Shown: in pieces, positions 1-62,842 of the stretch
Layout: each line of letters opens with the position of its first letter
How positions within the stretch are numbered: position 1 is the first letter of the stretch
DNA from: a virus
Virus record (IMG/VR): IMGVR_UViG_3300032174_000006
Span: 1-62,842 of that record
Direction: 5' to 3' (one strand)
Length of the DNA stretch: 62,842 nucleotides
The notes under the pieces: generated by a model
Seen by the model: only the letters and a program-made list of their open reading frames with translations
Told to the model about the DNA's origin: nothing
Database searches by the model: none
Translations under genes and position numbers: made by a program

Positions 1-127
1 GAATTCAACTGGAGGATACGAGAATGGCAAACGAAAAGAGAATCATCAACATTTTCATGGAAGGCGGGATCATTCAGGATATCCAACAGATTCCCAGCGA
101 TGTCGAGATTCACGTCTACGATTACGA
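1..127. repeat. Terminal direct repeat (assembly closure), left copy
   Basis: Bases 1-127 are repeated exactly at 62716-62842. The length, 127, equals a common maximum assembler k-mer. I therefore read it as the overlap of a circular contig rather than a biological terminal repeat. The gene at 24-212 is complete here and cut in the right-hand copy. Confidence 0.93.
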
Positions 128-212
128 TATTGAAGGCGTGGATTCGGATCGCATCGAAAAGGACGCGCTGGGCGATGACTGCACGATTACGATTATGGGC
201 GGCGGGCAATGA
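24..212 (+). CDS. Small acidic hypothetical protein (62 aa)
   Basis: The start is fixed by GGAGG at 11-15, eight bases before ATG. On the circle the same AACTGGAGG sequence lies twice in tandem before this gene (62708-62716 and 7-15). The protein has no membrane segment. It is rich in Asp, Ile and Val, with alternating beta-like stretches (VEIHVYDYDIEG) and a Gly-rich end. Its TGA overlaps the ATG of the next gene, so translation is probably coupled. It looks like the small beta-rich proteins often encoded by phages and plasmids; I cannot give a function. Confidence 0.8.
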   Translation: MANEKRIINIFMEGGIIQDIQQIPSDVEIHVYDYDIEGVDSDRIEKDALGDDCTITIMGGGQ

Positions 213-319
213 TGCATCAGCAATCGCTCCCCGCGCGCATCGGAGTTTGGCTATTCGTCTATCTCTTCCGCGTGGTATTCCTCACGCTGACCGTGCTGGA
301 AAGGATATCCGGACGATGA
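209..319 (+). CDS. Micro membrane protein (36 aa)
   Basis: It starts at ATG 209, inside the TGA of the preceding gene (ATGA overlap), and ends in a TGA that overlaps the next ATG at 316. The peptide has a short polar N-terminus and one hydrophobic segment (VWLFVYLFRVVFLTLTVL) followed by a basic tail, as in a single-pass inner-membrane protein. Overlaps on both sides are the main support, since a gene this short has little statistical weight. Function unknown. Confidence 0.6.
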   Translation: MMHQQSLPARIGVWLFVYLFRVVFLTLTVLERISGR

Positions 320-513
320 TGCCCGAATCGCGCACCATCCGTGACCAACGGATCGAGCGGTTAAATCGCCTGTACCGCAAGCGCAGATGGATCGCCGCGG
401 GCAAGATATCCTTCCATCTCACATTATCATTGCTCCTGTGGGCGATGCTGATTGGACTATGGTTCGGCGTGGCCGCTGGATTACGCCATCTCGCGCTATC
501 GCTTGGACGATAA
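316..513 (+). CDS. Small membrane protein with basic N-terminus (65 aa)
   Basis: ATG 316 overlaps the stop of the preceding micro-gene, and GAAAGGA lies about 11 bases upstream. Residues 1-35 are strongly basic (many Arg/Lys) and probably cytoplasmic. Residues 36-58 form one hydrophobic membrane segment (LLLWAMLIGLWFGVAAGL). The reading frame is open further upstream, but only this start fits the coupled arrangement. One member of a run of six or more tiny membrane proteins; function unknown. Confidence 0.65.
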   Translation: MMPESRTIRDQRIERLNRLYRKRRWIAAGKISFHLTLSLLLWAMLIGLWFGVAAGLRHLALSLGR

Positions 514-525
514 CCCGGAGGATTC

Positions 526-690
526 ATGCGAGACAAACGAAACGAGCTGAAAGAGCAATATCTCCGGTCCGCCGAACGCGAATCACGCGAAGGGAACGAG
601 ATCCGCGCGACGATGTACCGCAACGAAGCATGGCTGGTGGATCACCCGGAAGGCTGGCTCGAATACATCCAATCGGAGGGAACGCGATGA
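526..690 (+). CDS. Small charged hypothetical protein (54 aa)
   Basis: A good ribosome site (CCGGAGG) lies five bases before ATG 526. The N-terminal half is a highly charged helix rich in Arg and Glu; the C-terminal half contains a Trp-rich stretch (AWLVDHPEGWLEYIQ). It has no membrane segment, unlike its neighbours. Its TGA overlaps the ATG of the next gene (ATGA). Function unknown. Confidence 0.7.
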   Translation: MRDKRNELKEQYLRSAERESREGNEIRATMYRNEAWLVDHPEGWLEYIQSEGTR

Positions 691-788
691 TTAAACTATT
701 CCTTGAAATACTATGCCCGCGGTGGATTCCCCGAAACGAGGAAATCGCCATCCGCATCCGGAAATTGCGCTTTATCTCTACCAATTAA
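687..788 (+). CDS. Micro-protein (33 aa)
   Basis: ATG 687 overlaps the TGA of the 54-aa gene. The peptide has a short hydrophobic start (MIKLFLEILCPRWI) and an Arg/Ile-rich tail, so it may attach to the membrane as an amphipathic helix. Support comes from coupling and the clean ribosome site of the following gene just after its stop. Function unknown. Confidence 0.5.
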   Translation: MIKLFLEILCPRWIPRNEEIAIRIRKLRFISTN

Positions 789-802
789 AAAGGAGACTCA
801 AA

Positions 803-1144
803 ATGTTCAAACAAGCGATGGTACTCGGAATGATACTCGCAAGCGCCGTATCCGCATCTCCGCAGCAGAAGCAAGTGAAGCCGAAGAACGTTTATAAACT
901 TGTCCCGTTATCCACAAGCGAAGCGATTATCACCTGCCAGAATGGCGGCGACCCGACGTTCAAACATCTCACGAATAACACGGTAATGATCAGTTGCGGC
1001 CCGACGCTCAAAGCGAAGTGGGACGGCCAAAAGTTCACCTGCCCAGATGGATTCTTCGTATGGGCGGATGAGGGGGAAGCAATCGCGGGGAAGGATGACT
1101 ATGCGTATTGCGGCAGCTATCCCCTGAAAGAAACCCGGCCATGA
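803..1144 (+). CDS. Secreted or periplasmic small protein (113 aa)
   Basis: The start is ATG 803, set by AAGGAGA five to six bases upstream. Residues 1-18 form a Sec signal peptide (Lys, hydrophobic core, then SAVSA as the likely cleavage site). The mature part has four Cys residues in the last 65 residues (TCQNGGD, ISCGPT, FTCPDG, AYCGSY), suggesting two disulfides and a location outside the cytoplasm. The TGA overlaps the next ATG. No family recognised; a small exported protein made early in a phage could alter the host envelope. Confidence 0.75.
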   Translation: MFKQAMVLGMILASAVSASPQQKQVKPKNVYKLVPLSTSEAIITCQNGGDPTFKHLTNNTVMISCGPTLKAKWDGQKFTCPDGFFVWADEGEAIAGKDDYAYCGSYPLKETRP

Positions 1145-1308
1145 TGAAAATTGCCCTGCAATTCCGCCGGCCGATTGTCATCACGTTCGGATTGATCGTG
1201 TTCCTATCCGGGCTCGTGGTGACAATCGCGGTGGGAGTCATCATCCTCGCCGCGATCCTCGCCATCTGGCCCGCGCTCGGCGTGCTCACGCATTGGAGGC
1301 AACCATGA
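1141..1308 (+). CDS. Small membrane protein (55 aa)
   Basis: ATG 1141 overlaps the TGA of the exported protein upstream. After a basic start (MMKIALQFRRP), about 38 hydrophobic residues with Gly and Ala follow, enough for one long or two short membrane segments. It overlaps the next gene by ATGA. Function unknown; part of the coupled small-membrane-protein run. Confidence 0.65.
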   Translation: MMKIALQFRRPIVITFGLIVFLSGLVVTIAVGVIILAAILAIWPALGVLTHWRQP

Positions 1309-1403
1309 CCGTCATCATCGCAATTATCTTGCTTGTCATCGGCGTGCCATTGCTGGACGGCATCGCGCGGGAAATCGGCAACTGGCTCAGGGGGAAACAA
1401 TGA
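1305..1403 (+). CDS. Micro membrane protein (32 aa)
   Basis: ATG 1305 overlaps the previous TGA, and TTGGAGG lies seven bases upstream. One hydrophobic segment (IIAIILLVIGVPLL) is followed by a charged amphipathic tail. Its TGA overlaps the next ATG (1400). Coupling on both sides supports a real gene despite its length. Function unknown. Confidence 0.6.
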   Translation: MTVIIAIILLVIGVPLLDGIAREIGNWLRGKQ

Positions 1404-1636
1404 TCCTGTCCATCGTCATCGCGCTGGTGATATTCTTCTTCGGCATCCCGCTTGCGATATGGCTGTTCGTGCTTACCGTCAAAGCGATCGGCGCGGCGTT
1501 CCATTTCATCGTGGAAACATTCTTCGGCGCGTGTTTTGCCATCCTCGACGCCGTCGCATGGGCGATCAAACAGACGCTCCGCGCGATCCGCTGGGCTTAT
1601 CGCGGCGTCCGGGCGCAGGTGCAGAATTTAGGGTGA
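1400..1636 (+). CDS. Membrane protein with two hydrophobic segments (78 aa)
   Basis: ATG 1400 overlaps the previous TGA. Residues 2-30 are very hydrophobic (FFFGIPLAIWLFVL), residues 30-55 form a second, Phe/Ala-rich segment, and the tail is basic (RAIRWAYRGVRAQ). Last gene of the plus-strand run. It faces the end of the minus-strand gene at 1671 across 34 bases, where I see no clear terminator. Function unknown; the size would suit a holin-like or superinfection-exclusion protein, but nothing proves that. Confidence 0.7.
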   Translation: MILSIVIALVIFFFGIPLAIWLFVLTVKAIGAAFHFIVETFFGACFAILDAVAWAIKQTLRAIRWAYRGVRAQVQNLG

Positions 1637-1670
1637 AATTTGGTCCGCTATCTGCAATTTCGATTGAGAT

Positions 1671-2597
1671 TCAACTGGAAGGACGCCAGCGGCAGTCACT
1701 CGGGCGCGGATTTGGCGCATCTTTGTCGAACCATTGCGAGACTTCGACATGCGGCTGGCCGCAAGTTGAGCACAAGGATTTCCGCTTAGCTGCTGATTTG
1801 GCTGGAGTTGCTTCAGATAGCACCAAACCCTCAAACATTTTTACAGGGAATTCCATGCCCTCTGTAAAAAAGTCCTCCTCTGCCGGAGTATCAGCGCTAA
1901 GTGGCAGAATATCAGGGTTTTGCTTGAGCCTTACTCCCGTGGATCGGAAGCGATGCATGCCCTTGAACAGTGCTTGTTGCTCGCCACGATCAGTTGCGTC
2001 TTTGGGGAGATAGGCGGCCATGAGCCGATTTTCAAAATACCACCACAGCTGAAACAAGTGGGCTCTCTCGGTAGAGATCAACGTTCCTTCCGGCCAGTCG
2101 AGTTTTGGCGCGTCTATGTGATTAGGAACGATGTACAAAACGCGAATTACAAGGCGTCCCTTCCGATACCCTACAAGGTGGCGCCAGTTGTTTTGCATCA
2201 TGCCACCCAAACTATCAAAAAACTCATCCGCACTCGCGCGGCTTCGTTCTCCGGGAATGGATATCTCTTGGTAGATTGCGTGATGGTCTAAAAGAAGCCG
2301 CATGGCATCGTCTACTGCAGGCTGCCATCGGTCGCATGTTTCCTTTAGCATGCGCGGGCTGCAATCAATGCAGAAGGCCCCAGCGCAGCGTTGATAGGTG
2401 ACGTCAACATGACCAGCCGCACAGCGTTTCTTTGCGAATCGGCCGCAATAGTCCGCGCGTTCAGCCATCCCAGGCTCGCCGGCCGCGGCTAGGGATTTGG
2501 CGAACATGGATTTTGGCGGACTTGGGATATAAACGTCGAGGATTTGTTGGGTCAGGCGGGGATCGTTTGGATCAATCGTGCGTGCAGACGTGCTCAT
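1671..2597 (-). CDS. Cys-rich putative zinc-binding protein (308 aa)
   Basis: The only minus-strand gene in the first 16 kb. GGAGAGG precedes ATG 2597. Residues 50-90 hold six Cys (C51, C59, C71, C76, C79, C88) in a pattern like the N-terminal zinc modules of some replication initiators and transposases. A second cluster near the C-terminus reads CSTCGQPH. The middle is mixed alpha/beta with no obvious HUH or DDE catalytic set. It begins with a DPNDPRL peptide also found in the gene at 10371. It has its own divergent control region, so a regulatory or replication-initiation role is possible; I do not recognise the family. Confidence 0.8.
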   Translation of the reverse strand: MSTSARTIDPNDPRLTQQILDVYIPSPPKSMFAKSLAAAGEPGMAERADYCGRFAKKRCAAGHVDVTYQRCAGAFCIDCSPRMLKETCDRWQPAVDDAMRLLLDHHAIYQEISIPGERSRASADEFFDSLGGMMQNNWRHLVGYRKGRLVIRVLYIVPNHIDAPKLDWPEGTLISTERAHLFQLWWYFENRLMAAYLPKDATDRGEQQALFKGMHRFRSTGVRLKQNPDILPLSADTPAEEDFFTEGMEFPVKMFEGLVLSEATPAKSAAKRKSLCSTCGQPHVEVSQWFDKDAPNPRPSDCRWRPSS

Positions 2598-2692
2598 AGA
2601 TACACCTCTCCCATACGAAATTTTGGCTCATGGCTCTCCGTGCGTCAGGGGCGGCCTATAGGTGGAATCTCTGTGCTCTCTTTGAAGTTGGC

Positions 2693-2716
2693 GGGGGTAG
2701 TCTTCCTACTACCCCC
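2693..2716 (-). other. Perfect hairpin in 5' leader
   Basis: GGGGGTAGT (2693-2701) pairs perfectly with ACTACCCCC (2708-2716) around a six-base loop. No T-run follows on either strand, so it is not a standard terminator. It sits in the probable leader of the minus-strand gene, about 95 bases before its start. It could be an attenuator, a protein-binding hairpin, or a DNA operator. Confidence 0.6.
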
Positions 2717-2771
2717 ACCACAAACCCACGAGAGAGTACAGGGGAAGTGACTATAAGCGGAGGGAGTATCA

Positions 2772-2794
2772 ATTATACCCCATACCTTTGTCAA
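2772..2794 (-). promoter_or_regulatory. Candidate minus-strand promoter with short spacing
   Basis: On the minus strand TTGACA (2794-2789) and TATAAT (2777-2772) are both perfect sigma70 boxes. The spacer between them is only 11 bases, where 16-18 is normal. Either the TATAAT works with an activator, or the TTGACA belongs to something else. It would drive the gene ending at 1671. Confidence 0.4.
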
Positions 2795-2829
2795 GCAAAA
2801 TCGACATATCCCTAAAATTATTTTTCCCC

Positions 2830-2902
2830 ATAACACTGTCAAAACACATCACATATGATCCCAGTGTATAATTCTCCACAATTCGCTTGACAACAGTGTA
2901 AT
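2830..2902. promoter_or_regulatory. Three operator-like AGTGTWAT sites
   Basis: ATAACACT at 2830-2837 (reverse complement AGTGTTAT), AGTGTATA at 2863-2870 and AGTGTAAT at 2895-2902. The sites are about 32 bases, three helical turns, apart. They overlap or flank the predicted plus promoters. AGTGTAAT recurs in reverse at 8863-8870, just upstream of another predicted promoter. Confidence 0.45.
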
Positions 2903-2916
2903 ATCCGTGCTAAATA
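2887..2916 (+). promoter_or_regulatory. Sigma70-type promoter for the early block
   Basis: Perfect TTGACA at 2887-2892, 18-base spacer, TAAATA at 2911-2916, followed by CGGAGG and the ATG at 2935. An AGTGTAAT site lies inside the spacer, so a protein bound there would block the promoter. Confidence 0.55.
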
Positions 2917-2934
2917 GAGAATCGGAGGGAAATC

Positions 2935-3186
2935 ATGAAAGCCAGAATAATCGCGATTCAATCCGGTTCCGACTACCAGGACGGTGAACGCCGAGTGGAA
3001 ATCCTCTTTGACGAAGCGGATAAGATGTACCGCCGCCTGCGCATCCCTGAAAAGCTGCTTGGAATGATAGGGTTACAGCTGGACAATGAGATCATCGTGG
3101 ATTTTACGCCCGCGAAGATTCTCCCCATCGACGCGCCGATTGCGCAGGTGATTCGGCATGATGAACAGGTGAAACGTGAGCAATAA
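2935..3186 (+). CDS. Small hypothetical protein, first of early operon (83 aa)
   Basis: CGGAGGG lies five bases before ATG 2935. The protein is mixed alpha/beta and acidic in the middle (VEILFDEADKMYRRLRIPEKLL), ending in a Pro/Ile-rich beta stretch. It overlaps the nuclease gene by 11 bases, whose GTG start lies inside it. The overlap and place suggest a partner or regulator of that nuclease. No family recognised. Confidence 0.75.
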   Translation: MKARIIAIQSGSDYQDGERRVEILFDEADKMYRRLRIPEKLLGMIGLQLDNEIIVDFTPAKILPIDAPIAQVIRHDEQVKREQ

Positions 3187-4789
3187 AATATTCGTAGATC
3201 GCTCAAGATATGAGACTTATGGCCGATGTCCGCGGTCCCGGTTCCTGGAATATCACTTCGCCGGGGCGGGAATCGTCAGCGCGCGGCGACCGTTGCCGCT
3301 GGCGGTCGGGGGAAGCGTACATCATGGGCTGGAGGTGCTGCTGCGTGAGGGACAAGCTAAACTCACTTTCAACTACCCCGATGAGGAATTATCGTGGATG
3401 AATATTGAGGAGCACGCGGTTGAGAAGGCGCTCGCCGACTTCGCCGAATATCAATCCGCGCTGGAATTGCCGGACGCCGAACGCACGGCGGCGGTCGAGC
3501 CGAACACGATTCGCAACTTGGATGAAGCGATGAGCGTGCGAAGTGAGATGGACGAATATCTCTTCCGCGAGCAATCCGCGCTCGTGGAAGCGATGGTCCG
3601 GGCCTACGCGCGCCGGCGGCTGCGCCCGCTGCTGGAGCAATTCGAAGTGCTGGAGGTGGAACGCGAAGGGGAGTGGAAGCTATCGGAATGGACAGCGGAT
3701 TATACTGGGCGCTCTCTCCCTATTTACGATTCGCATGCCATTCCGCATGAATTGTGGTTCATGTCCCGCCCCGACGCCCTGCTCCGCGAGCGCGAATCGA
3801 ATCAACTGTACCTTCTCTCGTACAAAACCGCCGCATCCTGGGACGTCCGCAAAGCGCGTGACGCGGAGCACGACATGCAGGGGATGAGCGAGGGGATTGA
3901 GATTGAGCGGAGGCTCGCAGAATGGTGGGAGAATATCCATCGCATAGTTAAAGCGGTGGGTGAGCCGAAGGACCGCTCAAAGTGGGATTATCACTATCCG
4001 AATAGTGAGACGGTTATCCCAAATGCGATGTGCAATTTCCTTTTGGGGCTGGACGCCCCTCCCCGCATCCTCGCCGTGCGGATGGAATTCCTCTTGAAAG
4101 GCGAACGCTGGAAGGACCGCGACCTCTCCGAACGCTTCGGCGTGGAAATGCGCTCGCAGAAATCCCACTTGATTCGCCAATACGTCGCCGTCTCAACGCC
4201 TGCGCGCGGGACTGCTGGCTATAATATCGGTGACGTCAACTGGAGTTGGGACTTTATTCGAGAGGACGGCCGCGAATCCTCCCTCGCGTGGCAGAATTGG
4301 AAATCCCGCCAAGTGGAAAACGTGAAAGAATGGATCGACAAACTCGACGACGCGGCGGAAACGATGTCAGCCGAGGATTCCACGATGGGATTAGAACCGC
4401 GGCTGCTCGGATATAAATGCGACGCGCAAGCGGTCGGCGTGACGCGGCAGCATCCGCTTGACGCGGTATTCATCCCTCCGATAACAATTTTCCGAAACAC
4501 TGACGACCTCAGAGACTTGGTGGAACAGATGGAGCACCAAGAAAGACGAATCGCCGAGGGTGTAGCGCAAGTTAACGCAGCTACTGAGGATGGAGAACAG
4601 CGTAGTCTGCTAAACCAATTCTTTCCGCAAACTAGAAGGGCCTGCGAATATCCAACAACATGTGCTTTTGTTTCAATATGTTACGGAGGAGATGATATTC
4701 GTAAGAATCCTCTTGACTCGGGGAAATATAAGGTTAGAATTCCTAACCACCCGCAGGAGGGTTCTAACAATGGAGAAACTAAGCCCTGA
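3176..4789 (+). CDS. RecB/Cas4-like PD-(D/E)XK nuclease with Fe-S cysteines (537 aa)
   Basis: GTG start at 3176, overlapping the previous gene. The N-terminus (DRSRYETYGRCPRSRFLEY) is typical of the RecB/Cas4 nuclease superfamily, with C18. Near the middle a PD motif (SRPDALL) is followed by a strand ending in K (YLLSYKTA), where the usual (D/E)xK reads SYK. At the C-terminus C490, C496 and C502 (C-x5-C-x5-C) should, with C18, hold a 4Fe-4S cluster as in AddB and Cas4. Expected role: DNA end processing for recombination-linked replication. The last 20 bases overlap the HNH gene. A second nuclease with the same Cys spacing lies at 22361-23344. Confidence 0.85.
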   Translation: MSNKIFVDRSRYETYGRCPRSRFLEYHFAGAGIVSARRPLPLAVGGSVHHGLEVLLREGQAKLTFNYPDEELSWMNIEEHAVEKALADFAEYQSALELPDAERTAAVEPNTIRNLDEAMSVRSEMDEYLFREQSALVEAMVRAYARRRLRPLLEQFEVLEVEREGEWKLSEWTADYTGRSLPIYDSHAIPHELWFMSRPDALLRERESNQLYLLSYKTAASWDVRKARDAEHDMQGMSEGIEIERRLAEWWENIHRIVKAVGEPKDRSKWDYHYPNSETVIPNAMCNFLLGLDAPPRILAVRMEFLLKGERWKDRDLSERFGVEMRSQKSHLIRQYVAVSTPARGTAGYNIGDVNWSWDFIREDGRESSLAWQNWKSRQVENVKEWIDKLDDAAETMSAEDSTMGLEPRLLGYKCDAQAVGVTRQHPLDAVFIPPITIFRNTDDLRDLVEQMEHQERRIAEGVAQVNAATEDGEQRSLLNQFFPQTRRACEYPTTCAFVSICYGGDDIRKNPLDSGKYKVRIPNHPQEGSNNGETKP

Positions 4790-5264
4790 AGAGTTTGTGC
4801 TGAGTTTTTGGTCGCGTGTTGAATTCACTGATACATGCTGGCTGTGGAAAGGGTCGTTGTACAACGGTTATGGATCTGTGCGAGCTTGGGGAAAATCCAC
4901 CAGTCCACATCGCGCAGCTTGGGAGATGTTGGTTGGAAAAATTCCTGCATCTTTGCAGGTGGACCATTTATGTAGAGTTCGGAATTGCGTGAACCCTATG
5001 CACATGGAATTGGTAACTGGAAAGGTGAACACATTGAGAGGTAATTCTCGTAGCGCGATCAATGCTCGAAAAACTCATTGCCCTCAAGGTCATCCCTATA
5101 ACCGCAAAAACACTTGGTCCGGAGATGGAATGCGTCACTGTCGTATGTGCAACAAGCTGCGAACTAGAAAAGCCAGAGCTGAACGACGCGGCGTGTATGG
5201 GAGAAATCATCGTCCGATGGCGGAGCGTTGCCGGGACAATTATGGTAAGAGGAAAACACAATGA
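4770..5264 (+). CDS. HNH homing endonuclease (164 aa)
   Basis: ATG 4770 follows CAGGAGGG. The protein shows the usual free-standing phage HNH layout: CWLWKG near residue 23, HRAAWE, then the core VDHLCRVRNCVNPMHMELVT, an N-x2-RG loop, and a C-terminal zinc-ribbon-like set (HCPQGH, HCRMCN). It should nick or cut DNA at a specific site and spread by homing. It is more AT-rich than the nuclease gene it overlaps by 20 bases and couples to the next gene by ATGA. Related in sequence to the HNH genes at 45443 and 53291. Confidence 0.9.
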   Translation: MEKLSPEEFVLSFWSRVEFTDTCWLWKGSLYNGYGSVRAWGKSTSPHRAAWEMLVGKIPASLQVDHLCRVRNCVNPMHMELVTGKVNTLRGNSRSAINARKTHCPQGHPYNRKNTWSGDGMRHCRMCNKLRTRKARAERRGVYGRNHRPMAERCRDNYGKRKTQ

Positions 5265-5503
5265 CCCTTCTCCTCACCCCCCGCGCCTCCCGCGCCCTGC
5301 GCCTCTCGACCGTCACCCGCGAGCATTGTGAAGTCGTGCTCGGGATGACCAACGGGCACGTCCGCGAGGCGGCGAAGATTCTCGGCTGCGGCTGGACGAC
5401 GCTATACAGATGGATCGCGGAATGGAAGCGCGAGGACGAGAAACGCACGAAACGCAAGCACCCTGAGGAGGACGAGAAATGTCAATCATCTCAACCGGAC
5501 TAA
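5261..5503 (+). CDS. Small helix-turn-helix DNA-binding protein (80 aa)
   Basis: ATG 5261 overlaps the stop of the HNH gene. Residues 32-55 (HVREAAKILGCGWTTLYRWI) read as a Fis/resolvase-type helix-turn-helix, followed by a very basic, Lys/Arg/Glu-rich tail. Probably a phage transcription regulator or architectural protein. The gene overlaps the following one by 25 bases. Family assignment rests on the helix-turn-helix pattern only. Confidence 0.75.
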   Translation: MTLLLTPRASRALRLSTVTREHCEVVLGMTNGHVREAAKILGCGWTTLYRWIAEWKREDEKRTKRKHPEEDEKCQSSQPD

Positions 5504-6078
5504 GCAACAGCGTCATCGGCGGGCCGAACCATCAGCAGAACGCGATCCGCTTCCGGGCCGCGCACAGTTCACCCTTGGCTGCGTTTCGGTGCTATGTGAT
5601 CGACCACGCGGCGGGATATTCGGCGGGGACGGGCGGGAAACTTTGGGCAATATTGTATACGGACATTTCTGGCAGGCCGGGCGAATGGTTAGCGCAGGGA
5701 TGGAAAGTCCCGGACCCGGAATTTCCAGATCCTTCCAGTGGAAAGGGACGATTCCCACTTGTTTCGTGTTCCACTCGTGCACTTGTGAAAGGGGCCTGGT
5801 ACTGGATCGTCATCACCAACGGCGACCCCGACCCGGTAGCCAACTATTTCTCCATGGACTACCTCCAGAACGAAACGGTGCTGAACCAAGTGCCGGACGC
5901 GCAAGTGTACATGTCGAGACCCGGCATGCCCTGGACGCTCGTCCCGAAACTCATCCCCTCGCCGTTCGTGCTGCATTATTCCAATGGATTGTGGCAGGGA
6001 ATTGGTTATATCGGGATTGCGAACGGCGCGCTCGAATGTGGGACGATGTACGGATTCCCGGCGGGGAGTTGCGTGTGA
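5479..6078 (+). CDS. Beta-rich, possibly jelly-roll binding protein (199 aa)
   Basis: GAGGAGG precedes ATG 5479. The sequence is beta-rich with many Gly, Trp and Tyr and few charges. It carries a GYSAGTGGKLWAILYTD stretch like those in jelly-roll domains of phage fibre proteins and surface proteins, where an invariant SAGTGG loop is followed by a strand and a Pro-Gly turn. There is no signal peptide or membrane segment. A receptor- or sugar-binding role is an inference. It is odd to find such a protein in the early/replication block. Confidence 0.7.
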   Translation: MSIISTGLSNSVIGGPNHQQNAIRFRAAHSSPLAAFRCYVIDHAAGYSAGTGGKLWAILYTDISGRPGEWLAQGWKVPDPEFPDPSSGKGRFPLVSCSTRALVKGAWYWIVITNGDPDPVANYFSMDYLQNETVLNQVPDAQVYMSRPGMPWTLVPKLIPSPFVLHYSNGLWQGIGYIGIANGALECGTMYGFPAGSCV

Positions 6079-6326
6079 AAACGTTTGAGGAATGGTACGC
6101 GCAGGCCGATACATTCAATGGCGCGGGTGACGCGGCTGAAGCTGCATGGCACGCCAGAGATGCCGAGGTGGACGCGCTGCGAGCGAAGCTGGACGAGGCG
6201 CGGAAGCTGGCCAAGCGACTTGATGAAATGGCGGATGATCGCACATCATCCTCAGGATATAGACTTGCCTGCGTGGACAATAGCCAATTGTTGCTGGCCG
6301 TCCTCGGCGACAAGGAGGGGAAGTGA
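6075..6326 (+). CDS. Coiled-coil hypothetical protein (83 aa)
   Basis: GTG 6075 overlaps the previous TGA (GTGA) and GGGGAG lies six bases upstream. Residues 15-55 form an Ala/Glu/Lys/Asp-rich helix with a heptad pattern (EVDALRAKLDEARKLAKRL). It is a soluble, probably oligomeric protein. It overlaps the next gene by GTGA. Such short coiled-coil genes are common in early phage operons; function unknown. Confidence 0.7.
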   Translation: MKTFEEWYAQADTFNGAGDAAEAAWHARDAEVDALRAKLDEARKLAKRLDEMADDRTSSSGYRLACVDNSQLLLAVLGDKEGK

Positions 6327-6622
6327 GCAACTTTCGGATTGCATGTCTTCTGGGTTTGGCGTTCCTGTTCGGATTTGAGGCTTGCAATTTTACTCTGGTT
6401 CGCCCAGCGCAAGCTCAAGTTCGAGACTTGCAGACTACGCTGCGCCGTCTGATGGATGCTGACAGGGAATTACAAAACTCCACAGAAAATCTTGAGCATG
6501 CTTTGAAAGTAACAATGGATCAGCGCGACAACTTCCTTGCGCAGATAAAGCAGCAAGCGGAGATTTTAAGACTGGTTGGCGGAGATCGAGGCTATGGCCG
6601 AATCTTTATGGAGAAAAAATGA
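6323..6622 (+). CDS. Membrane-anchored coiled-coil protein (99 aa)
   Basis: GTG 6323 overlaps the previous stop, with AGGGGAAG just upstream. Residues 5-30 form one membrane segment or signal anchor (IACLLGLAFLFGFEAC), ending in PAQAQ. Residues 32-90 are a long heptad-like helix rich in Gln, Leu and Arg. The topology resembles Rz-type spanins, but the gene lies far from the lysis cluster. Function unresolved. Confidence 0.7.
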   Translation: MSNFRIACLLGLAFLFGFEACNFTLVRPAQAQVRDLQTTLRRLMDADRELQNSTENLEHALKVTMDQRDNFLAQIKQQAEILRLVGGDRGYGRIFMEKK

Positions 6623-7161
6623 GCAGCGCGAGAGAGTTTGCGGAAACGATCTGGCGAGCCTCGATTAACTTCGAGACGGACAAAGAGCGTTCGATAAAAT
6701 GGCTCATGGAGTACACGGAAGCCCGCGACGCCGCCCTCCTGCGCGACGAGCGGGCACGCAAAGATGCAGCCTATTCTGAACGTGACCAGTTGGTATGCGC
6801 CATGTCGAAACTGTTCCCGGCCAGCCTTGAGCGTCATCCCGACGAGGATACAAGTTGGGAAAATGACTGGCGGTGGATTGTGTTTATCGACTTACCTACC
6901 GGGCAGTCTACTTGGCACATCCACGATTCCGAGTTGGCAATGTTCGATCACCTACCACGTTTTCAGGGTCGCAAGTGGGATGGCCACACTACGCCTGAGA
7001 AATATGCGCGTCTTGCTTCACTTAGCGGGGCCGAACTAGCCAGAGAGCGGGCACGGCTGGAAGAAGTGCGGAGATATATCAAATCTCTTAGTAGTCTGGC
7101 CAGTTGCGAGGGAATCGTGGAGCGGTTGGAGGCCATCCTAGACAGGAAGGAATCGACGTGA
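6619..7161 (+). CDS. Conserved phage hypothetical protein with WDGHTT motif (180 aa)
   Basis: ATG 6619 overlaps the previous TGA. The first 75 residues are helical and charged. The centre (WRWIVFIDLPTGQSTWHIH, then the WDGHTTPEKY block) is a conserved module I have seen in small early phage proteins, sometimes as the only constant part between variable helices. The C-terminus is another Glu/Arg-rich helix. Cytoplasmic, function unknown. Coupled to the next micro-gene by GTGA. Confidence 0.75.
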   Translation: MSSAREFAETIWRASINFETDKERSIKWLMEYTEARDAALLRDERARKDAAYSERDQLVCAMSKLFPASLERHPDEDTSWENDWRWIVFIDLPTGQSTWHIHDSELAMFDHLPRFQGRKWDGHTTPEKYARLASLSGAELARERARLEEVRRYIKSLSSLASCEGIVERLEAILDRKEST

Positions 7162-7265
7162 GCGAACGTGACTGGCATCCTCACACGAAATATTTCATTG
7201 GTCCAGTCCACTACTGGGTAGCGAAGCACTTTCCAAGTTGGAACTCGTATTATTTGGGCTATTAG
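7158..7265 (+). CDS. Micro-protein rich in aromatic residues (35 aa)
   Basis: GTG 7158 overlaps the previous TGA, and AGGAAGGA lies six bases upstream. The peptide is unusually rich in His, Trp, Tyr and Phe (KYFIGPVHYWVAKHFPSW). Support comes from the ribosome site and overlap. Function unknown. Confidence 0.5.
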   Translation: MSERDWHPHTKYFIGPVHYWVAKHFPSWNSYYLGY

Positions 7266-7282
7266 AAAAGGGAGAAATCGCA

Positions 7283-7687
7283 ATGACGAAGGAACCGTTG
7301 GGAGTGTGTGAATGGAAATTTCATCAGGGACTCGGTCCTCACACAAAGTATCCGGGTTGCGAAGGCTGGCGATCCGTTCGACCCGTAGATGCTGGTGCGC
7401 CTGCTGCGCCGCCCCGAGAAGATTTCGCTTCGATGATGTACACGCCGGAGGAGTGCGCTCACGTACCGGAGTTCGGCAAACCGCCAGTGAAAGACCAGAC
7501 ACATGCCGCCATCGACGAAGCGGTGCGGGTGGTGGACCGGATGACGTGCAGTGGTTGCGAAAAAGGGTATCCATTGAAAAAGGGTTGGCATGACACTTGG
7601 GATGATGGCTCTATTCACATGCTATGTAGCAGGCAGGGCCGCGCCATACTCGACGCCCTCGTAAAGTTGGGATGGAGAAAGGAATGA
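7283..7687 (+). CDS. Hypothetical protein with Cys pairs (134 aa)
   Basis: AGGGAGA precedes ATG 7283. The N-terminal half is Pro/Gly-rich (VDAGAPAAPP). The C-terminal half has CSGC and a later Cys, with His nearby (TCSGCEKGYPL, HMLCSRQG), suggesting a small zinc site. It ends in a helix shared in style with the following genes (LVKLGWRKE). It overlaps the next gene by ATGA. Function unknown. Confidence 0.75.
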   Translation: MTKEPLGVCEWKFHQGLGPHTKYPGCEGWRSVRPVDAGAPAAPPREDFASMMYTPEECAHVPEFGKPPVKDQTHAAIDEAVRVVDRMTCSGCEKGYPLKKGWHDTWDDGSIHMLCSRQGRAILDALVKLGWRKE

Positions 7688-7860
7688 GCCAAATGTTCGA
7701 GTACATTCAGCTAGTGTTTGAATGGGGCGATTTGAAAGAACTAAATGGTCTATCGCAGGCTGGGTTCCGTGTTGTGCATGTTGAAGATTATCAGGTAGAT
7801 GTTGACTCCAGAATACGGGTCTGGAAACGGATAGCGTTGCTCGAAAGAGAAATTAAGTAA
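7684..7860 (+). CDS. Small hypothetical protein (58 aa)
   Basis: ATG 7684 overlaps the previous TGA and follows GGAGAAAGGA. A short alpha/beta protein (LVFEWGDLKELNGLSQAGF) ending in a charged helix; more AT-rich than the surroundings. No family recognised. Confidence 0.6.
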   Translation: MSQMFEYIQLVFEWGDLKELNGLSQAGFRVVHVEDYQVDVDSRIRVWKRIALLEREIK

Positions 7861-7884
7861 GCTGGGATGGAGGAAGGAATCGCA

Positions 7885-8049
7885 ATGAGCTTCGATATGA
7901 ATCCGAAAGATGACGAGCGAGATGAAGAAGAGCAGTTTGTCTTCGCTATAGCGGAACTTGTTCAGGAAGGCAAAGTTTCGGTGGCCAAGATTCACCTACG
8001 AGCGTACATAGAACATCTGAAAAATAGTGAAGAGGTCGGTGGCCAATGA
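7885..8049 (+). CDS. Small acidic hypothetical protein (54 aa)
   Basis: I chose ATG 7885 over ATG 7867 because GGAGGAAGGA lies at proper distance before it. The protein has a very acidic first third (NPKDDERDEEEQF) followed by two short helices. The TGA overlaps the next ATG. Function unknown. Confidence 0.65.
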   Translation: MSFDMNPKDDERDEEEQFVFAIAELVQEGKVSVAKIHLRAYIEHLKNSEEVGGQ

Positions 8050-8333
8050 CAACGCCGCGAGATTACACGCTGAAATATCAGGGTAAGAATCCGTTGGAAA
8101 AGTTGCGAGACGGAGAGCCTTACTTTTTCATCCGGGCGCAGGATTCGCTGTCCTCTGAGTCGGTCCAGCACTATGCCTCTCTGTTGAAACGAGAATCAGA
8201 CAAAGCGTATGCAGCGAACGAGGATGAGCGTGGAGCGGAACTTCTGAAGCAATCTCTCGGAGTGCTGCGCGTAGCCAATATATTTCAAGACTGGCAACAC
8301 GACCACAGTGAGTTTGTAAAACTACCCGACTGA
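8046..8333 (+). CDS. Hypothetical helical protein (95 aa)
   Basis: ATG 8046 overlaps the stop of the previous gene (ATGA). Mostly helical and charged, with a short beta part at the start (PYFFIRAQD). This phrase resembles conserved small phage proteins whose N-terminus carries P-x-F-x-L-x-A-x-D. No function known. Confidence 0.7.
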   Translation: MTTPRDYTLKYQGKNPLEKLRDGEPYFFIRAQDSLSSESVQHYASLLKRESDKAYAANEDERGAELLKQSLGVLRVANIFQDWQHDHSEFVKLPD

Positions 8334-8354
8334 GCCAGACAGAAAGGAATCACA

Positions 8355-8855
8355 ATGAAGCTGACGAAGGAAGAAGAGTTGATCGTCCGAGCCAAAATGT
8401 GGGACAGAGTTTTGCCTACTGAAATAGCGCAAGCGTTTCGGGATTACAGGGACACCATCGACGCGCGGGAAACCGAGTTCGCCGCTCAGGTTGAGTTGAA
8501 GGACAATTTGATTGGTGATGCTAATTTCAAGATCAATCAATTACAGGCCGAGTTGACCACCGAGCGCGTATCGGCGGCGGTGATGCTGGAGCTGGCGGCT
8601 GAAAAATGCCGAGAAGCCCGTGGTTCGATGCTGGACCCAAACGACACATGGCAGGATGGATTTAGACAGGGGACGGAATCAGCTTATACGTTTGTCCGCG
8701 CCCTCATCCCCACCGACCACGCCGCTGCGCTGGCCGAGCACGACCGGAAGGAGCGGGAAGATGAGCATGTGAAACTATGCCCTAAATGTTCTATTTTCCC
8801 CTCCGAGAAATCAGGCTGCGAACGCCTCGCCCAACTTCGCTCCGGGGAGAAGTAA
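8355..8855 (+). CDS. Hypothetical protein with coiled coil (166 aa)
   Basis: AGAAAGGA precedes ATG 8355. Residues 35-75 form a helical, heptad-like stretch (DNLIGDANFKINQLQAELTT). The C-terminal part has a Cys/His group (LCPKCSIFPSEKSGCE) that may bind zinc. Last gene of the first early operon: an AT-rich gap with a promoter follows it. Function unknown. Confidence 0.75.
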   Translation: MKLTKEEELIVRAKMWDRVLPTEIAQAFRDYRDTIDARETEFAAQVELKDNLIGDANFKINQLQAELTTERVSAAVMLELAAEKCREARGSMLDPNDTWQDGFRQGTESAYTFVRALIPTDHAAALAEHDRKEREDEHVKLCPKCSIFPSEKSGCERLAQLRSGEK

Positions 8856-8862
8856 AAATATT

Positions 8863-8914
8863 ATTACACTCGGGTCATTTTACCCTTGACAGCATTTTGC
8901 AAAGAGCGTATACC
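8863..8914 (+). promoter_or_regulatory. Sigma70 promoter with upstream operator-like site
   Basis: TTGACA at 8886-8891, an exact 17-base spacer, and TATACC at 8909-8914: the best-formed promoter in the window. ATTACACT at 8863-8870 is the reverse complement of the AGTGTAAT site at 2895-2902. It drives the ribbon-helix-helix gene and the replication genes after it, so the repressor-like protein may control its own promoter. Confidence 0.65.
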
Positions 8915-8942
8915 AGTCACTCCAGAGGCGCACAACACGCGT

Positions 8943-9119
8943 ATGACAATTAAAAACACGAAGGACGAAATGCTATCCCTGCGGCTTTCCTCCCGCATCA
9001 TGCAGCGATTGCGCAAGGCTGCTGACTCCAGCGGGCAGCAGATGAGCGAACTGGCGCGGCAGGCGATCCTGCGCGCGGTCGAGCGGATTGAGAGATTAGA
9101 GGGAGGGGCGAATGGGTAG
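8943..9119 (+). CDS. Ribbon-helix-helix (Arc/CopG-type) regulator (58 aa)
   Basis: ATG 8943 lies about 22 bases after the expected transcript start; no strong ribosome site is visible. The pattern is a short beta strand (EMLSLRLS), a helix, a turn and a second helix (SSGQQMSELARQAILRAVERIE), which is the Arc/CopG/MetJ fold. Such proteins bind DNA as dimers through the strand. Its position directly after a promoter with an operator-like site suggests autoregulation. It overlaps the ATPase gene by eight bases. Confidence 0.8.
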   Translation: MTIKNTKDEMLSLRLSSRIMQRLRKAADSSGQQMSELARQAILRAVERIERLEGGANG

Positions 9120-10140
9120 GTCACTGTGTTGGTACGGCGGAACGGGCAGCTTCAAAACCGCCCAGATGAAATGGTTCGCCCGCTACATCGCGAAGAAAAC
9201 TGGGAAAGCTACGCTCCTGCTATCCACCGACGGCGGCGGCTGGCAAGCCTGCGAGCGGGAAATCTCCGCCGGCATGATCCGCCCGTACCGCTGCGAGGCG
9301 AATGTGCTGCCGCTCGTGCTCCTCCGCAAGATCAGCCAAGGCTACTGGCCGGAGAATCCGGAGGAGACGAATCCCGAACACATCAACCTCATCCCCGTGG
9401 ATTGGAACGAAGTCGGTGGCATCGGTGTCGAAGGCTGGACGTCGATCGCGCAGGTCGGCATGCGATATCTCCCGGACAAGGGAGTGAACGTCGGCGGCGA
9501 GGACCGTGCCAAACCCGGCTCGAACATGATGTTCCGGCTCCCCTTACACGTGGATGGCCGAGTCGTTTCGGAATCCTTCGGCTCAAACACTCGCGGCGAC
9601 TACGGCTTCATCCAACGTTTCCTCTACAGCTTGGTGATGAACTTCGGCGCGCTGCCTGCGGAAGTCGCCTACTCCGCGCTCGAAGCGAAAACGGAAGACG
9701 ATGATCGCGCGACCACGTATGGTCCAGCGATTGCGGGTAAAAAAGCCACCGCGGAATGCGGCGCCTGGGTCGGGGACCTCCTCCACGCCCACGACTTCAC
9801 CATCGCACGAACAGAAAAGGTATCGAACCCGGATCCCAAAGGCGCGGAGAAACAAGTAGACATGACGGTGATGGATACCGTGGTCCGTTATTACTTCCGC
9901 AAGCATCTCGACCCGATCACTGGCATTCCCTATCCGGCCAAGACCCGCGTCGTCCCGGAAGCCATCGCGGAACTCAACAAACGCTTCCCCGGCGGATACT
10001 TCGAGCCGACAACCGAATGGGGGATCGACCGCTATCTCGAAACGATGGATGAACTATCCATCATGGCGCCGGATGATCCACTCCGCGGGTGGCGGGAAGC
10101 GATGGACCGGAAGCTCGGGAAAACAGTCTCAGCCAAGTAG
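9112..10140 (+). CDS. RecA-fold ATPase, Sak4-like (342 aa)
   Basis: ATG 9112, within the end of the regulator gene. Residues 9-16 (GGTGSFKT) are a Walker A P-loop, followed by a helix and a strand ending LLLSTDGGG. The size, position before a probable ssDNA-binding gene, and presence of a RecB-like nuclease in the operon match phage Sak4-type ATPases, which pair single strands in annealing or recombination. The rest of the sequence is divergent, so the exact family needs a profile search. A DNA-packaging role is unlikely because the terminase is found elsewhere. Confidence 0.75.
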   Translation: MGRSLCWYGGTGSFKTAQMKWFARYIAKKTGKATLLLSTDGGGWQACEREISAGMIRPYRCEANVLPLVLLRKISQGYWPENPEETNPEHINLIPVDWNEVGGIGVEGWTSIAQVGMRYLPDKGVNVGGEDRAKPGSNMMFRLPLHVDGRVVSESFGSNTRGDYGFIQRFLYSLVMNFGALPAEVAYSALEAKTEDDDRATTYGPAIAGKKATAECGAWVGDLLHAHDFTIARTEKVSNPDPKGAEKQVDMTVMDTVVRYYFRKHLDPITGIPYPAKTRVVPEAIAELNKRFPGGYFEPTTEWGIDRYLETMDELSIMAPDDPLRGWREAMDRKLGKTVSAK

Positions 10141-10147
10141 GTGACCA

Positions 10148-10348
10148 ATGGGAGAGATGGCGGATTTCTATCTGGATTGTGAAACCGGAGAGGAGCCTCT
10201 TTACGATTATAGCGGTGAATTAGCGTGCCGCTATTGCAAGCGTGGGGGCTTTCACTGGGAACAGACGGACGATGGGAAATGGCGGCTGGTGACGAAAATC
10301 GGCCGAGTGCATCAGTGCAAAGCATACTTCGATTCAAAACGCACGTAA
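10148..10348 (+). CDS. Small putative zinc-binding protein (66 aa)
   Basis: ATG 10148 follows a GTAGGTG ribosome site. The protein has CRYC in the middle and HQC near the end, with a His between, enough for one zinc site. It lies between the ATPase and the probable ssDNA-binding gene and may be an accessory of them. Function unknown. Confidence 0.65.
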   Translation: MGEMADFYLDCETGEEPLYDYSGELACRYCKRGGFHWEQTDDGKWRLVTKIGRVHQCKAYFDSKRT

Positions 10349-10370
10349 ATTAAAAGGAGAGGTGAACGTA

Positions 10371-11153
10371 ATGGGAAATTTCGGAGAACCAATCACAGGC
10401 GCGGGGGAACCCGGATCATCGGCCCCAGAGGAGCACAAGGCCAACGGCGCGACTCCGTCCGACGAGGTGCAGAATTTGCTGGACCCGAACGACCCGCGGC
10501 TCGTGTCGGAGGAATTGAACGTGAATCCCGACGCGGACGCGTACGCGCAGCCTGCGCCCCCGCCCGACGGGAAATATCGCGTCAAGCTGAAACTCGCGCG
10601 TAAGAAAGTCGGCAACGACGAGATGGATTACGTCGCCGCGCTGTGGGGGAAGGCCCCCGGCCAAGCGGTATTAGTCACCGGCATCGAAGCATCGATCATC
10701 GACCCCTCCGGGAAATACGACGGCCTGAAGGCGTACGATTTCAACGTCTCCACTTTCGTCGGCCGGGACTCCGCCACCAAAGTAACCTCCGTCCTCAGCA
10801 AACTCCGCAAGCCGGACGGCTCCCCCTGGGTGCCGCCGCACACGAAACTCTCCCCGAAGGGCTGGATGGAACTCCTCGTGAAAGCGCTCGCCGGGGAGCC
10901 GGAAGCTGGGATTGAGTCGCAATGGGAATACTCCTGCCAGGAATGCGGCAAAGCGGCGAAGGCGTCCGGGCAAGCGTATCCGCGATCGATCAACGGGATG
11001 CACAAATTCCCCGAGGAGAAGGATCGCTCGAAACGCGCCGCCGGGCAGCTCTACTCCCCGGAGATGAAATGCCCGCTGGTGGCGAGTCATGGCTACGGGA
11101 GGGCGCGCATCAGCATCGCGAGGTTTCTGTCTCTGGATGATGTGAAGAAGTAA
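10371..11153 (+). CDS. Probable ssDNA-binding-type replication protein (260 aa)
   Basis: ATG 10371 is favoured by GGAGAGG; an in-frame GTG lies three codons earlier. The first 60 residues are low-complexity (Gly, Pro, Glu, Ala) and contain DPNDPRL. Residues 65-190 are beta-rich (KYRVKLKLARKKV, VLVTGIEASII), as expected for an OB fold. Residues 188-255 include CQEC and a later Cys (MKCPL), a likely zinc ribbon. Gene order (ATPase, this gene, helicase, polymerase) supports an SSB or annealing-accessory role. Fold is inferred, not proven. Confidence 0.65.
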   Translation: MGNFGEPITGAGEPGSSAPEEHKANGATPSDEVQNLLDPNDPRLVSEELNVNPDADAYAQPAPPPDGKYRVKLKLARKKVGNDEMDYVAALWGKAPGQAVLVTGIEASIIDPSGKYDGLKAYDFNVSTFVGRDSATKVTSVLSKLRKPDGSPWVPPHTKLSPKGWMELLVKALAGEPEAGIESQWEYSCQECGKAAKASGQAYPRSINGMHKFPEEKDRSKRAAGQLYSPEMKCPLVASHGYGRARISIARFLSLDDVKK

Positions 11154-11531
11154 CACGAGTTCAGGGGCCGTAAAAATGCGTGGTCGCGCATCACCGCCGC
11201 CGGTCGGTGCCTGAAATACCGGCATGATATTTATATTCTGTAGCGGGACGGGGCGGCCCATCGAATCGCGGAGATGGGAACACACGAGCGGACAGCTGGC
11301 AGGGTACGGCCAACCTCAGCCGCCGTGATTGCGATCACAGGCTGCCTCGCAACTTTTGTTCGGACGGCTGGTGACGGTCATACAGAGCTGGGTGGCGAGC
11401 GCTTCGGCGAACACCTCGGCCCGGAGCATCTGGACGCTGGCTGGGTGCAGGTCGCCTGAACAATGCCGGGAGGGTAAGGGTAAGGCGTGTAGACGCGCCC
11501 TCCCGGCTCCAAATCTGAAAGGAGAATCACC
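11154..11531 (+). ncRNA. Candidate structured RNA or cis element
   Basis: 378 bases with no believable gene but at least six stem-loops: 11176-11191 (ATGCG/CGCAT), 11199-11223 (GCCGGT/ACCGGC), 11257-11278 (CCCATC/GATGGG), 11322-11342 (GCCGTGAT with a TGCG loop and one bulged A), 11400-11409 (CGC-TTCG-GCG) and 11465-11507. The neighbouring genes are packed with overlaps, so such a gap is striking. It could be a trans-acting RNA, a long leader of the helicase operon, or an origin. No known class is recognised. Confidence 0.4.
11465..11507 (+). other. Strong nested hairpin
   Basis: GCCGGGAGGG (11465-11474) pairs over ten bases with CCCTCCCGGC (11498-11507). Inside lies a smaller stem GCGT-GTAG-ACGC (11484-11495). 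No T-run follows, so it is not a simple terminator. It ends about 13 bases before the GGAG of the next gene and could hide or expose it. Confidence 0.6.
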
Positions 11532-11777
11532 ATGGCATCACGACTTGGACTCGGGAGAATCATCGGATGGGGGAAAGAAGCGGATCAGGAGGAGTTACAT
11601 TTCGTCCTTCACCGTCTCACTCAGATTGCGCAGGAGCGGGCATCGCGACTCAACGCGGCAGACGGTCACGCGAAGGTGAAGCGCGCGAAGCGTCATCGCG
11701 ACAAGCCGGAGGATATTAAACCTCCCGCGCCGGGTACAGGTACGCTGGACGCCCGTGATCTCTCCGTGGAGGCCTAA
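11532..11777 (+). CDS. Small basic hypothetical protein (81 aa)
   Basis: GAAAGGAGA precedes ATG 11532. A helical first half is followed by a Lys/Arg-rich stretch (VKRAKRHRDKPEDIKPP) and a Pro/Gly tail. The basic tail suggests nucleic-acid binding. It lies two bases before the helicase gene and ends in its ribosome site, so the two are probably co-expressed. Function unknown. Confidence 0.7.
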   Translation: MASRLGLGRIIGWGKEADQEELHFVLHRLTQIAQERASRLNAADGHAKVKRAKRHRDKPEDIKPPAPGTGTLDARDLSVEA

Positions 11778-11779
11778 GC

Positions 11780-13150
11780 GTGAGCGTCACCGACCAATTC
11801 GGCATGCTGGGCGACGATCCCATCCCCTCGGAGGATATTCTCATCGAGGCGGCGCCGGAGGATCGCCCCGTTCCCTGTGCGAGATTGATAGGCGTAGCTG
11901 GAAGTGGGAAATCGTATCAGCTCATCAAGCGCACCACAGAGGACGATACCTATGGTCTGCTCAGTTCCACAACCGGAGTTTCAGCCGTGAACCTCGGTGC
12001 GATCACCGTCCACTCCACGCTGAAATTTTCCGACACGATCAGCCTCCGCGACGCGTATCTATGTGGCCGCCTCGCCCGCACGCTCCACGACATCGGCCAA
12101 CGCTACCGCAATCTGATAATTGAAGAATATTCGATGCTGCATGGGGATCAACTGGACCTGATCTACCGCGGCGTGCAGGAAGCGAATCGCTACGGCGACA
12201 TGCAGGATCGACCGCTTGGAATATTACTGGTAGGGGATCTCGCCCAGCTCCCCCCGGTGAAAGGGCCGTGGGTGTTCACCGCCGACTGCTGGGAACATTT
12301 CGCGACGCATACCGAGAGACTGGACAAAGTGTGGAGGCAAGATGGGGGACCATTTCTTGATGCTCTTAATCTATTGCGCAGCGGCAACGGGCCTGCTGCT
12401 GCTGACCTTCTTACTCGCGCAGGGGCTCATTGGCATACTCAACTGGATAACGAATTCGACGGCACGACCATCCTCCCCAAGAACGATATGGTCAACCGAT
12501 TCAACTCCCTCGCGCTCTCCCGAGTCCCCGGAAAAGCGTTCCAAGTGACCTCCCGCCGCTGGGGCCTTCAGCGCCGCGAATGGGGCGAGAACCCCCGCAC
12601 GCACGAATGGGGCATCCCCCCGCGATTGGACCTCAAGATCGGCGCCCTCGTCATGGTCCTCGCCAATTCCCCCGATTTCAGCGTTGTGAACGGCGACACG
12701 GGCCATATCGAGGAAATTGACCCATCCGGCCGGGTAATCGTTAAACTCCTCCGTACGGGCCTCCTGGCCCCCATAGCGAAGATCGTACGAGCCGTCGAGG
12801 AATCGGATCGACCCCCCGGATGGTCCGATTCCTCCCCCCGCATCGACGATTCCGAAGGCGCGGTATGGCACGCAGCACCGCATCGGCGACGGAAAAGTGG
12901 GCGGTATGTCACCGGACAGATTGAATACATGCCACTTAGACTCGCCTACGCGTCCACGGTGCATAAGTCCCAGTCCCTCACCTTGGACCGCATCCAAGTG
13001 GACATCCGCGATAGATTCTTCGCGCAGCCGGCGATGGAATACGTGGCACTGAGCCGAGTCCGAACTTTAGAGGGGCTCCGCATCGTCGGCTCCCCGGAAC
13101 GTTTCGCAGCACAATGCACGATCGACGAAAGGACAACACCCTGGATATGA
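11780..13150 (+). CDS. PIF1/Dda-like SF1B DNA helicase (456 aa)
   Basis: GTG 11780 has GGAGG eight bases upstream. Helicase motifs are in order: Walker A GVAGSGKS (38-45), motif Ia (TTGVSAVNL), Walker B LIIEEYSML (112-120), motif III VGDLAQLPPV (151-160), then near the end STVHKSQSLTLD (motif V) and YVALSRVRTLEGL (motif VI). The Walker B reads EEYS rather than DEAS but keeps the catalytic Glu. It should move 5' to 3' on single-stranded DNA and open the fork for the polymerase downstream. Length is normal for Dda-type phage helicases. Confidence 0.9.
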   Translation: MSVTDQFGMLGDDPIPSEDILIEAAPEDRPVPCARLIGVAGSGKSYQLIKRTTEDDTYGLLSSTTGVSAVNLGAITVHSTLKFSDTISLRDAYLCGRLARTLHDIGQRYRNLIIEEYSMLHGDQLDLIYRGVQEANRYGDMQDRPLGILLVGDLAQLPPVKGPWVFTADCWEHFATHTERLDKVWRQDGGPFLDALNLLRSGNGPAAADLLTRAGAHWHTQLDNEFDGTTILPKNDMVNRFNSLALSRVPGKAFQVTSRRWGLQRREWGENPRTHEWGIPPRLDLKIGALVMVLANSPDFSVVNGDTGHIEEIDPSGRVIVKLLRTGLLAPIAKIVRAVEESDRPPGWSDSSPRIDDSEGAVWHAAPHRRRKSGRYVTGQIEYMPLRLAYASTVHKSQSLTLDRIQVDIRDRFFAQPAMEYVALSRVRTLEGLRIVGSPERFAAQCTIDERTTPWI

Positions 13151-13377
13151 GCCTCATTCAACGATTCATCGACAAGCTGAAAGGAAAGCCGCCCGTCATC
13201 GACACCCTCTGGGGTCCGATCCCCGAGCGCGCCCGCCTCCAGGCCGAAACGAACCTCCGCCTCGACCCGGACAAGCGCGCGCAGGTGCTCGCGATTCTCA
13301 TCAAGGAAGCGAAAGGGGACATCGAAGCGGGGAAGAAGGAATTCCGGCGGCGCTACCCTCGCGGGGGGCAAGTCTGA
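13147..13377 (+). CDS. Small basic hypothetical protein (76 aa)
   Basis: ATG 13147 overlaps the helicase stop (ATGA), which I prefer to an in-frame start 33 bases upstream. A helical, Lys/Arg/Glu-rich protein (KAQVLAILIKE-like helices), possibly nucleic-acid binding. It overlaps the next ATG by one base (TGATG). Function unknown. Confidence 0.65.
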   Translation: MSLIQRFIDKLKGKPPVIDTLWGPIPERARLQAETNLRLDPDKRAQVLAILIKEAKGDIEAGKKEFRRRYPRGGQV

Positions 13378-13661
13378 TGCTCGACATGCTCGGCAACAAG
13401 ATCCACGAGAAATCCATCCTCTACTGGCACCCTGACCCCAACCACGGCGTCATCTGCCAGGTCGCCCACGTCACCGACGGCGGCATCTCCATGGGCGACT
13501 CAAACGAACTCACCCCGCCGATGTTAGTCATCCAGGTGATGATCCCCGTGACCAACACTCCCCGCGGCAAAGAGCCGATGCTCACGCAATTCGTCTGCGC
13601 GGTGAATCCCACCGCCGAAGCGGCGATCGAAAAAATGATGGCGGGGCAGAGGAAACAGTGA
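13377..13661 (+). CDS. Small beta-rich hypothetical protein (94 aa)
   Basis: TGATG overlap with the previous gene. Residues 5-70 alternate beta strands (KSILYWHPDP, MLVIQVMIPV), and a helix closes the protein. The start (MLDMLGNKIHEKSILYW) resembles small SH3-like or KOW-like beta proteins. The HNH gene that follows overlaps its stop. No function known. Confidence 0.7.
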   Translation: MLDMLGNKIHEKSILYWHPDPNHGVICQVAHVTDGGISMGDSNELTPPMLVIQVMIPVTNTPRGKEPMLTQFVCAVNPTAEAAIEKMMAGQRKQ

Positions 13662-14107
13662 CAACACGGGCCAAGCCGGATCCGTATGTGATAGTAGTGC
13701 TTTATTTGTGTGGACTGAGTACCCGACAAATTGGCAAGCTACTTTCGCATCCGCACGGGATGATCGCACATATCGTAAAGGCCGAGGGAATTTCTCGTAC
13801 TCAGTCTGCTGCTGCAATGTTGAGACAGCCACCAAAGAGCAAACATTGGAGAAGTTCTAGACAGGCGGCGCGTAAGGCATATCAGAGATATCATCAAATT
13901 AAGCTCACGTCGGATCAACATGTTCATCACATTAACCATAACCATACAGATAATAGAATTGAGAACTTGACCATACTGAATGCTTCTGAGCATACAAAGC
14001 ATCACCATCCCAAGAATCCAATTCCTCGATGGCTCCGTCCGGATCGTCGTGAGTATATGAAGGCGTATCTAAAAGAGTATGGGAAGACATATAAGAGGAA
14101 GTTGTGA
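13658..14107 (+). CDS. HNH homing endonuclease with N-terminal HTH (149 aa)
   Basis: GTG 13658 overlaps the previous TGA. Residues 10-45 look like a helix-turn-helix (GLSTRQIGKLLSHPHGMIAH). The HNH core follows (HVHHINHNHTDNRIENL, then a His-rich HTKHHH), and the tail is Lys/Tyr-rich. The reading is markedly AT-rich against the GC-rich neighbours, a sign of recent transfer. It sits immediately before, and overlaps by GTGA, the DNA polymerase gene, a classic homing target. Confidence 0.88.
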   Translation: MTTRAKPDPYVIVVLYLCGLSTRQIGKLLSHPHGMIAHIVKAEGISRTQSAAAMLRQPPKSKHWRSSRQAARKAYQRYHQIKLTSDQHVHHINHNHTDNRIENLTILNASEHTKHHHPKNPIPRWLRPDRREYMKAYLKEYGKTYKRKL

Positions 14108-17043
14108 CTTCGCGCCAAAAACCTGAGTCTTGCCGATCGTGCGCCTGCGCCAGCCATGGTTCAGACTTTTCCCGTGTGGATGGAACTGGCAGCAATGGAG
14201 TTCTTTTAGTTGGTGAGGCTTCTGGAGAAATGGAGGCGCGGGAGCAGCGTCCATTTGTTCAATACGCTCCGGCGGGTTCGCTTCTTGAACGCACGTTTCG
14301 CCGGATGGGAATGTCTCGCGAGCAATTCTCAATTACAAATATCCGCCGCTGCCGCCCTAAGAACAATTGGGTACTTGGCGCGCCATGGGAATATTCCTCC
14401 GCGAATCATTGCCGACCAAACCTTGATGCAGTGATTGCTGAGCGCAAGCCACGATGTATAGTCGCGTTGGGTGGAGATGCGCTTCGTGAGTTGACTGGCT
14501 TAGCGGGTCCAGCACGGGGCATTACCCATCTTGCTGGATATCCTCTCCTTGGGCCTAATTCTATCCCCACAATTGGGGACTTCCACCCAGCATTTCTGCG
14601 TCGCGGTAAGGCATCTCACCAAGGCCTCTTCGCCCGCATCCTCCGCCGCGCAACGGAAATCGCCGCCGGCCGCGACACACAATTCCAATGGAACATCTCC
14701 CCGGAGGATCCATCGTCCCATGCCCAACTCAACTATCAAACCCGTCCCACCACAGATGCGGCAATGGCGTTTGCAGCTTACGTCCTCGACCATCCACAGC
14801 TGCCAGTTAGCTACGACCTTGAGACGCAAGAATCTGCATCCCTTGACGAGGACGCAAGAGAAGGATTTATTGACACTCACATCCGACTTGTGCAGTTTGC
14901 TATTGGAGGTGCGGGCGCTATTGCTCTCCCATGGGAGCCTGGATTCCAGAAGGCGATTACGTCCATTCTTCACTCACCTAATACGAAGTGTGGGCACAAT
15001 GTCTGGTTATTCGACAACAAAGTCCTCCGCGCGGCAGGTGAGCGCGAGGGAATTGATCTCGCGCCTGGAGGAATAATCCATGACACGCTTCAGATGTTTC
15101 ATCATTGGCAGCCTGATCTGCCTGCCCATTTGCAGTTCTGCGCTCAGTTTGTATCCTTTCCGTTCCCATGGAAACATCTGGCGGGTACTAATATTGAGTT
15201 CTACGGTTGTGCTGATGTGGATGCTACTCTACGTCTCTACACATTCCTCGAATCAACGCTGAATCGTGACGGCATCCTCGGCGACTCCACCCTCGGCTAC
15301 CTCGGTCAAGTCTACTCCGTCCGTCCCGTGCTCGCCGCCATGGAAGACCGCGGCATGCCCATCGACGACGCCGCGCGGATCAAACTCGACGAGGAATTCA
15401 CCCTCGCGCAACGGGAGATCGGCACGGAACTCGCCTCGCTCGCGCCGGATGAGTGTAAACGCGTGCATCCGAAGCAGGGGTATAAGGGGATTCCTCCTGA
15501 GGTGAAAGAGACTCTCCATTCTCTCGGACGCGCTGATGAGCCATTGGAGTTTGTCAGTGTGAACCACATCTTCCGAGATGGCGATGACGGCGAGTATTAC
15601 CGTTATGAACAACGCGAATTTACTGTACCAACCGTAGACGCGTTCTCTGGCGAGCCCGTAGCAATCCCCACGACCCGCTGGTGCCGCGTCTACGATTTCA
15701 ATCCGAACTCTAAAGATCAAGTGATCGCGTACATGCGCGCGAAGGGGCATCGCATCCCCAAGTCGAAGGAGGAACATGAAGACGGCACGCAGAAGGACAC
15801 GACGGCCGAGAAAGAACTTCGCCGACTTGCCGTCCGCACCGGCGATCAGTTCTATCTTAAAGTCGTGGAATATCGTGGATTTACTAAACTCCGATCCACA
15901 TACATTGATGGGTTTAACCCTCAGCCTGACGGATGCGTCCATACAACCTTTACGTTCGCTCCGGCCATCGGACAGCTCTCTAGTCGCAACCCTAACATTC
16001 AAAATTTCACGAAGCTGAAGCCCACCGTCGCGCTCGCGAAGGCCATGCGCAAAATGGTCGCCGCGAAGCCAGGCCACATTCTCACCGAATGGGACTTCAA
16101 ATCCTGCCATATCATCACCCTCGGATTTCTTGCGGAAGATCTGAACTACATGCGCCTCGGCCGACTCGACATGCACTCCTTCGTCGCAGGCCACTTTCTC
16201 AAACTCTGGGACGGATTCAAAATATTCAACGAATCCGACGATGAACTCCGTGCACGATTCAAATGGCTGAAATCCGACCCTGTCAGAAAGCGAGTCCGCG
16301 ATGACCAAGCGAAACACGGTATCCTCGGGATCGGCAACGGCCTCCGCGCGAAGGGGCTCTACGAGCGATACATGGAAAGTTTTCCGCCAAGTCCGTGCCT
16401 TGACTGCCAGGGCCGAGGCACTGATGCGGGAGTCCGAGGACTGCGTAAGTGTCGCAGTTGCGCTGGTGTGGGGCAGCAATCTGGCCAGCGTACTGCCGAA
16501 GCCGTCCTCGAAGTCGCCGAAGCCCTTTTCCCGCGCATCTTCCAGTACCAAGAAGCGCAACGTAAAGAAGCGCACGAGTCCCAGCGCCTCGTCACGCCCT
16601 TCGGCTACGCGCGCCGCTTCTACGAAGTCTATCGCTGGGACGGGAAGCGGAACGCGTGGGGGCACGGGGACCAAGCAGAGGAAGCGGTAGCGTATCGGCT
16701 GGCGAATATCGCGTTTGGACACATACGGGAGAAATTAAAGGAGCTGCATCATGCGGACCTCGATCGGAAATATGGACTATTCAATAACGTACATGATAGC
16801 TTTATGTTCCATTTTGATGAATCGCTATTGGCCGAGCACATTGCAGAGGTGCGCCCCCTACTTACTACTCCTTCTACTGTGTTGCGTCATCCTACCATTT
16901 GTCCGGAGGGATTAGTCATCGACGTCGAAGGTGCCTACGGACACAACTGGGGAGAAATGACGGAAATCTCCATCAAGGATATTCCACTCCATGACGTTGT
17001 TGGACGTGAATATGCTCATTCGGCGTCCCCGGATCCTCAATAA
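14104..17043 (+). CDS. Uracil-DNA glycosylase-DNA polymerase A fusion (979 aa)
   Basis: GTG 14104 follows AGAGGAAG. Residues 1-195 are a family-4 uracil-DNA glycosylase: C10, C13, C83 and C103 for the Fe-S cluster, VGEASGE (36-42) and an HP motif (161-162). Residues 230-390 are a DEDDy 3'-5' exonuclease with DLE (238-240), N299/D304 and Y367-x3-D371, all intact. Residues 400-979 are the polymerase: SSRNPNIQN (626-634), motif A D664, motif B K737 and motif C HD (897-898). Motif A has His at the usual steric-gate Glu, motif B has Leu and Asn for the usual aromatic pair, and two CxxCxGxG units (765-790) are inserted. SPO1-type polymerases share the glycosylase fusion. Confidence 0.93.
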   Translation: MTSRQKPESCRSCACASHGSDFSRVDGTGSNGVLLVGEASGEMEAREQRPFVQYAPAGSLLERTFRRMGMSREQFSITNIRRCRPKNNWVLGAPWEYSSANHCRPNLDAVIAERKPRCIVALGGDALRELTGLAGPARGITHLAGYPLLGPNSIPTIGDFHPAFLRRGKASHQGLFARILRRATEIAAGRDTQFQWNISPEDPSSHAQLNYQTRPTTDAAMAFAAYVLDHPQLPVSYDLETQESASLDEDAREGFIDTHIRLVQFAIGGAGAIALPWEPGFQKAITSILHSPNTKCGHNVWLFDNKVLRAAGEREGIDLAPGGIIHDTLQMFHHWQPDLPAHLQFCAQFVSFPFPWKHLAGTNIEFYGCADVDATLRLYTFLESTLNRDGILGDSTLGYLGQVYSVRPVLAAMEDRGMPIDDAARIKLDEEFTLAQREIGTELASLAPDECKRVHPKQGYKGIPPEVKETLHSLGRADEPLEFVSVNHIFRDGDDGEYYRYEQREFTVPTVDAFSGEPVAIPTTRWCRVYDFNPNSKDQVIAYMRAKGHRIPKSKEEHEDGTQKDTTAEKELRRLAVRTGDQFYLKVVEYRGFTKLRSTYIDGFNPQPDGCVHTTFTFAPAIGQLSSRNPNIQNFTKLKPTVALAKAMRKMVAAKPGHILTEWDFKSCHIITLGFLAEDLNYMRLGRLDMHSFVAGHFLKLWDGFKIFNESDDELRARFKWLKSDPVRKRVRDDQAKHGILGIGNGLRAKGLYERYMESFPPSPCLDCQGRGTDAGVRGLRKCRSCAGVGQQSGQRTAEAVLEVAEALFPRIFQYQEAQRKEAHESQRLVTPFGYARRFYEVYRWDGKRNAWGHGDQAEEAVAYRLANIAFGHIREKLKELHHADLDRKYGLFNNVHDSFMFHFDESLLAEHIAEVRPLLTTPSTVLRHPTICPEGLVIDVEGAYGHNWGEMTEISIKDIPLHDVVGREYAHSASPDPQ

Positions 17044-17311
17044 ACGCGAAAAACTCCTCCGTGCCGAGTTCTGTTTGAATATCTTGCAAGGTAATCGCGG
17101 GATCGGGGAGATCGCTGATCCGCACGTCGTACGCTTTCCCTAAATGATGAGGGTCCTCCGGTCCGGAGTGTATCCCATCGCACGCGCTGGTAATCGTGAT
17201 GTCATGCCCGATGCTCGCCGCCACCGCTACCAGCCCGGCGAGAATACGAAATCCGCCGGGGGCGATTACACTAAACAGCACCCCCGGCTTGACTCGCACC
17301 ACATTATCCAT
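16973..17311 (-). CDS. M15-type D-Ala-D-Ala/endolysin-like peptidase (112 aa)
   Basis: Residues 46-64 carry the M15 zinc signature HHLGKAYDV (H56, D62) and HIHVQ (H102) supplies the last ligand, with a Glu/Asp-rich stretch before it. The enzyme should cut peptidoglycan stem peptides as the phage endolysin. It is short, close to the minimal catalytic domain, and has no signal peptide. Its end overlaps the end of the polymerase gene on the other strand by 71 bases. Last gene of the late block. Confidence 0.8.
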   Translation of the reverse strand: MDNVVRVKPGVLFSVIAPGGFRILAGLVAVAASIGHDITITSACDGIHSGPEDPHHLGKAYDVRISDLPDPAITLQDIQTELGTEEFFAFIEDPGTPNEHIHVQQRHGVEYP

Positions 17312-17315
17312 TCAC

Positions 17316-17624
17316 TTACCGCTTGCGCCGAGCAGCTGCCAGGCTGTAATTCAGAGTCAGCGTGTCAGCCGGCGGAGGGACCACGGCGGATACCGTAAAC
17401 GCAACCGTGTCCGTGAGATTATTCCCCGCGTCGATGACCGTCACGTTCGCGGTGCCTGCCGCCACGCACGTAGCAACGCCAGTCGTTGGATCCACGCTCA
17501 CGATCGCCGTGTTGTCGCTCGAAAAAGTGAGCGGCCCGATCGGCTGAACTGGCACTCCCGCAGCCGTTTCCACGACCGCCGGATTGAACACATTCCCTAC
17601 GCTTCCAGTAACAGGTGCTCCCAT
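17316..17624 (-). CDS. Ig-like (BIG2-type) domain protein (102 aa)
   Basis: AGAGGAC precedes ATG 17624. The sequence shows the BIG2 pattern: PLTFSSDNTAIVSVDPTTG then VATCVAAGTANVTVID and a final strand, one immunoglobulin-like domain. A short Pro-rich link and a basic tail follow. Such domains decorate phage virions and bind surfaces weakly. It has no signal peptide and lies just upstream of the peptidase gene; role unclear. Confidence 0.78.
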   Translation of the reverse strand: MGAPVTGSVGNVFNPAVVETAAGVPVQPIGPLTFSSDNTAIVSVDPTTGVATCVAAGTANVTVIDAGNNLTDTVAFTVSAVVPPPADTLTLNYSLAAARRKR

Positions 17625-17625
17625 G

Positions 17626-17793
17626 TCATTGTCCTCTTTTCGTATAAGTTAGTACGAGCTTGTCGGCCGGGGAAGGTTTCAAATCCTCGATAGCCTGGGC
17701 GATGTGGTGCAGTCCCGCCGCAACCGCCTCACCGGAGATGAGAATGGCCCGCGCAATATCCCGATTGTCATCGTCGTCGTGTCGATCCGCCAT
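17626..17793 (-). CDS. Small acidic hypothetical protein (55 aa)
   Basis: GGAGGGCG six bases upstream supports ATG 17793 over a start 45 bases earlier. The first part is very rich in Asp and His (ADRHDDDDNRD); the rest is a helix followed by a short beta tail. Function unknown; clustered with the Ig-like protein. Confidence 0.65.
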   Translation of the reverse strand: MADRHDDDDNRDIARAILISGEAVAAGLHHIAQAIEDLKPSPADKLVLTYTKRGQ

Positions 17794-17862
17794 TTTCGCC
17801 CTCCTCCACCACGGCCGCCAATTTATCATGACTCTCATTACGCGTATGTTTAATTCCGCACA

Positions 17863-18342
17863 CTATTTTCTGCGGTTGTGTCGTTGTTCTAATCGTGTCG
17901 CCCATCGAACGTTTCCCTTTTCATAGTGTCCATTGTTGTCCATGCGTTCGATGGTCATCTTTGGATTAGGTCTGGGGCCCAACTCTTCCCAGAACGCCCG
18001 GAAGGATGAAAAGCGAAATTGAATTCCCCGTCCTCCGTAATCCTTGTATGATTTATTGTGAGGATTTCTGCATCGCTCTTGTGCGGCCCAATAAATTCGA
18101 TGCTCCGGCATCTCAGATGCCAGCTTTCCATCGAATCGCCTTCTCATAGAAGTATCACCATGCAGGCAACCACAGGAACGAACGCTTCCAGATTGGAGAT
18201 TTCCAGCGGAAACTATGGTGATTTTTCCATCTTCGCAGCAGCATATCCACATAATCTTCTTACGTTGCCGTCCCGCAGGCCACATTGCGGTAAGTCGGTT
18301 GAACTTCTTACCACTCAAATCATGGAATTTTGATCCGGGCAT
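17863..18342 (-). CDS. HNH/AP2-type homing endonuclease (159 aa)
   Basis: ATG 18342 overlaps the TAA of the gene upstream (TAATG). The C-terminal half has the conserved phage module YKDYGGRGI, then SFRAFWEELGPRP, TIERMDNNGHYEKGNVRWAT and EQRHN. The N-terminal half has an FNRLTAMW strand and a Cys group (WICCCEDG, RSCGC) that probably binds zinc. A mobile gene inside the lysis cluster, more AT-rich than its neighbours. Confidence 0.88.
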   Translation of the reverse strand: MPGSKFHDLSGKKFNRLTAMWPAGRQRKKIMWICCCEDGKITIVSAGNLQSGSVRSCGCLHGDTSMRRRFDGKLASEMPEHRIYWAAQERCRNPHNKSYKDYGGRGIQFRFSSFRAFWEELGPRPNPKMTIERMDNNGHYEKGNVRWATRLEQRHNRRK

Positions 18343-19106
18343 TATCCTGTCACCGCCGTGAGATCCGCTTGAAGAGACGCCATGTCGAATCCAGAAGGAT
18401 CAACTCCTCGTTTATTTAACCAAGAAGGTGACAAAAGTATATATGCCTCATCCACATAACGTTGCCAAAAATCCCAGGTTAATTGCTGACGGGCTCCCCA
18501 CGTGATACACGTCAGCATATTACTCGGATTGTCATACATCGGCACGATCACCGCATGCCCGCCCACAATCCCGCCGTCATTCGCCACCACCGTCCACGGC
18601 TTCCCCTGCGCGTTCTGATCCATCGCGCTCTGCGGCACGCTGAATCCGATATACGCGAATCCGAATAACCAAATCCCCTGCTGCACATGCCCCTGCGTCT
18701 GCGGATTAATCGCCGCGAACGCGTTCAATCCCACGAGCCCGGATTTCGCTGTCGTGCTGTTCCGCCATGCTTTCAACGAATCCAGCTCATTCTCACCATT
18801 ATCCGTCGTCGTATCCCCCTGCACGTATCCGCCGTTCGCCTCATAATTCCCGAGAATGGTTGAATCCGGCACCGTCACCAGCCGCCCGTTGTCCATCGTC
18901 CAAATCTGCTGCGCGTGCCCCTTCGCCGATTCCACACAGCATCCCAGCTGGTCGTTCAGCATCATCCCCCAGTCGAAGTTGAATCCCCGACTCCAATCCA
19001 CGCGTGGCGGCGGCACGGCCAGCTTCGGCGTCAGATAACTCCCGAACTGTAGCGTCCGGTTGTCAAACTTCGCGGCTTTTTTCCCGAGCTTCCGCTGGAG
19101 GGCCAT
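18342..19106 (-). CDS. Papain-like (C1-type) cysteine protease-like protein (254 aa)
   Basis: After a basic N-terminus, NDQLGCCVESAKGHA (51-65) has the C1 layout with oxyanion Gln53 and nucleophile Cys57. GGHAVIVPMYD (182-192) carries the catalytic His184, and ITWGARQ (201-207) follows where papains have N-S-W-G, with Thr in place of Asn. It should therefore be a papain-fold enzyme, possibly with changed activity. No signal peptide. Placement between a lipoprotein gene and lysis genes suggests work on host proteins or peptidoglycan cross-bridges. It overlaps the lipoprotein gene by one base. Confidence 0.7.
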   Translation of the reverse strand: MALQRKLGKKAAKFDNRTLQFGSYLTPKLAVPPPRVDWSRGFNFDWGMMLNDQLGCCVESAKGHAQQIWTMDNGRLVTVPDSTILGNYEANGGYVQGDTTTDNGENELDSLKAWRNSTTAKSGLVGLNAFAAINPQTQGHVQQGIWLFGFAYIGFSVPQSAMDQNAQGKPWTVVANDGGIVGGHAVIVPMYDNPSNMLTCITWGARQQLTWDFWQRYVDEAYILLSPSWLNKRGVDPSGFDMASLQADLTAVTG

Positions 19107-19693
19107 CAGTGAATCTCGATCTCAGGATGATTGTTGATCTTGCACACTTCGTTGTAATCCGCCTGGAAATCCTTCACATTTTTATACAACTTCGGCACGA
19201 CCGGCATGGTCTTCCCGCCCAGCGTGAGCGTCGCGCTCGCCATCTTCGTGCCCGCGCCCGCAGCCGGCAGCGCATTAATAAACCCCGCAATCGCGCTCAG
19301 TATGATATTCGCGAGCCCGATCACGATCGTCACGATCGGATTATTCCCGATATTCAGCGCGTTCAGGAAACTCTGGAAGTTGGACGAGATATCCACCAGA
19401 ATCGTGCGAATCTTCGCGAGCAGCGTCGCCTTGTCCGCCGGATTCGTATCCGCGTTATACTGGTCAATCGTCGCCTTCAAACTATTCAGCGCCGCGTCGA
19501 TCAGCACCACAATCGCCATCGCCGGGGACGGAACCAGCGCGCCCAGCAAACTTACAATCCCATTCACCGCAATAATCGCGGTAGGAATCCACGCGCTGAT
19601 ATCCGAGAAGATCCCGCATCCGGTCATGCTGAACGGCGCGGACAGCACGCCCACGAGCAACACCATCCGCCCCACAAATGTTCGCCTGTTCAT
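19106..19693 (-). CDS. Phage lipoprotein, hydrophobic (195 aa)
   Basis: ATG 19693 follows GAGGAT. The N-terminus (MNRRTFVGRM, a hydrophobic core, then MTGC) is a lipoprotein signal with Cys at about residue 26. The mature part has several hydrophobic segments (AIIAVNGIVSLLGAL, MAIVVLIDAAL, PIVTIVIGLANIILSAIAGF), more like a membrane protein than a typical periplasmic lipoprotein. No family recognised. A role in lysis or superinfection exclusion would fit; both are guesses. Confidence 0.75.
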   Translation of the reverse strand: MNRRTFVGRMVLLVGVLSAPFSMTGCGIFSDISAWIPTAIIAVNGIVSLLGALVPSPAMAIVVLIDAALNSLKATIDQYNADTNPADKATLLAKIRTILVDISSNFQSFLNALNIGNNPIVTIVIGLANIILSAIAGFINALPAAGAGTKMASATLTLGGKTMPVVPKLYKNVKDFQADYNEVCKINNHPEIEIH

Positions 19694-19911
19694 AGTATCC
19701 TCGTCATCTTTCGACCATCCACTCCACTCGACCTCTTCCAGATATCTCTTCTTTCAGGTCTTCCCATTCGGCACCAATCACAAAAACACTCATTCATCTT
19801 GCCGTGCGGATAATGTTTTCGACTGTCGTAGGGCTTATCACCCCACCAAGTTCCGTTCCAGAGAATTGCCCCAAGCAGTCCGACAATCACGACCATGGCG
19901 AGAACGGACAT
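19690..19911 (-). CDS. Small membrane-anchored protein (73 aa)
   Basis: AGGAGA upstream supports ATG 19911. Residues 1-20 are one membrane segment (VLAMVVIVGLLGAILW). The rest is soluble and polar with a Cys pair (ECFCDWC) and many Arg/Lys. It overlaps the lipoprotein gene by four bases. Possibly part of the lysis set; function unknown. Confidence 0.65.
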   Translation of the reverse strand: MSVLAMVVIVGLLGAILWNGTWWGDKPYDSRKHYPHGKMNECFCDWCRMGRPERRDIWKRSSGVDGRKMTRIL

Positions 19912-19927
19912 TGTCGGCTCATCTCTC

Positions 19928-20152
19928 CTAGCGTCCCAGCTCGAACGCTGAATATACCCCGACGTACTGCAAGAACAGTAGAAATAGAAATAGGAATATG
20001 ATGATTCCGACGCACACAATCACAGGCTGTGGGACTCCAGGGACCAGCGAAAGCAGCCATTTCCCCAGAATAATCATTACCGCGACGCAACACGCGAACA
20101 CGATGAATCCGATCATGGCCGTGATGGGATTGAACAAAATCGCTGCGAACAT
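19928..20152 (-). CDS. Holin-like membrane protein (74 aa)
   Basis: AAGGAGG six bases upstream selects ATG 20152 rather than a GTG five codons earlier. Two hydrophobic segments (MIGFIVFACCVAVMIIL, and VIVCVGIIIFLFLFLLFLQYV) are joined by a short loop. Size, two-span topology and position beside other lysis-type genes make it a holin or antiholin candidate, but sequence alone cannot decide. Confidence 0.65.
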   Translation of the reverse strand: MFAAILFNPITAMIGFIVFACCVAVMIILGKWLLSLVPGVPQPVIVCVGIIIFLFLFLLFLQYVGVYSAFELGR

Positions 20153-20163
20153 TGACGCCTCCT

Positions 20164-20502
20164 TCACTCTTCCTCGTCCCTCAACTCAATCTGCTTGGTC
20201 CGCTGCTCCAGAATATACACCTTGTTCTGCAACACTTGAATGGCATTATTTGTGTCGTGTTTACTCAGCCGCAGATCCCGAAGCTCCATCGCCAGCCCGC
20301 CCTGCCCCTGCACGCCCAGCAATAATACCTTGATCGCCTGCAATTCCACCGCCAGCGCCTCGTACTTGCCATTACCATTCCCGTTACCATTTCCATTCGT
20401 CGGTTTCTTATCCATCCTGTCCATGAAATATTTCACGGACGCCCAGCCCATCCCGATAGATATGCTCGCGACAACCACCGGCAACATCTGTTCGAGGCTC
20501 AA
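20164..20502 (-). CDS. Membrane-anchored coiled-coil protein with Asn-Gly repeat (112 aa)
   Basis: TTG at 20502 is favoured as the start because AGAGGTG lies six bases before it. An N-terminal membrane segment (VVVASISIGMGWASVKYF) is followed by a NGNGNGNGNG linker and a long heptad-like helix (LQNKVYILEQRTKQIEL). This is spanin-like topology, but the linker replaces the usual Pro-rich region. The repeat on the DNA (20380-20400) could slip in replication. Confidence 0.6.
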   Translation of the reverse strand: MSLEQMLPVVVASISIGMGWASVKYFMDRMDKKPTNGNGNGNGNGKYEALAVELQAIKVLLLGVQGQGGLAMELRDLRLSKHDTNNAIQVLQNKVYILEQRTKQIELRDEEE

Positions 20503-20542
20503 CCGCGCACCTCTGGCCCATTAGAATTTATTCCTTTTCCCC

Positions 20543-20788
20543 CTACGGTTTGGCAATTTTCGCATCCTCTTTCATCGTGCTCACCTGCACCTGCTGCATC
20601 GTCGAGTGCGTGTTGGAATCCTTTGCCGCAAGGCCGATCATCAGCGTTCCCACGCCGCCGATGATAGATAGAATCTGCGTCTGCCGGGGAGTGAGCGCAA
20701 GCCCGCTGTTGATGACAATGATCGGGATTCCGGCGAGTAATCCTCCAAGAGAGGTCATCCAATTCTGCGCGGTTATATTTATAGTCAT
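20543..20788 (-). CDS. Holin-like protein (81 aa)
   Basis: AAGGAG precedes ATG 20788. Two hydrophobic stretches (LGGLLAGIPIIVINSGL and ILSIIGGVGTLMIGLA) are followed by AAKDSN, a pattern common in small phage membrane proteins next to lysins. The C-terminus is polar. One of two holin candidates here; the other is at 19928-20152, and they may act as holin and antiholin. Confidence 0.65.
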   Translation of the reverse strand: MTINITAQNWMTSLGGLLAGIPIIVINSGLALTPRQTQILSIIGGVGTLMIGLAAKDSNTHSTMQQVQVSTMKEDAKIAKP

Positions 20789-20798
20789 CAATCTCCTT

Positions 20799-21137
20799 TT
20801 ACTTCCAAAAGTGAAACACGAGCCCCACGCCGATTGCCACCGCCGTGTTGAGAAACAGCATCACCGCGCCTAGCATCCACATTCTCCCGTCCATGTTGCT
20901 CCGCCACAATTCCCCCGTGTTGATCTGCCCGCGCAGCACCTCATGCTGTACGTAATACTCCTTCGTGGTGAGAAACGCCGCGCGCTCCTCGGAAATCTGC
21001 GCCCGGAACTGATTCATCTCTTCCAGTCGGCGGTTCATTTCCGTCAGCGCCACCTTCAGAGCCCGCTCCGACGCGATCATTTCCGTTTCGATTTTCGTCA
21101 ACCGATTCTGCACGTCCGGCCCGCACCCCTCGCTCAT
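20799..21137 (-). CDS. Coiled-coil protein with C-terminal membrane anchor (112 aa)
   Basis: ATG 21137 overlaps the stop of the lipoprotein gene (ATGA) and GGGGG lies upstream. Residues 8-75 form a coiled coil with the MNQFR-x-QISEERAAFLT-x-EY block that I know from many phage lysis-region proteins. Residues 88-110 are a membrane segment (MWMLGAVMLFLNTAVAIGVGLV). Probably a lysis accessory or antiholin-type protein. Confidence 0.7.
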   Translation of the reverse strand: MSEGCGPDVQNRLTKIETEMIASERALKVALTEMNRRLEEMNQFRAQISEERAAFLTTKEYYVQHEVLRGQINTGELWRSNMDGRMWMLGAVMLFLNTAVAIGVGLVFHFWK

Positions 21138-22042
21138 TTCGATACCCCCGTGGCCCTGACCGTCAGCCCGCCTTCCGTCATCGTGACCGTGTACGGCGTC
21201 CCGGCGGCGATCCCGGTGCTCGTCGCGACGCATGTATTCCCGTTCACCGTCGGCGTGCAGGTAATCTTCAGCGTCGGCGCGGGCGGGGGAGGCGGTGGAG
21301 GAGGCACTGCGCCCGTTACCACCAGCGTCACCGGAAGCGCCTTCGTCGGCGTCGTAAACTGCGCGATCGTCGCAATAATATTCCCGTGATATGTCCCCGC
21401 GCCGAGCCCCGCCGGATTCACCTTCACGGATATATAAAACGCCGTCGTCCCGGACACGGGCGTCGCACTCAGCCACGCACTATCACTCGCAATTGTCGTC
21501 GGCCACGTGCACGTCGGCACCCCGGCCGGTGGCGGACAAATCGACGTATCGATCACATGCGTAGTCCCGGCCGTCGGGACCGTCCCGCCGATCGTATACG
21601 CGAACCCTAGCGATTGTGGATTAAATCCCGGCGAATACGGATACTTCCCCGGCGGTGGGGGAGGCGGCGGCGGTGGCGTCACATCCGGCGGCGTGGTCAC
21701 GTTCACAGACGCCGACAGCGTGCTTTCCCCAGCCATCCCCGCCACGCACGTCACGCACACCGAACTCACCTGATACCCGAACGTGGTCGATGCGGGGAGG
21801 GAAGAATCCGTGTAAGTCGTCGCGGCGGTCGTGCCCACCATCGTGCCATTCCGGTAGATATTATATTGCACGCCCAGCGTCGTGCTGGCCGTCCAACTGA
21901 TCGCCGCGGAATGCGATCCGGTGAGTGTAACCTTCAGCGGACCATTCACCTGTGACACTGCGGCTTTATGCTGCTTCCCCTTGTTCCCGCACGCAACAAG
22001 AGACAGCGCCACGAGCATCCACGCGATCCATCTCCAGCTCAT
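21134..22042 (-). CDS. Surface lipoprotein with Fn3 domain and Pro-rich linkers (302 aa)
   Basis: From ATG 22042 the N-terminus (MSWRWIAWMLVALSLVAC) is a clear lipoprotein signal, Cys at residue 18. Then comes a fibronectin type III domain (SAAISWTASTTLGVQYNIYR, then the TTYTDSSLP loop), a run of nine prolines, a beta domain resembling BACON or Ig-like modules (WLSATPVSGTT), a second proline run and a final small beta domain. It would be displayed on the outer membrane or periplasmic face during infection. No catalytic motif. A longer frame opens upstream, but only this start gives a signal peptide. Confidence 0.78.
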   Translation of the reverse strand: MSWRWIAWMLVALSLVACGNKGKQHKAAVSQVNGPLKVTLTGSHSAAISWTASTTLGVQYNIYRNGTMVGTTAATTYTDSSLPASTTFGYQVSSVCVTCVAGMAGESTLSASVNVTTPPDVTPPPPPPPPPGKYPYSPGFNPQSLGFAYTIGGTVPTAGTTHVIDTSICPPPAGVPTCTWPTTIASDSAWLSATPVSGTTAFYISVKVNPAGLGAGTYHGNIIATIAQFTTPTKALPVTLVVTGAVPPPPPPPPAPTLKITCTPTVNGNTCVATSTGIAAGTPYTVTMTEGGLTVRATGVSK

Positions 22043-22043
22043 C

Positions 22044-22346
22044 CTACTGTACAAACCCGTGACTCTGGCCTCTCCCGATCGCCGCAGGCTTTTCATCCGC
22101 AATCTCCAGTTTCTTCGGCACCCAGCGCACCGAAATCTCGAAATCGCCCAGTTTCTTGAGCACCTGAACCAGCTTGCCGCTTCGATCTTTCTCGCTGATG
22201 CCCAGCTTCCGGAAGATATTCTGCTTATGAAAATTGACCGTGCGGATCGTTATGTTCAGCGCCGACGACATTTCCTTCGTGCTCCGCAACTGAAACATCA
22301 ACTCCAGCATCCTCGTCTCCGTGCTCGTGAATCCTACAAATCCCAC
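22044..22346 (-). CDS. LuxR/GerE-type DNA-binding regulator (100 aa)
   Basis: GTG 22346 follows GGGGGG. Residues 7-60 form a GerE helix-turn-helix: FTSTETRMLELM, then STKEMSSALNITIRTVNFH and IFRKLGI. There is no receiver or ligand domain, so it is a stand-alone DNA binder. Placed among late genes, it may activate or repress late or lysis transcription, or act on host promoters. Fold confidence is high; target unknown. Confidence 0.85.
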   Translation of the reverse strand: MGFVGFTSTETRMLELMFQLRSTKEMSSALNITIRTVNFHKQNIFRKLGISEKDRSGKLVQVLKKLGDFEISVRWVPKKLEIADEKPAAIGRGQSHGFVQ

Positions 22347-22360
22347 GTTATCCCCCCTTG

Positions 22361-23344
22361 TTAAGCCACCCGCAGGATACCCTTCTCCCGAGGCATATAC
22401 AACCGGGTACTGGCTAAATTAGTATCTACTCCGTAGCACGCCCCTTGCCAAGCGCACGGCACCATCCCGTCGCACGCCGCCCGCGTCATCGGCAGCGCAT
22501 CCCACGTTGTCGATCTCCGTTCCGAAATCAGAACACTCGCCCTTGCGCCCTCTGCTAAAATCTGCCTCAGCGTCTCCCCCCGCTGCGCCTCCGTCGGCCT
22601 CGCGACCGGAACATCATGCCACAGCCTCCCCGGCGCGCCCTCCGCGAACATTGCATCCACCCACTCCGCCGCATCGAGCGATTGCTCATCCGCGAGCCAC
22701 ACAGGAATCCACCCTTGAAATGTGGTCCCATCCTTATGCAGAAATCGTATCCGTTTTGCGTTCTTCATGGTCGGATGCCGCCACCCTCTCGCCCACGGGG
22801 ACGCGCGCCGCCCATTCCGCGACTGTCCGATTTCGATCACGTGAATGGTCATGTCCAATCCCGTCGCCGCCATCTCCCCGGCGACGAACCAACTATGTAG
22901 CTCCCTCGCGAGGTCCGCCTCCGACCATTTATCTATCGTGACGATCCGGTGCAGCCCGTCTGCACTTGTAAACGCCAACGGTTGCCACGAGATCATGCTA
23001 TTCAGCTTGATTTCCGGATGCTCGTCGAGGCGCGGGAGTCCCATCCGCCCAGCTGCACGAAGTATGGTGTCCAGCAGGGCACATAAATCCATCGCGAGCT
23101 TATATGAATCCACCCCCGGTGGCGTAACCATCCCCGGATTCGCAGCGGCTTGTAGAAATTCCGCTCGCGCGCCCTTGACCACCTCCGCCGCATCCCCGCC
23201 CTGGCTGATCGCGAGTATCCCCTTGCGCAGCACGCCATCCAGCAGCTGCTTCGGCCGAAGGTGGATAATTTCCCAGTCTGCTGAGAGGAGCGTCTTACGA
23301 GAGCAACTTTGCAGGTCCGTCAACGAAGCCGCGGTGAGGATCAT
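22361..23344 (-). CDS. Second Fe-S PD-(D/E)XK-type nuclease-like protein (327 aa)
   Basis: ATG 23344 overlaps the upstream stop. The start (SLTDLQSCSRKTLLSADW) matches the first motif of RecB/Cas4 nucleases, with C14. At the end C291, C297 and C303 repeat the C-x5-C-x5-C spacing of the early nuclease (3176-4789), so a 4Fe-4S cluster is likely. The catalytic D and (D/E)xK are less clear: VIEIGQS may be the degenerate strand. It may therefore be a structural or inhibitory relative rather than an active nuclease. Its place among virion and lysis genes is unusual. Confidence 0.65.
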   Translation of the reverse strand: MILTAASLTDLQSCSRKTLLSADWEIIHLRPKQLLDGVLRKGILAISQGGDAAEVVKGARAEFLQAAANPGMVTPPGVDSYKLAMDLCALLDTILRAAGRMGLPRLDEHPEIKLNSMISWQPLAFTSADGLHRIVTIDKWSEADLARELHSWFVAGEMAATGLDMTIHVIEIGQSRNGRRASPWARGWRHPTMKNAKRIRFLHKDGTTFQGWIPVWLADEQSLDAAEWVDAMFAEGAPGRLWHDVPVARPTEAQRGETLRQILAEGARASVLISERRSTTWDALPMTRAACDGMVPCAWQGACYGVDTNLASTRLYMPREKGILRVA

Positions 23345-25053
23345 TTCCCACCGAATGTCGTCGTCTTGCGCGTCTTTAGGTACTCCGCGCCCTTCTGTTT
23401 CGCATAACTCTCCAGTTCCGATTCTGGAACAGAATTAGGAATGGTGATCTCTTCGGGAACTCCCGGCACCTTCGCCCAGCGAATGCCCAGTGCATTCCGA
23501 AAAGTTATGCCAGAGGAGGACGCGGCAGTGGACGCTGCGGGTGGCGGAGGAATCTCCGCCTTCTGCCCCGCTGCCGTCGGCCCGGTCGCCACATCCGCGA
23601 TCTCCCTCGCTGGCCGCATCGCATGAATATCTCCCATCAGGCGATTGGTCCGGCCCGCCGGCCCTTCGCCCTTCCGCAATTTCCACTTATCCCCGAACAT
23701 CCGTAACCCCTGCGCGTCCTCCTCCGGGGTCAGCACACTCCGTTTCAATAATCCAGTAAGGAATCTCTCGGACGGGGTAGGCCGACCGTTCCCCGGCGCG
23801 CCGCCACTATTCTTCGCCTGCGACTTCTTCAACTCCCCCTTCGCCGAATCCTCCTCATCCCCAGCCTTCTTCGCGGCCTTATCCAGCGCGTCCTGCTCCT
23901 TCTGCCGCTTCATCAAATCGTCCCCGTGCTGGGTGCGCAACCGCTCCTTCTGCGCAGCGGCATCGTTCGCTTCCTTCTCGGCCTGTTTCATCTGCGCCTT
24001 GAGGGAATCCTGCTGATCCTGATAAAATTTTTCCTGCGCGGCGTCCGCCTTAAACTGTCGGCTCCCCGCTGCCTCCCGTTGCGCCTTCTCCGCCGCGTCC
24101 ATCTGATCCTGAATCTGCTTCAGCTTCGCCTGCGCGGTGATCTCCTTCTGCCGCGCGTCCTCCAGATCTCGTAGATTCTTGGCGTGTGTCTGTTCGGACT
24201 TAAACCGTGCGTTCTTCGCTTCCTTCTCCGCCTTCATCCGTGCGTTCTGCGCGTCCTCATAGCGTTGGCGAATCGCGTCTTGTTCTGAGGCTTCTTTATT
24301 AAACGCCGCCTCGCGCTGCTTCGCCGCTCGTTCCGCTTCCACTTCTGCCTGCGGACGACGCAATCCCGCCGCTTCATCCGCCCGCCTCTGGGCGACCTTC
24401 TCTGCCGCACGTTTGGCGGCGACTTCTTCTATCGGCGGCTCGGGCGGCGGGGGAATCTTCCGCTCAATTTCAATCGGCCCGATGCTGTATTTTGATTTCA
24501 GTCTTACATCTGGAATGTGTTCCCCTATTTTACCGGCTACCTTTCCCGCCCCCTCCGCAACTTTCGGCCCGAACGCCGCCGCCGCCACCGCTGGTATTCC
24601 CTCGCCAACCACTCCCGCAACATCTCCCTGCTGAGCGCGCTCGCGAATCCCCGGCGCATCTAGCCCTGTCGCTGCGGCGAGTCCGGATCCTACAGAGGGA
24701 ATAACTCCCTGCCCTTGATTTCGTGATTCTTCATATCCACCTGCCACGGATCGGATGACGTTCGGAATCGGTCCAAAACCCGAAGTCGCCACGGAAAACG
24801 CATCTGGCGTCTGCTTAACCGAGGGGATCATCGCCTTCGCCCCTGCTACTGCACCAGACACTAATCTGGAGATGGGACCTGTAGGCTGTGGGGTGGGGAG
24901 TACCGGCTTCGTGGCTCTCGTGCTCTCTCCTGCGCTTCGGGCGGCTGCATCAGTCTGTTGCGTCAGCGCATCGGGATGATTCGCGTCAAACCAGTCCGAC
25001 CCACTATCCGGAGTATGGGTATCGAACCAATCCTTTTCCTGCCCCTTGCTCAT
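23341..25053 (-). CDS. Putative internal virion/ejection protein, coiled coil (570 aa)
   Basis: The N-terminus contains two WFD repeats (DWFDTHTPDSGSDWFDANHPD). Residues 40-200 are Gly/Ala-rich. Residues 205-410 are a very long charged coiled coil of Ala, Lys, Glu, Gln and Arg. The tail is Pro/Ala-rich. Large helical, low-complexity proteins next to tail genes are typical of podovirus proteins packed in the head and ejected into the cell. The genes overlap: the stop overlaps the nuclease ATG and the start overlaps the stop of the upstream gene. Confidence 0.65.
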   Translation of the reverse strand: MSKGQEKDWFDTHTPDSGSDWFDANHPDALTQQTDAAARSAGESTRATKPVLPTPQPTGPISRLVSGAVAGAKAMIPSVKQTPDAFSVATSGFGPIPNVIRSVAGGYEESRNQGQGVIPSVGSGLAAATGLDAPGIRERAQQGDVAGVVGEGIPAVAAAAFGPKVAEGAGKVAGKIGEHIPDVRLKSKYSIGPIEIERKIPPPPEPPIEEVAAKRAAEKVAQRRADEAAGLRRPQAEVEAERAAKQREAAFNKEASEQDAIRQRYEDAQNARMKAEKEAKNARFKSEQTHAKNLRDLEDARQKEITAQAKLKQIQDQMDAAEKAQREAAGSRQFKADAAQEKFYQDQQDSLKAQMKQAEKEANDAAAQKERLRTQHGDDLMKRQKEQDALDKAAKKAGDEEDSAKGELKKSQAKNSGGAPGNGRPTPSERFLTGLLKRSVLTPEEDAQGLRMFGDKWKLRKGEGPAGRTNRLMGDIHAMRPAREIADVATGPTAAGQKAEIPPPPAASTAASSSGITFRNALGIRWAKVPGVPEEITIPNSVPESELESYAKQKGAEYLKTRKTTTFGGK

Positions 25054-26900
25054 TGAACTACCGTCGCGCCTAGAGATTTATAATGCTCGACTCGGTCTGT
25101 AGGGACATCCTTAGTCTGCCCATTCGGGGCGCGCATTTTCACCGTACCCTTCGCGCCGGAAGGACTCGGCGGCCCCGTCATCTTCTGCCCTCCCTTAATC
25201 TGCCCCCTCACCGCATCCAACTCCTCATCCAATGACCCCTTCCGATTCTCCATATCCTGTTTCAATATCTTGCTCGCCGCGAGCACGTTGGACAATGTCG
25301 CTCCCGGCCCCACCAGCGCGCCCACTTCTTCCCGCTGCTCGTTTGTCAGCACTCCAGTCATGTTCGGACTAGACAACACACGAGCGATTTCCGTGAGCGC
25401 GACATTTCGAGCTGTGTTATACGCCACCACCTCATCGCTCCCTAACCCTCCCGCTTGCACTTCGCGCAATGGTTTATTCACCCACGGCGATCCGCTATCC
25501 ACAATCTTCTCCGCCGTCTTCTCAAACAATTCCAAATTCTTCAGCGCGGTATTCTCGAACGCCCCGACCGCCCCGCGCTGCACCTGCAACCCGCTCAACT
25601 CCCGCGTCAGCGCGGTGAGCGCGGCCTTGTTCTGCACGATCTGGTCCCCGGTTCCAGCGGACGGCTTCCCCTTGCCCGACGCGATCTGCCCGACACGGTT
25701 AATAATCTGCAACCGCGCGTTCGCCCCGCCCAGTCCAAGATTCGGCAGCGTTCCACCTCGCATCACGATATCCGCAAACGCGTCCACCGCCTCCGGGCTG
25801 ATGTCCACGGGCTTTTCCTTCATCGCGTTCGCGTGCAGCTCCTTAATCGCGGCCTTCGCGTTGTCGTAATCCTTCTGCGTAGAGTCTGGGCCGAGGGTGA
25901 GGTTAGGCGGCAGCTTTCCACCTGCCAGCGCGGTGAGCGTCTGATTGAGATTCGCCGCGCGATCCGGCCCCAGCGGCTTCTGCGTCGCGGATGTTTTACT
26001 AGTCGTCGCCGCCTGATGATCGTCGATTTCCTTCGTGGTCGGCGTGCGCCCATGCTCGGACTTGAACGCATCCTCCCAGGAGGTGAACGGCGTCGCGGGA
26101 GGCTTAGCCTGCGCCTCTTTAATCTTCGCCGCGGACTGGATATCTGTCGTAGCCTGATCCATGGATAGCTTATGCCGATCCGCCATCATCGCCCGCTGCC
26201 CGGACATATCCATCGGCGCTGGCGTTGGCGCAGGAGGAGGGGGGACCGCCGCATTGCCGCCTGTGGCAGGGGGAGCTGCCGATGGCTGCGACGATCCCGG
26301 CGTGGGGGGAGGAGTAAGACCGTTACCACCAGATGCGCCGGATGCGCCAGCCGCGCCGGAAGAGGAATCCCCGCCATCCCCTCCCCCGTGCAGCTGCTTC
26401 GCCTTCTGCATAATCTCATGTACAGCCTTAGTCCCGTGCTGAAGCGCGATATCGAACAATCCCCGCTTCTGCTGCAATAGCGCCTTCTGATCCTTGTTCA
26501 CTCCGGCGATTTTCTGGAACGCGTCCATCGACAATTTCGCCCGATTGGTGTAATCCGCGATCTCCTCGGGAGTGAGCGGAGCGCCGGTCTTCGGATCCAC
26601 GCCGGAATCTTTAATCGTCAGCGCGGTCTGTGCGTTCTCCCAATGCATCCGCGCCTGCGCCAGCTGCTCTGCATGATGCTGCGCGAGTCCCTTTCCCACC
26701 GCTGACTCATCAAACGGATGCGTCCGCGACCCTGATAATCCGCCTAGCGCTTCGCTCACCGCGCTCGCGCGCGATCCAATCCCCCCGATCACCTTATCCT
26801 TCGTGCTGGTGGGAACATTCGGCACCGCGTTCGCGGCGTCCTGATCGGTCGGCGGAGGCGGAGTCAGCACGGGAACTGTGGATGTGTTGGTGTCGGCCAT
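25050..26900 (-). CDS. Putative internal virion/ejection protein (616 aa)
   Basis: AAGGGGAA precedes ATG 26900. Low-complexity Pro/Thr start, helical middle (residues 70-180), a Gly/Ser/Pro-rich stretch around 180-230 and a long helical C-terminal half. No enzyme motif. Arrangement with the 570-aa protein and two small basic or Gln-rich proteins upstream resembles the internal-core gene set of podoviruses. Confidence 0.65.
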   Translation of the reverse strand: MADTNTSTVPVLTPPPPTDQDAANAVPNVPTSTKDKVIGGIGSRASAVSEALGGLSGSRTHPFDESAVGKGLAQHHAEQLAQARMHWENAQTALTIKDSGVDPKTGAPLTPEEIADYTNRAKLSMDAFQKIAGVNKDQKALLQQKRGLFDIALQHGTKAVHEIMQKAKQLHGGGDGGDSSSGAAGASGASGGNGLTPPPTPGSSQPSAAPPATGGNAAVPPPPAPTPAPMDMSGQRAMMADRHKLSMDQATTDIQSAAKIKEAQAKPPATPFTSWEDAFKSEHGRTPTTKEIDDHQAATTSKTSATQKPLGPDRAANLNQTLTALAGGKLPPNLTLGPDSTQKDYDNAKAAIKELHANAMKEKPVDISPEAVDAFADIVMRGGTLPNLGLGGANARLQIINRVGQIASGKGKPSAGTGDQIVQNKAALTALTRELSGLQVQRGAVGAFENTALKNLELFEKTAEKIVDSGSPWVNKPLREVQAGGLGSDEVVAYNTARNVALTEIARVLSSPNMTGVLTNEQREEVGALVGPGATLSNVLAASKILKQDMENRKGSLDEELDAVRGQIKGGQKMTGPPSPSGAKGTVKMRAPNGQTKDVPTDRVEHYKSLGATVVQ

Positions 26901-26902
26901 GG

Positions 26903-27136
26903 CTATTTCCCCTTCGACTTCTTCTTCTTCTCATACTTCCTCGCCTGCTTTTTATTCAGCACGCGCTCGCCTTTATGCACCTTCGCCGGGCCGGTCTTTT
27001 TCACCTTCCCGCCGCGCTTGAACGAAGACAATCCGACGGAACCGGGACCGGAACTCGCGAGCCCGGATAATCCCTGCGCCCCTTTTTCCGCGTGCTCGCC
27101 TACCTTTTTGAACGCCCCATCCCCGCCTTCCGCCAT
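26903..27136 (-). CDS. Small very basic structural protein (77 aa)
   Basis: AAGGAGGAGG lies before ATG 27136. The last 40 residues are dominated by Lys (GGKVKKTGPAKVHKGERVLN, then KKQARKYEKKKKSKGK). The phrase GP-x-KVHKGE-x-VLN recurs in small proteins of many podovirus-like and metagenomic phages near tail genes. Probably a minor virion protein that touches DNA. Confidence 0.7.
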   Translation of the reverse strand: MAEGGDGAFKKVGEHAEKGAQGLSGLASSGPGSVGLSSFKRGGKVKKTGPAKVHKGERVLNKKQARKYEKKKKSKGK

Positions 27137-27152
27137 GATCCCTCCTCCTTAG

Positions 27153-27731
27153 CTATCCGAATATCGCACCGATCGCCGCTTGAATCGCGGCAGCCTGTTC
27201 CTGCGCGGCCTGCTGCCTCGCGTTCGTGGCAATGCTCCCCGCGTTGCTCGCCGCCGTGCCGCCGATCCCCGCCGCCTGCAATCCCAACTCCCTCTGCTGC
27301 GTCCCCACGTCCGCGATCTTCCCGCTCGTAGACGCTTCCGCCTGCGCCGCGCCGGGCCGCACGCCAAACAACGCATTATCAATCTTCGCCATCGTATCCG
27401 TCTGCTGCTGCTGATTCGCCCCCGCGACTCCTCCGCCGCGCGCCGTCCCGCTCGCGTTCTGCTGCCTCCGCGCCGCGTCCGCCCCGCTCAACGTCGCATT
27501 GATCGCCGGGGCCTCCGCCTGCTGCATCGCCGCGCGATTCCCCGTAGCGAGGCTCTTAAAATACGAATTCGCATCCCCGAGCCCGGACAATCCCGCGTTC
27601 GTCGTCGCCGTCCCCGCAGCGGTGTCCTTCTTCGCGGTGTCCATGCCGAAGTTGAATAAATTATTGAGATTGCCGATGGATTGATTCTGCTGCTTGGAAT
27701 TCTTCCCGCCGATGCCGAGGAATCCTTGCAT
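27153..27731 (-). CDS. Putative internal virion protein, Ala/Gln-rich (192 aa)
   Basis: TAGGAGG precedes ATG 27731. The protein is mostly Ala, Gln, Gly and Asn (QQNQSIGNLNNLFNFG; a QQAAQEQAAAIQAAIGAIFG end), with a helical amphipathic C-terminus that could insert in membranes. It matches the style of small T7 gp14-like inner-core proteins. Assigned by composition and gene order only. Confidence 0.65.
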   Translation of the reverse strand: MQGFLGIGGKNSKQQNQSIGNLNNLFNFGMDTAKKDTAAGTATTNAGLSGLGDANSYFKSLATGNRAAMQQAEAPAINATLSGADAARRQQNASGTARGGGVAGANQQQQTDTMAKIDNALFGVRPGAAQAEASTSGKIADVGTQQRELGLQAAGIGGTAASNAGSIATNARQQAAQEQAAAIQAAIGAIFG

Positions 27732-27740
27732 TACATCCTC

Positions 27741-28118
27741 CTACTTGGCCACGTACACAGGCAAAGTTTCCCGTACCATTCCCCGTTTCTCAGCCATCTC
27801 CGCGATGATGTCATTCGACGCAACCAGCATCCAGCCCCTCGCCTGAATCTCCATCATGAAAGCAAGCATCCGGTCAGCGAGTTCGTTCGCTACTTCTGAT
27901 CCGCGCGTGGAAGGCCGGACCCACAACGGCTCCGTGTGGGGCACCAGCTGCATGACGATAAATCCCATCAGATCGCCATGTTCATCCTCCGCCACCAGCA
28001 CCCGCGAGGTCGGACGATTCAGCGACATCCACCCGCGCGCGACAAGTATATCCTCGAACCTGTTCCATTCGTCCTCAGTAGCCGTCGGCCCGTCAATCCA
28101 GCGATAACTAACTTCCAT
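27741..28118 (-). CDS. GNAT-like acetyltransferase (125 aa)
   Basis: TAGGAGG precedes ATG 28118. The core shows the GNAT order: a strand with RVLVAEDEHGDLMGFIVMQ, the VRPSTRGSEVANELADRML acetyl-CoA-binding region (a relaxed R-x-x-G-x-G/A), then a last strand. Slightly short, so probably a minimal fold. Phage GNAT proteins can acetylate host or virion proteins. Lying between tail-spike and internal protein genes, it might modify a virion protein. Confidence 0.65.
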   Translation of the reverse strand: MEVSYRWIDGPTATEDEWNRFEDILVARGWMSLNRPTSRVLVAEDEHGDLMGFIVMQLVPHTEPLWVRPSTRGSEVANELADRMLAFMMEIQARGWMLVASNDIIAEMAEKRGMVRETLPVYVAK

Positions 28119-28177
28119 GCTGCCCTCCTACTCGACTTTACAAGATGAGAATGACAATTCTTAATTTCATTTTGCCT

Positions 28178-29872
28178 CTAATGACTGATCGAATAGCCGA
28201 CACAGGTGACGCTCGCCACGGACGCTAGGGATATCGTAAAGCTAGTGCTCGCGGAGCGCGTCGTGACTACCGGATTTGTGGCTCCGGTGTTGCACGTGGG
28301 ACTCGACGGTAATCCGGTATTATCATCGGTCTGCCAAACGCTGATTACGCTTCCGGTGTTAACAGCGATGCTGTTGACTGTATAAGTGGTCTGCGATGCG
28401 GGTATGGCGATCACTCCAGAAGCCGCCGCCGCGCACGCTGCCGGCGAGGCCGTCCCAGACGCTCCTCCAAGTAAGCAGGGGGTGAAGGAATTGAACGACG
28501 GACTGCTAACCAAACTTCCGCCGGTTCTGGTGATTTGTCCGTTGGTCCCCACGAGTTTATTTTGGCAGGTGTCGTAGAGCGTGCCACCGGAAAGCAGAAT
28601 AGCGACCGCGCTCACATTCCACGAATTCTCAATGTCCGAATTACAGAGATACGTGGTGCCGTTCGAGGTCAGCGTACCACCCTGCACGGCTGGGGCGGTT
28701 CCTCCGGGGATTTGTGTCATCAGATGATCTGCGTAGAGCGTGCCGTTATTTACGATGGCTCCCGTCGTTCCACTGCCGCCGCCTATCGTCGTGCCATTGG
28801 CGACGAATACGCCGCCCGAGTCGATCAGCAGTCCGGGGGTCGAAGAGATGTGATAGCCGCCGGTGTCCACCATGTAGCCACCGGAAAGTACGTGGAGTTC
28901 TGATCCCTCAACGCCGCTCCCGGTCATCGTCGAGCAGCAGCCCGTTACACTCATCCCCACGAAGCCGGTTTGCTGAATCTGGAGTTCCTTGGCCGTCGTC
29001 CACTGCGCAGCGTGCCACCCGATAAGGTTTGTAGCATTCGCGCTCGCCATCCACTCAAACACCGAAACGTTGTCGATGATTTCGCCGAACGCATCGTAGC
29101 CGGAGAAAACCGCCGTTGAGACGGCTGGGTTGATAAGTCCGTTTGCCGTCTGCTGGTACAAGCCATTCCATGAAAAATTGGAGTATTGATTCTTCAGGGT
29201 AATCGGAGGTACCACACCAAAGAACATGCAAACGTGTTGGCCATCGAATAGGCAGGTCGTGGTGTCGAAATCCGGCATCGGGTGAATAAAGGTAGAAAAT
29301 TGCCCACATCCGTTCACAACAGGCCCAAAAACTAATTGCGTTCTAACCGCCGTGCCGATCCCCTTATTGATGAACGTCCCGGCACAGGGCATCTGAAAGA
29401 TTCCACCACCGCCATTGACGAACGCATTCCACGCCGCCTGAAACGCCGCCGTGTCATCGTGGCCCCAGGCGACCATGCTGCTTACACCTGAATTCAGTGT
29501 GCAGTTGTTGCTGATGGTTATATTCGTGGCCGAATTTACCGTCAGGATGGTGCTCTTGGGACAGGCTAGGCCGCTTGCTTGCGTGGTGGCAAACACGATC
29601 TTGCCAACATCTGCTGAAGTGAAGACGCAAGCAATGTCTGAGGCGGAACAACTGACGGTGGGGCTGCCGATTGAAAAAGACGCGGTATAGGAAAACTTCG
29701 CGTCCCACTTCATTCCGTAATTCAAAGCATAGAAAACATTCCCATTTTGAAATGGAATCCCCGGTGTGTTGGGAGCTAAACCACCTCCGCCCGAGCCGCC
29801 GCCAACGTTCGACTGGGATCTAGCTACAGTAGCCACTAGCAGAAAAAGAAAAAGACCGGCCCATGAACGCAT
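28178..29872 (-). CDS. Secreted beta-helix protein, tail-spike-like (564 aa)
   Basis: GAGAGGT supports ATG 29872. Residues 1-20 are a Sec signal peptide (MRSWAGLFLFLLVATVARSQ). The mature part starts with a Gly-rich stretch and continues as Asn/Gly/Ser/Val-rich repeats typical of a pectate-lyase-like right-handed beta helix (DDTAAFQAAWNAFVNGGGGI is the usual entry of such spikes). Several Cys are present, consistent with oxidation outside the cytoplasm. A signal peptide on a spike-like protein is unexpected: either an exported depolymerase or a captured host gene. Confidence 0.72.
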   Translation of the reverse strand: MRSWAGLFLFLLVATVARSQSNVGGGSGGGGLAPNTPGIPFQNGNVFYALNYGMKWDAKFSYTASFSIGSPTVSCSASDIACVFTSADVGKIVFATTQASGLACPKSTILTVNSATNITISNNCTLNSGVSSMVAWGHDDTAAFQAAWNAFVNGGGGIFQMPCAGTFINKGIGTAVRTQLVFGPVVNGCGQFSTFIHPMPDFDTTTCLFDGQHVCMFFGVVPPITLKNQYSNFSWNGLYQQTANGLINPAVSTAVFSGYDAFGEIIDNVSVFEWMASANATNLIGWHAAQWTTAKELQIQQTGFVGMSVTGCCSTMTGSGVEGSELHVLSGGYMVDTGGYHISSTPGLLIDSGGVFVANGTTIGGGSGTTGAIVNNGTLYADHLMTQIPGGTAPAVQGGTLTSNGTTYLCNSDIENSWNVSAVAILLSGGTLYDTCQNKLVGTNGQITRTGGSLVSSPSFNSFTPCLLGGASGTASPAACAAAASGVIAIPASQTTYTVNSIAVNTGSVISVWQTDDNTGLPSSPTCNTGATNPVVTTRSASTSFTISLASVASVTCVGYSISH

Positions 29873-29880
29873 TGTACCTC

Positions 29881-30312
29881 TCACTGGATAACCGCTGTGA
29901 CCTGCATCCCGTCCCCTGCTGTATCCGCGTCGATAAAATACTCATACAGGTTGAACACGTTGCGATTCAGCGCCGCGCTGCCGAGGGTAAACGTCTGCCC
30001 TGGGGATAGCGCCACGACAATCCCGCCCGTGTCGGAGGTGCCGCTGATTGGCTTCCTCACTATATACACGAGCTTGTTCGTCGTGTTCGCGCCGAGCATG
30101 CTTCCGCTCGCCTTGTAGGACTGGAAGATGATCTGCTGCGCCCGGCTCGTGTATTCATCCGCGCCCGCTGTCCCAGGAGTCGGCGTCTCCGGAGCGTTCA
30201 CGTTTGTAGAGTCCACGAGGGACATGATGCTCACTGGGATTCCGGGAGTGACCACCGCAATCTGCCCCAGCGGCCATATCGGCCCCTGCTTGTCCTTGAA
30301 TACTTGCGCCAT
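29881..30312 (-). CDS. Virion-associated hypothetical protein (143 aa)
   Basis: CGGAGGA precedes ATG 30312. A beta-rich protein without charge clusters (LGQIAVVTPGIPVSIM, LVYIVRKPISGTSDTGGI). Similar small proteins follow tail genes in many podovirus-like genomes and may cap or link fibres. Function inferred from position only. Confidence 0.65.
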   Translation of the reverse strand: MAQVFKDKQGPIWPLGQIAVVTPGIPVSIMSLVDSTNVNAPETPTPGTAGADEYTSRAQQIIFQSYKASGSMLGANTTNKLVYIVRKPISGTSDTGGIVVALSPGQTFTLGSAALNRNVFNLYEYFIDADTAGDGMQVTAVIQ

Positions 30313-30339
30313 GATTTAATCCTCCGGTCGGAGTATACT

Positions 30340-30648
30340 CTAGCTGAACTCGAAATGACCCGATGCTTTGACAAATTTGAGCGTGGCGCCATTCGCAAGT
30401 GTGTTTACATCTACCGGCGCAACATACAATCCCGCTATCTTAGTATTCGCAGGCCCATTTGAAGTTTCCGTCGCGCCAGCTTTCACCTTGGATTGCAACT
30501 CCGCATGACTCTTCTGCAACTCCGTATGTGCATCCTGCAACGAATACAGTTGATCGAGCACCTGCTTCAGCGCGCGCTGCGTCGTGTGTGGGTCCTTGAG
30601 CTGATCCGCCTGCGGGTACCAACGATTCTGCTTAGAGGGTTGACTCAC
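30340..30648 (-). CDS. Coiled-coil fibre-like protein (102 aa)
   Basis: GTG 30648 has GGAGGTA upstream and overlaps the end of the large tail gene by 17 bases. Residues 20-60 form a coiled coil (LDQLYSLQDAHTELQKSHAE) followed by a small beta domain ending in HFEFS, like the tip of short trimeric phage fibres. Probable minor tail protein. Confidence 0.65.
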   Translation of the reverse strand: MSQPSKQNRWYPQADQLKDPHTTQRALKQVLDQLYSLQDAHTELQKSHAELQSKVKAGATETSNGPANTKIAGLYVAPVDVNTLANGATLKFVKASGHFEFS

Positions 30649-33600
30649 GGTTGTTCGTACCTCCGAAATTCCGGCTGATTAAATACGGTGCGGTGCGTCC
30701 CCACGCCCCTACGCGAATTTCACTATCGTCGAGGAAAATCTGAAATGGATTCGCGCTGTTCGCGGTGAAATTGAACAGTTGCCCCTTGTTCGCGCTGACT
30801 ACGAATAACGTTTTCTGATACGCGCCGCCGGTCGAGGGAAGGGTGATCGGCGCGGGGGATTGGCCATCGTACGATTGAATCGTCAGCGTGACCGCCGACG
30901 CCGCCACATACGCTAGCACCACCTCGCGAATATGCCCGTACCCGGACATCCCAAACGACGCGCCGAACGTCCTCCACGCAAGCATCCTCGCTGGCTGGAT
31001 CGCGAAGCTCGGCTGCCAGAGGTATAGTTTCGTCGGCCCGGACTGCACGCTGAAGTCGTCTGCCCATGCGGTGAACAGTCCCATGAAATCGCTGACCACG
31101 GTCCCGCTGTTCGGCACGACCGCGACCGGATATCTCGTACGCGTGTTGCTGGAAACGAACGTTGTCGCCCCGAACACCGCCGCCCCGAGCGACATCGGCG
31201 TGAACGCAACTCCCAGCCTCGCCGCCGGAGTGAGGTCCACGAAGAAATCCCCCCATTGCTTCGGCGCGCGCACGTCCCCGCCGTCCCATTCGTTCGTCGC
31301 GAGAGTGCAGGGGATGGGAGTCGTGGCGCTGCCGAACGGATTGGCGAAGTCGTTGGTATTCTCCCGCTGCACGCAGCCGAACGTCGCGAAGCTGCCGAAT
31401 CCCACCACCGCCGACGCCGCGAATAACGTCTCTGGATTCGTCTGCGTCGGAATCTGCTCCACGTGGCAGCCGGCGGTGATGCCAGACGGATACACGTCGT
31501 AGCACCACGCCATCCGCTGAACGTTCAGCGTGAGACAGCGGTACACGGCGTTTGTATCCTGATAAATAAAGTAGAGATATCCGAGGGAATAGAACAATCT
31601 GAACTGAAACACACGGTTGTAATCCGGCGCGGCGATGGTCACGCCGTTGTAGATGTAATCCACGCCTTGGCTTCCCTCGTGCGGGAAGAGTTCATATAAA
31701 TCCGCGTCGGTGAGCGATCCCTGTGTGGAGGAATAAATCCCGTCCTTCGCGACCCAGTAGATATTCTGCCCGTCGTTGCAATGCGCGAACGGCGCGGCGA
31801 TGCCTCTCGTGAATGGCTGCTGCACGATCGCGTACCGCTGCGCGGCGTTTCCCTGCTGCGGATATAACGCCCACCACCGTTCCGGCGACGCGACGAAGGA
31901 TAATCCATCCAGCGTCTCGCCTCCGACAAGCGGCTCCGACGGCGGGGTGATCTCTAAATTGTACGTGTCCGGCGCGGCGTCCGGCGTGTTGTTCTTGCTG
32001 AACGACACCGTCCCCGGCCGGAACGGGTCCCCGCACGCGAACACGGTCCCGGTCGCGTCCGGCCCCCACATATACGGAAGCCGCTGCGCCGCGATGAACG
32101 GCTCCTGGATGATGTACGCGACGTTCGCTCCCGCGCCAGCGTTCTCCACGAATTGCAGGAGATAATTCGTCCCGGAAATCAACGTCGGCCGTGCCCATAG
32201 CGTGTACACGTTCAATCCGCCGAGTTGGATCAACGTGCCGGGGAGATAGCGGGTGATATCCGTGTCCATGGAAGAGACCACCGCGACCGTGCCGTTCACA
32301 ATCGACGCCACGCCGAAATTCGGGACATCCACGCTCGGCCATGGCTCGAAGTTATCAAAGTCCAGCGCCTCCCCGGCCTGCGCGGCGGCGTCGTCAAAAT
32401 TGTCGATGAACGTCGGGCTGCCGGTCGGCGTCGAGCCGATGAATCTCCATTGTGTGACCGCGCCGCCGTATCGGAAGATATCCCACGTGTCGATCTGTGG
32501 ATCGTACGCGGCGGATGGGAGATACACCGTTACCTGCCCGCGGCGGGGGTTGACGCCATATCGCGACGCTGGGGAGGGATTCCCGATGACTCCGGTATTC
32601 CGCGCCCGTGGCCGCACACGATATAGTAAGGGTGCGCCGATATCCCCGACGTCCGGCTGATACCCCCCGAACACGAATGGCAAATCCGTCGCCACGTTGA
32701 TCGTCCCGCTCGCGTTCCATAGAAATTGTATCTTCGTGAGCGTTTGAAGCGACTTCGTCTGATCGTTCCCCACCCGCGTAAGCGCACTAATCGGGAACAC
32801 TACCTGCGTCCACTGTCCGCTGCCGGGGAGCAGCTGCGTGCCGCTGGTCGTGTCGATGAATCCGGCCTGCGCGCTGATGGCCGCCGTCTCCGCGTCAATC
32901 CCTGCGCGCTGGGACGCCGTCTGCGATGTGGCAAGCTGCGTCGCGGAGTTCGCCACCGCCGCCGCGATATCCGACGGGCGGATGGTGTAATAGTAGAAAT
33001 TCTGCGTGAAGCTCGCGTCGCCGACGTCGAGGAGGAATTTCAATTCCGTGAGATTCGCGAGGGTGTCGATTTTAATCCCCAGCGAGATGTAATCCTCCTC
33101 CTGAAACGACGCGCCGGAAAGGTTGAACGGATTCGCGGGGACGGTCACGCTGGTCATCGTGCCGATTCCGGTGGTCACTTGGTACGTGGTATCCGGGTCG
33201 GTGATCGCTTGGCCCGCGACCGGAGGCGTCGCCACCCCGCCGCTCGGCAGACTGTAAAACACCTGCACCGTCGCGCCGTCGATCGTGAATCCGCGAACAT
33301 GCGTGCCGAAATTCACCGCCGCGACTGTGACGCCAAAGTTCGCCGCATTGACCTGCGCCGGAGTCCAAGTGGTGCCCCAGAGGTCTATATTAGAGCCATA
33401 AGTAACCGGGTGTATGCCGCTATTGAGGGAGGAATGGTCCGGTCCGAATTGTAATCCCCCCTTCAGCGCAAACACATTCCCGTCGCCGATGTCAGTGTCC
33501 GCCCTCGTGCGCCAGTTAACAGTGAACGCGATCCCTAGAATAGTCGCGGCGGCTGGGACGGCTAATCCGAATTGCGTGATGTTCAGATTATCGCTTATGA

Positions 33601-34735
33601 AATCCGCTCCCGTCACCACGACGAAGCTGGAGAATCCCGGCGTCCATGTGGGTCCGCCGCCGCCCGCGTCCACCGCCGATACCGCCGTCCCAGTCGCAGA
33701 TTGCGTAACCGGCGTCGCGGAGATGACGGAGATTGCGGGGACAGTGGTCAGCGCATCGGCGGTCGTGTGATTCGCCGTGGTGGAAGTCTCAATAGAAATC
33801 CCGCCGTTCGGCCCGGCGCTGACGCTCCACACGTAACAAATCTCCGCGCCGATGACGATCATCGTTCCCCGGCGGAGGGTGGACAAAAGTGCGTTCTGGA
33901 AGATCGATCCGCCGCCCTCGCTGGCGAGTCCCGCCGGCACGATCACGCATCGCCCCGTGGCGCCGGAGAAGTAATAGATGGACTGAATGGTCAGGGAATT
34001 CGGCAGCGCCGCGAACACGTCCATGACCATGAACTGCACCGCGTTGATGAGCACCGTCTGGAGTTTCTGATACGCGGCGGCGGTCCCAACCTGCACTGTC
34101 CAGATCGCCGCGCCGGTGGGATCCTGTAACACTACCCCCGCCGTGTCGCTGACCCGATTCGATGTCCCCGGCGCGCCCGCTGTCCCGCCTTGTGTGTATC
34201 CCGGCGCGCCGATTAGATTAATGTAATTCTCCTGCGGCGCGGCGTCCGGAGCGGATTGCGGCTCGGCGATTCCCACGTTGTTCACGGTTACGGTATTCGC
34301 GAGGCTTGGAGCGGAGAATTTCTTATAATCCCCACCGTTCGCGATATACATCCACGGTTGCGTAGAGGCGTTCGGACGGAAGGGGATAAGCGCCGCGCCG
34401 TTCGCGCCGACTCCCCCGGCCAGCGTGCCGACGTTCACCCCCGTGTCCAGCCACACCTTCCCGGCGGCGTCGTACGCCAGCGTGCGAGGCTGATTGCTAG
34501 TGGCAAGCGCCGCGTACGTTCGCATGTCGGTGATGGGGAAGAGCGCGCCGGATGGGCTGGCGGTGAATGACGCTTGCGCGCCGGGGCGGGATTGAATCGT
34601 GCCATCGGTGTAGCCGCGAACGTTGATCGCGATGGGATATTTTCCGGGAGGAAGGGTATCCGGGCGGCCTTTCGTCTTCATCCCGAGGAACTGGAAGCGG
34701 AATCCCTCGTTTGGCCGATTGAACTCGTCGCCCAT
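30632..34735 (-). CDS. Large tail protein, nozzle/tubular-B-like (1367 aa)
   Basis: ATG 34735 overlaps the stop of the upstream gene. The start (FLGMKTKGRPDTLPPGKYPI, then NVRGYTDGTIQSRPG) is a conserved opening of tail-nozzle-type proteins in podovirus-like phages. The whole protein is beta-rich with repeated Ig-like insertions. It is the largest gene in the window and far bigger than T7 gp12, so extra domains have been added. No enzymatic motif. Expected place: end of the short tail. Confidence 0.7.
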   Translation of the reverse strand: MGDEFNRPNEGFRFQFLGMKTKGRPDTLPPGKYPIAINVRGYTDGTIQSRPGAQASFTASPSGALFPITDMRTYAALATSNQPRTLAYDAAGKVWLDTGVNVGTLAGGVGANGAALIPFRPNASTQPWMYIANGGDYKKFSAPSLANTVTVNNVGIAEPQSAPDAAPQENYINLIGAPGYTQGGTAGAPGTSNRVSDTAGVVLQDPTGAAIWTVQVGTAAAYQKLQTVLINAVQFMVMDVFAALPNSLTIQSIYYFSGATGRCVIVPAGLASEGGGSIFQNALLSTLRRGTMIVIGAEICYVWSVSAGPNGGISIETSTTANHTTADALTTVPAISVISATPVTQSATGTAVSAVDAGGGGPTWTPGFSSFVVVTGADFISDNLNITQFGLAVPAAATILGIAFTVNWRTRADTDIGDGNVFALKGGLQFGPDHSSLNSGIHPVTYGSNIDLWGTTWTPAQVNAANFGVTVAAVNFGTHVRGFTIDGATVQVFYSLPSGGVATPPVAGQAITDPDTTYQVTTGIGTMTSVTVPANPFNLSGASFQEEDYISLGIKIDTLANLTELKFLLDVGDASFTQNFYYYTIRPSDIAAAVANSATQLATSQTASQRAGIDAETAAISAQAGFIDTTSGTQLLPGSGQWTQVVFPISALTRVGNDQTKSLQTLTKIQFLWNASGTINVATDLPFVFGGYQPDVGDIGAPLLYRVRPRARNTGVIGNPSPASRYGVNPRRGQVTVYLPSAAYDPQIDTWDIFRYGGAVTQWRFIGSTPTGSPTFIDNFDDAAAQAGEALDFDNFEPWPSVDVPNFGVASIVNGTVAVVSSMDTDITRYLPGTLIQLGGLNVYTLWARPTLISGTNYLLQFVENAGAGANVAYIIQEPFIAAQRLPYMWGPDATGTVFACGDPFRPGTVSFSKNNTPDAAPDTYNLEITPPSEPLVGGETLDGLSFVASPERWWALYPQQGNAAQRYAIVQQPFTRGIAAPFAHCNDGQNIYWVAKDGIYSSTQGSLTDADLYELFPHEGSQGVDYIYNGVTIAAPDYNRVFQFRLFYSLGYLYFIYQDTNAVYRCLTLNVQRMAWCYDVYPSGITAGCHVEQIPTQTNPETLFAASAVVGFGSFATFGCVQRENTNDFANPFGSATTPIPCTLATNEWDGGDVRAPKQWGDFFVDLTPAARLGVAFTPMSLGAAVFGATTFVSSNTRTRYPVAVVPNSGTVVSDFMGLFTAWADDFSVQSGPTKLYLWQPSFAIQPARMLAWRTFGASFGMSGYGHIREVVLAYVAASAVTLTIQSYDGQSPAPITLPSTGGAYQKTLFVVSANKGQLFNFTANSANPFQIFLDDSEIRVGAWGRTAPYLISRNFGGTNNRESTL

Positions 34736-36069
34736 TACTCAGTCACCTCGGAATCCATAAGCGGCGCGAGATCCTTCTCTCGCTGCGACAAATCCGCCAT
34801 GATGGTTTGATACTCGCCGAGTTCGCGCAGCTTGGAGTTGTACATCGCGGCCACTTTGAGGAAGCGTTGGAACAGGGGCATCGTACGATTGAACTCCTCG
34901 CCCCCTTGTTTCCAAGCCGCAATGTGTTGGGCATAATCTAGCATCACGTCGAGAATATCCCTTGGCACTTGCACGAAATCCGCGTCCAGAACCGGAATCG
35001 GCGCATTCTCGACCACCGTCGCGGTCAGCGTGTACGCTCCCCCGTCCGCGATTGGCGCGAGGGCGAGCTTGTTTAATCCCGCGTGGAGGATTGTCTGGGG
35101 CGCTCCCGGCGCGGCACCCTGCCATCCCGTGTTATACGTATCCGCGCCGCGCACGGAATCAATCTGAATCGGCACGTTGTTCACCCGCATGGCGAGAAGC
35201 GCGGGGGCGGCGGACAGCGCGGCGAGCCCTAGCCGATACCGCGACTCGCAGTATTGCGCGCGTGGGATATCCTTCGCGTTGGATTCCTTGTTGAGAAGAT
35301 TCGCGAGCGCGCCCCATTTCACCACATGCGTCCAGTCATCAGGGATGGGGATGGTGGATGGCGTGCCGACGGTGAGCGTGCCACCCGCTTCGATCGTCAG
35401 GAGGTCGTAATTCCCCGCGTACGCAGGCGGCACGTCCGTGTCGAAGCTAATCGGCGGCTGGGCGGATAGCAAATACGCGAACGGTGTGCCGGCCGGGGCG
35501 GTCGTATACCCTGAATTGAACGCCTGCTCCGCCCAGGTATCCTCCGGCCACATGGTAGATGCGGATTGCGTGGGGAAGAGTGTGGACGGGACGTATGCCA
35601 TCCGCCGGACGTCGATAACCATGTCGGGGAGTTGGATGCGGCCCGCGACGGCGGGGATCAATCGTTCAGTGATCGTGCATCCGGTGATGCTGAGTGTCTC
35701 GTCCCGCTGCCGCGCGACCGCGTTCAGCACGTCATCGGCGGTGAACTGGAGGGATACGCCCGTCCAGGGATTCCACGCGACGGCTTCGAGCAGGTGATAT
35801 TGGATAATCGTGTAGAGATTCGTGTCGAGGACGTTCAATGACCGGAGAGTATTAGTGAGTGTGGTGATGTCGTACCATGTCTGCCCGGCGACGGCGGGGA
35901 ACGTGAAATCCCCTCGCCAGAACGCTGTCAGCGCATTCCACGTTCGCAACGCTTCGGTAATATATAAATTTAATTCCGCCGGGGACCAGAACGTCTGCGT
36001 GGGATCATACAGGCGATTGGCGAGTTCCTGCCGCACAGTGCCGAGCGTTGTGTAGGAGTATGTCGCCAT
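34735..36069 (-). CDS. Tail/neck structural protein (444 aa)
   Basis: N-terminal helices (YTTLGTVRQELANRLYDP, then SPAELNLYITEALRTWNAL) match phage adaptor and gatekeeper proteins, followed by a beta-rich remainder and a final helix. Stop and start overlap the next gene by one base. Together with the large tail protein it probably forms the tail tube or gatekeeper. The weak ribosome site suggests coupling to the gene before. Confidence 0.7.
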   Translation of the reverse strand: MATYSYTTLGTVRQELANRLYDPTQTFWSPAELNLYITEALRTWNALTAFWRGDFTFPAVAGQTWYDITTLTNTLRSLNVLDTNLYTIIQYHLLEAVAWNPWTGVSLQFTADDVLNAVARQRDETLSITGCTITERLIPAVAGRIQLPDMVIDVRRMAYVPSTLFPTQSASTMWPEDTWAEQAFNSGYTTAPAGTPFAYLLSAQPPISFDTDVPPAYAGNYDLLTIEAGGTLTVGTPSTIPIPDDWTHVVKWGALANLLNKESNAKDIPRAQYCESRYRLGLAALSAAPALLAMRVNNVPIQIDSVRGADTYNTGWQGAAPGAPQTILHAGLNKLALAPIADGGAYTLTATVVENAPIPVLDADFVQVPRDILDVMLDYAQHIAAWKQGGEEFNRTMPLFQRFLKVAAMYNSKLRELGEYQTIMADLSQREKDLAPLMDSEVTE

Positions 36070-36072
36070 GCG

Positions 36073-36240
36073 TCATTTCTTTCCGCGCTTCTTATCCCGC
36101 TCATGCTTCCGAGCCATCTCCCGACCCTTCGCCGTTTCCTTGTTCCCGCGCATCGCGCCGAGCTTGTTCATTATTTTATAGGGAATATCGCTATCGGAGC
36201 CGTATCGCTTCTTCAGTTTCTCCTCAAGAAACTTTGGCAT
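36073..36240 (-). CDS. Small basic conserved phage protein (55 aa)
   Basis: GGAGG seven bases before ATG 36240 fixes the start. The sequence MPKFLEEKLKKRYG, then IMNKLGAMRGNKETAKGREM and a Lys/Arg tail is a conserved small protein of many phages, usually beside structural genes. Probably binds DNA or another virion protein. Function unknown. Confidence 0.75.
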   Translation of the reverse strand: MPKFLEEKLKKRYGSDSDIPYKIMNKLGAMRGNKETAKGREMARKHERDKKRGKK

Positions 36241-36242
36241 GG

Positions 36243-36440
36243 TCAGCCTCCGATAGCCGGACTCACCGGATCGCTCGGCAGCGGCAACCGATTCACCCCG
36301 CCAGGAAACATCCACGGGTAGTTCACCCACCGCAGCAGCGTTTTCAGCGGGTCATTCGGGAACTCGCTCGCGATGTCATAAAAAGTCCCCGCGGCCGCAG
36401 GTGCTTGCGGAGACAGCACGATATTCGGCTGCGGCGGCAT
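36243..36440 (-). CDS. Small Pro-rich structural-type protein (65 aa)
   Basis: ATG 36440 lies next to the stop of the upstream gene (one base between). Pro/Ala-rich start, then a Trp-containing segment (TLLRWVNYPWMFPGGVNRLP). No family. Close packing with flanking small genes supports it. Confidence 0.55.
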   Translation of the reverse strand: MPPQPNIVLSPQAPAAAGTFYDIASEFPNDPLKTLLRWVNYPWMFPGGVNRLPLPSDPVSPAIGG

Positions 36441-36441
36441 G

Positions 36442-36678
36442 CTATTCGTCCGTGTTGTCCGGGCGCGAGGTGCCGAGCCCTTCGCGGAGGGCACGGTTGA
36501 ACTTATCGCACATGGAATCATCATGCATCGGCTGCTCGCCGCCGCGAAGCGTGTCCTCGATATCCGGCGTCTGGTAGCAGTGAATCCGCGGAGCCATCAT
36601 CGGACGCTCGGCGGCGATCTGCGACGGATATATTTTATCCCGTGCGGGGCCGGAATTCGGATTCGGTTTATACGCCAT
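36442..36678 (-). CDS. Small hypothetical protein (78 aa)
   Basis: TAAGGAGG at good distance before ATG 36678. Polar and Pro-rich with two Cys; no membrane segment. It lies just after the secreted beta-helix gene. Function unknown. Confidence 0.65.
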   Translation of the reverse strand: MAYKPNPNSGPARDKIYPSQIAAERPMMAPRIHCYQTPDIEDTLRGGEQPMHDDSMCDKFNRALREGLGTSRPDNTDE

Positions 36679-36694
36679 GACAATCCTCCTTAAC

Positions 36695-39028
36695 CTACAT
36701 AGGAAAGCAACTCAGCGACAAAATATCGCTATCCGTCATGGCGTGAGTGCCCATGACGTCGGTGTAATTCTGAAACGTGGCGGATGATACGGTAGATACG
36801 GTCTGGAGCACGGTCGCCTGATTGGTATTCTTCGTCGTGAGATTCGTCGCGGTGCAATTCCATCCGGTCTTCGCGACGGGCAGGCCGATGACGCCAGTGC
36901 CTGTGTTGCTCGTCCCCACGTTGATGCGAAACGCGGTCGTGCCGTTTGGATTCGCCACAATCGCCGCGCCCGTGCCGAAGCCGGAGGATATCGTCGGCGC
37001 GTTCAGGGATAGATTCGCCTGCCACACACCGAAGATACGGGTAAGAAACGCCCCTCCGCCTCCTGCCGCTACGACTCCCTGCGTACAATCCGAACAGAAT
37101 AATTGCGATCCGCTTCCGGCGATCGGCAGCGTTGCGAACGTGTATCCGACCGAATCGCTGCGCTGCACGATTACATCGTTCGGGCTTCCGCCAGAGTCGA
37201 AGGTCGCCACCGGATCGCCTTGATTATTCTCGTAATAGTTGACGAGGGTGTGGGTATCCACCCGCGAGATACAGAAGTGGATATGCAGGCAGGTATTGTT
37301 AATGAAACGATTGCCGCTTCCGTTCGTTGCGATGCCTGCCGTGTTATTGAAGAAATATGCCGCGTCCACGGAACTCGTGATGGTATCGTTCACGAAATTT
37401 TCCGAGACGATGTTGTCAAGAGTATGCTGGGCCGCGACGGATGTCAGACACACGCCATAGGTCGCCCCGGTCTCGGTGCCCGCCAAAACGATAGAGTTCT
37501 TGGAAATCTTGGCCGAAATGGTTTCACCTTTTATATTGATGGCGCAGAATCCGGAAGACGCGGTGGTGGTTAAGGTGATCCAGTTGCTTTCGACGGTTAG
37601 CACAACTGCGGTGGCCATCTGCATGCCGTCATTGTTGCCAAAGCCCATGATATTGTTAGCGTAAGTTCCTGCTCCTATCACCCCCGGTCCGTTCGCGCCG
37701 CCGCCGAAGATGGAATTGTTGGTGATGAGCGCACCGAGCGCGGTCTTGAGCGCCGTCCCTCCATTGGAATGAGAAATTAAATTCCCGGTCATGACCAATG
37801 AGTTGCCGCCAATGGTGGATCCATCCACAAGAATATGAGTGCCGGAATCGGTGATATAGTTGTCGTTAAACGTCGGCTGGCCGGTGATGACGATGCCCGT
37901 TCCGCTTGCGGTGCCGTCCCCGGCGATGTGATTCTCGGTGATGTATTCTAATCCGGAAATCTCCATCGCGTGCGTGCCCCAGTTTTCAATGTCATTGTGC
38001 TGGATGTACACCCATAAGCCCGCCGCGTTCTTGATTGCATCCCCGGCTTCGTTGAGGATCACGTTGTTTTCCGCGATGGTGTTGTTGAATAGCACAAGGT
38101 CGTTGCTGGGATTGATTACGATTCCGTTTCCTGTGAAGGACGCTTTCACGCCCTCGAAGTGGAGATATTTAATAACGTTGTTCGCTCCGTTCGTCTGGAC
38201 CTGGTCGATATTAGCGGCTTTGGTGAAGGTGGTGATGCTGCCGGGGCAGCCGACGAGGGACGCGCTGGAATTGTTGAGATTGATATTCGCGGTCTGGGAG
38301 ACGGACTGGCCGCAGAAGGTGAATACGGTCGCTTTCGTGGTGGTGACGGCGGTGGAGAGTGTTTGCGCGCCGGTCAGATTATCGCCCCGGCAGATTCCAC
38401 CAGCGGCCGGCAGTGCGGCATCACATGCGTTCATCTTCGCGCCGAGGTTCGCACCCGCGATCCCAGCCATGTCCAGCACCACGGTCCCGCCGGAGATTGT
38501 GGTCGCGGCGGAGAAGTAGGTCGTGTCGCCCGCCGCGCCGGATACCGTGGCGGTGCTGCAAGTCGGGCAGGAGATCACGCCAGTGGTGGTGATCGGGCTG
38601 GGCGTGACGACGATCGGTGAAGTGGCGGTGAAACTGGTCACCGTGCCGCTGCCCCCGCCGCCTGCGCTAGTGAGGATGAACACGTCGGAATAAGTGACCG
38701 GGCCGGGGAGCCCGCCGCCGGTCATGGTGATGTCGTACTCCCCGTTCGCCGCGTAGAATATCCACCGCCCGTTGGAGTTCGCGGTGAAGGGATTGGACAG
38801 GGGAGTGGAGGAGCCGGTGGAGAAGATCGTCGCCGCACCGCCGCCGTGAACGCTAACGCTGACCGTGCAGGAGGGGAAGGAGCCCTGTACCGTGTTGGTC
38901 GAGGATAGTCCGGAGGTGACGACAACCGTCGCGCCTGCCTCGCACCACCCCTGCGCGTTCGCGAGCTGCGCACGGGCCGGGAGCGCGGAGAGTAGAAGCA
39001 GGGGAAGCAGGTATAGAAACCGTTTCAT
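36695..39028 (-). CDS. Secreted right-handed beta-helix protein (777 aa)
   Basis: ATG 39028 overlaps the stop of the last sugar-cassette gene (ATGA). Residues 1-20 are a textbook Sec signal peptide ending ALPARAQ. Then follow a small beta domain and, from about residue 180, long repeated Asn/Ile/Val/Gly rungs (NGIVINPSNDLVLFNNTIAE, ITGQPTFNDNYITDSG) of a pectate-lyase-type beta helix. A Cys-containing last domain may trimerise. It resembles tail spikes and polysaccharide lyases. The signal peptide suggests export to the periplasm or beyond. Confidence 0.78.
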   Translation of the reverse strand: MKRFLYLLPLLLLSALPARAQLANAQGWCEAGATVVVTSGLSSTNTVQGSFPSCTVSVSVHGGGAATIFSTGSSTPLSNPFTANSNGRWIFYAANGEYDITMTGGGLPGPVTYSDVFILTSAGGGGSGTVTSFTATSPIVVTPSPITTTGVISCPTCSTATVSGAAGDTTYFSAATTISGGTVVLDMAGIAGANLGAKMNACDAALPAAGGICRGDNLTGAQTLSTAVTTTKATVFTFCGQSVSQTANINLNNSSASLVGCPGSITTFTKAANIDQVQTNGANNVIKYLHFEGVKASFTGNGIVINPSNDLVLFNNTIAENNVILNEAGDAIKNAAGLWVYIQHNDIENWGTHAMEISGLEYITENHIAGDGTASGTGIVITGQPTFNDNYITDSGTHILVDGSTIGGNSLVMTGNLISHSNGGTALKTALGALITNNSIFGGGANGPGVIGAGTYANNIMGFGNNDGMQMATAVVLTVESNWITLTTTASSGFCAINIKGETISAKISKNSIVLAGTETGATYGVCLTSVAAQHTLDNIVSENFVNDTITSSVDAAYFFNNTAGIATNGSGNRFINNTCLHIHFCISRVDTHTLVNYYENNQGDPVATFDSGGSPNDVIVQRSDSVGYTFATLPIAGSGSQLFCSDCTQGVVAAGGGGAFLTRIFGVWQANLSLNAPTISSGFGTGAAIVANPNGTTAFRINVGTSNTGTGVIGLPVAKTGWNCTATNLTTKNTNQATVLQTVSTVSSATFQNYTDVMGTHAMTDSDILSLSCFPM

Positions 39029-39999
39029 TTCACCCATCCTCGGGACTGGACTTCTCCCATGATGGAGTCTACACTGCTTCGCCCGTAAATCATTGGACAA
39101 TATGACCCGGATTCCAGAATCGCAGGGGGACACCACGCGTGCGACATCTCCTCCTCGAAGGATAGGAATCCCGACCGGGAGATGGAATCGCCACGCGGGC
39201 GCCACCACATCGCGGTGGGGACGTTGAGATAGGTGGAAATGATCCCCACGCCGGCTTGATACGAGATTAGAAATTTAGAATTCTTCGTCACGGAGAAGAG
39301 TTCCCCGATGGTGGTCCGGCCGATGAGGTCGATCCAGTGGGAGGAGGTGCCGTTCAGCCGCGGCGCGAGCATGTGGGTGTAGTAATCGTGATCGTATTCC
39401 GCGCCGACGACGACGATGGGCAGGCCGAATTGCTTGAATATCCGCTCCCCGAGTTCCACCCATTCCGCAGGCTTCCATAACATGTTGCGATTATGCCCTT
39501 CGATGGTGTTGCCATGTAGCGGACCGGGATAGAACACCGCGAACGGGCCGAGTTTGGACCGCACCATGGCACCGTACGCGAGTTCTTTCGAGGTCAGGCG
39601 GAAGTGGGAGAATATTCCCCAGTTGATGTCATAGTGCGGTAGCCATTTCTCCAGCCGGATTCCGCGTTCGAGCGGGGCGTTGGGGATCAGCACGGTATAA
39701 TGCTCACCCTTAAATATATAGTCTCCATCTTCGATGTAATCCCAGTATCCGCCGGGAGTGAAAGGCGGCTTGTCCGCGCCGGAATTGTTCAAGAGGCCGT
39801 AATTCAGCCGCATGTCCACGGACCGGACGAACTCGAATCGACGGAGAAAATCCAGCGCGCGGTCTTGCAGCATATTGCGCTCGGAACAGGTGAGGAAGAC
39901 GTCGATCGGCTCGCCGGGGGCGAGTTTATCCCGGATGGCTTGGATTTTATGCAGCGCCCACACGCTGTCGCCGATTCCCTGCGGGAGTAAGAATTTCAT
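39025..39999 (-). CDS. GT9-like glycosyltransferase (324 aa)
   Basis: AGGAGA before ATG 39999 fixes the start, which overlaps the upstream stop. The opening FLLPQGIGDSVWALHKIQAI matches the glycine loop of GT-B heptosyltransferase-type enzymes (GT9), and the C-terminal half has the donor-side pattern (FLISYQAGVGIISTYLNVP). GT9 enzymes move heptose or related sugars on to LPS core. Coupled at both ends within the cassette. Confidence 0.78.
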   Translation of the reverse strand: MKFLLPQGIGDSVWALHKIQAIRDKLAPGEPIDVFLTCSERNMLQDRALDFLRRFEFVRSVDMRLNYGLLNNSGADKPPFTPGGYWDYIEDGDYIFKGEHYTVLIPNAPLERGIRLEKWLPHYDINWGIFSHFRLTSKELAYGAMVRSKLGPFAVFYPGPLHGNTIEGHNRNMLWKPAEWVELGERIFKQFGLPIVVVGAEYDHDYYTHMLAPRLNGTSSHWIDLIGRTTIGELFSVTKNSKFLISYQAGVGIISTYLNVPTAMWWRPRGDSISRSGFLSFEEEMSHAWCPPAILESGSYCPMIYGRSSVDSIMGEVQSRGWVK

Positions 40000-40571
40000 T
40001 CGTTTCTCCTGTGATCCGTACGGATGAGAATATTCCCCGTCCCGTCCGGATAGTACGCCCAATCGACGCTTCCGCGATTGAGATTGTGCAGCGCGTTGAA
40101 AATCCCCCGGCAGACTTCCGTATCCTGCGCGTCATCGCATAATATCCATTTCGCGCCAGCGTTCCACGCGAGGGTGACATCGTGGGTGACATATTCCGCC
40201 GCGTGATTCCCGTCGATATGCGCGAGGTCGTACCATCGGCCGGGGAGTTCTGGGAGGGTGAGACTGTCCGCAACGATGATCTCAGAATGATAGCCGTGCT
40301 CGCCGAGGAGATCGGATACGAATTTCGACGGACGGACGGTGAACTTTCTCCCGTATTCGTAATCGTTGTCGATTCCGGTGTAGGTACAGCCGAGCGGGGA
40401 AACTTCGAGAAAAGCCAGCGCGGCCAGTCCCTCGCCGATGCCGATTTCGCAGATGGAATTCGGCTGAATCGCGGCGGCGATGGAGCGTTTGAACGAGACG
40501 TATTTCGCGGAGTCGAACGCGCGCGGCTCACGGAACGGGCGGAGAAGGGAATCTGCGACGCTAAACGGCAT
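39996..40571 (-). CDS. Class I SAM methyltransferase (191 aa)
   Basis: SAM loop CEIGIGEGLAALAFLE near residue 40, an acidic residue after strand 2 (GIDNDYEYG), then LAHIDGNHAAEYVTHDV and ILCDDAQD. The HIDGxH and C-terminal acidic pair resemble metal-dependent sugar O-methyltransferases of the macrocin/CmcI group. The overlap with both neighbours is 4-11 bases. Likely methylates a hydroxyl on the glycan made by the cassette. Confidence 0.82.
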   Translation of the reverse strand: MPFSVADSLLRPFREPRAFDSAKYVSFKRSIAAAIQPNSICEIGIGEGLAALAFLEVSPLGCTYTGIDNDYEYGRKFTVRPSKFVSDLLGEHGYHSEIIVADSLTLPELPGRWYDLAHIDGNHAAEYVTHDVTLAWNAGAKWILCDDAQDTEVCRGIFNALHNLNRGSVDWAYYPDGTGNILIRTDHRRNE

Positions 40572-41103
40572 GGATCACCATCAGCTTGCTCCAAGGATCA
40601 CGTTCGATCTTGAAATATTCGATGTGGATGTCGTAGGGGAGATGGGGCGTGATGCCGCGCGGCTCCAGCACGTCCTCGATCACGTAGATGCCTCCAGGGG
40701 ACAGCAAAGGGACGAACGTTTTCGCGGATTCAATTTGATGATGAGATTCATGCGATCCGTCGTCGATCATGAAGTCGATTTTGTTACCGATGCGCGCACT
40801 GGCATCGAACAGCGATCCCGAACTTGCTTGATCGCAAGGGTAGGAGTCAATCCGCTCTTCGTAAATCAGCTTCTTCTCGTCACAGTCCAGACCGTAGATC
40901 ATCGCGAGGGGGAAGTAATCCCGCCACATGCGAAGCGATGCGCCGGTGTCGATGCCGATTTCCACAACCTTGCGGATTGACTCCTCGCGACCGGCGAACA
41001 GGGAGTGGTAATAATGCGTGTATCCATGGCCGAGAGGTTCCGGTCGCTTATCTGTGCCGTATTTCTCCGCCAGAGCGCATAGAGGCGTATAAGTCACTTC
41101 CAT
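40561..41103 (-). CDS. Class I SAM sugar O-methyltransferase (180 aa)
   Basis: From ATG 41103 the N-terminus LAEKYGTDK, then HGYTHYYHSLF is a hallmark of small SAM enzymes of the macrolide O-methyltransferase type (MycE-like). The SAM loop is VVEIGIDTGASLRMW, and IDFMIDDGSHESHHQ supplies the metal or catalytic Asp/His. The frame overlaps neighbours by about ten bases on each side. Acts probably on a sugar hydroxyl. Confidence 0.82.
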   Translation of the reverse strand: MEVTYTPLCALAEKYGTDKRPEPLGHGYTHYYHSLFAGREESIRKVVEIGIDTGASLRMWRDYFPLAMIYGLDCDEKKLIYEERIDSYPCDQASSGSLFDASARIGNKIDFMIDDGSHESHHQIESAKTFVPLLSPGGIYVIEDVLEPRGITPHLPYDIHIEYFKIERDPWSKLMVIHAV

Positions 41104-41666
41104 ATGACTCCAATGCCTCCGCCGGAGATTCTCCCGTCTGGTGAGGTTCCCATGCCCTGCCACGCCTGCGCGGAGGCGAGGTCCCGGCCGATGATCTCCA
41201 CGGAGGGGTGGCGGAAGGCGATATCGTTCCAGATGCGGACGATATTCGGGATGAGGATATCATGGAATCCCACGAGCTTCTGCGCGACGGGGTACCACAG
41301 GTCGAAGTCCTTGCGCGGCGCGTTCCCGTCGTGGTCTGCGTCAATGAATACGACATCCGGGTATCCGCCGAGAACGTCTATCACCCGGCGGAAGGTGTCG
41401 ATGTCGTAGCTCGACCCGCGGATGTAATGTACGCCTTCTGTCGGGACCCCGTATTGCGGATTGTTGATGTCCACCGCGACGACGGACGGGATGCCGGCGG
41501 CGAGCATATACCCTGCGTGACCCGTGCCTAGTTCGACGTAGGATTTCGCGCCGGCCGTGAGACAGATGGACACCCAGGAGAGAAATTCCGGCTTGCGCTG
41601 CCCGAGCCGCGCGGTATCAAACTCGGGAAGTGAGGAAGATGGTCGCGCGCCGGTTGTCGTGTGCAT
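41094..41666 (-). CDS. Class I SAM methyltransferase, CmcI-like (190 aa)
   Basis: SAM loop YVELGTGHAGYML at about residue 43, AVDINNPQYG, then VVFIDADHDGNAPRKDFDLW and FHDI, all typical of the CmcI/methyltransferase-24 group. The start overlaps the previous gene by 50 bases, the longest overlap of the cassette, but both frames keep full motifs. Confidence 0.82.
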   Translation of the reverse strand: MHTTTGARPSSSLPEFDTARLGQRKPEFLSWVSICLTAGAKSYVELGTGHAGYMLAAGIPSVVAVDINNPQYGVPTEGVHYIRGSSYDIDTFRRVIDVLGGYPDVVFIDADHDGNAPRKDFDLWYPVAQKLVGFHDILIPNIVRIWNDIAFRHPSVEIIGRDLASAQAWQGMGTSPDGRISGGGIGVIWK

Positions 41667-42213
41667 ATGCCACCTCGGAGGAGATTAATTTGTGCCCCGC
41701 CGCAACGAGTGTTTCCGCGAAGAGGCGTTCGGATACCCAGAGATTATTGCCGAATGAGGGGGAGCCGTCGTTGAACGTCTCGCCGGAGGTTGTTTGCATG
41801 TCGAATTGCGCGGTCTCGCCGAGGGAGAGGAATTTCGGGAATAGTTCCAGCCAGTTTTCGAGGTCGAAATGTTTCAGGAAAGCGTGCGCGCAGACGAGGT
41901 CATAGCACAGGCAGTTATTGGACAGAGTACGGACGTCCATCTGCTCGAATTTCAGTGTGGGATTGCGGCGCCTCGCGTAGGCAAGCGCCTCCGGATTCGC
42001 GTCGATGCCCATATACTCCGCATGGGGAAACTGCGCTGCCAGCATGCCTGCGAAGATGCCAGTGCCGCAGCCGAGTTCGAGGATCGTATAAGGCGTGAGG
42101 TGCGAGATCAGGGACGCAAGATGCTGCTTCTCATGGATCAAACGAATCCAGGTGTCATCCTCCCGCGCCAGCACCTCCCCGCGCAGGACTTCGCTCACAT
42201 CAGGGTATTTCAA
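41617..42213 (-). CDS. Class I SAM methyltransferase (198 aa)
   Basis: Starts at TTG 42213 with GGAGGTGG six bases upstream, overlapping the previous TGA. SAM loop ILELGCGTGIFAGML (residues 44-58), then GIDANPEAL, the CYDLVCAHAFLKHF strand and the usual tail. This is the general methyltransferase-11/25 type, less specific than its neighbours. Substrate unknown; the cassette suggests a sugar. Confidence 0.82.
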   Translation of the reverse strand: MKYPDVSEVLRGEVLAREDDTWIRLIHEKQHLASLISHLTPYTILELGCGTGIFAGMLAAQFPHAEYMGIDANPEALAYARRRNPTLKFEQMDVRTLSNNCLCYDLVCAHAFLKHFDLENWLELFPKFLSLGETAQFDMQTTSGETFNDGSPSFGNNLWVSERLFAETLVAAGHKLISSEVAYAHDNRRATIFLTSRV

Positions 42214-43106
42214 TATCCACCTCCGTTCGGCAGCCCGCGCAATACAGCCGCCGGATCGGTACCGTATTTGTGGATGAACGATTGAAGATCATGTCCCCAG
42301 ATGCCCACCGCCGGATCGCCGAACGCGGTAGATTGATTGTGCAGGTGAACGTAGGGGATATTCGGGACAGCCAGCACGGGCGGGTAGCCGAGACGTGCGG
42401 TAAGGACCGGATACTCCATATCGTAGAAGATTCCGTCGTGCTCGCCGAAGCCGCCGATCTCCTCCCAGATGTGAATGGGAATGACGAATCCGGACGGTCC
42501 GAGCCGCGCGATGGAGATGATTCGGTCGGTGACGAAATATTTCACGAACCAATCAGTGACAGTCGTGCCATCTTCGGAGCCGGGGGAGCCGAAGTAGATG
42601 GGAGACACGCCGCCGGGGAGGAGGATTCGCCACGTGGACTCGGATTCAAGATCGCGCTGGTCCCATTCCGCCGGGGAGCGTTCCCAGATGGATGAATTCC
42701 CCGTGCGGACAAGAGCTTCCATCGCGGACAATGTAATTCCCGCCGCAGGGGAGGATTCTGCATACGCGAGCCATTTGGAGAGGTCGCCGGAGTTCTCAGC
42801 CAGTGGGGAGAAGATCGTGTCATCGTGAAGGCAGCACACATGGGAATGGCCGAGCTGCTGCATCCAGCGGATCGCCTCGTTGAAGCAGCCGTTGATCCAT
42901 CCGGTTGAGTAGGTATGGAGAACTTTCACGTTCGGCTGCGACTCGAAATATCCTTCGGGGACTTGCGCGCGGTTCCCCGGCCATACTTTTGACGAGGTGG
43001 CGAACGCGATATGCACGGGGAGGGTAGGCTCCATCCGGCGGAGAGAGCGTAATGCGCGGACCATTTTGTTCCCGCCTGTGGAGACGAATACGACGCCGAC
43101 GCTCAT
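42210..43106 (-). CDS. GT2-like glycosyltransferase (298 aa)
   Basis: A GT-A-type core: strand start VGVVFVSTGGN, nucleotide-binding region, and a CCLHDDTIF motif in the place of DXD. GFVIPIHIWEEIGGFGEHDG then gives the acceptor loop of GT2 enzymes. Closest to rhamnosyl-type transferases acting in O-antigen or capsule work. ATG 43106 overlaps the upstream stop by four bases. Confidence 0.78.
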   Translation of the reverse strand: MSVGVVFVSTGGNKMVRALRSLRRMEPTLPVHIAFATSSKVWPGNRAQVPEGYFESQPNVKVLHTYSTGWINGCFNEAIRWMQQLGHSHVCCLHDDTIFSPLAENSGDLSKWLAYAESSPAAGITLSAMEALVRTGNSSIWERSPAEWDQRDLESESTWRILLPGGVSPIYFGSPGSEDGTTVTDWFVKYFVTDRIISIARLGPSGFVIPIHIWEEIGGFGEHDGIFYDMEYPVLTARLGYPPVLAVPNIPYVHLHNQSTAFGDPAVGIWGHDLQSFIHKYGTDPAAVLRGLPNGGGY

Positions 43107-44272
43107 GCGGACCTCGCGAGTTCCGGACTATACCACGTGAAGAATCTACCTTTGTAAGCGGTGCGGTATTTATGCGCGATGGCTTGGCTGAAGTTCCAGG
43201 CGAGGATCATCGTCGCGTCGGGTTGCTCAGCCAGCCAGTTCGCCACCGGGACGACTTGAATGCCCGTGCCGGGGATGAATTTCCCCTGTTTCGTCGGCGT
43301 GTCGTCCGCGATGATGGACATTTGGGCGTTCGTGATCCCGCAATAATTGAGAAATATCGTCGCTTTCGCAGCAGCGCCGAATCCCGCGACTACGCGATCC
43401 GCTAGCATCTCGCGGGTGGCGAGTTTACACTTTTCCACGCGGGATGAGAAATCGGAATAATACCCTGGGGAGTGGATGAAGAATGATTCCTGCGAGAGGA
43501 TTAGGCTGGTGGAATGGCCACGCGAGCCGATCTTCGACGCCCAGATGCGGAGGGAGCCGCCGTGCGTGTCGATCTTTTCGGTGCGGATGATGGTCATCCC
43601 GTGGCGGGTGAAGAGACGATCCAGCGCGGTCAGGGAGAATTGATAAACGTGTTCGTGATAGCACTGGTCGAACGCCGTCTTCGCGAGGAGTTCATAGAGA
43701 TATGGGACTTCGATAATCACTGTACCGTCCGGCTTCAGCGCGAGGGAAAGGCCGAGGACGAAATCGTTCAGGTCCGGGACGTGTGCAAGAACGTTGTTAG
43801 CGTGGATGATATCCGCTTGCGGGCCGAGACCCTTCGCCATCGCGGCGGAGAAGAATCCCCGCACGGTGGGGATGTCCAGTTTCGCGGCGGCGTCGGCGGC
43901 ACGCTCGGACGGGTCGATGCCGAGCACGGGGATCGGGCCGTAGTGCTGGAGGAGATAGCCGTCGTTTGAGCCGATCTCCATCACGAGGGAACGATTATCG
44001 AGGGGGATGCGCTTGCGGACGGATTCGACTAGGGATTTCGCGTGGGCCACCATCGGAGAGGAGTACGAGGTGAGGTAGGAATAGTCGGTGAACATTTCCT
44101 CGGGAGGGACGGTTTCAGTGAGCTGCACGAGCGAGCAGGTCTCACATAGTGCGAGTTCCAACGGATACTTTTTATATGATTCATCGGGGGAGTTCAGGAG
44201 AGAATTCGCCAGCGGCATTTCGCCGAGGGAGAAGATTGGATGAGTCCTGCTGCCGCAGCTTCGGCAATTCAT
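43103..44272 (-). CDS. NDP-sugar C-methyltransferase, NovU/TylC3-like (389 aa)
   Basis: From ATG 44272 an N-terminal zinc domain (NCRSCGSRTHPIFSLGEMPL, then LALCETCSLVQL) precedes a SAM loop MEIGSNDGYLLQHY, VLGIDPSERAA and FFSAAMA, then a Rossmann-like C-terminal domain (GFGAAAKATIFLNYCG). This three-domain order is that of TylC3/NovU enzymes, which add a methyl to a carbon of dTDP-4-keto-6-deoxy sugars. The sugar substrate must come from the host because no sugar-nucleotide synthesis gene is present. Confidence 0.88.
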   Translation of the reverse strand: MNCRSCGSRTHPIFSLGEMPLANSLLNSPDESYKKYPLELALCETCSLVQLTETVPPEEMFTDYSYLTSYSSPMVAHAKSLVESVRKRIPLDNRSLVMEIGSNDGYLLQHYGPIPVLGIDPSERAADAAAKLDIPTVRGFFSAAMAKGLGPQADIIHANNVLAHVPDLNDFVLGLSLALKPDGTVIIEVPYLYELLAKTAFDQCYHEHVYQFSLTALDRLFTRHGMTIIRTEKIDTHGGSLRIWASKIGSRGHSTSLILSQESFFIHSPGYYSDFSSRVEKCKLATREMLADRVVAGFGAAAKATIFLNYCGITNAQMSIIADDTPTKQGKFIPGTGIQVVPVANWLAEQPDATMILAWNFSQAIAHKYRTAYKGRFFTWYSPELARSA

Positions 44273-45408
44273 AATTGCTCCAGCGCGTCGCATACGGCGG
44301 AGACGGCGTGATCCATCCCCTCCGCGTTGTTTCGGAATAGACGATGAGACGGGTAGAAGTGATTATAGGTCCCGTGGATGCCGTAGTACGCGGCGGAGTT
44401 GCCGGGGAGGATAACCCAAGTGGGGATGCCCATGGCGCCCGAGAGATGCGCGACGGCCGTGTCCACGGTGATGACCAGTTTCAGCGTGGAAATCAGCGTC
44501 GCCGTGTCTAGCCATTCCCCATCGCGGTCGAGGTCAACGATAGGGCGATTCTCGCAGATATGAAACGCCTGCGCGGGAGAGAGGGAACGATTGCGGCGGG
44601 GGATTTTCTCCTCGCCAGCGGTGATACATAGGCCGATGTTATCCGTGGGAGGGGATTCGAGACGGATATATCGTTCGGTGGGGATTTCGGATGTGTCCCG
44701 GCAGAAATATCCCCCGAGCGACAGCACACACGTGTAGCAGTCATAGTCCGACGGGATCAGCGTCCCCTCCAGCCCTGCCACGCTCCCCGCAATCAATCGG
44801 TCGAATCCGTACATCCCGTCGAGGAGCGAGTGCATCGACGCGGGACACATATACGTGACCGTCGCGCCGAGGCCCTTCAGCTTGGGGATCCAGCGCATGT
44901 GGAGAAAATTGTCACCGAAGCCGCCGCCAGATAACACGAGGATGCGTTTATTGAGGAGAGAGGATCGCCCGTCCCATTCCGGGATGATGTTCTTCACCCA
45001 TCCCCACGGCGCGTGCGAGCGGGAGTAAATCGGCCACGCTTCGAGGAATCGGCCCATGCGGAGGAGGGAGTCGGAATACAATATCGCGGCATATGGATGG
45101 TCGGGATTGATGCGATACGCTTCTTCCGCGAGTGAGAACGCAGGGTAAAATTGCGATTGCGATTCGAGAATCACCGCGAGATTGATGAGGGTGGTAGGAG
45201 TGCGTTCAAGGCCGAGGGCGTGCCGCGCGGCGATCAGCGCGAGGTTCGTGCGGCCGGAGAGGAATAACGCGGAGGCGTGATTGGACCAGTCCAGCCAGTC
45301 GGAAGTGTAGGTAGGAGGGGAGAGGAATTTGTGGACATCGGCTTGCGTCATGAATGATGCCACGCAGCCATCGGCGCGGGTTTGATAGGAGTCGGTATCA
45401 GGAGTCAT
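44269..45408 (-). CDS. TPR-linked GT9-like glycosyltransferase (379 aa)
   Basis: Residues 25-145 contain TPR-like helix pairs (ARHALGLERTPTTLINLAVI, then SLAEEAYRINPDHPYAAILY). Residues 150-379 are a GT-B half with GGGFGDNFLHMRWI and LVITVDTAVAHLSGAMGIPT, the donor-binding motif of heptosyltransferases. TPR plus GT-B suggests a protein or surface acceptor. First gene of the cassette; the weak ribosome site and divergent neighbour at 45443 imply it may be expressed from read-through. Confidence 0.78.
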   Translation of the reverse strand: MTPDTDSYQTRADGCVASFMTQADVHKFLSPPTYTSDWLDWSNHASALFLSGRTNLALIAARHALGLERTPTTLINLAVILESQSQFYPAFSLAEEAYRINPDHPYAAILYSDSLLRMGRFLEAWPIYSRSHAPWGWVKNIIPEWDGRSSLLNKRILVLSGGGFGDNFLHMRWIPKLKGLGATVTYMCPASMHSLLDGMYGFDRLIAGSVAGLEGTLIPSDYDCYTCVLSLGGYFCRDTSEIPTERYIRLESPPTDNIGLCITAGEEKIPRRNRSLSPAQAFHICENRPIVDLDRDGEWLDTATLISTLKLVITVDTAVAHLSGAMGIPTWVILPGNSAAYYGIHGTYNHFYPSHRLFRNNAEGMDHAVSAVCDALEQL

Positions 45409-45427
45409 ATCCTTATTGTAATAATAG

Positions 45428-45443
45428 TGCTACAATGCCCCCA
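45428..45443 (+). promoter_or_regulatory. Extended -10 promoter, leaderless
   Basis: TGCTACAAT at 45428-45436 is an extended -10 (TGn followed by TACAAT), with ATG at 45443, seven bases after it. No ribosome site is visible. A leaderless message for the HNH gene is the simplest reading. Confidence 0.4.
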
Positions 45444-45934
45444 TGCCTGCACATCGAGATTGGCTAGTTCGCTTTCTTGAAAATATTTCAGTAAACGATC
45501 AAACCGGATGCTGGGACTGGATTGGATCATGCCAGCCCTCTGGCTACGGCCAGTTAAATCTCCAGCGCGAAGATGGAGCAGCCCGTCCTGAACTTGCCCA
45601 TCGAATTTCCTACCGCGTATTCCGTGGCCCCATCCCGACCAACATCAACCGGCCTACAATAGACCATCTTTGTAGAAATCGGAAGTGCGTAAATCCTGAG
45701 CATCTAGAAACCGTCAGCAATCGTGAAAATATTCTAAGAGGAACAGCCCCATCGGCGATGTACGCCAGAAGAACGCATTGTAATTACGGCCACGAATATA
45801 CCGAAAATAATTTAGCTCGACGCAGTAATCGTAGAGTACGAGAATGCAAAATCTGCAAGAGCAACTCGCAAAAGAAGTATAAACGTAACAAAAAGGCTAA
45901 AGCTGTGCGTAGGGACCGGCGTATCCGCTTATAG
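45443..45934 (+). CDS. HNH homing endonuclease on opposite strand (163 aa)
   Basis: A plus-strand gene inside the minus-strand late block. It holds CWDWIGSCQPSGYG, HRISYRVFRGPIP, the core IDHLCRNRKCVNPEHLETV, N-x2-RG, and the HCNYGHEY and CKICKS zinc-like pairs. Closely related to the HNH at 4770. The last 38 bases overlap the end of the minus-strand neck gene. It separates neck genes from the sugar cassette by about 490 bases. Confidence 0.88.
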   Translation: MPAHRDWLVRFLENISVNDQTGCWDWIGSCQPSGYGQLNLQREDGAARPELAHRISYRVFRGPIPTNINRPTIDHLCRNRKCVNPEHLETVSNRENILRGTAPSAMYARRTHCNYGHEYTENNLARRSNRRVRECKICKSNSQKKYKRNKKAKAVRRDRRIRL

Positions 45935-46898
45935 TGTTATAAAAACCCAACCCGCGGCCTGCCAGTCCCGGCATCCTCGCCGTGATCCAATTATCGACGG
46001 TATCTTTATCAACTTGACGGTCCTTTTGCAAGAGGCTTCTGTAATCCGCCATGGTCGCGCCGCGAAGATATTTGAAATCCGGACCGGAGGAGCGCGGGGA
46101 CATGTCTTTGTTCGCTTCCGCCCATTCGTACGCGAGGTCCTTCGCGCGGGCGAGAACGGTTTCTTCGCGGAGTTGCGGGGGGATCGTGTCGGAAGGGGAG
46201 ACGAGGTCGGCGCCGTTGCGGACGCCGTAGCACTGGTAGGTGAAGAGTTGGATCGGCTGGCCCCAGAGTTCGAATAGCGGGAATTGAAACGTCGCGGATT
46301 GGTTCACGGTGCTGGCCCCGCGTAGATCAAGTCCGATCGGCACGACGCGCGTGGGAAATTGATACCAAGTTCGTTGCGGGTCCATCGCGTCGATCTCCGC
46401 GCGGGTAGTGACGAGGTCGAGGTCGATGAACATTTGAGGATTGCGGACGCTGATCCAGGTGCGGAAGTCTTTGAATGAGGCGGCGTAGTAGAGCTGATAA
46501 ATTTGAAATGCTTGCCCCGCGCCGCCGGGATCGCCGAACACGCGGTCGAGTGTCGCGGCGCCGGTGACGGAATTGTACTGGATGATGGAGTAGATTCCCC
46601 CGACGCCGATACGGAATTGACGTTGGGTGATTAAGGAGTATGGATTCGCGACGACAGACGCGTTGATCGCCGCGATTGCGGTTGCGTCGAAGGTGATGGA
46701 TGCGAAACCTTGTGTGGTGGTCACTGTGCCGGTATTGCACAGCGGCGGCGTGATCCACGAGGATTCGAATAAGTTGAACGACCAGAGATTCGCGAGGCGG
46801 ATGGAGCGGTAGGCGCGATTAATCAGCGTGGGGGCGTAGGATATAGGGAGCTTCGGGACTGATCCACGAAGCTCCGTTTGCATCGAGATGAAGGACAT
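45897..46898 (-). CDS. Head-tail adaptor-like protein (333 aa)
   Basis: ATG 46898 lies just after the 59-aa gene. The start (SMQTELRGSVPKLPISYAP, then LINRAYRSIRLANLWSF) matches structural neck proteins that open with an amphipathic helix, followed by beta-rich middle and helical end (VDKDTVDNWITARM). Lies downstream of capsid genes in the right order for a connector. Not a recognised enzyme. Confidence 0.7.
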   Translation of the reverse strand: MSFISMQTELRGSVPKLPISYAPTLINRAYRSIRLANLWSFNLFESSWITPPLCNTGTVTTTQGFASITFDATAIAAINASVVANPYSLITQRQFRIGVGGIYSIIQYNSVTGAATLDRVFGDPGGAGQAFQIYQLYYAASFKDFRTWISVRNPQMFIDLDLVTTRAEIDAMDPQRTWYQFPTRVVPIGLDLRGASTVNQSATFQFPLFELWGQPIQLFTYQCYGVRNGADLVSPSDTIPPQLREETVLARAKDLAYEWAEANKDMSPRSSGPDFKYLRGATMADYRSLLQKDRQVDKDTVDNWITARMPGLAGRGLGFYNTISGYAGPYAQL

Positions 46899-46916
46899 GT
46901 CCCATCCTCCATCCCC

Positions 46917-47096
46917 TTAGATCGACGATTTCGCGGACGCGCGCTTGCCGGGGGAGATTTTCCGCACCGGGGCTTTGTGATGGGAGTGGACGAGCGGCTG
47001 CTTGCCGCGCAGCTTCGGCCCGTGCGGCTGCTTCGGCTCTTTCTCGAATCCCAGTCCGGCTGCTACCGCTGGTGTGCTCATTCCGCTCTTGGCCAT
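46917..47096 (-). CDS. Small basic structural-type protein (59 aa)
   Basis: GAGGAG seven bases before ATG 47096 supports a gene not otherwise obvious. Lys/Pro/Gly-rich (EKEPKQPHGPKLRGKQPLVH, then PVRKISPGKRASAKSSI) and very basic. It joins the set of tiny basic proteins in the virion module (26903, 36073, 50465, 50822). Function unknown, perhaps DNA-binding in the head. Confidence 0.7.
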   Translation of the reverse strand: MAKSGMSTPAVAAGLGFEKEPKQPHGPKLRGKQPLVHSHHKAPVRKISPGKRASAKSSI

Positions 47097-47097
47097 T

Positions 47098-47451
47098 TTA
47101 CACTCCTCGAATCTGAAGTCGGATGGATTTCGTGTTTAGCGCCACGGCGTTCGCCACTTCCGCGGCGGTGGCGACGACGAACCAGCGCAGGGTCGCGGAG
47201 GCGACTGCGTTCGCTTTGTTCGCGACGGATGTGGATTGCCCAGTGAGCGTCACCATTACTTGATTCAGACCGTCGCTGGAGAGCGCGTCCACCTGCACAA
47301 GTTCAAATCCGCCGAGGCCGAAGTCGGAGGCGAAGATCGTCTCGCCGTTGCCCGCGCCGCCAAGATACGACGCCGGGCCGTCGTGATCGACGACAATTTC
47401 GATCTTATCCCCGATGGGGAGGGAATATCCGTCCATGATTCGATTCGCCAT
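47098..47451 (-). CDS. Probable virion protein (117 aa)
   Basis: Beta-rich, uncharged protein (DKIEIVVDHDGPASYLGG, then VMVTLTGQ). A single base separates its stop from the ATG of the basic gene below. Position after the capsid and the 218-aa protein suggests a head decoration or head-completion protein. No family certain. Confidence 0.65.
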   Translation of the reverse strand: MANRIMDGYSLPIGDKIEIVVDHDGPASYLGGAGNGETIFASDFGLGGFELVQVDALSSDGLNQVMVTLTGQSTSVANKANAVASATLRWFVVATAAEVANAVALNTKSIRLQIRGV

Positions 47452-47460
47452 GGGGGCTCC

Positions 47461-48117
47461 TTAGATTCGTCCGCAGAAGATACCACGGGTGAGCATGACT
47501 GTGGAAATAACCGTCGATGACGGGAGCCCGTACGCGACTCCAAGCAACGCCGCCACGGTGATTTCGCTGACCGTCGCGCCGACGTCGGCAGGATAGCCGG
47601 AGGTGGTGGCAAGGTTCGCGGAAATTTTCGCGCTGACCATGTGACCGTCGCCGGATGTGGTCCCGAGTTGGAAGTTATCAAACAGCACGGATGCCGCGCC
47701 GGAGACCTGAATCCAGCCGAAGTTACCGGCAGTGACGACATTGATGAAGACGCCCGCGATATGCGTAGGGAGTGCGGCGGTCGGGTCCGCGTCGGTATAG
47801 ACTTTGTACGCGACGCCGATGTCCGCGGTCTTGTTGAAGGCGATGCAGCCACGCTGCACGGGGCGTACGCCGCCGGTGGCGACTTGGACGTATTCATACA
47901 CGCCGCCGAAGAGGGTGCCGATGACGGTATCCGAAAGCGCAAACGCGGTGGCATCGTCTAGCGCGATACGGTCTCCGGGGATATCCTGCGACACCGACGG
48001 TGACGTGACGCCAGCCGGGAGTGAGACGATCACCCCGCCCTGGTTCGCGTCGTTCACATCGTTCAGGAACTTCGCGGTGTTGAATGTAGCTTGCTTGGTG
48101 AGCATTCCTGCTGCCAT
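47461..48117 (-). CDS. Probable head decoration protein (218 aa)
   Basis: GGAGAT precedes ATG 48117. Ala/Gly/Val-rich beta protein with ALSDTVIGTLFGGVYEYVQVA and a GVAYKVYTDADPTAAL stretch, in the style of capsid spike or decoration proteins. Next to the major capsid gene, which fits. Not a trimeric spike with a known signature. Confidence 0.68.
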   Translation of the reverse strand: MAAGMLTKQATFNTAKFLNDVNDANQGGVIVSLPAGVTSPSVSQDIPGDRIALDDATAFALSDTVIGTLFGGVYEYVQVATGGVRPVQRGCIAFNKTADIGVAYKVYTDADPTAALPTHIAGVFINVVTAGNFGWIQVSGAASVLFDNFQLGTTSGDGHMVSAKISANLATTSGYPADVGATVSEITVAALLGVAYGLPSSTVISTVMLTRGIFCGRI

Positions 48118-48147
48118 GTTGATCTCCTTTACGGTGCTACATTCAAA

Positions 48148-49293
48148 CTAGAAGCCTGCGCCGATGATCTGCGCGTTGTCGCGGGGGGAGGTCGTGTAAC
48201 AGTTGAGCGCCGCTTTCAGGAACATCACCACGAGGTCCGGGTTCGTTTGCGAGCGGATCGGAGGCGTGAAATTGAAATTGTACTCCGGATCGGCGGAGGG
48301 GCGGATTTTCCAGCCCTTCACGCGCAGCCAGAAGAACGGCTCGCCGGGGTTGATGGTCACGGCGGTGGAGGGGTAGTTCGAGATCGCGAGCTGCGCGGCG
48401 GTCAGCACCGGCATCGTGAACGTGGACGGCTTGATGGAAGTCGTCTGCGAGAGGCCGGAGGGGAGGATGGTCCCGTATTTGGTGGATGGCGCCAGCTTCT
48501 CCTCGAAGATCATGGCATCCAGCAGCTTGAGTCCGCTCATTCCGATGCTGACGTCCTGCTCCATCGAGAAGCGTTGTTTCGGCTCCTGGCGTTCGAGGAG
48601 ATATGCGTAGAGCGCCTTGTTGCAGACGCCGATGTCCGGGCGCTGGACGCAGTTGAGATATGCTTCCACGAGGACCTTGTAGGAGATTTGCCCCGTGCCG
48701 CCGGTCTGCGAGCCACACCAGATGGGGACCGAGTTCAGCACGTTCCCGACGACGCCGTTGCGGAGCTGGCCGCCGTAGGTGGTGAAGATGTTCCCGTCCC
48801 AGGAGGGATTGATGCCGTCGTTGAGCGCTTCGCTGATCCCGTTGATGAAGATGAGACGGTTCGACCCGGAGATGGATTGCCCGTGGCGGAAGAAGTCGAT
48901 GGAGATGTCCGTGTTGAGGGCCTGGACGGCGTTGGTCATGTACGCGTCCACTTCCTTGATCTTCACCGCGGGGCCGGAGCCCTGGATCACGTTCGTCCGG
49001 AACAGGTTCAGCGGGACCTGTTCAACATATTCTTTCGGGACGAAGGCGGTCGCCGCGAGGATTTGATTCTGCGTGACCTGGAGATCGGAGCCCGGCGCGA
49101 TCGCTCCGCCGTTCACGCGGTTGTACTGGAACGGGGTCTGCATAAGCGTGCCGCCGAGGAATTCGTCGAGGGCGCCGGAGGTGCGGAGCTTGCGCTGGAA
49201 GGCGGAATCGACGAAGAAACAATCGTAGAGGACATCGTCGCGGAGGTCCGCGAGAGTTGTTGCTGAAATCTGGTCAAATGTAGGATCTGCCAT
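48148..49293 (-). CDS. Major capsid protein (381 aa)
   Basis: Starts MADPTFDQISATTLADLRDD; long helix region, then beta domains with YLLERQEP, VLTAAQLAISN and a C-terminal VKGWKIRPSADPEYNF. Size, abundance of Asn/Gln and position right after the scaffold make it the HK97-fold capsid candidate. I cannot identify the fold from signature residues. Followed by decoration and neck genes on the same strand. Confidence 0.82.
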   Translation of the reverse strand: MADPTFDQISATTLADLRDDVLYDCFFVDSAFQRKLRTSGALDEFLGGTLMQTPFQYNRVNGGAIAPGSDLQVTQNQILAATAFVPKEYVEQVPLNLFRTNVIQGSGPAVKIKEVDAYMTNAVQALNTDISIDFFRHGQSISGSNRLIFINGISEALNDGINPSWDGNIFTTYGGQLRNGVVGNVLNSVPIWCGSQTGGTGQISYKVLVEAYLNCVQRPDIGVCNKALYAYLLERQEPKQRFSMEQDVSIGMSGLKLLDAMIFEEKLAPSTKYGTILPSGLSQTTSIKPSTFTMPVLTAAQLAISNYPSTAVTINPGEPFFWLRVKGWKIRPSADPEYNFNFTPPIRSQTNPDLVVMFLKAALNCYTTSPRDNAQIIGAGF

Positions 49294-49308
49294 GTCACTC
49301 TCCTAAAG

Positions 49309-50145
49309 TTAATTCGTCCGTGTTCCCGCTTGTCGATCCGCCCAAGACTTTGCCGCGTGCGCGACCCGGTCGCCGGAACCGTTGTCGCCGTCCAGACCCG
49401 CTTCCCAGGGTGCTTTGTCACGGCCGGCCTTCGGGCGCGCGACGAACGGGGAATTGGAGGTGCCTGCCGGGACGGTGTTCGGATTCGCGTATTGCGAGGC
49501 GAGTTCGGCGGTGACCTTCTCGCGTTCTTCTTTACGAATCGCCGCTTCGTGCGCCTCGCGGTCGGCTTTGGAGCGGGCTTCGCGCGCGGCCGGGACGCCG
49601 TATTTTTCCTGCCAGTGCTGTTCCACCGGCTTCCGCGCGGCGACGGCTTCCTTGCGGAGTTCGCGGAAGTTTAATGGCTTGTCCGGGAACAGTTGCCGAT
49701 GCTCGTAGGCGATATCCTGCGCCACCGCGATCGCGTCGCCTTCGCGCTCGGCGATGGAGACGATTTCGTCGCGGGTGAAGTAGCGATTCGGGTCGAAGTC
49801 GGCGGCACCGGGCTTCGGGGCAGCGGCGGCCGCGGCGGCGGTCCCGTCCGGTTTGTATCCCATTTCCTCGGCCACTTTGCGGAGGGATTCATCAGTCGAG
49901 GAGACGACCAGCGCGCGGAGGCGGGCGGCTTCGGCGGCGGCTTTCGTCGCCTCCTGCTGCGCTTTCGTGAGATTCGGCTGGGCGACTTTCTCGTACCAGT
50001 CGTCGGCTTTTTGCTTGTAATCCGCGATGGCGGCGGTCGCGCGGGCTTCCTGCGCCTCGAATACCTTCTGCGCGAGCGGCGTGTTCATCGTCGCGATGTC
50101 TTCTGCTGTGGCTCCCTGCGATGCGAGAAATTCAGCGTATGTCAT
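49309..50145 (-). CDS. Scaffolding protein (278 aa)
   Basis: Highly charged helical protein (Ala, Glu, Lys, Arg) with a coiled coil at 30-90, a Pro/Ala stretch near 105-115, and a final Gly/Asp-rich end. Directly before the capsid gene, as scaffolds are. No protease motif is seen in or near it, so capsid maturation may occur without cleavage or by the scaffold leaving intact. Confidence 0.78.
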   Translation of the reverse strand: MTYAEFLASQGATAEDIATMNTPLAQKVFEAQEARATAAIADYKQKADDWYEKVAQPNLTKAQQEATKAAAEAARLRALVVSSTDESLRKVAEEMGYKPDGTAAAAAAAPKPGAADFDPNRYFTRDEIVSIAEREGDAIAVAQDIAYEHRQLFPDKPLNFRELRKEAVAARKPVEQHWQEKYGVPAAREARSKADREAHEAAIRKEEREKVTAELASQYANPNTVPAGTSNSPFVARPKAGRDKAPWEAGLDGDNGSGDRVAHAAKSWADRQAGTRTN

Positions 50146-50155
50146 ATTTTACTCC

Positions 50156-50461
50156 TCATGCTCCGACTGGCGGAGCGGCCGGTTCGGATGGTTCCGCGTG
50201 CTGCATCACGGCCGGCATTACCTCTCCCCGTATCAATTCGTTGATCTTCGCCACCGCTGCGCTCGCGCCTGGGTAAGTCTTCGCGATCGCGCGGAGTCCC
50301 TGCACCACCTCCAGCATCATCTTCGTCCCCTGTTCCACGGCTGGCGAAGGCGTCGCAGGCGCGGGGGAAGCGGAGACAGGAGAACTCGGCGTCTGCTGTT
50401 GGGCAGAGGAGTCGTCTCCGGTCGAGGGAGGCGGGGGAAGCGAAGGTGCTGGGGATGCCAT
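50156..50461 (-). CDS. Pro/Ser-rich virion-module protein (101 aa)
   Basis: Low-complexity first half (SPAPSLPPPPSTGDDSSAQQQ) and a helical second half. It ends ten bases before the scaffold gene. May be an assembly partner. Function unknown. Confidence 0.62.
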   Translation of the reverse strand: MASPAPSLPPPPSTGDDSSAQQQTPSSPVSASPAPATPSPAVEQGTKMMLEVVQGLRAIAKTYPGASAAVAKINELIRGEVMPAVMQHAEPSEPAAPPVGA

Positions 50462-50464
50462 TCA

Positions 50465-50632
50465 TCAAACTTTCTTGTGCGCCTGTTTGGAGGCTTTTTT
50501 CATGGTGCCGTGGGTCATGTTCTCGGAGCGGAAGTCCCCGGCGAGGGAGAGTTTGCGCTTGCCGCCGCCGAGCTTCGCGAGGTTGCCGACGAACCCGCCG
50601 TGTTTCGCTTTCGACTTGCCGTATCCTGCCAT
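50465..50632 (-). CDS. Small basic protein (55 aa)
   Basis: AGGAG seven bases before ATG 50632 fixes the start. Gly/Lys-rich (AGYGKSKAKHGGFVGNLAKL, ending KKASKQAHKKV). Similar small basic proteins sit near portal or capsid genes in other phages. Its leader back to the 14-aa gene is 189 bases with no other gene. Confidence 0.68.
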   Translation of the reverse strand: MAGYGKSKAKHGGFVGNLAKLGGGKRKLSLAGDFRSENMTHGTMKKASKQAHKKV

Positions 50633-50821
50633 CGGGTACTCCTTTACGTTGCGGCTTGGGATGATTCTGTTCAGTGGCATTGCAATCTCATCGCGTGGTG
50701 CGGAATGGAAAGGGGAGCGATGGATCGCGCCAGTCGCCGCCCCCTCTCCGGTCAGATCCCTACTCGGGAGACGCCGCGATCTCGGATTAGGAGCGCGGAA
50801 TCGTTTCCGGGTGGGTAGCGG
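50633..50821 (-). other. Leader between micro-ORF and capsid operon
   Basis: 189 bases that I cannot assign to a gene on either strand. On the minus strand it is GC-rich with short inverted segments but no single strong hairpin. It follows the terminator-micro-ORF pair and may be a long 5' leader of the head genes. Confidence 0.4.
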
Positions 50822-50866
50822 CTACTTCTTGTGTTTCTTGCGGCGGTTCATCACGTCGTTCTTCAT
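50822..50866 (-). CDS. 14-aa basic micro-ORF
   Basis: AAGGAGG lies at ideal distance before ATG 50866, and the reading is MKNDVMNRRKKHKK then stop. It lies directly after the terminator: the terminator's T-tract runs into its ribosome site. It could be a tiny DNA- or RNA-binding peptide or a leader peptide controlling the head genes. Confidence 0.45.
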   Translation of the reverse strand: MKNDVMNRRKKHKK

Positions 50867-50887
50867 GATCGTTATCCTCCTTGTAAA

Positions 50888-50920
50888 ATAAAAAAGCCCG
50901 CGACGGTGAAGTCACGGGCC
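50888..50920 (-). terminator. Rho-independent terminator between portal and head genes
   Basis: On the minus strand CCCGTGAC pairs with GTCGCGGG (one G-T pair, plus a closing G-C) and is followed by seven T and an ATTTT. It lies after the portal and the 70-aa gene and before the head genes. Partial read-through would lower head gene expression from upstream; a second promoter could raise it. Confidence 0.75.
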
Positions 50921-50992
50921 GATTGATATTCTCCACGAGGGAGAATCAAATGGAAACCCACGGTGAGAGTACGTTACGGCAGGGGAGTGCTG

Positions 50993-51205
50993 TCAAGTCT
51001 TATTTTGATTAAAGTTTACTTTTTGTTCTTCGCGGAATCGCAGAGTGGCAGGTCCGCCGCAGGCGATGTCGATGAAGAGGGTGCCGGTGACATGTTCGCG
51101 GCGGATTTGCGCGAGCGCGGCGAGGACGGATTCGTCGCCGAGGTCGAGGGAGAAGTGGCGTTCGCGGATCACGCGGGTGTTTTCGGCGGTGATGGTGGAA
51201 GTCAT
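50993..51205 (-). CDS. Small hypothetical protein, portal neighbour (70 aa)
   Basis: Its ATG overlaps the portal stop by one base. Mixed alpha/beta (ENTRVIRERHFSLDLGDESV, then GTLFIDIACGGPATLRF). It has no recognised domain. Last gene before the terminator. Confidence 0.68.
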   Translation of the reverse strand: MTSTITAENTRVIRERHFSLDLGDESVLAALAQIRREHVTGTLFIDIACGGPATLRFREEQKVNFNQNKT

Positions 51206-53301
51206 TATTTTGACGTACTAATAGTTGATCTGGCTCCAGAGTCCTTGGACTGTATAGAAGGGGGCGCATTAAATGTCGGCGGCCGACCTTCCGGCGCGGC
51301 ACCGTTCGGCTTCGGTGCGCCGGGCGGGGGAGCGCCAGCACCGCCGCCGCCGGGAGGAGTCAGCCCGAGAGACGCGGCGAGCGCCTGCCCTTTCGCGGCG
51401 AGTTCCAGCTCCATCATTTTTTCGCGCTGGAAGCGTTCGATGCAATCGTTGCCTTCGATGGTGCCGTAATTCGGGACGCTGCACGCTTCGGCGATGGTTT
51501 GTGAGTCGATCATGATGCCGACTTTGCGGAGTTGGATCAGCAGGAGCCGCATCTGCATCTGCGTCAGCTCGTGGAGAGAATTCGGGAGGATAAAGAATTC
51601 AAGGTTGTCGGCGAACGTGCGCGCGCGTTTGATGCGGTCGGTCGGGGATGGACGTTCGGTGTCCTCGCCGGGCATATGCGACGGGATGAGGGACGAGGGG
51701 TCGTAGTCGAATACCTGTGGTGCCACGCCATCCGCGCCCACCCACTGCATGATGCGAGCCGTGGTGTAATACTGGCAGATGAGATATTTCACCATCACGC
51801 CGAGGTCGCGCATCGGCGGTTCCATGCTGCGAGACAAATCCTCGATGATCGGCCCGTTCGCTTCCATGATCTTTTCGAGTTCGTCCATCGAGCCGACGGC
51901 GCGCATCTTCGCGAGCGCCATCACGTCGGAGATGCCCATTTGATTGTCGAGGGTGCCTTCGAGGTATTGGATCATGGTCATGGACTCGGGCGTGACCTTC
52001 AGCGTTTCAGCGTCCACGGTCAGGGAAAATGGCTGGCCTTCGATTGCGGAGCCGTCGAAGCCAATGCGGTCGCCGGGCTTGTATGGGTCATAGCGGCGCG
52101 CTTCGGACATGTTCACTGCGTTGGAATCGTAGGCGAGGGAAGGATTCAACTGTTGGCCGATTTTGTCCATGTTGCCGCGCGCGATTTTGTTGATGGAATA
52201 TTGGATTTCGTGACCGTCGTGGACGAGAGAGAAACCAAGCGGCTCCCACGGCCAGGAGTCCATTGTGAAGCTGACGGCTGGGACCATACCGTGCCAGTCG
52301 AAGGATGGGCCGTCGTAGGTGATGACTTGGTCGGAGGAGATGATGAGGCGGCGGTAGGGATACAGGCGCGCGTCGGTTTCGTTCGCTTTGCGGTAGATGG
52401 GAGTGCCGGAGCGCGGGTCTTCTCCGACGCGGATGTCTTGGCCGTAGAAGGGGACTTCGTAGGACCAGGAGGAGCCGGGCTCGCCCATCACAATCGGACG
52501 GTCGGTCTTGTTGATAGTGAGGTCGATGATGTAAGCGTAGCGGATTGGGACGAGGAGATCCGTCATCGCTTCGGTGGAGGAGCCACGTTGCGGCTTGCCG
52601 AAGATGCGCTGGAGAAGATTGCCGGAGGATGCTTTTCGCACGCCGTCGTTGGCGTACCAGTAGCGGGAGGTGGAAGGGTTCAGCTTCGACTGGTACAGAG
52701 GAAACATAGCGTGGGCCATATACACGGGCATCTCTTCGAGGATGGTAACAACGTAAGCCTGCTGCCAGTCGCCGGTAGCGGGGAGTTGGAACGGGAGAAC
52801 GCAGGGAGCGCCATAAGTAAATAGTTTAATATCTCCGCGTCCGGTCCCACCCATATCGCGACGGTAGACGGGTCGTACCCATCCACGTCCTGTCGCTGCG
52901 GCATACTGTAGCGCCTCCTTTATCGACGTGTCCGCGAACTGTTTGAGATACCACGCGCGGGTGACTTTGTTCATCATCGCGGCTTGGTCTTTGTAGGTAT
53001 TGTTCTCGGAGTGGTATCCCCAGAATGGACGGAGCTTCGACATCGCGCCGACGACTTCGCGGACGTTGCGCTTGAGGCGATTGGTGGAAACTTTCGAGCG
53101 GTATTCGGCGGAGGAGGGGTAGGACGGGTCCTGCCCGGCGAGGATATCAAGGGCCCGATTCCAATCTTTGAAGCCGCGTTGGGATTTGATCCACGCGAGA
53201 CCTTCCTGCGTGCATTCGTTCATCCAGCCGAGACGACGGTCCTCGGAGACCGCGGCGGGAGGGGCCTGCCATTCTTTGTAGAGTTTGTCGTCAGTTGCCA
53301 T
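51205..53301 (-). CDS. Portal protein (698 aa)
   Basis: From ATG 53301 the protein begins MATDDKLYKEWQAPP. It has the helical/beta composition of P22-like portals, including the DNA-facing helix region and a C-terminal Pro/Gly/Ala-rich tail (residues 655-690). Length fits portals of podovirus-like phages. Order terminase-portal-scaffold-capsid supports it. The first 11 bases overlap the HNH gene, which therefore carries the portal ribosome site (GGAAG). Confidence 0.85.
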   Translation of the reverse strand: MATDDKLYKEWQAPPAAVSEDRRLGWMNECTQEGLAWIKSQRGFKDWNRALDILAGQDPSYPSSAEYRSKVSTNRLKRNVREVVGAMSKLRPFWGYHSENNTYKDQAAMMNKVTRAWYLKQFADTSIKEALQYAAATGRGWVRPVYRRDMGGTGRGDIKLFTYGAPCVLPFQLPATGDWQQAYVVTILEEMPVYMAHAMFPLYQSKLNPSTSRYWYANDGVRKASSGNLLQRIFGKPQRGSSTEAMTDLLVPIRYAYIIDLTINKTDRPIVMGEPGSSWSYEVPFYGQDIRVGEDPRSGTPIYRKANETDARLYPYRRLIISSDQVITYDGPSFDWHGMVPAVSFTMDSWPWEPLGFSLVHDGHEIQYSINKIARGNMDKIGQQLNPSLAYDSNAVNMSEARRYDPYKPGDRIGFDGSAIEGQPFSLTVDAETLKVTPESMTMIQYLEGTLDNQMGISDVMALAKMRAVGSMDELEKIMEANGPIIEDLSRSMEPPMRDLGVMVKYLICQYYTTARIMQWVGADGVAPQVFDYDPSSLIPSHMPGEDTERPSPTDRIKRARTFADNLEFFILPNSLHELTQMQMRLLLIQLRKVGIMIDSQTIAEACSVPNYGTIEGNDCIERFQREKMMELELAAKGQALAASLGLTPPGGGGAGAPPPGAPKPNGAAPEGRPPTFNAPPSIQSKDSGARSTISTSK

Positions 53302-53851
53302 AAGACTTCCAAGAACGATGCGTACGTACCGCACTGACAGTTTGCTCAGAAATATTCAGTCTTCGAGCTAAGACTAAATTCGATTCGTTGGATACCCTAA
53401 TCATCGTAGCATTTTCCATTGTCAGTTTAGACCGGATTCCCCGATGTGCATTCATCGCAGGAGTAACGATCTCTAAGTGACTGGGATTTATACATGCCCG
53501 ATTTCGGCAAAGATGATCTAAGGGAAATCCTTTCGGAATAGGCCCAAAAGTAAGCTCAAAGGCCACGCGATGAGCTAACCGTACATTGGAAAGTCGTATG
53601 TTACAGATTCCGTATCCGGCGTGATTTAGGCAGCCAGTCCATTCCATACAATCTGGCCATCCCGACAAAGGAATCGGCCGCGTACGCGACCAGAAGCGGG
53701 TAAAACTTCTAAGAGGATGATGTCCATTTCCATGACTAGGCAAATAATAAACAGGCTGCCCCCTAACGTGGCCTAGCTTGCTATTTGTGTGCTTTGCTAT
53801 GGGAGCTTGTCCCCCACATCCGCACTGACACAGTCCGCTTTTATTGGACAA
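53291..53851 (-). CDS. HNH homing endonuclease before portal (186 aa)
   Basis: Residues 5-40 have a CQCGCGG zinc-like start and a His-rich stretch. The core is CMEWTGCLNHAGYG, HRVAFELTFGPIP, LDHLCRNRACINPSHLEIV, N-x3-RG. A C-terminal helix-turn-helix (NESNLVLARRLNISEQTVSA) follows. AT-rich relative to terminase and portal. It lies between the 156-aa gene and the portal and overlaps the portal start. Confidence 0.88.
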   Translation of the reverse strand: MSNKSGLCQCGCGGQAPIAKHTNSKLGHVRGQPVYYLPSHGNGHHPLRSFTRFWSRTRPIPLSGWPDCMEWTGCLNHAGYGICNIRLSNVRLAHRVAFELTFGPIPKGFPLDHLCRNRACINPSHLEIVTPAMNAHRGIRSKLTMENATMIRVSNESNLVLARRLNISEQTVSAVRTHRSWKSYGN

Positions 53852-53860
53852 GGATTTTCC

Positions 53861-54331
53861 TCAAAAATTAACCCGATCTAAACTCACCCGTTCGTCATTC
53901 GTGCGGCGATTCTTCGGAGTGTCGTTTTCGCGCGAGTGGAGGTACATGGTCCGTTCCATGAAGCGTTGGCGATGACGGTCGCGTTTCTGTTCCTGAAGCT
54001 GAAGATACGCTTCGATGAAGTCGCGCTCGTAGGGAGTAGTAGAATCGCTCACCATTCGCTGACGCAGACGGTCGGTGATCTCGCGTTGCTTGCGGCCGAG
54101 GATCGCGTCGTCATGCAGGATTTCTTCCTCGCACGCGCGGCGTTCTTGTTCGATCAGGGTGAATTGCAGCTTATCAATCTCCCCGAGTGTGCGCGCGGCC
54201 TCGCGTGTGTAGCCGGATGGCGTGGGGAAATCGGAATACGGCGAGAGCATAAGGAATCCGGGCGGGTGAGCAGGGTCACGATGGTTGCGGAAATATATCA
54301 CCGCTTCGAGCGAGCCGAGGTATCCGTTCAT
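53861..54331 (-). CDS. Helical hypothetical protein (156 aa)
   Basis: Between terminase and the HNH gene. A beta start (AVIYFRNHRDPAHPPGF) and a long helical stretch rich in Glu, Arg and Gln (KLQFTLIEQERRACEEEILH). Perhaps a packaging accessory. Function unknown. Confidence 0.65.
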   Translation of the reverse strand: MNGYLGSLEAVIYFRNHRDPAHPPGFLMLSPYSDFPTPSGYTREAARTLGEIDKLQFTLIEQERRACEEEILHDDAILGRKQREITDRLRQRMVSDSTTPYERDFIEAYLQLQEQKRDRHRQRFMERTMYLHSRENDTPKNRRTNDERVSLDRVNF

Positions 54332-54347
54332 GCGGGGAAGTATGCGC

Positions 54348-56600
54348 TCAGTAGGAATGTTTTCGCAAGTCGGAAGTGTTGCCGTAGATGACGTCTTGGA
54401 TGGTGAGGACGCGCGAATCTCCTTCGCGGGAGGATATTACAGGTCCGGCGTACGGGGCGATGTCCACCGGGCGGAGGTAGGAGGAATCGTCGATGGAACG
54501 TTTCTGGGAGCGTTCGGCGAGGACGTCCATGTCGTGCGGGCAGAAGGTGGCCATCGCGCCAGCGAAGATGCGGTCGTCGTGGGAATCCTCGGAATGTTCA
54601 AGGCGTTCTTTACCTTTCGCCGTGTAATGCACCTCAAATTCCTTCATTTCCTCGATCAGCCAGGGGGAATTGATCTCCGCCCAGCCGTTCTGCGCGGATT
54701 GCACGAACGCGCCGGTGAGGATCGGGCGGGACCAGCCCCAAGTGAACCATCCGAGTTTGCCGCCCCGGCCGCGACGGTGGCGGGCGATGTCGGAGGGCTT
54801 ACCGTCGTAGCGGGTCATTTTGTGGAAGCAGCGGACGGGATATCCCATGCGGATCATTTGGAGCTGGCAGGTGTCGCCGACCGCGTCCACTTGTTCGATG
54901 GAGCAGTAGGGCATGGGATATTTTGTCGTCTCGGGGGACATGTGCTTCGCGTAGTAGGCACCGATGCAGGCGCCGAATGCGTAAGCCTCAGTGTGAGATA
55001 CAAATGGTGAGGTGAACTCCGCCGCTTGGAAATCAGGTTGCTGGGACTTGCCGAGCCCCCAGACGGAGATGCAGGTGGAATCGAGACCTTTGCCCGCGGA
55101 GGTGTCGATGCCAATGGAATATAAAATGTTCGGTGCAGGCGGATGGAAAACGATCAGCTTGCCGATCGCGTCGTCCATCACGGTTTCGCGGAGAGGAGAG
55201 GCGAAGCGGAGGGGGATCAATTCCCATTTGTATGTTTCACCTTTGGGGGACGTGAGGCGGACCGGGATGCGGGTCGCGGAGTAGTCGATGTCTTCGGAGG
55301 GCGGCTCGTGTGCGTCTTCGATGGATTGGCCGGTGAGACCGTAGATAGAGTAGTCGCGCTTCCGCCGATCATCAATTGCCTTAATCGTAGGGTGCCCAAA
55401 TACGGATTCAATCGAATGCTGGAGTGCTTCGTCATCGTCGCCAGCCATTTCTTGGAGAAATGAGGACTCGTTCCCTTTTTCCTTCGCTTCGTCATGGTTG
55501 ATCTCCCAGTACCATTGTTGGGAAAGCGGCATACGCCACAACGCGCCATGTTGGATACCCCGGCGGTCTTGCTCGTCGAGGAGGTGTTTCTGGAGGAGCG
55601 GTTGCGAGCGGACGTACAACTCAGCTTTGGCGATATGTAATCGTGTGTCGGCGTTCGGCACCCATTCATCAGGGATCGGGCGGATGGCGAGCCACGCAGG
55701 CTTCGGGTAGATGTCCACGCCGCAGAACCACGGGAGGAACATCGGGAACATGCGGGAGCGGGGCCAATGCGCCTTACTATAATACCAAGTTTCCGCCCAC
55801 CAGCCTTTGTTGCCGCGGCCCGTACTTTCGAGGATTCCGAGCACGTTGGTCGATGCGTGGACGGCTTTCCATAATCCCTCGTCGATCAGCATCACGGAGG
55901 ATTCGCCGTAGAGTGCGACTTCGCTGAGATGGTAAATCGTCGGAGTGGATCCAGTGGCGATGCCGAATTTCTGCGAGCCGTGTTGGAAGCTAACGCCGGA
56001 AGCCATGTGGCCGAATAGCATTTTCCCGCGATCGGATTCCACACGTGAGGTGTGCTGGGGGCGCAGCCATACGGGGAGCATGTCGTAACAGAGAAGGAGC
56101 ATCTTCGACATTTCGCTGGTCTTCGTCTGGTCCGCGCTGCCGATGACGGAGGCGACGCCGTAGCTGAATATCGTGCGGTGGGCGATCAGGAGTTCGGTGA
56201 AGATAGAGATGCCGAGTTGGCGGGCTTTCAGCGCGATGATCTCGATAGCCGCGTTGCGGGATTCGAGGTCGCAGATGATGTCGAAGTAGATGCGCTGCGG
56301 GACGCGGAATTTGAACCGTTGGATGACGCCTTCTTCGGTGCGCAGGAACGCATATCGCGTGAGGAAGTACGCTGCGTCGCAGAGGACGAGGATTTGTTCG
56401 TTGAGCATCCACGCGCGCTCGAAATCGTCGAGGTCTCTCGTCCCTACAGGCTGGCCCATGTCGCCGATGAGGTATTTGTTCCCGGCGAGGAGGCGTTTCT
56501 CGAAGGCTTCAACTTCGGCTGTCGTATGGTACTCAAGGCGGAAATTAAATTCTTTCTCCGCGAGGACGATCCGCTCTTGGACCTTACTTTCCGCGTACAT
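54348..56600 (-). CDS. Large terminase subunit (750 aa)
   Basis: ATPase Walker A-like LKARQLGISI (124-133) and a HLSEVALYG block (Walker B with catalytic Glu) lie in the first half. The nuclease half has IGIDTSAGKGLDSTCISVWG and SHDDRIFAGAMA, giving the metal-binding acidic residues. Longer than most, with an extra 100-residue N-terminal extension. It packs DNA into the prohead through the portal. Overlaps the start of the gene upstream by one base. Confidence 0.92.
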   Translation of the reverse strand: MYAESKVQERIVLAEKEFNFRLEYHTTAEVEAFEKRLLAGNKYLIGDMGQPVGTRDLDDFERAWMLNEQILVLCDAAYFLTRYAFLRTEEGVIQRFKFRVPQRIYFDIICDLESRNAAIEIIALKARQLGISIFTELLIAHRTIFSYGVASVIGSADQTKTSEMSKMLLLCYDMLPVWLRPQHTSRVESDRGKMLFGHMASGVSFQHGSQKFGIATGSTPTIYHLSEVALYGESSVMLIDEGLWKAVHASTNVLGILESTGRGNKGWWAETWYYSKAHWPRSRMFPMFLPWFCGVDIYPKPAWLAIRPIPDEWVPNADTRLHIAKAELYVRSQPLLQKHLLDEQDRRGIQHGALWRMPLSQQWYWEINHDEAKEKGNESSFLQEMAGDDDEALQHSIESVFGHPTIKAIDDRRKRDYSIYGLTGQSIEDAHEPPSEDIDYSATRIPVRLTSPKGETYKWELIPLRFASPLRETVMDDAIGKLIVFHPPAPNILYSIGIDTSAGKGLDSTCISVWGLGKSQQPDFQAAEFTSPFVSHTEAYAFGACIGAYYAKHMSPETTKYPMPYCSIEQVDAVGDTCQLQMIRMGYPVRCFHKMTRYDGKPSDIARHRRGRGGKLGWFTWGWSRPILTGAFVQSAQNGWAEINSPWLIEEMKEFEVHYTAKGKERLEHSEDSHDDRIFAGAMATFCPHDMDVLAERSQKRSIDDSSYLRPVDIAPYAGPVISSREGDSRVLTIQDVIYGNTSDLRKHSY

Positions 56601-57328
56601 CAGACTTCTTCCTCATCCCCGTCGAAATCATCTTCTCGCGTGACCGGGACCGGGATTGCGTCTTCGTAGGGCATGCGGCCGGGGAGATTCGATGGCGTGG
56701 CGGGCGGCAGCGCGCGGGCGTCGTTGAAACGGTCCACGAGGCGGCGGATGGTCGCCTCCGGCGGCGGCGCGGGGAGTGCGACTGCGGTGGACTGGGAATT
56801 CGATGCCGCAGTCGCGGACGCGTTGACGATGACCTGCGAGCCGCGCGGCGTGGGGAGGAATCCCACCGCTTTGTGGAGGAGCGTGCGGTCCTCGATGCCT
56901 TCGTCGGTGAGGGCCATCTCTACCGTCTTCTCCACGACGAGCGGATGCGCGGCGGAGGCGATAGCGACGGAACGCTGGCGGGAGACGCGTCCGATAGTCT
57001 GGACGATCGTATCGAGCACGTCGTTCGTGGAGAGTTTTAGGGAGAGGCAATATCCCTCGATTGGCACGAGATCGCGCTGGTCGTGTGGGAGGGAGTAGTA
57101 GAGATCGACAAGCCAGCGGGCGAATTCTGGTGGGGAGCATTTGAGATAGTAGAATGGGGAGACTGGGAGGTTACGTTTGCGCAGGGATTTCGCGATCATG
57201 CGGAGCTGCGGGGTGATAGGAGCCGTCATGCGGAGGTCGTCGCGGGTGATTTTTAATGTCTCGAACGCGAGCGCGCGGCGGATGCGGGAATCGTCCTTTT
57301 TGATCGGAGCGATGGCGGTATCTGTCAC
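56600..57328 (-). CDS. Putative small terminase subunit (242 aa)
   Basis: Directly upstream of the large subunit. Residues 15-45 and 80-150 are helical with several HTH-like turns (SLKLSTNDVLDTIVQTIGRV). The C-terminus has Pro-rich and acidic stretches (EDDFDGDEEEV). Assigned by position and composition; no signature motif is available. Confidence 0.6.
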   Translation of the reverse strand: MTDTAIAPIKKDDSRIRRALAFETLKITRDDLRMTAPITPQLRMIAKSLRKRNLPVSPFYYLKCSPPEFARWLVDLYYSLPHDQRDLVPIEGYCLSLKLSTNDVLDTIVQTIGRVSRQRSVAIASAAHPLVVEKTVEMALTDEGIEDRTLLHKAVGFLPTPRGSQVIVNASATAASNSQSTAVALPAPPPEATIRRLVDRFNDARALPPATPSNLPGRMPYEDAIPVPVTREDDFDGDEEEV

Positions 57329-57570
57329 GTTGCGTCCTCCGGGATCTGGCCGAACTCCCTCGCTTCTTCTTCCTTCTGCCAGCGGGAGTTCGCTTCGGCG
57401 ACGTCGAAGGAACCGAATTCGGTGGCGCGGGGGAGGCGTTTCACATTCTCACGGTTAAATCGTGCGCGGGCGATTTCCGCGAGTTCTTGCTGCGCGTCGG
57501 CGATTCTCTCTAATGCTCTCGCGGATCGGCGGAGGAACACCAGCGTGCGGATGGATTCAGTGAATTTCAT
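57325..57570 (-). CDS. Small coiled-coil protein (81 aa)
   Basis: AAGGAA precedes ATG 57570. Helical, Arg/Ala/Glu-rich (RSARALERIADAQQELAEIA). Overlaps the terminase-small gene by four bases. Might be an accessory of packaging. Function unknown. Confidence 0.62.
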   Translation of the reverse strand: MKFTESIRTLVFLRRSARALERIADAQQELAEIARARFNRENVKRLPRATEFGSFDVAEANSRWQKEEEAREFGQIPEDAT

Positions 57571-57806
57571 TGTGAGAATTCCTTGTGCAATTTCTCCACG
57601 TCGTCGCGGAGCTGCGGGATGCGCTCTTTTAGCGTGCGGATACGGATGCCCACGATGCGAGAGTTGATCTGACGATTCTCCCCGCGAAGCTCGTGGAATC
57701 GCTTCATCTCCCACAGCGCGTTCAGGCAGATTTCGGCGGACGCGGAGACGCGCATCGCGAGATCGGCCATCCGCCGCACGCTTACTACGCTTCGGTGGTT
57801 TTCCAT
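57567..57806 (-). CDS. Small coiled-coil protein (79 aa)
   Basis: AGAGGTG seven bases before ATG 57806. Mostly helical (RIRTLKERIPQLRDDVEKLH). It overlaps both neighbours, by four bases at its end and 22 at its start. Function unknown. Confidence 0.62.
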   Translation of the reverse strand: MENHRSVVSVRRMADLAMRVSASAEICLNALWEMKRFHELRGENRQINSRIVGIRIRTLKERIPQLRDDVEKLHKEFSQ

Positions 57807-58273
57807 GCGGCGCGCACCTCTTTTGTGACGTCGGTGATAGTTACCTCGCCTGATCCTAGATCCGGCTGCGGGGGATATTTCACGAGTTCGGTTTGCGTCG
57901 TGCCGTCCGGGCCGCGCACGGTCACGGGAAGCGGGAGTTCGTGGCGGAGGCGCTCGGCGTTCGGGGAGGTGATGTCGCGATGGATGTTCTGGCCGGATGC
58001 GACGGATTTATTCGACGCAATTTTCAATGGCGGCGCTTCCATCGGCGAATCCACATGCGGCTTCGAGGCGAGCGTGACGGACGATTCCCGCTGCATGGGA
58101 TTGTCGAGATGCAGGCGGAGGGTGAGGTCGTAGGAGATTTTCCCGTAGGCCATGTAGTGCGAGAGCAATCCCTCCGCATCCAACAATTTCTCGAAATCCT
58201 TGCGGATGATCTCGCGGAGTTCCATCCCGGAGAGCGCTTTCTGACCGATGATTTCATTTGCGGTGGGGCTCAT
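57785..58273 (-). CDS. Hypothetical protein (162 aa)
   Basis: ATG 58273 overlaps the stop of the zinc-ribbon gene. A helical N-terminus (ALSGMELREIIRKDFEKLLD) and a beta-rich C-terminal half (LPLPVTVRGPDGTTQTELV). No domain recognised. It lies early in late transcription. Confidence 0.68.
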   Translation of the reverse strand: MSPTANEIIGQKALSGMELREIIRKDFEKLLDAEGLLSHYMAYGKISYDLTLRLHLDNPMQRESSVTLASKPHVDSPMEAPPLKIASNKSVASGQNIHRDITSPNAERLRHELPLPVTVRGPDGTTQTELVKYPPQPDLGSGEVTITDVTKEVRAAWKTTEA

Positions 58274-58464
58274 GCTGCACCTCGTTTGATTTTTATTGCG
58301 GATGGGGGATTGCTGAGAAAGTGATTCAGATCATCCTCGCAGGAGTCACATAAATCGAGTTGGGTTCCGGCTACGGTGATGGTAATCCATCGAGTAGGAA
58401 GAGATCCGGATATGACATCCGCCGCTTTCCAGCAGCGATCGCAGGTTGCGATTTGCTTTTTCAT
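58270..58464 (-). CDS. Zinc-ribbon protein (64 aa)
   Basis: CDRC (residues 8-11) and CDSC (39-42) with a beta hairpin between (RWITITVAGTQLDLC) form a zinc ribbon. Such small late genes may bind host RNA polymerase or nucleic acids. It overlaps both flanking genes by four bases. Confidence 0.75.
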   Translation of the reverse strand: MKKQIATCDRCWKAADVISGSLPTRWITITVAGTQLDLCDSCEDDLNHFLSNPPSAIKIKRGAA

Positions 58465-58805
58465 TTTTTCCTCTTCCTTTTTCCTTTGACCCGCCCAATC
58501 CTACACCTTCGCCGCTCGATTGCAAGGCACAGGGCGCGGTCGAATTCGGTCCCGGATTGTAAAGGGGAATCCAGATCGCTACGGGTGATCGAGCGCCAAT
58601 CGAGATTCGCGGATAATAGCGTGGCCATGCGGCGTTTGTAGGCGTGGTGGAGATTACAGAACGCGTCCGCCGGATCGTCTTCCCGCTTCGCTGCGAGAAG
58701 GCATTGCGGGGACCAGAATTCGTCCCAGCGGAGTTTGATCGTCGCGAGCTTCTTCGGCTGGCGCGCGAGGGGCATGGCGTGGGCGTAGCCGATTCCTTCG
58801 CTCAT
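58461..58805 (-). CDS. Basic hypothetical protein (114 aa)
   Basis: Rich in Arg and Lys with a strongly basic end (GRVKGKRKRKK). Contains several Trp/Cys residues. It overlaps both neighbours by four bases. Possibly nucleic-acid binding; no family. Confidence 0.65.
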   Translation of the reverse strand: MSEGIGYAHAMPLARQPKKLATIKLRWDEFWSPQCLLAAKREDDPADAFCNLHHAYKRRMATLLSANLDWRSITRSDLDSPLQSGTEFDRALCLAIERRRCRIGRVKGKRKRKK

Positions 58806-58984
58806 CCCTTTACCTCAACATACTGCTCCTTAAAGAAAATAGTGAGCATATCTCCCTTATGATTCCCCTTTAGGTCAAAGAGCATAGTCAGTTCAGGAAT
58901 CAAAGGATGATCCATGGCGAATCCCACGGCGTTCGTGTTCACACGATGATACATTTTCAATCGTCGCGTCGTGTCGTCGGCCAT
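58802..58984 (-). CDS. Small hypothetical protein (60 aa)
   Basis: ATG 58984; its first 28 bases lie inside the gene upstream. Contains FAMDHPLIPELTMLFDLKGN and a beta end. It follows the style of small conserved phage proteins; function unknown. Confidence 0.6.
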   Translation of the reverse strand: MADDTTRRLKMYHRVNTNAVGFAMDHPLIPELTMLFDLKGNHKGDMLTIFFKEQYVEVKG

Positions 58985-59844
58985 GCTTCCTCCTGCGATT
59001 TCGCGAGTTCTTCCATCTCTGCTTGGGTGCGCGGCTGGCCCACTTCTTCCGGTGATACTTCTTCCACACTCGTTATTTCCGCGGGCTCGGTGTGGTCCCC
59101 CGCTGGTGCTGATTCCCTGGGCATATATCCAGAGTCAGAAGGAACCTCCTCCTCTGTCACGATTGATGTCTCCGGATCATGCGACGTCACCGTTTCCGGC
59201 TGCGGCTCGTCCACATTTCCTCGCAGATACGCGGACAGGGAGCCGGACCATTCGGGATCGGGCGGCGGCGCGAGCGATGGGATATCCTGCGCCAGCGGCT
59301 GCGGCGATGGGAGTCCCGTGTCAGGCGGCGGCGGGATCGCGATCGGCCCGGACGCGCGGATTTCTTCCAGCATGATTTCAAGCGGCGAGCGGGAATCCTT
59401 CGATTTCTGCGCGAGTTCGGCCTTGCGCGCGCGGAGGATCGGCCGAGGAGGATGCTTACGGGATTGCCGCCGGCCGCGCCAGTAGGCCGGTTCCGGATCG
59501 CCTGGCTTGCGGGAATTCTTAGTCGGCGGCTTATCCCAGGCGGTGGACGCGCAGCGGGCGCAGCATTTCGGCCGACGGGTAGGGTCATTCGGCCACCAGT
59601 CGTATCCGCAACGCAGACAAGTTACATTTTCCATCAAATTTCGCAGGGATCCATCCCCGGCGAGCGTGCGCAATTCCTTCCGCAACTCCTTCATTTGCAC
59701 CACGATATCGTTGATCCGCGCGAGGCGTTCGGCGATGATGAGATCGCGGGTGAGCGTCGCGCGGGATGGCTTGGGCGGATGCTGCTGCTCCTGTTCGCCC
59801 GCCTGATCGCTAGTAACGTCAATAGATTGTGTAGAATCGCTCAT
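58957..59844 (-). CDS. Zinc-finger, Pro/Glu-rich protein (295 aa)
   Basis: Residues 1-65 are helical. Residues 74-100 have CLRC, then CCARC, a zinc ribbon. The rest is disordered-looking and rich in Pro, Glu, Ser. The design, helix-zinc ribbon-disordered acidic tail, suits a regulator or scaffold-like adaptor. It overlaps the small first gene by four bases. Confidence 0.7.
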   Translation of the reverse strand: MSDSTQSIDVTSDQAGEQEQQHPPKPSRATLTRDLIIAERLARINDIVVQMKELRKELRTLAGDGSLRNLMENVTCLRCGYDWWPNDPTRRPKCCARCASTAWDKPPTKNSRKPGDPEPAYWRGRRQSRKHPPRPILRARKAELAQKSKDSRSPLEIMLEEIRASGPIAIPPPPDTGLPSPQPLAQDIPSLAPPPDPEWSGSLSAYLRGNVDEPQPETVTSHDPETSIVTEEEVPSDSGYMPRESAPAGDHTEPAEITSVEEVSPEEVGQPRTQAEMEELAKSQEEAWPTTRRDD

Positions 59845-60041
59845 TTAAACCCTACTCTGGCCTGCCATCCCGCGTAGCTCATCGTCGTGTTTAACTCAAA
59901 TCCGCTCATCATGATAAGCGTGGAACCGGTGGCGCCGTTGGGGATAAGCCGCTCCACGAGGTCGGAATTGACGAGATTCCGCTGGAGTATGGTCGCTTCA
60001 CCAGCGGGCCCAGAGATAATCTGCTCCACCTCTATCCACAT
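59841..60041 (-). CDS. First late gene, small protein (66 aa)
   Basis: ATG 60041 has no ribosome site and lies eight bases after a TATCCT -10 box, so the message is probably leaderless. The protein is mixed alpha/beta (GEATILQRNLVNSDLVERLI, then LIMMSGFELNTTMSYAG). Overlaps the next gene by ATGA. Function unknown. Confidence 0.6.
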   Translation of the reverse strand: MWIEVEQIISGPAGEATILQRNLVNSDLVERLIPNGATGSTLIMMSGFELNTTMSYAGWQARVGFK

Positions 60042-60048
60042 GCGGCGG

Positions 60049-60078
60049 AGGATAGCATGGGGTATAGGACACTGTCAA
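60049..60078 (-). promoter_or_regulatory. Late promoter (minus strand)
   Basis: On the minus strand TTGACA (60078-60073), an 18-base spacer and TATCCT (60054-60049). It points to the late block. The CAGTG core overlaps the -35. Probably opened or helped by a phage factor because the -10 box is weak. Confidence 0.5.
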
Positions 60079-60083
60079 TCACA
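60070..60083. repeat. 14-bp repeat CACTGTCAATCACA, copy 1
   Basis: Exact match to 61253-61266. In the reverse direction it contains TTGACAGTG, overlapping the late promoter -35 box. A shorter form, CACTGTCAA, occurs at 2834-2842. Likely a regulatory site. Confidence 0.55.
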
Positions 60084-60118
60084 TTCCACCTTATACATAA
60101 TTTCCTTGCTATCATACT

Positions 60119-60124
60119 TATAAT
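60119..60124 (+). promoter_or_regulatory. Plus-strand -10 box for methyltransferase
   Basis: TATAAT at 60119-60124 in an AT-rich segment, without a good -35 box at the right distance. It is 19 bases before ATG 60144. An ATG overlaps its last bases (60123) but gives only a seven-codon extension. Confidence 0.4.
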
Positions 60125-60143
60125 GTTATATATACACGCGATT

Positions 60144-60824
60144 ATGATTCCCAAACGTGTGCTGGATCTGTTCTGCGGCGCAGGCGGGGCGGCGATGGGG
60201 CTGCATCGCGCGTGGCCAGAGGCGGAGATTGTGGGGGTGGATATCAAGCCGCAGCCGAGGTATCCGTTTACGTTCATTCCGGCCGACGTAATGACGTTTC
60301 TAGGGTGGGCGGAACTTGGAACGTTTGATTTTATTTGGGCGAGCCCTCCATGCCAATGTTACACGGCCCTCCGCAGCGTTTTCGATTCCACCAAATATGC
60401 CGATCTCGTGGCTCCCGTGCGCGATAAATTAGACTCCTGGAAAGTTCCCTATGTGATTGAGAATGTCGTCGGCGCGCCGCTCCGGCGTGATTTGATGCTA
60501 TGCGCGGCTCCATTTGGATTGCGCTCTTACCGCCACCGTATCTTCGAGGCGACTTTTCCTATAATTCAGCCGGAACACCCTAAGCATGTCGTGCGCGTGA
60601 ATCGACGTAAGAAAAATCGTCGAGGCCATTGGGACGCGGGAGGATTCGTTACCGTTGTGGGCGATATCGGTAGTTATGTCGGTCCTAAAGCGATGGGAAT
60701 CGACTGGATGACCGGGAACGAATTGTCGCAGGCGATTCCACCTGCCTATTCAGAATACATCGCCAATCAATTCACCCTCGCCGACATCGCCGCGACTGAA
60801 AATAAAAATGAAAAATTCACGTAA
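60144..60824 (+). CDS. DNA cytosine-5 methyltransferase (226 aa)
   Basis: From ATG 60144: motif I VLDLFCGAGGAAMGL, motif II VGVDIKPQ, motif IV SPPCQCYT with catalytic Cys, motif VI IENVVGA. A short target region and motifs IX/X follow (ELSQAIPPAYSEYIANQF). Shorter than host enzymes, as in many phages. It may protect phage DNA from restriction. No cognate nuclease gene is seen. It has no ribosome site, so the message is probably near-leaderless. Confidence 0.88.
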   Translation: MIPKRVLDLFCGAGGAAMGLHRAWPEAEIVGVDIKPQPRYPFTFIPADVMTFLGWAELGTFDFIWASPPCQCYTALRSVFDSTKYADLVAPVRDKLDSWKVPYVIENVVGAPLRRDLMLCAAPFGLRSYRHRIFEATFPIIQPEHPKHVVRVNRRKKNRRGHWDAGGFVTVVGDIGSYVGPKAMGIDWMTGNELSQAIPPAYSEYIANQFTLADIAATENKNEKFT

Positions 60825-60831
60825 GGGTCAC

Positions 60832-61098
60832 ATGGAGATAGCGGACACGGCCCCGGCGTCCCCACCCCTACGCCGGACAACTCAGCCGGCCGCGGGCGCG
60901 ATGGCCATACACATTGATGTGATGGCTATCATCGTATGGTCGATGCGCGATGGCGAGCGTGCACAGATCCGCATGATGCGAGCGCGCGCGACGGTCGGCA
61001 GCATGGCCGGCATCGCGATCCGACTGACAAGCGACAGGCGTGAGACATCGCGCGCGGCGTCGGCGACATCACGCGAGACATCCCGAGCGCGAACATGA
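60832..61098 (+). CDS. Doubtful low-complexity ORF (88 aa)
   Basis: AAGG lies just before ATG 60832 and the frame is open to 61098. The translation is Ala/Arg/Met-rich with a repeated SRETSRA phrase and no domain. The DNA has many short repeats of AGACATC and GCGCG. I report it with low confidence. If not a gene, the 335 bases from 60825 to 61160 are GC-rich non-coding DNA. Confidence 0.25.
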   Translation: MEIADTAPASPPLRRTTQPAAGAMAIHIDVMAIIVWSMRDGERAQIRMMRARATVGSMAGIAIRLTSDRRETSRAASATSRETSRART

Positions 61099-61167
61099 CA
61101 GTCAACAGATCACGCGCGAGCTAACACCGTTGCACGTTCCCCCATCCGTCACATTTCCTCCCATATT

Positions 61168-61248
61168 GGGTAATTTCTATCCATCATCAAGATTTTAGAG
61201 TGATTTGGCATGTAACCTTTCTATCCATTTGGGGTAATTTCTATCCAT
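61168..61248. repeat. Iteron-like direct repeats
   Basis: GGGTAATTTCTATCCAT occurs exactly at 61168-61184 and 61232-61248. Its TTTCTATCCAT part occurs a third time at 61218-61228. All copies have the same direction. The region (61160-61320) is AT-rich and holds no gene, next to a promoter. This fits an origin or a multi-site operator. Confidence 0.5.
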
Positions 61249-61252
61249 TTCG

Positions 61253-61266
61253 CACTGTCAATCACA
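61253..61266. repeat. 14-bp repeat CACTGTCAATCACA, copy 2
   Basis: Second exact copy of the site at 60070-60083, directly after the iteron-like repeats and about 17 bases before the TTGACA of the promoter at 61283. Confidence 0.55.
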
Positions 61267-61282
61267 AACATTCATTTTTCTC

Positions 61283-61312
61283 TTGACAAGAGTTGTACTG
61301 TTTTGGTAATAT
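61283..61312 (+). promoter_or_regulatory. Sigma70 promoter for the small-gene operon
   Basis: TTGACA at 61283-61288, 18-base spacer, TAATAT at 61307-61312. It would drive 61336 onward, across the point where the circle closes, to 1636. The box pair resembles the 2887 promoter. Confidence 0.55.
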
Positions 61313-61335
61313 CGCGGTATTGGAGGATGGCTCAC

Positions 61336-61548
61336 ATGACACTCGCACAGAAGAATGCAGCGTTTGAGCAAGGATTTGCAAACGGACAGGCGGACAAGCG
61401 GATCGGGTATACGAGCAAGTACGCTACCCACTGCTACAGCTCCGAACCGGAATACTTACGGCACTACAGCCGAGGATACAAGCGCGGACAGGCCGCGCCG
61501 CTACAGCGAACATTTGAAGTGAATCCTAAGGCGATGGAAGCGCGATAG
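61336..61548 (+). CDS. Small hypothetical protein (70 aa)
   Basis: TGGAGG nine bases before ATG 61336 selects this start over ATG 61327. The protein is polar with repeated Gly-Tyr and His/Arg (FEQGFANGQADKRIGYTSKY; HYSRGYKRGQ). First gene after the promoter. A small domain of this type, G-x-x-D-x-x-x-G-Y, is common in phage early proteins; role unknown. Confidence 0.65.
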   Translation: MTLAQKNAAFEQGFANGQADKRIGYTSKYATHCYSSEPEYLRHYSRGYKRGQAAPLQRTFEVNPKAMEAR

Positions 61549-61557
61549 GGTATCCGT

Positions 61558-61583
61558 CCAGCGCATCCTCGATGGTGCGCTGG
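61558..61583 (+). other. Hairpin after first gene
   Basis: CCAGCGCA (61558-61565) pairs perfectly with TGCGCTGG (61576-61583), ten-base loop. No T-run follows. It may slow polymerase, protect the message end, or reduce read-through. Confidence 0.5.
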
Positions 61584-61616
61584 GCGATTTACCTTACTCA
61601 AACTGGAGGCAACACC

Positions 61617-61703
61617 ATGATGATTTATCTGATTTTCAGCATCCCGGCGGTGGCGATGGTGGCGGCGTTTGTGGTGGATTTTGTGCGCGCGGAGGGGGAA
61701 TAA
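61617..61703 (+). CDS. Micro membrane protein (28 aa)
   Basis: CTGGAGG lies eight bases before ATG 61617. One hydrophobic segment (LIFSIPAVAMVAAFVVDFV) and a short charged tail. The next gene starts two bases after its stop. Function unknown. Confidence 0.55.
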   Translation: MMIYLIFSIPAVAMVAAFVVDFVRAEGE

Positions 61704-61705
61704 CG

Positions 61706-61960
61706 ATGAGCAAGGAAACGTTTCTAGTCATTCCGCCGGAAACAGTTGATGACGCCGAGGTCAAGAGGATGTATCAATTCGCTCGGTCCTGCGAGTGCTG
61801 GCTCTGTGGCTATCACATGAGTATCCGCAAGTATGCGGACCACATGGAACGGCATCGCACGGAAAACTGGGTACCACGCGACCGTGCAGCAAGAAAGCGC
61901 GCGGAAGTGTTCGCCGAATGGCAGCAAACGGACGCCACACCGGAAGATTTTTTGGAATAG
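61706..61960 (+). CDS. C2H2 zinc-finger-like protein (84 aa)
   Basis: GGAGGGGG precedes ATG 61706. Residues 29-51 (CECWLCGYHMSIRKYADHMERH) hold a Cys pair and a His pair in C2H2 spacing. Such fingers are rare in bacterial genes but occur in phages and can bind DNA or proteins. The C-terminus is a charged helix. May be an early regulator. Confidence 0.7.
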   Translation: MSKETFLVIPPETVDDAEVKRMYQFARSCECWLCGYHMSIRKYADHMERHRTENWVPRDRAARKRAEVFAEWQQTDATPEDFLE

Positions 61961-62019
61961 CAAGGGTAATCGAGAGCACAATTCGACCGGACAGGTCGTT
62001 AAACACGGAGAGTGACACA

Positions 62020-62337
62020 ATGGTCAGCACAAACGACAAGCTGGAATTCGCGTTCGTCATGGCGAGACATTCGAGCATCTGCCTGCGCGACTGCAAACGA
62101 ATCCTGCGTTACGCTGCGACGATTCAACGTCTCGCGGAAACTGCCTGCAATCGGGAATTGACCAAACGGGAAATCCTTAAAGACGAAGCGATGATGGCGA
62201 GGATCATTGAAATCTGCGCGCCGAAGGATATCGAAGCGAAGTTTGGCGGCGATCCTCGCGGATGCGTGGTAAAACTCAAGGTTCCGGATGGTTACACAAA
62301 CGACTGGGGCCAAGAAGGGATATGCGTGCCGGCATGA
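62020..62337 (+). CDS. Conserved phage hypothetical protein (105 aa)
   Basis: CGGAGAG precedes ATG 62020. The end (DPRGCVVKLKVPDGYTNDWG, then QEGICVPA) is a conserved block of small early phage proteins, often after a helical region like the ILRYAATIQRLAETAC stretch here. Function unknown. Overlaps the lipoprotein gene by four bases. Confidence 0.75.
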   Translation: MVSTNDKLEFAFVMARHSSICLRDCKRILRYAATIQRLAETACNRELTKREILKDEAMMARIIEICAPKDIEAKFGGDPRGCVVKLKVPDGYTNDWGQEGICVPA

Positions 62338-62606
62338 GAATCGCACTCCTATTCGTTCTCACACTCTCCGGCTGCGCGATGCGCGTTCCGCATCTCAGCG
62401 TGGCGCATGCCCATGACTCATCCCCATCCGTGAAAGCATCCGCGGATGGGGAATCGGACGATGACGCGGATGCGGATTCAGACGACGATGATGATTCCGA
62501 TGTGGATTCGGATTCCGCACCAAGCGCGACGAAGGCGGATTTGCAACGCGCGATAAAAGACACGCTCACGAAATTGTATCAAATTCGAGCGAGTCAGCAC
62601 GATTGA
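62334..62606 (+). CDS. Acidic small lipoprotein (90 aa)
   Basis: ATG 62334 overlaps the previous TGA. The N-terminus (MRIALLFVLTLSGC) is a lipoprotein signal with Cys at 14. Residues 42-62 are almost only Asp, Ser and Ala (SDDDADADSDDDDDSDVDSD). A helix ends the protein. It would be anchored in the host membrane from early in infection, perhaps to block receptors or superinfecting phages; this is a guess. Confidence 0.68.
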   Translation: MRIALLFVLTLSGCAMRVPHLSVAHAHDSSPSVKASADGESDDDADADSDDDDDSDVDSDSAPSATKADLQRAIKDTLTKLYQIRASQHD

Positions 62607-62651
62607 GATAGGAATTGACATTCCCACGCCGGATTACCCTCCAGTTGCCGG

Positions 62652-62700
62652 CGCGGGATACGGGGCGCCCTCCCGCGATGCGGTAAAGCAGGGCGCCCTG
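62652..62700 (+). other. Paired palindromes before the first gene
   Basis: CGCGGGA/TCCCGCG (62652-62658 and 62671-62677) forms one stem. GGGCGCCCT occurs twice (62663-62671 and 62691-62699), and the second lies in a 12-bp perfect palindrome CAGGGCGCCCTG (62689-62700). Alternative pairings are possible. It lies just before the double AACTGGAGG ribosome sites of the gene at 24. Confidence 0.5.
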
Positions 62701-62715
62701 ATTATTAAACTGGAG

Positions 62716-62842
62716 GAATTCAACTGGAGGATACGAGAATGGCAAACGAAAAGAGAATCATCAACATTTTCATGGAAGGCGGGATCATTCAGGATATCCA
62801 ACAGATTCCCAGCGATGTCGAGATTCACGTCTACGATTACGA
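62716..62842. repeat. Terminal direct repeat (assembly closure), right copy
   Basis: Exact copy of bases 1-127. It contains the ribosome site and the first 35 codons of the gene at 24-212, cut by the window end. Joining the two copies gives a 62,715-bp circle and makes the genes at 61336-62606 run directly into those at 24-1636. Confidence 0.93.

Follow-up and report, generated by a model that had tools for sequence, protein, structure and literature searches.

A modular cassette of glycosyltransferases and methyltransferases in the virion operon of a soil virus distantly related to phages of Acidobacteriota

An eight-gene block of glycosyltransferases and methyltransferases in the late operon of a soil virus is probably (probability about 0.7) a modular cassette whose enzymes put a short sugar chain bearing many methyl groups on virion proteins of the phage itself. 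What was computed directly is the order of the genes, the classes of the enzymes, the purifying selection on them, the modular content and the placement in virion operons. A glycan-building and methylating cassette inside the virion operon had been proposed in a first-pass annotation, and this proposal is now well supported by enzyme identities, conservation and location.

Results

Layout of the late operon and the eight-gene block

The stretch of DNA analysed here (the window) is a whole virus record of 62,842 bases (62.8-kb), IMG/VR IMGVR_UViG_3300032174_000006. By portal sequence, its nearest isolates are Tunturi_1 and Tunturi_2 (35% identity), podoviruses infecting the acidobacterium Tunturiibacter (PMC11924767). 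The window is a soil virus and a distant relative of the podovirus Tunturi_1 of Acidobacteriota. Its late virion operon lies on the minus strand and runs from the terminase, portal and head genes (identified by PHROG matches) through a tail protein gene, the eight-gene block and a putative spike gene to further structural genes. The block consists of eight overlapping ORFs, g1 to g8, which span 39025-45408 and are all on the minus strand. From g1 to g8 the junctions overlap by 4, 4, 4, 50, 10, 11 and 4 bases, figures that assume corrected starts at 44272 (g2), 41103 (g6) and 39999 (g8). All ORFs and overlaps of the first-pass annotation, which had described eight genes on one strand with an overlap at every junction, were recovered. 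The stop of g8 and the start of the next ORF, that of the spike, also overlap, by 4 bases. In a promoter scan, promoter-like sites were no more numerous than in shuffles.

The cassette is made up of three glycosyltransferases (g1, g3 and g8) and five methyltransferases (g2, g4, g5, g6 and g7). No transmembrane segment was found in the eight proteins (no 19-residue window above 1.6 on the Kyte-Doolittle scale). Such an absence is not decisive as to the site of action, since WaaC/WaaF-type GT9 enzymes are soluble and yet act on the LPS core.

The slot occupied by the cassette is bounded on its 5' side by the tail gene (45897-46898, minus strand), whose product is 34% identical to that of the Tunturi_1 gene annotated 'tail protein' (gp11). 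The 488-bp gap between this gene and the cassette is overlapped by an HNH endonuclease gene on the opposite strand (45443-45934, plus strand; PF13392 3.6e-10), relatives of which lie at the same position in L012, L045 and L026. On the 3' side the slot is bounded by a putative tailspike or fibre gene (36695-39028, minus strand). Pfam and PHROG searches with the putative spike gave no match; its N-terminus, with a Sec-type signal peptide, is conserved among relatives, Tunturi_1 gp12 included. No firm link of spike length or S/T content with the presence of the cassette emerged among the relatives.

Three glycosyltransferases

The product of g1 (44269-45408) joins TPR repeats to a GT9-type glycosyltransferase. 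In Pfam, TPR_12 (0.0013) and GT9 (0.0026) were both under the gathering cut-off. A family profile matched the TPR of OGT (4.5e-10) and WaaF (1psw, 4e-4), and the GT9 motifs GxGD and DTxxAHL are present and conserved in 12 relatives. TPR domains have many binding partners. This domain, together with the first position of the gene, suggests g1 as a candidate initiating transferase.

No family match was found for g3 (42210-43106) in Pfam, NCBIfam or PHROG. Its AF2 model (pLDDT 86.5) resembles the GT-A enzymes ppGalNAc-T, SpsA and cellulose synthase with Z of 15-17 (Foldseek and VIA), and D95-D96 of the acidic metal-site motif is invariant. Judged from the predicted fold, g3 is GT2-like; it was not classed as a GT2 member because it matches no Pfam or NCBIfam GT2 model.

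The AF2 model of g8 (39025-39999; pLDDT 89.8) adopts a GT-B/GT9 fold, with 3tov (Z 19.6) and WaaF (Z 18.6) superimposing at an rmsd of 3.5-3.6 over about 254 residues; WaaC and TibC are also among the fold matches (Z 15-17; TibC 15). The GT9 donor-site motif DTxxxHL is missing, and SYQxGxG, invariant across the g8 family, stands in its place. Because of this replacement g8 was not classed as a GT9 member, being GT9-like by its modelled fold, and its chemistry may differ from that of GT9, given the missing donor motif. No significant match between g1 and g8 was obtained by profile-profile comparison, and the common GT9 fold therefore stands on separate evidence for each. Searched by tblastn against 50,697 phage records, g3 and g8 both remained without a match, a short piece of the L068 g8 used as query found nothing there either, and a genome scan for g8 returned a single planctomycete MAG contig (L158), which pointed to no host. 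These two proteins represent new families.

Five methyltransferases

Of the methyltransferases, g2 and g6 are the most specifically assigned. In g2 (43103-44272) the domains PF08421, PF13489 and PF08484 (Methyltransf_13, 23 and 14) are all above gathering. The protein matches D-mycarose 3-C-methyltransferase (4rv9) at 6e-56, aligns near full length to 4rv9 and to the TcaB9-like 5t64, and contains CxxC as well as Y-x-E-H of the conserved active-site segment. It is thus predicted to be a full-length NDP-sugar 3-C-methyltransferase of the NovU/TylC3/TcaB9 type, with a Zn-binding N domain, a SAM domain and a C-terminal domain. The g6 profile (40561-41103) matches MycE (3ssm, 6.4e-27) and TylE (8ia9, 8e-25), with conserved motifs DDGSH and IED. 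Proteins of the g6 family have 180-200 aa and the alignment starts at about residue 187 of MycE. By these motifs g6 probably works like MycE/TylE as a sugar O-methyltransferase consisting of the catalytic domain only; it was not classed as a full MycE member because it lacks the auxiliary domain found at the N-terminus of these ~400-aa enzymes.

The other three assignments are less specific. A general class I SAM methyltransferase is encoded by g4 (41617-42213), with PF13649 at 7e-16, above the curated cut-off. Among the Methyltransf_24-like proteins g5, g6 and g7, the putative O-methyltransferase g5 (41094-41666) is the weakest, with PF13578 at 2.8e-4, under the cut-off, and with motifs ELG and FIDADH conserved; g7 (39996-40571) is above the cut-off (PF13578 5.9e-9) and has weak PDB matches to O-methyltransferases. 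Taken together, profile and fold bear out the enzyme classes first read from the block, namely TPR-GT9, NovU/TylC3 C-methyltransferase, GT2-like, O-methyltransferase types and a second GT9-like protein.

Enzymes of these classes might modify nucleic acids (hypermodified DNA bases) or a small molecule or metabolite, and the matches of g4 are indeed generic, tRNA methyltransferases among them. The cassette idea had been expected to fail if the proteins proved to be ordinary DNA or RNA methylases; however, the best-identified ones, g2 and g6, specifically match sugar methyltransferases. Moreover, no base-hypermodification gene was found among the window ORFs scanned, and the sole DNA methyltransferase seen in the window lies away from the cassette (60057-60824). 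It seems very improbable, therefore, that the block serves such a modification. Synthesis of a methylated glycan is the best reading of the enzyme set, because sugar-specific methyltransferases occur together with three transferases and, in relatives, with a gene of nucleotide-sugar type.

The cassette in relatives of the virus

Relatives were collected by searches with the head protein and with the tail protein of the 5' edge (tail11), which gave 40 and 8 viral loci, respectively, and the cassette was counted only in genomes with both edges of the slot (tail11 and spike) visible. It is present in 11 genomes (the window, L042, L012, L013, L021, L024, L025, L031, L041, L045 and L051), and cassette genes are absent from the slot in 13 (L015, L022, L023, L026, L027, L034-L039, L044 and L052). 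Of the latter, L015 and L026 have nothing but an HNH-type gene in the slot, and L034 has an orphan ORF there. Since about half of the genomes compared have no cassette at all, it is dispensable to the lineage.

It can be seen that, first, the ends of the cassette are constant: g1 opens it in 11 of 11 genomes, and g8 closes all nine cassettes of more than two genes, directly ahead of the spike. Secondly, the inner genes vary, as in L012 (g1-g2-g3-g8), L021 (g1-g4-g7-g8) and L041 (g1-g5-g3, a gene of unknown class, a Methyltransf_24 gene, g7-g8). The minimal cassettes consist of g1 and one methyltransferase-like gene (L013, PF13578 1.5e-20; L051, by eye), and a transferase plus a methylase therefore appear to suffice. 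The dN/dS of the cassette genes is 0.12-0.26, compared with 0.12 for the neighbouring tail gene; the pairs used were the window with L042 and L024 with L025, and the values are rough, dS being near saturation. All eight genes are conserved in relatives and under purifying selection, so that the block is no product of chance, and decaying pseudogenes are excluded.

On the head tree every cassette falls within a single group of relatives, and its distribution requires seven changes, at least three of them forced; seven is an upper estimate, because L029 was scored as 'none' and its contig ends before the slot. The trees built for g3 and g8 agree for the most part with that of the head gene, which points to mainly vertical inheritance with losses within the lineage. 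Frequent swapping of g3 and g8 within the lineage is unsupported by these trees.

The same gene families in unrelated phages

Contigs whose head genes are of other kinds were also found with g8 and g3 as queries. Three of them, L062, L063 and L065, carry varying subsets of relatives of g3, g5, g6, g7 and g8 after the head gene and ahead of neck genes (the major head gene was tested in L062 and a Neck1-type gene in L063). In L068 and L069 the interval from terminase to portal holds g8 together with genes resembling g4 and g7, and L066 and L067 carry g8 in other settings. A protein of 283-308 aa and of unknown class occurs in L062 and L065 as well as in the relatives L031, L041 and L045, and its versions from the two phage types are 45-49% identical. 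The module is thus common to several phage types and mostly embedded among virion genes. The cassette idea had also been said to fail if relatives showed no co-occurrence of these genes; a largely fixed gene order was found in relatives, and co-occurrence in unrelated phages too.

Among distant viral contigs with TPR-GT9 (L086-L147), no co-occurrence with g2-g8 was detected by profiles, except for an opposite-strand g6-like gene in L139. TPR-GT9 alone, which is common in viruses, was accordingly rejected as a marker of the cassette.

The first reading held that the block has no sugar-nucleotide gene and that the host must supply the sugar. This is true of the window's block, but three other cassettes, that of the relative L031 and those of L063 and L065, carry a gene of the NAD-dependent epimerase/dehydratase family, which indicates NDP-sugar substrates.

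The probable acceptor of the proposed glycan

The earlier reading left the choice between virion and host LPS open. We now favour the virion, because the genes are placed in late operons across phage types, the cassette has no membrane or lipid-carrier component, no integrase was seen among the window ORFs scanned, and known cases exist in Corndog and Che8. The enzymes could instead add or methylate sugars on the LPS core or exopolysaccharide of the host and so block superinfection or re-adsorption of progeny to debris. GT9 is the heptosyltransferase family of the LPS core, the slot is bounded by a putative receptor-binding spike, and methylation at the NDP-sugar level would suit LPS equally well. 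Nevertheless, action on the host surface seems unlikely: the cassette has no flippase, bactoprenol transferase, polymerase or transmembrane segment, it sits in the late operon, and in unrelated phages its genes are neighbours of those for head, neck or portal. Lasting lysogenic conversion is likewise unlikely, since neither integrase nor repressor was found among the window ORFs scanned.

Another candidate acceptor is the spike itself, glycosylated by the cassette before export, as the GT9-like TibC and Aah do for autotransporter adhesins. The Sec signal peptide is kept in nearly all relatives, the spike is S/T-rich (0.20-0.27), it would be made right after g8, whose stop overlaps its start, and TibC is among the structural matches of g8. 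However, the same signal-peptide N-terminus occurs in relatives without the cassette, S/T content shows no clear difference with the cassette, and g8 of other phage types is not beside such a spike. An exported, glycosylated spike is thus a doubtful explanation, and rather less probable than a host-surface target.

For decoration of the virion, we infer the acceptor, g1 as initiator, the sequence of steps and the benefit as follows. Soluble g1 would use its TPR domain to recognise a protein of the phage and attach to it the first sugar, drawn from a nucleotide sugar of the host. The GT-A enzyme g3 and the GT9-fold enzyme g8 would lengthen or cap the chain, g2 would act on the NDP-sugar to give a branched deoxysugar, and g6 and g7, probably with g5 and g4, would cap hydroxyls with methyl groups. 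The altered particle surface may then change receptor binding, degradation or sticking.

Comparison with known systems

In mycobacteriophage Corndog, an O-methyltransferase and glycosyltransferases are encoded between portal and protease (PMC4351075), and a passage of PMC12363180, citing Freeman 2023, reports that virion proteins of Che8, Corndog and Myrna are glycosylated. As in the window, the gp35-gp38 region of Corndog (cluster O) places glycosyltransferases and an O-methyltransferase within a virion structural operon. The combination of genes found with Corndog/Che8-type virion glycosylation is present in the window, a virus known from its sequence record alone. In contrast, no TPR-GT9 or 3-C-methyltransferase is described for Corndog, Che8 and Myrna, compared here by description; they have fewer methyltransferases, and the host phylum is another.

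Clusters of transferases and methyltransferases in phages are already known. In the Mycobacterium prophage prophiFSAT01-1 (genes 45-46), a glycosyltransferase gene near the terminase overlaps a methyltransferase gene (a g6 homologue, 32.7%), but the pair forms a small unit and lies upstream of that gene. Synechococcus cyanophage S-SCSM1 (genes 125-135) has a large contiguous glycosyltransferase/methyltransferase cluster with a g6 homologue near a tail lysozyme gene; unlike the window, it is a cyanophage of 229 kb whose transferases are mostly of other kinds, fucosyltransferases among them, and it has no match to g3 or g8. TylC3/TcaB9 and MycE/TylE belong to antibiotic deoxysugar pathways. Their clear homologues with conserved motifs, g2 and g6, are in a phage, and g6 aligns to the catalytic domain of MycE only. 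In capsid glycosylation of chlorovirus PBCV-1 (A064R), virus-encoded transferases are joined by a methyltransferase that adds a methyl group to a rhamnose of the glycan (PMC7019647); for this eukaryotic virus the likeness is one of analogy only. The block does not fit a serotype-conversion cassette of the gtrABC kind, whose membrane flippase and lipid-linked transferase have membrane-spanning segments; none of the eight proteins has such a segment. Novel features are the families of g3 and g8, the modular layout led by TPR-GT9, and the occurrence of the cassette in viruses related to phages of Acidobacteriota.

Discussion

Beyond decoration of the virion as such, we put forward tentatively, and with less than even confidence, that the cassette builds a serotype-like, exchangeable glycan coat. 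A TPR-guided GT9 initiator would act with swappable transferases and methylases to give a strain-specific methylated virion glycan, the module would be common to podovirus-like and unrelated phages, and g3 and g8 would be dedicated virion-glycan enzymes. If this is true, phages of an abundant, poorly studied soil phylum would vary the surface chemistry of their particles by means of an interchangeable sugar-methylation toolkit, in parallel to O-antigen variation in bacteria. The new glycosyltransferase families would come with soluble enzymes for placing methylated deoxysugars on proteins, and there would be a testable reason why the cassette has been gained or lost repeatedly.

The putative spike (window 36695-39028), encoded by the minus-strand gene whose start overlaps the stop of the last cassette gene, begins with a classic signal peptide of the Sec type, MKRFLYLLPLLLLSALPARA^Q. 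The signal peptide is retained, with a diverged sequence, in nearly all relatives, whether the cassette is present or absent, and also in gp12, the spike homologue of the distantly related Acidobacteriota podovirus Tunturi_1; the spikes of L037-L039, which lack it, are exceptions. Such a peptide is unexpected on a virion protein that is put together in the cytoplasm. Spike ORFs were very long (1500-2300 aa) in several genomes without a cassette (L044, L015, L022, L035; L027, with 723 aa, is an exception), compared with 500-1400 aa in cassette carriers, a difference resting on too few genomes for a conclusion.

At the cassette edge, an HNH endonuclease gene lies on the opposite strand (window 45443-45934). 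L012, L045 and L026 each have a relative of it at the equivalent position, while the cassettes of L042 and L031 contain inserted genes for endonuclease VII. A DNA methyltransferase-like gene (window 60057-60824; phrog_363, 3.6e-33) is distant from the cassette. Genes resembling g2, the sugar C-methyltransferase gene, were also seen in two further viral contigs, L002 and L003 (31-32% identity), and the remaining cassette families were not found near them.

A protein of 283-308 aa, 45-64% identical, is common to five cassettes and lies inside each (L031 16274-17125, L041 15997-16872 and L045 10376-11251, of the window's lineage; L062 9150-10076 and L065 3803-4717, of an unrelated phage type). 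It had no Pfam match and is possibly one more glycosyltransferase.
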